From Treponema sp. (GTDB lineage: Bacteria; Spirochaetota; Spirochaetia; Treponematales; Treponemataceae), in assembly GCA_017617145.1 (NCBI GenBank), contig JAFZWX010000094.1, positions 1-11,941 on the forward strand: a stretch of DNA of 11,941 nucleotides. Reading direction: 5' to 3'. Both the position numbers and the translations under genes were made by a program. Below the pieces are notes generated by a model. The model was given only the letters and a program-made list of their open reading frames with translations, was not told where the DNA came from and searched no databases. Shown one piece after another: positions 1 to 11,941 of this stretch (its first letter is position 1; each line of letters starts with the position of its first letter).

Positions 1-21
1 ATCACTTACGCCTCTGCTCAT
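1..21 (-). CDS. Possible 5' end of a minus-strand gene cut by the window edge
   Basis: An ATG at 21-19 on the minus strand opens a frame reading MSRGVSD to the window edge. Seven codons cannot identify a product. The support is its upstream sequence: TAAAAT at 33-28 ends 6 nt before the ATG, with AAGACA 17 nt further upstream, the same arrangement seen before murE, queD, hisH and two other genes here. No Shine-Dalgarno sequence is visible. The alternative is that this is chance and the true neighbour is a plus-strand gene ending at one of the stops at 25-27, 32-34 or 57-59. Confidence 0.3.
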
Positions 22-27
22 GCTTAA

Positions 28-56
28 ATTTTAGCACAGAAAATTCCTTTTGTCTT
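28..56 (-). promoter_or_regulatory. Candidate promoter, leaderless type
   Basis: On the minus strand AAGACA (56-51, 4/6 to TTGACA), a 17-nt spacer and TAAAAT (33-28, 5/6 to TATAAT) are followed after 6 nt by the ATG at 21. The start of transcription would fall at or next to the A of the ATG. Read from sequence only. Confidence 0.35.
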
Positions 57-68
57 TAAAAATAATTA

Positions 69-95
69 GGGCTGTCCTTTCTTTTTGGACAGCCC
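69..95 (-). terminator. Rho-independent terminator candidate downstream of ddl
   Basis: A perfect 9-bp stem GGGCTGTCC/GGACAGCCC (69-77 with 87-95) encloses a T-rich 9-nt loop. On the minus strand it is followed by TAATTATTTTTAAAG, a U-rich if interrupted tail, so it fits as the end of the ddl transcript. On the plus strand the following bases are not T-rich. Its loop does not match the family of larger hairpins described in this window. Confidence 0.55.
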
Positions 96-111
96 CATAA
101 CAGAAGAAACT

Positions 112-185
112 TGTCCGAAAACTTTTTGACGGCGAACGAACTTCCTTTTCGTCCTGTTCGTTCGCTGGCAAAAAGTTTTCGGACA
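112..185. repeat. Large hairpin H1 with conserved tip, between ddl and the left edge
   Basis: The outer arms are perfect over 17 bp (112-128 with 169-185), followed by a 3x3 mismatch (ACG/TGG), then a perfect 10-bp inner stem (132-141 with 156-165), closing a 14-nt loop at 142-155. The loop is TTCCTTTTCGTCCT on the plus strand and AGGACGAAAAGGAA on the minus strand. The loop, and the AAC/GTT pairs closing it, recur exactly in the hairpin at 1368-1441, while the outer stems differ. On the plus strand a T5 run follows the stem, so it could also terminate plus-strand transcription. ddl is read on the minus strand, so the purine loop would be in the ddl mRNA tail. Confidence 0.85.
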
Positions 186-203
186 TTTTTGTTTGCATAT
201 CTT

Positions 204-1334
204 TTATCTGCTTGTACTAAGTTTTTGTTTTGCCTCGTACCTAGCTACAGCTTCTTTGATTAACAGATCTACCAGTGCTTCAAACTTCAATCCCGCTGCA
301 TCACACATCTTAGGGAACATGCTTATAGGCGTAAAGCCTGGCATTGTATTAATTTCGTTCAGATAAACCTGTTTTGTGTTTTTATCAATAAAGAAATCTA
401 CTCGCGAAAGACCTGTCGCATCCAAAACCTTGTAGGCGGCACAGGCTGTCTTGCGGATTTTTTCAAGATCATTTTCTGTAAGCTCTGCAGGAATTAAAAG
501 GTTTGCGCCGTCAGGGTCGTTGTATTTTGCATCAAAATCATAAAAATCATGATTTGGAACAATTTCACCAGGAATATAGGCGACTACAGCTTCATCATCA
601 TTGTCGGCTGGGAATGTAACAGAGTTTCCTGTAACAGAACATTCAATTTCGCGTGCATTATCCAGAGATTTTTCTACTAAAACTTTGTCATCCCAATTAA
701 AGGCTTCCATAATTGCATAGCCAAGTTCCTTTCGGTTCTTTGCCTTTGAGGCTCCGTTTGAACTTCCTGCACAACAAGGCTTTACAAACATAGGATATCC
801 AAGTTCTTTTTCGGTTTCTTCAATTACTGCGTCATAAACAATGCTGTCTAAAACAACGCTTCGCTTTATGCACACATAAGGAACAACAGGAAGACCAACG
901 CTCTGCCAGATCATTTTTGTCTTTTCTTTATCCATTGTAATTGCAGAAGAAAGATGGGTACAGCCTATATAAGGAATGTCTGCCATTTCAAAAAGTCCCT
1001 GAATAGTTCCGTCTTCGCCATAAGTTCCGTGAAGGGCAGGGAAAACTACATCAATGTCTAAAGGCTTTCCACCTGCAACAAAGGCATGCTTACCGCCTGC
1101 AGGAACAATGGTCACTGCTTTTGCTTCATCTTCTTTTATAGTAAGAACGGCTTTTGTATCCTTGCAGATTCTTTCATATTCAGAATCATCCTGAAGATAC
1201 CATTTTCCACTTTTTGTTATACCAATTAAAATAACTTTGTTTTCTTTACTAATGCCGTTTGCAATTGCCGCTGCCGAAATAAGGCTAACTTCATGCTCTC
1301 CAGAACGACCCCCGTATATAACTGCTATGTTCAT
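204..1334 (-). CDS. ddl: D-alanine--D-alanine ligase
   Basis: This ATP-grasp ligase joins two D-alanines in the cytoplasm for the end of the peptidoglycan stem peptide. The 376 aa are usual for the longer Ddl subgroup. Visible motifs are GGRSGEHEVS at 8-17, HGTYGEDGTIQG at 102-113, GSSNG at 190-194, the omega-loop segment HDFYDFDAKY at 262-271 and LNEINTMPGFT at 325-335. D313, E327 and N329 are the expected magnesium ligands. Tyr265 sits where D-Ala-D-Ala ligases carry tyrosine, rather than the histidine of VanA-type D-Ala-D-Lac ligases, so a D-Ala-D-Ala product is expected. It lies 106 bp downstream of murE in the same direction and has its own Shine-Dalgarno AAGGAG (1348-1343), 8 nt from the ATG. 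A large hairpin lies between the two genes, so expression may be partly independent of murE. Confidence 0.96.
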   Translation of the reverse strand: MNIAVIYGGRSGEHEVSLISAAAIANGISKENKVILIGITKSGKWYLQDDSEYERICKDTKAVLTIKEDEAKAVTIVPAGGKHAFVAGGKPLDIDVVFPALHGTYGEDGTIQGLFEMADIPYIGCTHLSSAITMDKEKTKMIWQSVGLPVVPYVCIKRSVVLDSIVYDAVIEETEKELGYPMFVKPCCAGSSNGASKAKNRKELGYAIMEAFNWDDKVLVEKSLDNAREIECSVTGNSVTFPADNDDEAVVAYIPGEIVPNHDFYDFDAKYNDPDGANLLIPAELTENDLEKIRKTACAAYKVLDATGLSRVDFFIDKNTKQVYLNEINTMPGFTPISMFPKMCDAAGLKFEALVDLLIKEAVARYEAKQKLSTSR

Positions 1335-1342
1335 GTAAAAAA

Positions 1343-1362
1343 CTCCTTATAAGTAAATGATA
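1343..1362 (-). promoter_or_regulatory. ddl ribosome binding site and possible -10 box
   Basis: AAGGAG at 1348-1343 lies 8 nt before the ddl ATG and decides that start. TATCAT at 1362-1357, just upstream, matches TATAAT in 5 of 6 positions and could be a ddl promoter placed directly after the hairpin at 1368-1441. No good -35 box is visible, so the promoter part is weak. Confidence 0.5.
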
Positions 1363-1367
1363 CTGTT

Positions 1368-1441
1368 GCGGCGAAAATTTGCTGGCTGTGAACAAACTTC
1401 CTTTTCGTCCTGTTTGTTCACGGACAGCAAATTTTTGACGC
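1368..1441. repeat. Large hairpin H2 with conserved tip, between murE and ddl
   Basis: The outer arms (1368-1383 with 1426-1441) pair with one G-T wobble and one mismatch. A short imperfect segment (GGCT/GGAC) follows, then a perfect 10-bp inner stem (1388-1397 with 1412-1421) around a 14-nt loop at 1398-1411. The loop is identical to that of the hairpin at 112-185 although the outer stem differs. The structure begins at the last base of the murE stop codon. Both neighbours are on the minus strand, so the RNA loop would be AGGACGAAAAGGAA. No T tract follows on the minus strand, so simple termination is doubtful. An RNA-processing, attenuation or protein-binding role is possible but unproven. 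Confidence 0.85.
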
Positions 1442-3195
1442 TATGATATTATTTCCTTTAATGCCTTTTTTGCTTCGCTTATTTCATCATAAGGCATTGT
1501 GTAATCCTTGTAAATTATGCTGTTTTCGTGCGACTTTCCAAGCAGAAGGACAATGTCTCCTTTTTGTGCCATTTTGAAGGTCTCGCGGATTGCCTGTGGC
1601 CTGTCGTGAATTATAAAAAGATTTTCACCCATGACCTTGCCTTCTTTAATTGCTCCTTCTGCAATCATTTTAAGAAGTTCTACCGGATCTTCTCCACGAG
1701 GGTCTTCATCTGCAAGAACAATTACATCACAGAACTTTGCTGCAATCTGTCCCTGAAGCGGGCGCTTTGTAAGGTCGCGTTCTCCGCCACTTCCAAACAA
1801 GGCAAAAATTCTTCCGCTGCAACGTTTTCGTATTGGAGGAAAAATTGTTTCAAAGCTTGAAGGTGTGTGCGCGTAATCAACAATCAGTTCAAAAGGCTGA
1901 CCTTCATCAATTACTGTCATGCGGCCTTTTATTGGTGTGAGTTCTGGAACATGTGCAGCAACCTGTTCAAAGCTCAAGTTTGTTACACTGCTTACTGCTG
2001 TAATTGCAGCCATAAGATTATAGGCATTGAATGCACCAGGTAGCGATGCCCTTACAGAAAATCGAGTTCGAGGTCGTGGCTGAACAGGATCATAATTTTC
2101 CGGATAAACAGCATTTTCGCCGTCGGCATCTACATCAAAGGTAAGTCCATAAGTTGCCGCTGCAATGTTACGTGCAGTCATATAGCGAAGATTATCTGGA
2201 ATTGGTGGAAGCGGTGTAGCATTGCTGCCAGTTTCTGCAGCTGCTTTGCCTGCTTTTCCTTCAGTTGTAAAACCATAAACAGGATGCTTTGTTGCTTCAA
2301 TAAAATATTGAGCCGAAGGATCTTCAAGATTTACAATTCCAATTGAATTGATTTTCTGTTTTTCACCGGCAATTGTTTTTATATGATTATGCTTGTCTAA
2401 CGCACGGAAAAGATTTGCCTTGTCACTGCGATAAGTTTCGAAGTTTTTGTGGAACTCAAGATGTTCCAGTGTAACATTCATAAAACAGCCGCAATCAAAC
2501 AGAATATTACCACAACGGTTGAGCTTTGTTGAAAGTCCGTGTGAAGAGGTTTCTACAACTGCATATTTACAACCATTTTCGAGCATTTTATTTAAGTGAT
2601 GCTGAATAATCGGTGCTTCGGGTGTAGTCTGATGCTGAGGGTTTGGAAGGGCATCTTCGCCAAAGGAATATTCTACAGTAGAAATAAAGCCTGCTTTTTG
2701 TCCGCATGCACGAAGCAACTGCCAGATAAAACTTACTGTACTTGATTTTCCCTCTGTACCTGTAACGCCAATTACAATGAGTCGTTCACTAGGATTATCA
2801 TAAAAGCGGGCAGAAAGCGGTGCCATGGCAAAACGGGCATCTGGAACATTTATAAGCGCTGGAGCAAACTTTGGAGCTTCATCCGAAAGAGCGTTGTTCA
2901 TTGTTCTTTTGATTATTGCTTCTGCAACATCTTGCTGCTGGGAAGGGGTAAGCTTCCCTTGAAAGACAACAGCATTTGCACCGGCTAAAATTGCCTGTTC
3001 AATATAATTATTGCCGTCTGTGTGAGTTCCTGGAAGTGCAAAAAATAATGAATCCTTTGTAACTTCGCGGGAATCAAATACAAGGTTGGTAACTGGAATA
3101 TCATTTATTTCCGATAAATCATCTATTTTAGTGCCATCTGCCGCCACCACTGCGTTCTGAAACGCCGGCAGAATCTGCGAAAGAAGTTTTTTCAT
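1441..3195 (-). CDS. murE: UDP-MurNAc-tripeptide synthetase (MurE-type ligase)
   Basis: This cytoplasmic ATP-dependent Mur ligase adds the third residue to UDP-MurNAc-L-Ala-D-Glu. The start chosen is the ATG at 3195 (584 aa), because a TATAAT box ends 7 nt upstream. A GTG two codons earlier (3201) gives 586 aa and is the numbering used here. Motifs: ATP loop GVTGTEGKSST 145-155, TTPE 192-195, ETSSHGL 217-223, HLEFHKNFETYRSDKANLF with carbamylated-lysine candidate K261, VDYAHTP 441-447, GSGGERDLTKRP 470-481 and DEDPRGEDP 498-506. The protein is about 90 aa longer than the roughly 495 aa of E. coli MurE. Much of the surplus lies near 285-380, with an Ala/Gly/Pro-rich stretch. The third-residue specificity motif reads EDPR rather than DNPR, so DAP, lysine and ornithine remain open. 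T. pallidum peptidoglycan is known to contain ornithine. It is divergent from queD and upstream of ddl. Confidence 0.95.
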   Translation of the reverse strand: MKKLLSQILPAFQNAVVAADGTKIDDLSEINDIPVTNLVFDSREVTKDSLFFALPGTHTDGNNYIEQAILAGANAVVFQGKLTPSQQQDVAEAIIKRTMNNALSDEAPKFAPALINVPDARFAMAPLSARFYDNPSERLIVIGVTGTEGKSSTVSFIWQLLRACGQKAGFISTVEYSFGEDALPNPQHQTTPEAPIIQHHLNKMLENGCKYAVVETSSHGLSTKLNRCGNILFDCGCFMNVTLEHLEFHKNFETYRSDKANLFRALDKHNHIKTIAGEKQKINSIGIVNLEDPSAQYFIEATKHPVYGFTTEGKAGKAAAETGSNATPLPPIPDNLRYMTARNIAAATYGLTFDVDADGENAVYPENYDPVQPRPRTRFSVRASLPGAFNAYNLMAAITAVSSVTNLSFEQVAAHVPELTPIKGRMTVIDEGQPFELIVDYAHTPSSFETIFPPIRKRCSGRIFALFGSGGERDLTKRPLQGQIAAKFCDVIVLADEDPRGEDPVELLKMIAEGAIKEGKVMGENLFIIHDRPQAIRETFKMAQKGDIVLLLGKSHENSIIYKDYTMPYDEISEAKKALKEIIS

Positions 3196-3202
3196 AACCA
3201 CT

Positions 3203-3230
3203 ATTATAACCGTTTGCGCAAAAATATAAA
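3203..3230 (-). promoter_or_regulatory. murE promoter, leaderless type
   Basis: On the minus strand a perfect TATAAT (3208-3203) is followed by AGTGGTT and then ATG at 3195, so transcription would start at about the first base of the codon. TTTATA (3230-3225, 4/6) lies 16 nt upstream as a weak -35. There is no Shine-Dalgarno sequence. The two divergent promoters share this 46-bp gap, and TTTGCGCAAA, a perfect 10-bp palindrome, sits at 3213-3222 between the two -10 boxes. Confidence 0.6.
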
Positions 3231-3241
3231 AGTGATATAAT
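3214..3241 (+). promoter_or_regulatory. queD promoter, leaderless type
   Basis: A perfect TATAAT (3236-3241) is followed by CAAACT and the queD ATG at 3248. The weak -35 candidate TTGCGC (3214-3219, 3/6) is 16 nt upstream. No Shine-Dalgarno sequence fits in the 6-nt interval, and the interval is far too short for a preQ1 riboswitch. Confidence 0.6.
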
Positions 3242-3247
3242 CAAACT

Positions 3248-3652
3248 ATGTTCGAAGTACGCGTTACAGCCGATTTTTCTGCGGCTCATTTTTTACAGGA
3301 TTACAACGGTAAGTGCGAAAACTTACACGGTCACAATTATAAAGTTTATGCTCATGTTCGTGGCCCAAAACTCAACGAAGGTGGAATGCTTCTGGATTTT
3401 ACTAAGTTAAAGAAAGCACTTCGTGAAGTCTGCGGGCAGTTAGATCACACTAACTTAAATGATTTTTCTGTATTCAAAAGTAATCCAAGTGCCGAACGCA
3501 TAGCAATGTATATTTACAATGGGGTAGTGGAACTGCTAAAAAAAGAGGGAATTGACCTTTCATATGAAGCAGGTAAACAAGAGCCTGCCCTTTATTGCGT
3601 AGATGTTTTTGAGACAGAGACCTCACGCGCAAGATACAGAGTTGATGAGTAA
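3248..3652 (+). CDS. queD: 6-carboxy-5,6,7,8-tetrahydropterin synthase (QueD / PTPS family)
   Basis: This zinc enzyme converts 7,8-dihydroneopterin triphosphate to 6-carboxytetrahydropterin, an early step toward preQ0 and queuosine. The 134 aa match the compact bacterial family. Visible features are zinc ligands H14 (FSAAH), H27 and H29 (LHGHNY), catalytic C23 (GKCEN), the D66-H67 pair (LDHTNLND) and the pterin anchor E122 (FETETSR). The ATG at 3248 starts 6 nt after a TATAAT box, so the mRNA is probably leaderless. No other queuosine gene is in the window. Its TAA ends 2 bp before the stop of convergent hisF with no room for a terminator. A PTPS-like activity on another pterin is the alternative, but the Cys-Glu-Asn signature near the zinc site favours QueD. 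Confidence 0.93.
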   Translation: MFEVRVTADFSAAHFLQDYNGKCENLHGHNYKVYAHVRGPKLNEGGMLLDFTKLKKALREVCGQLDHTNLNDFSVFKSNPSAERIAMYIYNGVVELLKKEGIDLSYEAGKQEPALYCVDVFETETSRARYRVDE

Positions 3653-3654
3653 TT

Positions 3655-4419
3655 CTACATCCTCATAGGAATACCGTCTTTCGCTAATTCATTTTTAATC
3701 TGACCAACAGTATAAGTTCCGTTATGAACCATACTTGCAATTAGAGCTGCATCTGCTTTGCCTTCTGTAAGCACGTCTGCCAGGTGTTGTGGAGTTCCGC
3801 CGCCGCCGCTTGCAATTACAGGAACAGGAACGTTTTCAGAAATCAGTCTTGTCAACTCAATATCGTAGCCGTTTTTAGTTCCGTCGGCATCCATGGAGTT
3901 TAAGACAATTTCGCCGGCACCAAGTTCTACACCACGTTTTGCCCATTCTAGAGCGTCCAGGCCTGTGTCTACGCGACCTCCGTTTATTGTTGTGCCAAAG
4001 CCGCTTGGTTTTGTAGGGTCGCGTCTAACGTCCATTCCAAGAACAATACTCTGGTTGCCGAATACTCGTGCTCCTTCTGTAATAAGTCCAGGGTTACGTA
4101 CCGCTTGTGAGTTCAGCGAAACTTTTTCGGCACCGGCAAGAATTGTAGAACGGATATCTTCAATTGTTCCAATTCCACCGCCTACGCAGAAGGGAATAAA
4201 AACCTGCTGGGCAACGCGTGAAATTAAATCAAGAATTGGTCCACGACCACGAGCACTGGCAATGATATCATAAAAAACAAGCTCGTCTACACCCTGGCGG
4301 TAATATTCAGCAGCCATTTCAACTGGGTCGCCAATATCTATATTATTCTGAAATTTTACGCCTTTTGTTGTTCGTCCGTCTTTTACATCAAGACAGATTA
4401 TAATTCGTTTTTTTAGCAT
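3655..4419 (-). CDS. hisF: Imidazole glycerol phosphate synthase, cyclase subunit
   Basis: This (beta/alpha)8 barrel uses ammonia from HisH to turn PRFAR into imidazole glycerol phosphate and AICAR, linking histidine and purine synthesis. The 254 aa are the normal length. The catalytic aspartates are present as D11 (ICLDVKDG) and D130 (LGMDV), and the phosphate-binding turns as CVGGGIG at 78-84 and ASGGGG at 203-208. K19 in TTKGVKF and the conserved aspartates argue against the HisF-like sugar aminotransfer homologue WbuZ. Its ATG lies within the end of hisH, sharing 7 bp (ATGCTAA), and GGAG in the hisH 3' end acts as Shine-Dalgarno, so translation is probably coupled. No other his gene is present nearby. 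Confidence 0.94.
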   Translation of the reverse strand: MLKKRIIICLDVKDGRTTKGVKFQNNIDIGDPVEMAAEYYRQGVDELVFYDIIASARGRGPILDLISRVAQQVFIPFCVGGGIGTIEDIRSTILAGAEKVSLNSQAVRNPGLITEGARVFGNQSIVLGMDVRRDPTKPSGFGTTINGGRVDTGLDALEWAKRGVELGAGEIVLNSMDADGTKNGYDIELTRLISENVPVPVIASGGGGTPQHLADVLTEGKADAALIASMVHNGTYTVGQIKNELAKDGIPMRM

Positions 4420-5042
4420 TTGCAGAAATTCTCCAGTATCTTTATTCCCATTTCACCACTTTTTTCGGGATGGAATTGGGTTGCAAAAACATTCCCGCTC
4501 TGAATTACAGCAGGAATTTTTATTCCATAATCTGAACTTGCTTTTACGATTGTTGTGTCTGTCGGACAGATTACATAGGAGTGAACAAAATAAACATCAA
4601 AATTATTGTTTATTCCTGCAAGCAAAGGACAGTCTCCGTTTTCAAAACTGATATTATTCCAGCCCATATGAGGAACCTTAAGATTTTGTTTTTTCAATTC
4701 GGGATTAATTGAGTAAACATGTTTTATTTCGCCTTTTAAAAGTCCAAGACATTCTGTGTTACCTTCTTCTGAATGTTCAAAAATAATTTGAGAACCTACA
4801 CAAATTCCAAAAAGAAGTTTACCGGCTTTAACTTGTTCACGAACAAAAATATCAAATCCGCTTGCCTTGAGCTGACTCATTGCATATGCATCATCGCCGT
4901 CTCCCGGGAACATAAATCTGTCGCAATTAGCTTCAGCAAGTTCTTGTGGATTTTTTGAAGCGACATAAGGAATGTTCAGATATTCAAGGGCACGTTCGAG
5001 GCTTGTAATATTTCCCGCATTAAAATCAATAATTCCAACCAT
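4413..5042 (-). CDS. hisH: Imidazole glycerol phosphate synthase, glutaminase subunit
   Basis: This class I glutamine amidotransferase releases ammonia for HisF. Starting at the ATG at 5042 it has 209 aa beginning MVGIIDFNAGN, the normal HisH N-terminus. The open frame continues upstream to 5411 but that part is low-complexity Ser/Phe-rich and antisense to another gene. The triad is visible as C81 (FGICVGSQ), H191 and E193 (QFHPEKSG). The segment FVHSY is at 152-156. The oxyanion-strand segment reads PGDGDDAYAM at 46-55, where HisH usually has a PGVGAFGDAM-like sequence, a modest divergence. TATAAT ends 7 nt before the ATG and no Shine-Dalgarno is seen. It is first in the hisH-hisF pair. Confidence 0.92.
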   Translation of the reverse strand: MVGIIDFNAGNITSLERALEYLNIPYVASKNPQELAEANCDRFMFPGDGDDAYAMSQLKASGFDIFVREQVKAGKLLFGICVGSQIIFEHSEEGNTECLGLLKGEIKHVYSINPELKKQNLKVPHMGWNNISFENGDCPLLAGINNNFDVYFVHSYVICPTDTTIVKASSDYGIKIPAVIQSGNVFATQFHPEKSGEMGIKILENFCKC

Positions 5043-5049
5043 ACAAATG

Positions 5050-5078
5050 ATTATAAAAAAAAACTTTGATATTGGGAA
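5050..5078 (-). promoter_or_regulatory. hisH promoter, leaderless type
   Basis: On the minus strand TTCCCA (5078-5073, 4/6), a 17-nt spacer containing eight consecutive T, and a perfect TATAAT (5055-5050) are followed by CATTTGT and the hisH ATG at 5042. It is interleaved with the divergent promoter of the gene at 5101. Confidence 0.6.
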
Positions 5079-5094
5079 GATTCTTTCCGATAAT
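5066..5094 (+). promoter_or_regulatory. Promoter of the 72-aa membrane protein gene, leaderless type
   Basis: TTGATA (5066-5071, 5/6), a 17-nt spacer and GATAAT (5089-5094, 5/6) are followed by AGAATT and the ATG at 5101. This is the best -35/-10 pair in the window, and it supports reading the other -10-to-ATG arrangements as true leaderless promoters. Confidence 0.65.
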
Positions 5095-5100
5095 AGAATT

Positions 5101-5319
5101 ATGAAATTCAAAGAAATTCTTGGTATTATTGGTGCTGTTCTCAAAGACTGGCGTGTTATTGTTACTCTTATTGCCATGCTTTTTGTTATGGGAGCCACCA
5201 ATTTTATATTAAAATACAAAAAGAAACCGAAAAAACAGAAGAAAGAAAAAGCAGCCGCTCCAGCTCCAAAAAAAGAAGAAAAGAAAGAAGAGAAAGAAGG
5301 GGAAGAAGCGAAAGAATAA
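5101..5319 (+). CDS. Small membrane protein with charged Lys/Glu-rich tail, unknown function
   Basis: I do not recognise this 72-aa protein. It has a short amphipathic N-terminus, one transmembrane segment at about 18-37 (VIVTLIAMLFVMGATNFIL), then a strongly basic stretch (KYKKKPKKQKKEK) and an Ala/Pro and Glu/Lys-rich tail to the end. By the positive-inside rule the charged tail is probably cytoplasmic. The open frame extends upstream to 4972, but that overlaps hisH antisense, and the promoter at 5066-5094 fixes the ATG at 5101. A hairpin at 5339-5406 follows it directly. A role as a membrane anchor or nucleic-acid or protein contact is only a guess. Confidence 0.7.
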   Translation: MKFKEILGIIGAVLKDWRVIVTLIAMLFVMGATNFILKYKKKPKKQKKEKAAAPAPKKEEKKEEKEGEEAKE

Positions 5320-5338
5320 AAAAATTGTTTTAAAGGTA

Positions 5339-5406
5339 CGGGCGATTTGCTTGCACCACGCAAACGGGACGAAGAGGATGTTTGCGTGTCACAAGCAAAT
5401 CGCCCG
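5339..5406 (+). terminator. Large hairpin H3 with conserved tip, terminator-like, after the 72-aa gene
   Basis: A perfect 15-bp outer stem (5339-5353 with 5392-5406), a 3x3 internal loop (CAC/TCA) and a perfect 9-bp inner stem (5357-5365 with 5380-5388) close a 14-nt loop at 5366-5379, GGGACGAAGAGGAT. This matches the minus-strand loop of the hairpins at 112-185 and 1368-1441 at 11 of 14 positions, but in the opposite orientation on the chromosome. Both neighbours here are on the plus strand, so the purine loop is again in the RNA. AAATTGTT upstream and AACAATTT just downstream can extend pairing. A U-rich tract follows, so termination of the 5101-5319 transcript is likely. Confidence 0.85.
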
Positions 5407-5539
5407 AACAATTTATTTTTCTTTTTTTATTTCTTACATTATTTCATCTTTTTCTTTGTATTTATCCTTTTTTTTCTCTTTTTTTTCAAATCCCCCCAAA
5501 AAACTTCCTCTTTTAACAAAAAATTTTGTTAACTATAGT
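5407..5539 (+). promoter_or_regulatory. Pyrimidine-rich recQ upstream region with palindrome
   Basis: These 133 bases are mostly T and C on the plus strand, with runs of up to eight T, a C6 and an A6. At 5513-5532 there is a perfect palindrome with 9-bp arms TTAACAAAA/TTTTGTTAA around AA. TATAGT (5534-5539, 5/6 to TATAAT) directly abuts the recQ ATG, which would place transcription start inside the gene, so the true recQ promoter is unclear. There is no Shine-Dalgarno sequence. The palindrome could be an operator. Confidence 0.4.
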
Positions 5540-7063
5540 ATGGAAAATCTTAATATTGATGAAGGTGACTGGATTTATGAGGATGATCCGGTGGCTAAGG
5601 CGGCTTATGTTAATTTTGGCATAAGGTACATGTTTCCGTGGCAGAGACTGGTTGTTTCTAACATTATGGAAGCTTACGAGAACTGGCGGTCGGGTGTTGC
5701 TGGTGAAATTGCCCTTGCACAAGATAACGATGCTTTTTGTAAAGGACGACAGATTGTGCTTTTACCTACGGGGGCAGGTAAATCCTTGTGTTTCCAGGTA
5801 CCGGCGCTGTTGCTCGACGGGCCTTCGCTTGTAATTTATCCACTCCTTGCTCTTATGACAGATCAACAGAGGAGAATGGAAGAGGGAAGTTTACGTAGTG
5901 TAACATTCCGGGGTGGACAGACAGAAGCAGAACGCTCTGAATGCTTTGCCAAAATCAAAGGCGGGGCGAAAATTATTCTTGCAAATCCAGAGGTTCTTCA
6001 AAGTAAAAAACTTATACAACAACTTAAAGAAGTTGGAATAAAGCATATTGCAATTGACGAAGCACATTGTGTTTCTGAATGGGGCGATACATTCAGACCT
6101 TCATATCTTGGACTTGGAGAAGTTATAAACGAGCTTAATCCTCCTGTTATTACTGCATTTACAGCAACAGCTTCCCCTCCAGTCCTTGCACGTGTTTCGG
6201 AAATTTTATTTGGTGGACAGGCTCACATTGTTCGCAGCGAAAGCGACAGACAGAATATTCATTATTTTGTACGGCGCGCTGCTGTAAAGAAAAAAATGGC
6301 TTTGGAGCTTGCCGCCACAGAACAACGCCCAATGATTATTTTTTGTGGCACTCGTGGAAAAAGTGAAGACATGGCTCGTGAATTAAACTTTTGTTTTGGA
6401 CGTGGTACAGCTCAGTATTACCACGCGGGACTTAAAAAATCAGAAAAAGAAGCAGTAGAACAATGGTTTTACCAGAGCAAAGAAGGAATTCTTTGTGCCA
6501 CATGCGCTTATGGAATGGGTGTGGACAAAAAGGATATAAAAACTGTAGTTCACCTTGAAGCGTCTGCAACGGCTGAAGCGTATATTCAGGAAGCGGGTCG
6601 TGGCGGCAGGGATGGCAGTGTAGCAAAAGCAATTCTTTTATGGAGTTTACAAGATAGTCTTGATTATTCTGTGTATAAACCAGGTTCACGCGAGGCAGCT
6701 CTACGTGATTTTGCCGAAACAACTTCATGCAGACGACAGGTTTTGCTTGATGCACTGGGTGCAGAACAGGCAGTATGCAGTGGTTGTGATATTTGCAACG
6801 GAAAAAAATATCCTACAAGCGACTGGGAACTGGTACAAAAACTCATAAAGCGAAACCCGCATTTTTATTCCAAAGACGAAATCGCCGAAGAACTTTCTTA
6901 CAAAATGAATACAACCTTTAGAAAAGTCCTTGGCTTGAACATCTGGGAACACAATGACAGCGTTTCAGTAATAGATCAGCTCATGAAATCTGGTCGCATT
7001 CTGGTAGATAAATTTTTGTGGAGAAATAAACTGTATGTATTACGAAATAGAAAAGTTGTATAA
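5540..7063 (+). CDS. recQ: RecQ family ATP-dependent DNA helicase
   Basis: This is a 3'-5' superfamily 2 helicase of recombination and fork repair. The ATG at 5540 gives 507 aa. The frame is open back to 5351, but that part runs through the hairpin and T-rich spacer and reads as low-complexity Phe/Ser. Motifs: I PTGAGKS 76-82, II DEAH 173-176, III TAT 208-210, IV IIFCGTRGKSE 266-276, V CAYGMGVDK 322-330 and VI QEAGRGGRDG 350-359. The RecQ zinc site is C397, C413, C416 and C419. Beyond it only about 85 residues remain, a short winged-helix-like tail without recognisable HRDC domain (E. coli RecQ has about 610 aa). About 25 extra residues lie between the FPWQ motif and motif I. The TAA at 7061-7063 falls inside the left arm of the next hairpin. 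Confidence 0.93.
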   Translation: MENLNIDEGDWIYEDDPVAKAAYVNFGIRYMFPWQRLVVSNIMEAYENWRSGVAGEIALAQDNDAFCKGRQIVLLPTGAGKSLCFQVPALLLDGPSLVIYPLLALMTDQQRRMEEGSLRSVTFRGGQTEAERSECFAKIKGGAKIILANPEVLQSKKLIQQLKEVGIKHIAIDEAHCVSEWGDTFRPSYLGLGEVINELNPPVITAFTATASPPVLARVSEILFGGQAHIVRSESDRQNIHYFVRRAAVKKKMALELAATEQRPMIIFCGTRGKSEDMARELNFCFGRGTAQYYHAGLKKSEKEAVEQWFYQSKEGILCATCAYGMGVDKKDIKTVVHLEASATAEAYIQEAGRGGRDGSVAKAILLWSLQDSLDYSVYKPGSREAALRDFAETTSCRRQVLLDALGAEQAVCSGCDICNGKKYPTSDWELVQKLIKRNPHFYSKDEIAEELSYKMNTTFRKVLGLNIWEHNDSVSVIDQLMKSGRILVDKFLWRNKLYVLRNRKVV

Positions 7064-7150
7064 AAAATGCGGAGCGGAGTTTTGGGTTTTGCGGAACGCC
7101 CTCTTCGTTTAGTGGAGCAAAACACAAAACTTCGCGGGAGCCTTTTTTAT
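7060..7150. terminator. Large hairpin H4, bidirectional terminator between recQ and the OmpA gene
   Basis: The outer arms ATAAAAAA/TTTTTTAT (7060-7067 with 7143-7150) give T6 runs on both strands, as in a shared terminator for convergent genes. Inside, GC/GC pairs, an asymmetric GGA/GGGA internal loop (7071-7073, 7136-7139), then a long stem (about 7074-7092 with 7117-7135, one wobble, one mismatch) lead through a GGA/GGA bulge and two AC/GT pairs to a 14-nt loop at 7098-7111. On the minus strand the loop is TAAACGAAGAGGGC, which shares the ACGAAGAGG core with the hairpin at 5339-5406. It overlaps the recQ stop codon and ends 12 bp from the stop of the convergent gene. Confidence 0.85.
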
Positions 7151-7161
7151 GCAGGCCTGTT

Positions 7162-8364
7162 TTAATCCATAATGGTTATTTCTACACGACGATTCTTGGC
7201 GCGCCCTTCTTCTGTGTTGTTGCTTGCTACCGGCTCTTTGGAACCCTTGCCCTGAGTAAAGATATGATATTCATCGCGGACTCCAAGCCCAATAAGGTAA
7301 GATGCAACTGCTTCAGCACGTTCTTCGGAAAGTTTCTGACGTGCACTTGCAGTTCCACGGTCTGCACAATGACCAGTTATTAAAAGATCATTGGAATATT
7401 GCTTCAAAAGTTCACCGATTTTCTTAAGCTTTAGTTTTTCGCTTTCCAAAAGAACATCAGAATCTGGTTCAAACTGAATATTATCAAGACTGATTGTAAG
7501 TCCTTTTTCACCTTTTTTTACAGAAATATTTTCGAGTTTAAGTTTATCAAAGGTATCCTGCAGTTGTTTTGCAGTAGAATCGTCATTAAGTGAACTGAAC
7601 TCTGTAAGTTCTGCGTGGGCTGTACCGGTATACACAAAAAGGTTTCCGTAAATATCCAGGATTTTAATAAGGAATTCTTCATCATAATGATCAAGGAGTC
7701 CTTTGTTGTTATCCCAATAAAGAGTCTGCTTTGACCAACCAACAGATTGATAAAGTGTCTGTCCTGCATTCAGCTGTTCGTCGGTTGCTTCGTACGAAAA
7801 ATCATAATCAACAAGAATGACATTCAGCTTTTTACCGTCTATGGTTGTATCTTCTTTATAGGTGTAGTTTGCTTCAAAAGGAAAAATGAGTGCTTTATCC
7901 ATAACAAAGCCTTTACTCACATCCTGAACTTCTTTTCCTTTTGCAGTCCAGGTTTCGCCAATCTTTACCTTTTTATCAGGGAAAACCGGAACATTGCGTA
8001 CGGTTGGCATATAAATATCATCGGAAATTGTGAGTTCGCCGTTTTTTTTGCGCGAAAATACAGAGGTTGTTTCTTCGCCCCAGCTAAGAATTCTGCCTGT
8101 CTGCTGGCTGATTGAATTTTCTGTTGTCATGTAAGTGGCATAAATAAAGGCTTCTCCATCGCTTGCAACATTTGTCATTTTAGAAGAAATGCGGTTGATG
8201 ATTTCGGCATGATGACTTGGAACATTATTTACGTAAACATCTTCTTCTACAGTAGAAATATAACTGCCGGAATTGCCCTTTTTCTGCTTGAATTCGAATT
8301 TTACCTGAGCAGAAAGGGTTGCAGCAAGGAATACTAAAGCTAAAATAAAAACTGTTTTTTTCAT
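7162..8364 (-). CDS. Exported protein with C-terminal OmpA peptidoglycan-binding domain
   Basis: This is probably a periplasmic or outer-membrane-associated protein that holds peptidoglycan. Of its 400 aa, residues 1-19 form a signal peptide (MKKTVFILALVFLAATLSA, then Q), typical of signal peptidase I and without a lipobox cysteine. Residues about 20-260 are a mixed, beta-rich region I do not recognise. A short linker with coiled-coil tendency (262-278) leads to the OmpA domain at about 285-400, with TGHCADRGT 330-338, LSEERAEAVASYL 345-357 and GRAKNRRVEI 387-396. D335 and R388 fit the residues that bind diaminopimelate or its replacement. Whether the domain prefers ornithine-containing peptidoglycan cannot be seen. 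Shine-Dalgarno AGAGGA is 6 nt from the ATG. Confidence 0.88.
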   Translation of the reverse strand: MKKTVFILALVFLAATLSAQVKFEFKQKKGNSGSYISTVEEDVYVNNVPSHHAEIINRISSKMTNVASDGEAFIYATYMTTENSISQQTGRILSWGEETTSVFSRKKNGELTISDDIYMPTVRNVPVFPDKKVKIGETWTAKGKEVQDVSKGFVMDKALIFPFEANYTYKEDTTIDGKKLNVILVDYDFSYEATDEQLNAGQTLYQSVGWSKQTLYWDNNKGLLDHYDEEFLIKILDIYGNLFVYTGTAHAELTEFSSLNDDSTAKQLQDTFDKLKLENISVKKGEKGLTISLDNIQFEPDSDVLLESEKLKLKKIGELLKQYSNDLLITGHCADRGTASARQKLSEERAEAVASYLIGLGVRDEYHIFTQGKGSKEPVASNNTEEGRAKNRRVEITIMD

Positions 8365-8370
8365 AAAAAA

Positions 8371-8412
8371 TCCTCTATAATTCTATTATGTTAAACAATA
8401 TTTCTATAACAA
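8371..8412 (-). promoter_or_regulatory. Promoter and ribosome binding site of the OmpA-domain gene
   Basis: On the minus strand TTGTTA (8412-8407, 4/6), a 16-nt spacer and CATAAT (8390-8385, 5/6) precede AGAGGA (8376-8371), which is 6 nt from the ATG at 8364. Transcription would start near 8378, giving a short leader with Shine-Dalgarno. The promoter lies inside the start of the divergent gene at 8388, so the two genes probably influence each other. Confidence 0.5.
8376..8381 (+). promoter_or_regulatory. -10 box of the nuclease-like gene, leaderless type
   Basis: A perfect TATAAT is followed by TCTATT and the ATG at 8388. No convincing -35 box was found at 16-18 nt. No Shine-Dalgarno sequence fits in the interval. 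Confidence 0.5.
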
Positions 8413-8786
8413 CGTTACTTTTACTTTTCGTCATTTTTTTGCTGGTACTTTTGATAATTTTTCAAGAGATTAGAATAAAAATTAAGCTTAAGAAAATCCG
8501 TCAGGATGCCGTAAAACGCTCAAATGCAGTAAAAGGCGGCCAGCTTGCCGAACAATTAGCCCCATTTCTGCCAAATTTTCCATGTAACCCCGCTGATGCC
8601 CACTTTTTAGGCCAGCCCATAGATTATATAGCCTTCCCAGGTCTTTGCGAAAAAGGCAGTGTAGATGAAATATTATTAATAGAAGTAAAAACAGGCGTGT
8701 CACAGTTGTCACAAAGAGAAAAAGGTATACGCGAAGCTGTAGAAAAAGGAAGAATACGCTATATCGAATACAGAATCAATCCTTAA
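8388..8786 (+). CDS. Membrane-anchored Holliday-junction-resolvase-related endonuclease (PF10107-like)
   Basis: The 132-aa protein has one transmembrane segment at about 8-27, a basic linker (29-45) and a compact domain at 46-130. The order GQPIDYIAF 75-83, ILLIEVKTG 95-103, LSQREKGIREAVEKGRIRYIEYRI 107-130 fits the family described as endonucleases related to archaeal Holliday junction resolvases, from memory of its motif pattern. D79, E99 and K101 form a PD-(D/E)xK-type site, with Q109 or E111 as further candidates. The family's true substrate is poorly known, and the membrane anchor points to DNA handled near the membrane. Activity is an inference. The TAA is followed after about 55 bp by the hairpin at 8842-8932. 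Confidence 0.75.
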   Translation: MLNNISITTLLLLFVIFLLVLLIIFQEIRIKIKLKKIRQDAVKRSNAVKGGQLAEQLAPFLPNFPCNPADAHFLGQPIDYIAFPGLCEKGSVDEILLIEVKTGVSQLSQREKGIREAVEKGRIRYIEYRINP

Positions 8787-8841
8787 TTAATAAACTCCGG
8801 TAAAAGATTTAGCAGACGAATAAAAACTAAAGTAGCCATTT

Positions 8842-8932
8842 GAAAAATCTGAGTTACGGAGTAGAAAAAAAACTCGGACAACTTCTTTCTGTTGGCCGAG
8901 TTTTTTTTCTACGGGAGTAACTCAGATTTTTC
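8842..8932. terminator. Very long hairpin H5, bidirectional terminator between the nuclease-like gene and potD
   Basis: A perfect 16-bp outer stem (8842-8857 with 8917-8932), an asymmetric GGA/GGGA internal loop (8858-8860, 8913-8916), a perfect 17-bp stem with an A8/T8 run (8861-8877 with 8896-8912), an A-G mismatch and a CAAC/GTTG inner stem close an 8-nt loop TTCTTTCT at 8883-8890. On the minus strand the loop is AGAAAGAA, a shorter and looser relative of the 14-nt loop in the other hairpins. T5 runs are in the outer arms on both strands, suitable for ending both convergent transcripts. The GGA/GGGA loop is shared with the hairpin at 7060-7150. Confidence 0.9.
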
Positions 8933-8950
8933 TATATGATCCGATTATTT

Positions 8951-10000
8951 TTAGTCAGCTGTAAAACGGATTGTCTCCCATTTCTCGTTGAACTTTTCGA
9001 GATCTTCGCCTACGTCAAGCTTGAGTTCTCCACCTGCCATTTCTTCTGCTTTATACATTGGAACAGTTGTGCGGAGCTTGTCTGCTTCCAAGTTTACATA
9101 ACCTGGGAAACGGAATTCATCAAGGAACATTGCATAGATTTCTGGTCTGTGAATAAAGTTAATAAATTCCATAGCTCTGTCGTAATGCTTTGCACCCTTT
9201 AAGATAACCATTGAGTCAAGATACTGAGGACCGCCTTCTTTCGGAATAAAGAAGTCAATCATTTCATCCTGCTTTTCTTCCGGTACTTCACCGTATACAA
9301 CTTCGGCATATCCCTGGCAAACCCAGAAGTCTCCTGCAGCAAATGATTTACCAAAACCTTCGGCATCGAACTTTACAAGATTTGGTTTCCACTGTGTGTT
9401 GATTAAATCGGCAGCGGCCTGAAGCTTTGCATCATCAACTGTGTTTACAGAAAGTCCCTGGTAAGCAAGAGCATCACCAATAACTTCACGCATATCGTCC
9501 ATCATAGACATGTGACCCTTAAGGTCTGTTCGTGCAAAGATGTTCCAGGATTTTTCGTAATCAGTTACCTTGAGTTTGTTTACAGCAATTCCTGCCATAC
9601 CAAGATAATATGGAACCTGCCAGTTCATATCAGGGTCAAAGGTCATAAGCTGCTTGCAGGCTGAATTGATGTATTTTTTGTTTGTAAATTTTGTCTGGTC
9701 AATCTTCTGAAGCATGTTCTGATTAATCATAATCGAAGTATAGTCCTGAGAAGGGAAGGTAATATCATAACCCTTTGCACCGGCCTTGAGTTTGGCATAC
9801 ATTACTTCGTTTGAATCAAAAGTGTCTACCTTTACTGTACAATTGAATTCTTTTTCAAAAGCCTGAAGAACTGAATCAGGGGTGTAATAAGTCCAGTTGT
9901 ACAAGTACAAAACTCCATCATCTTCTTTCTTACAACCAGTTACGGCAAGTGAAGAAGCGACCAACAATGTTGCTGTTAATGCAAACAAAAATTTTTTCAT
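8951..10000 (-). CDS. potD: Spermidine/putrescine-binding lipoprotein of ABC transporter
   Basis: This substrate-binding protein delivers polyamines to the PotBC permease. The 349 aa start with a lipoprotein signal ending AVTGC (C23), a loose spirochaete-type lipobox, so it is probably anchored to the inner membrane. The PotD signature is clear: LYLYNWTYYTPDSVLQAF 31-48, SNEVMYAKLKAGAKGYDI 63-80, MDDMREVIGDAL 167-178 and IPKEGGPQYLDSMVI 252-266. W36, D169, E172, W226 and D262 line up by eye with polyamine contacts known in E. coli PotD. Tyr260 stands where E. coli has a stacking tryptophan. It is last in the potABCD operon, 12 bp after potC, with Shine-Dalgarno AAGGAG (10014-10009) overlapping the potC stop codon. 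Specificity between putrescine and spermidine is not decided. Confidence 0.95.
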   Translation of the reverse strand: MKKFLFALTATLLVASSLAVTGCKKEDDGVLYLYNWTYYTPDSVLQAFEKEFNCTVKVDTFDSNEVMYAKLKAGAKGYDITFPSQDYTSIMINQNMLQKIDQTKFTNKKYINSACKQLMTFDPDMNWQVPYYLGMAGIAVNKLKVTDYEKSWNIFARTDLKGHMSMMDDMREVIGDALAYQGLSVNTVDDAKLQAAADLINTQWKPNLVKFDAEGFGKSFAAGDFWVCQGYAEVVYGEVPEEKQDEMIDFFIPKEGGPQYLDSMVILKGAKHYDRAMEFINFIHRPEIYAMFLDEFRFPGYVNLEADKLRTTVPMYKAEEMAGGELKLDVGEDLEKFNEKWETIRFTAD

Positions 10001-10012
10001 TAGTATATCTCC

Positions 10013-10900
10013 TTAGTGTCCCGCAGCAAATCCCTTAAGTCCTTTACGGCAAAGGAAGGCAATGCTACAGGTAATTAAAATCATTACAACCGAAAGTGAA
10101 TTAATTACAGGTGAAACGCCAAAGCGGATCATCGAGTAAACATAAAGTGGAAGTGTTGTACTTCCAGGGCCTGAAACAAAGAAGGTAATTACAAAGTCTT
10201 CGAGCGACATTGTAATTGCCATTAAGAATCCCGAAAGAATTCCCGGGAAAATTGCAGGTACAACTACTTTAAACATTGTCTGGCGTTCTGTTGCTCCAAG
10301 GTCGTGCGATGCTTCGATGATTGAATAATCAAATTCATCAAGGCGGGCATTTACCATAAGGAATACAAACGGAAGACAGAAGGTTGTATGGGCTGCAAAA
10401 ACCGTGAACAAGCCCAGAGGCATATGGATTCCGCTGAAGAAAATTACCATAGAAATACCAATGATAACTTCCGGCAGAACCATTGGAAGATATGTAAGGG
10501 TCTGAATGAATTTCTTTCCCTTAAACTTGTACCAGTTTACGCCGATTGAAGCCATTGTACCAAGCAAAGTCGAAACAAGGGCAGAAGAAAGTGCTACAAT
10601 CAAGCTGTTCAAAAGGGCAGTCCACAAGGCATCTGAATTAAAGAAAAGCTCCTTGTACCACCTCATGCTGAATTCTGTAAACTCTGCACCCTTACTGTCG
10701 TTGAAGGAATAAATAATGATTACAAAAAGTGGCACAAAAAGGAACAAAAGGGTAATCCATAAAACTGTTTTAGAAAAAGACCACTTACGCTGTCCTGCTT
10801 TTTTCCAGGTACGTTTTGCGTGGCGTGCGTTTTCGGAGGTAGGTTTCCCTTTGCCTGTAATGGCATCGGTAAAAAGCTTGAACGAAAGGTTTTTTGCCAT
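10013..10900 (-). CDS. potC: Spermidine/putrescine ABC transporter permease PotC
   Basis: This is one of two membrane subunits of the PotABCD importer. The 295 aa hold about six membrane segments, the first at about 45-65. The cytoplasmic EAA loop that docks the ATPase is visible from E196 (EASHDLGATERQTMFKVVVP). The stretch SLEDFVITFFVSGPGSTTLPLYVYSMIRFGVSP at 232-264 is characteristic of PotC. An N-terminal extension of about 40 basic residues (1-42) precedes the first membrane segment and is longer than in E. coli PotC (264 aa). Its ATG overlaps the potB stop by one base (TAATG), and GGAGGT (10914-10909) is 8 nt upstream, so both coupling and direct initiation are possible. Confidence 0.95.
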   Translation of the reverse strand: MAKNLSFKLFTDAITGKGKPTSENARHAKRTWKKAGQRKWSFSKTVLWITLLFLFVPLFVIIIYSFNDSKGAEFTEFSMRWYKELFFNSDALWTALLNSLIVALSSALVSTLLGTMASIGVNWYKFKGKKFIQTLTYLPMVLPEVIIGISMVIFFSGIHMPLGLFTVFAAHTTFCLPFVFLMVNARLDEFDYSIIEASHDLGATERQTMFKVVVPAIFPGILSGFLMAITMSLEDFVITFFVSGPGSTTLPLYVYSMIRFGVSPVINSLSVVMILITCSIAFLCRKGLKGFAAGH

Positions 10901-11811
10901 TAGTTTGTACCTCCAACATAGTTTTCTTCTTTTGTGTTTTTAGTCTTAAGCTTGGCTTCCTGAGAAGTTGAGCGTGTAATCCAGGCAATTCCTGCAACAG
11001 AAATAATAGTAATAACCATAGAGAATGCTGCAGCCAATGGCCAGTTACGTGTCTTTTGTACCTGATCAACAATGATGTTTCCAAGCATGTATGAATCTTT
11101 TCCACCAACTAGGAGCGGAACGGTGTAGGCACCAAAAATCGGAATGAAAGTAAAAATCAGTGCCGAAATAATACCGCTCTTAATGCCAGGAATCAAAACC
11201 TTAAACATTGACTGTGGCTTTGTAGCACCAAGGTCTCGTGCAGCTTCAAGCAATGAAAAATCAAAACGGTCTACTGCAGTAAAGATTGGCAGAATTGCAT
11301 ACGGAATGTACATGTAAACGCTAACAAGAATTACCGCCTTTGTGTTGTAAAGGAAAGGTACATATTCTTTTGTAAGGTGCAGCGACATTAAAACCTGATT
11401 CAAAATACCGTCGTTGTTCAAAATGCTCATCCAGGCAAAAATGCGGATAAGCGAGTTTGTCCAGAACGGAATGATAACCAGGAACAAAAACAGTGTCTGA
11501 TGCTTACTGCGTGCCATTGCATATGCACTTGGAATAGAAACCAGAATTGTAAATATAGTAGAAAGTATTGTGATTTTAAGTGTGCGCAATACTATCAGAC
11601 CATATTCTGGCTTACACATCTGCTTGTAAGCCTTAAACGAAAGCTTCCATTCAACACCGCCGTAAGTTCCTTTTTTAAGGAAGCTGTACACAAAAATGAT
11701 GATGAGCGGAGCAACGAAAAATATCATAAACCACAAGCCCATAGGCCAGCCGTAGAAGGAGCCCATGGTAAGCAGTTTGTCTTTATCTTTAGCTAAAGTT
11801 TTGTCTTTCAT
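10900..11811 (-). CDS. potB: Spermidine/putrescine ABC transporter permease PotB
   Basis: This is the second membrane subunit of the polyamine importer. The 303 aa contain about six membrane segments (first at about 24-44) and the EAA loop EAARDLGATKPQSMFKVLIPG at 189-209, then FIPIFGAYTVPLLVGGKDSYMLGNII at 222-247, which is typical of PotB. The charged N-terminus (MKDKTLAKDKDK) and Lys-rich C-terminus are probably cytoplasmic. The ATG at 11811 lies 6 bp after the potA stop without an obvious Shine-Dalgarno, so translation is probably coupled to potA. M16 would be an alternative start that shortens only the charged leader. Confidence 0.95.
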   Translation of the reverse strand: MKDKTLAKDKDKLLTMGSFYGWPMGLWFMIFFVAPLIIIFVYSFLKKGTYGGVEWKLSFKAYKQMCKPEYGLIVLRTLKITILSTIFTILVSIPSAYAMARSKHQTLFLFLVIIPFWTNSLIRIFAWMSILNNDGILNQVLMSLHLTKEYVPFLYNTKAVILVSVYMYIPYAILPIFTAVDRFDFSLLEAARDLGATKPQSMFKVLIPGIKSGIISALIFTFIPIFGAYTVPLLVGGKDSYMLGNIIVDQVQKTRNWPLAAAFSMVITIISVAGIAWITRSTSQEAKLKTKNTKEENYVGGTN

Positions 11812-11817
11812 AGGGCG

Positions 11818-11941
11818 TTATTTATTGATGTCTTCAACAATGTAGCCGTCTTCTGCCGACCACGAAACGTAAACACGATCCTTCCACTGAATAACAGGAC
11901 CATCATCCATATAGTCTGTGTGCTGCTTGAATACCTTAATG
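11818..11941 (-). CDS. potA: Polyamine transporter ATPase PotA, C-terminal fragment (cut by window edge)
   Basis: The frame read from the right edge ends ...VYVSWSAEDGYIVEDINK followed by TAA at 11820-11818. These 40 residues correspond to the end of the C-terminal regulatory TOBE-type domain of PotA. The motif V-x-V-x-W-x-x-E-D, together with the position directly upstream of potB, supports the call. The nucleotide-binding domain lies outside the window. Confidence 0.85.
   Translation of the reverse strand, partial: IKVFKQHTDYMDDGPVIQWKDRVYVSWSAEDGYIVEDINK

What the first reader, a model, noticed from the sequence alone, without database searches (positions are those of the whole stretch)
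112..8932. A family of intergenic hairpins with conserved tips and unrelated stems
Hairpins at 112-185, 1368-1441, 5339-5406 and 7060-7150 each end in a 14-nt loop. Written in the purine orientation the loops are AGGACGAAAAGGAA (twice, identical), GGGACGAAGAGGAT and TAAACGAAGAGGGC, so ACGAARAGG is shared by all four. AC/GT pairs close all four (AAC/GTT in three), and a mismatched block separates inner and outer stem. The outer stems share no sequence yet pair almost perfectly. In a dispersed mobile repeat the stem would also be conserved. In ordinary terminators the loop would vary. Conserved loop plus compensated variable stems suggests selection on a presented tip, for example for an RNA-binding protein, a processing enzyme or an antisense RNA. 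The hairpin at 8842-8932 has a shorter AGAAAGAA loop and may be a degenerate member.
Basis: partly seen in the sequence, partly recalled or inferred. Interest (0 to 1): 0.75.

Follow-up and report, generated by a model that had tools for sequence, protein, structure and literature searches.

The report
Dispersed hairpin repeats with tagged loops
The hairpins are copies of small, dispersed hairpin-forming DNA repeats in Treponema bacteria whose loop is the most conserved part and differs between related genomes, as if something in each cell reads it.

Summary
ACGAARAGG occurs four times in the window against 0.12 expected, each time in the loop of a hairpin with nearly perfect stems. H1-H3 are class A, an ~85-bp dispersed palindromic repeat whose outer stems share a weak but real consensus. 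H4 is class B, another repeat (34 and 16 pattern matches in two genomes of the family). H5 is a third architecture without the motif. Class A is lineage-restricted: 22 copies in close relative G002, 1-3 matches in 12 other genomes, none at E<=0.01 in 261 of 274. Five of six G002 copies examined are absent from every relative in which the site could be compared. New facts: the loop follows a genome dialect (position 11 G in 25/25 copies of window+G002, T in 9/9 of G001/G003/G004), also at orthologous hairpins; stems drift by paired changes; mismatches and folding energies place the maintained fold on the pyrimidine-loop strand, whichever way the gene runs. That disfavours an mRNA tip. Best reading: REP/MITE-like hairpins whose loop is read in trans, probably as single-stranded DNA; the factor is unidentified.

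The parts
108..189 (-). H1, class A hairpin (core 112-185), loop AGGACGAAAAGGAA on the minus strand, just after the ddl stop
   Evidence: orthologous hairpin with compensated stem in L012/L217
1364..1445 (-). H2, class A hairpin (core 1368-1441), loop AGGACGAAAAGGAA, between murE stop and ddl start; absent in L001, L002, L009, L012 and L023
5332..5413 (+). H3, class A hairpin (core 5339-5406), loop GGGACGAAGAGGAT, downstream of a 72-aa ORF and upstream of a RecQ-like helicase; absent in L001, L002, L012 and L023
7063..7146 (-). H4, class B hairpin, loop TAAACGAAGAGGGC, between convergent helicase and OmpA-like genes, T tracts on both sides
8842..8932 (-). H5, class C hairpin (TCCC/TCC internal loop, loop AGAAAGAA without the motif), between two convergent genes
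204..1334 (-). D-alanine-D-alanine ligase (ddl), neighbour of H1 and H2
   Evidence: PF07478, PF01820
1441..3201 (-). Mur ligase (murE-like), upstream of H2
   Evidence: PF08245, PF02875
5101..5319 (+). 72-aa ORF upstream of H3 (weak PF04277, just under its cut-off)
5540..7063 (+). RecQ-like DEAD-box helicase between H3 and H4 (the RecQ name is my reading; Pfam gives DEAD and Helicase_C)
7162..8364 (-). OmpA-domain protein; the purine-loop strand of H4 is its strand

Best explanation
H1-H3 are copies of one ~85-bp dispersed palindromic repeat (class A); H4 is a copy of a second (class B); H5 is a third architecture (class C). They are REP/MITE-like hairpins that come and go at gene ends. SHOWN: repeat-family membership, lineage-restricted amplification, gain/absence at orthologous sites, paired stem divergence, a loop more conserved than any stem, genome-specific loop dialects in class A, and a better fold on the pyrimidine-loop strand regardless of gene direction. 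INFERRED: the hairpin of that strand is recognised by its loop, in trans, most likely as single-stranded DNA by a recombination or mobilising protein, and that factor sets the dialect; stems only have to present the loop. The factor is not identified.
For: Family and restriction: tip model R2 gives 22 matches in G002, 3 in G003, 3 in G004, 2 in G001, 1-2 in nine others (five of these weak), none at E<=0.01 in 261 of 274 family genomes, and only G002 at E<=1e-4 among 296 genomes drawn from the phylum. Class B pattern (up to 3 mismatches): 34 matches in G234, 16 in G034, 3 in G001, 2 in G002, 1 in G014; reversed control 1 hit in all. Turnover: H2 and H3 sites empty in L001, L002, L012, L023; of 6 G002 copies examined, L247 is shared with G003 and G004 and five are absent wherever comparable. 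Pairing. Dialect: loop position 11 is G in 22/22 (G002) and 3/3 (window class A), T in 2/2, 4/4 and 3/3 (G001, G003, G004); the five orthologous pairs compared all differ there in the same sense, and the class B pair L306/L230 differs at 8 of 14 loop positions with 4 changed letters in 25 stem pairs. Strand: isolated stem mismatches on the purine-loop strand are A.C or C.T 19 against G.T 3, G.A 0 in 21 class A copies, and 16 against 1 in 26 class B copies; by copy 10 to 2 (1 tie) and 12 to 1. On the other strand these are G.T and G.A. That strand folds better in 23/27 A and 27/28 B (RNA), 25/27 and 28/28 (DNA).
Against: No transposase or recognition factor was found: Y1_Tnp PF01797 has no match in G001-G004 and G034. 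A purely mobile element does not explain why resident orthologous copies follow the host dialect. Class B loops in G001 do not follow its class A dialect (2 of 3 have G). Class A/C sits mostly at gene ends (30 of 33 by rough automated ORF calls), and among convergent copies with one clearly nearer stop the purine loop is on that gene's strand in 7 of 8, which could hint at an RNA role. Copies share ancestry, so counts overstate significance. No clean target duplication was demonstrated.
Confidence: 0.5

Rival explanations
1. One reading: the hairpins act as RNA in mRNA 3' ends; an RNA-binding protein, processing enzyme or antisense RNA reads the purine loop.
For: Loop conservation and compensated stems; purine-loop strand is the strand of the nearer stop in 7 of 8 convergent class A/C cases and of the upstream gene for H1, H2 and H3; genome dialects.
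Against: Tandem copies: 8 purine, 7 pyrimidine in the mRNA. In 9 of 9 tandem copies with the purine loop in the mRNA the other strand folds better; stem mismatches on the purine strand are A.C and C.T, rarely G.U. H4 lies between two convergent stops and the nearer one carries the pyrimidine loop; class B also lies between divergent starts (9 of 28 by rough ORF calls).
Confidence: 0.2
2. They are intrinsic terminators, amplified because they terminate both ways; the loop is a hitch-hiking relic of recent spread.
For: Class B has a run of at least four T at the end of the stem in 28/28 on one strand and 27/28 on the other; gene-end location; L001 and L002 have a plain small terminator-like hairpin at the H1 site.
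Against: Class A has such T runs in only 6/21 and 4/21. Under recent spread stems should be at least as alike as the loop; the loop is far more conserved, and orthologous loops differ by dialect in place.
Confidence: 0.17
3. REPs mobilised by a RAYT (IS200/IS605-type) transposase.
For: Palindromic form, gene-end location, strand-specific hairpin, patchy amplification.
Against: PF01797 without a match in G001-G004 and G034; GTAG at a base in only 2 of 21 A and 3 of 28 B. Draft genomes could miss a gene; G234 was not tested.
Confidence: 0.06
4. Lone integron attC sites recombined as folded bottom strand.
For: An integron integrase over its cut-off lies in G002 and G003 (TIGR02249); attC are strand-specific hairpins after stop codons (recalled).
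Against: R boxes (RYYYAAC/GTTRRRY) at the base in 0 of 21 A and 0 of 28 B; the conserved part is the tip, not the base; the integrase is also in G005 and G007, where R1 gives no hit below E 0.3, and is not over cut-off in G001, G004, G034, G234.
Confidence: 0.03

Closest known systems
Repetitive extragenic palindromes (REP), GTAG and CGTC super-families (PMC3733652: start of abstract in the listing, passages found by terms)
   Same: Dispersed palindromes, patchy between genomes, proposed to be mobile; CGTC repeats are reported from Spirochaetes and apparently lack a dedicated transposase.
   Different: REPs are 20-40 bp, mostly with short loops and a terminal tag; here 80-100 bp, a 14-nt conserved loop, no consistent GTAG/CGTC tag, no RAYT match.
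Repetitive and double hairpin elements of mitochondrial DNA (PMC2800124: passages found by terms)
   Same: Dispersed hairpin-forming elements in intergenic DNA, thought to spread.
   Different: In the sponge elements the stems are conserved and the loops vary; here the loop is conserved and the stems vary in pairs.
Integron attC sites (recalled; no paper read)
   Same: Folded single strand, structure conserved over sequence, placed just after stop codons.
   Different: Conserved R boxes at the base, absent here.
DNA uptake sequences with species dialects (recalled; one passage in PMC2267715, mentions uptake sequences forming terminator hairpins)
   Same: Genome-specific form of a short motif in terminator-like hairpins.
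   Different: Only tens of copies, motif in the loop and not in the stem; motif plus GTT is rarer than its reversed control in 12 of 12 genomes.

Membership tests
REP (GTAG/CGTC tagged, RAYT mobilised) | terminal GTAG or CGTC tag | tested here: not met
   GTAG 2/21 A, 3/28 B; CGTC 2/21 A, 0/28 B
REP (GTAG/CGTC tagged, RAYT mobilised) | Y1 tyrosine transposase in the genome | tested here: not met
   no match in G001-G004, G034; drafts, so absence is not final; G234 and the window genome not tested
REP/MITE-like dispersed palindromic repeat (broad sense) | many related palindromic copies at unrelated intergenic sites | tested here: met
REP/MITE-like dispersed palindromic repeat (broad sense) | presence/absence at orthologous sites | tested here: met
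REP/MITE-like dispersed palindromic repeat (broad sense) | target-site duplication | tested here: inconclusive
   by eye: flanks too diverged for a clean duplication; H2 has TATCAT on both sides, one case only
integron attC | RYYYAAC and GTTRRRY boxes at the hairpin base | tested here: not met
   0/21 A, 0/28 B
intrinsic terminator | T run directly after the stem | tested here: inconclusive
   class B 28/28 and 27/28; class A 6/21 and 4/21
known structured RNA family (Rfam) | match over gathering score | tested here: not met
   11 matches at E<=1 in the window, all under their gathering scores
mRNA-borne RNA motif | G.U tolerance on the transcribed strand | tested here: not met

The most novel reading that the evidence does not exclude
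The loop is a genome-specific recognition tag, read on the single strand with the pyrimidine loop by an unknown trans-acting factor; different hairpin scaffolds (A, B and C/D) have converged on, or exchange, the same kind of tag, and the tag is replaced in place at old sites when the factor's dialect changes. That would be a loop-addressed class of bacterial palindromic element.
Probability: 0.3. Interest if true: 0.72.

Novelty: new variant of a known kind. Interest (0 to 1): 0.5.

Why it matters
The dispersed bacterial palindromes that I found described are sorted by conserved stems and end tags (PMC3733652, passages). Here the apical loop is the conserved part, differs by genome, and differs in place at orthologous hairpins while stems stay or drift in pairs. 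If a trans-acting reader exists, these genomes offer dozens of natural sites and a dialect comparison with which to find it; the strand evidence makes single-stranded DNA recognition directly testable.

Tried and rejected
Rejected: conserved tip with wholly unrelated stems; RAYT-type REP; attC, although an integron integrase is present in G002 and G003 and no cassette hairpins beside it were seen in G002 (G003 not examined for this); CsrA site (loops such as TGGGCGAGTATGAA in L290 have no GGA, by eye; the GGA motif is recalled); uptake sequence. The IMG/VR pattern scan returned 120 stretches and stopped at its limit; these were not analysed, and that they are chance is an assumption. L313/L319 (class B) looked like an insertion into the tip but are a half hairpin abutting a gene end.

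Limits of the counts. Identity leaves out L251, L230 and L252 (stem shifted by one column); one search keeps them. One search was meant to leave them out but counted all 24 rows (A.C 11, C.T 9, G.T 3, G.A 0, A.A 1); one search recounts 21 rows (11, 8, 3, 0, 1). One search counted 29 class B copies (A.C 10, C.T 10, G.T 1, G.A 0, T.T 3); one search drops orthologues L321, L323 and the half-replaced L327. Class B sequences are those with a fetched locus, 28 plus H4, against 56 pattern matches; L313, L319 and duplicates in L311 were dropped. L245 (insertion in a stem arm) is not in the class A alignment but is. One search tested 4 of the 7 tandem pyrimidine copies (3 fold better on the pyrimidine strand) and 11 of 15 convergent ones (9 do); the others were left out for contig edges, doubtful ORFs or another architecture; H3 was added to the purine group by hand. 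Its loop expression accepts only G or T at position 11, and every copy listed matched. R2 was trained on copies found with R1, so their scores are by construction. In one search the weak hits L224, L267, L268, L269 and L275 have arm scores of 1-7 at the best motif match, which need not be the model hit; L266 (the same hairpin as L296) and L270 gave no line; L261 (G012) scores 12 and overlaps an ORF (L220).

Literature: (listings; one search shows 10 of 20,196) gave no description of this family; only open-licence PMC text is held, so this is no proof that it is not in print.
Full report
What the window is. A 12-kb stretch of a Treponema close to T. bryantii. The MurE search (80 stretches, the tool's maximum) gave 66 loci, 63 of them (L001-L063) with Treponema or Spirochaete titles, best 95% protein identity. 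No whole genome is held for the window. Neighbouring genes are ordinary: ddl, murE-like, a PTPS gene, two histidine-biosynthesis-type genes, a 72-aa ORF, a RecQ-like helicase, an OmpA-domain protein, an Endonuc_Holl protein, a solute-binding protein (gene names beyond the Pfam labels are my reading).

The observation. ACGAARAGG occurs 4 times against 0.12 expected (0 of 200 shuffles reach 4), each time in a hairpin loop. RNA z-scores run from -2.8 to -12.2. An unbiased search at score >=20 finds H1, H2, H3 and H5 against a mean of 0.01 in 100 shuffles; H4 scores lower. The same search over the 63 loci gave 24 hairpins (28 with the window), none with the exact motif; one in L012, at the H1 site, has a one-base variant.

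Empty sites. In L001, L002, L012 and L023 murE and ddl are a few bases apart or overlap, so H2 is absent; H3 is absent in the same four. At the H1 site L001 and L002 have a small hairpin with the same lower-stem letters, L012 a full hairpin with compensated changes, L023 another palindrome.

Architectures. A covariance model from H1-H3, L012 and one G002 copy (R1) found many copies in G002 (RGIG8175, the genome of L023). Class A: outer stem, 3x3 internal loop, inner stem, 14-nt loop. Class B (H4): GCTCCCGC, stem, GCTCC-RC-loop-GY-TCCGC, stem, GCTCCGC, T tracts both ways. Class C (H5, L012, L208, L253, L254): other internal loops, a CAAC/GTTG-closed tip in most. L288 and L289 combine a B/C-like base with the class A loop (by eye). 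A further set, D, in G008, G009 and G237 has loops GAGGCGAAGATGAT and GGGGCGAGAATGAT.

Distribution. Tip model R2 over 274 family genomes: 13 with a match at E<=0.01, G002 with 22 (stricter filters). The five genomes with matches only at E 0.003-0.01 (G027, G068, G162, G245, G268) gave no convincing hairpin. Over 296 genomes drawn from the phylum only G002 passes E<=1e-4 (G001, G003 and G004, which would pass, were evidently not drawn). Class B pattern with up to 3 mismatches: G234 34, G034 16, G001 3, G002 2, G014 1; the reversed control gave 1 hit in all.

Stems are related and covary. In 21 class A copies outer arms are 45% identical on average against 25% shuffled, inner arms 60% against 32%, loops 81% against 41%. 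In 24 rows 88% of 597 cells pair; covariation 0.74 against 0.21 (0 of 500 shuffles) and at most 0.23 in slid controls. Over the first 25 arm positions of five orthologous pairs, two-sided changes number 0, 0, 8, 5, 1 and one-sided 1, 1, 1, 2, 2, with one other, for L247/L292, L252/L230, L250/L290, H1/L217 and L306/L230. Two pairs thus show strong compensation, three are nearly unchanged. Whether arms are corrected against each other as DNA is open.

Loop dialects. Position 11 is G in 22/22 G002 copies (classes A, C and mixed) and 3/3 window class A copies, T in 2/2 G001, 4/4 G003, 3/3 G004. All five orthologous pairs differ there in the same sense; two of them are neighbouring hairpins at one place, so they are not fully independent. 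The class B pair has 8 of 14 loop letters changed while 22 of 25 stem pairs are identical. Against a strict rule: class B loops of G001 have G twice (L237, L307) and T once (L314).

Which strand. Isolated mismatches on the purine-loop strand: 21 class A copies 11 A.C, 8 C.T, 1 A.A, 3 G.T, 0 G.A; 26 class B copies 9 A.C, 7 C.T, 3 T.T, 1 G.T, 0 G.A. On the other strand these are mostly G.T and G.A, the better tolerated kinds. By copy, 10 to 2 with 1 tie in class A and 12 to 1 in class B; class A pooled p = 0.0009. Copies share ancestry, so p is only a guide. Folding energies agree: 23/27 A and 27/28 B as RNA, 25/27 and 28/28 as DNA; by context 9/9 tandem copies with the purine loop in the mRNA, 3/4 tested with the pyrimidine loop, 9/11 tested convergent copies. 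Selection on the mRNA strand would predict the opposite in the first group.

Position. By automated longest-ORF calls, which are rough, 30 of 33 class A/C elements adjoin a gene end (15 convergent, 15 tandem, 3 called divergent, one of these H3, which in fact follows the 72-aa ORF). Tandem orientation is 8 purine to 7 pyrimidine; in 7 of 8 convergent cases with a clearly nearer stop the purine loop is on that gene's strand. Class B: 15 tandem (9 pyrimidine, 6 purine), 4 convergent, 9 divergent of 28.

Turnover. Six class A copies in two G002 stretches were compared with G001, G003 and G004. L247 is shared with G003 and G004 (its region is missing in G001). L236 is absent in G001 and G004, where the two convergent genes overlap, and replaced by a CGTC-type palindrome in G003. 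L246 is replaced by CGTC-type palindromes in G003 and G004 (region missing in G001). L248 and L228, side by side, are absent in all three (4-9 bases instead of about 257). L233 is absent in G001 and G003 (no match there in G004).

Mechanism. The data call for a unit that spreads or is regained often, folds best on one defined strand independent of transcription, and whose loop follows a genome dialect. A factor that reads the loop on single-stranded DNA would explain all three; RAYT and integron integrase were tested as candidates and do not fit. In-place dialect difference at old sites means either continuing selection on resident copies or loop conversion; these are not distinguished. Novelty: a new variant of dispersed palindromic repeats; text searches found no description.

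Noticed in passing
L001 and L002 at the H5 site; L378 (G003), L386 (G003), L387 (G004): CGTCATTGCGAGC-type palindromes occupy gene ends in relatives, at two sites exactly where G002 has a class A hairpin; hotspot-like replacement of one palindrome family by another.
   Followed up: partly
L339:301-1509 (G002:C121), G003:C90:1326-2258, also G005 and G007: Integron integrase genes (TIGR02249 over cut-off) in Treponema drafts; beside the G002 gene no cassette array was seen.
   Followed up: partly
L340:6138-6548 (G003): A series of about 49-nt hairpin-like units (ACACGCGA...TCGCGTGT, unrelated middles, spacing 53-116), an array of unknown nature.
   Followed up: no
L313 and L319: Half of a class B hairpin, cut at the tip and abutting the stop codon of a large gene, conserved in G234 and G034.
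   Followed up: partly
L245 (G002:C32:3035-3158): Class A hairpin with about 40 extra bases in one arm of the inner stem, yet the outer stem still pairs.
   Followed up: no
L248 (G002:C44:3142-3361): Two class A hairpins side by side between convergent genes, each with its purine loop on the strand of the nearer gene, both absent in G001, G003, G004.
   Followed up: partly
L263, L264, L265 (G237, G009, G008): A fourth hairpin architecture (class D) with related loops and different internal loops.
   Followed up: no
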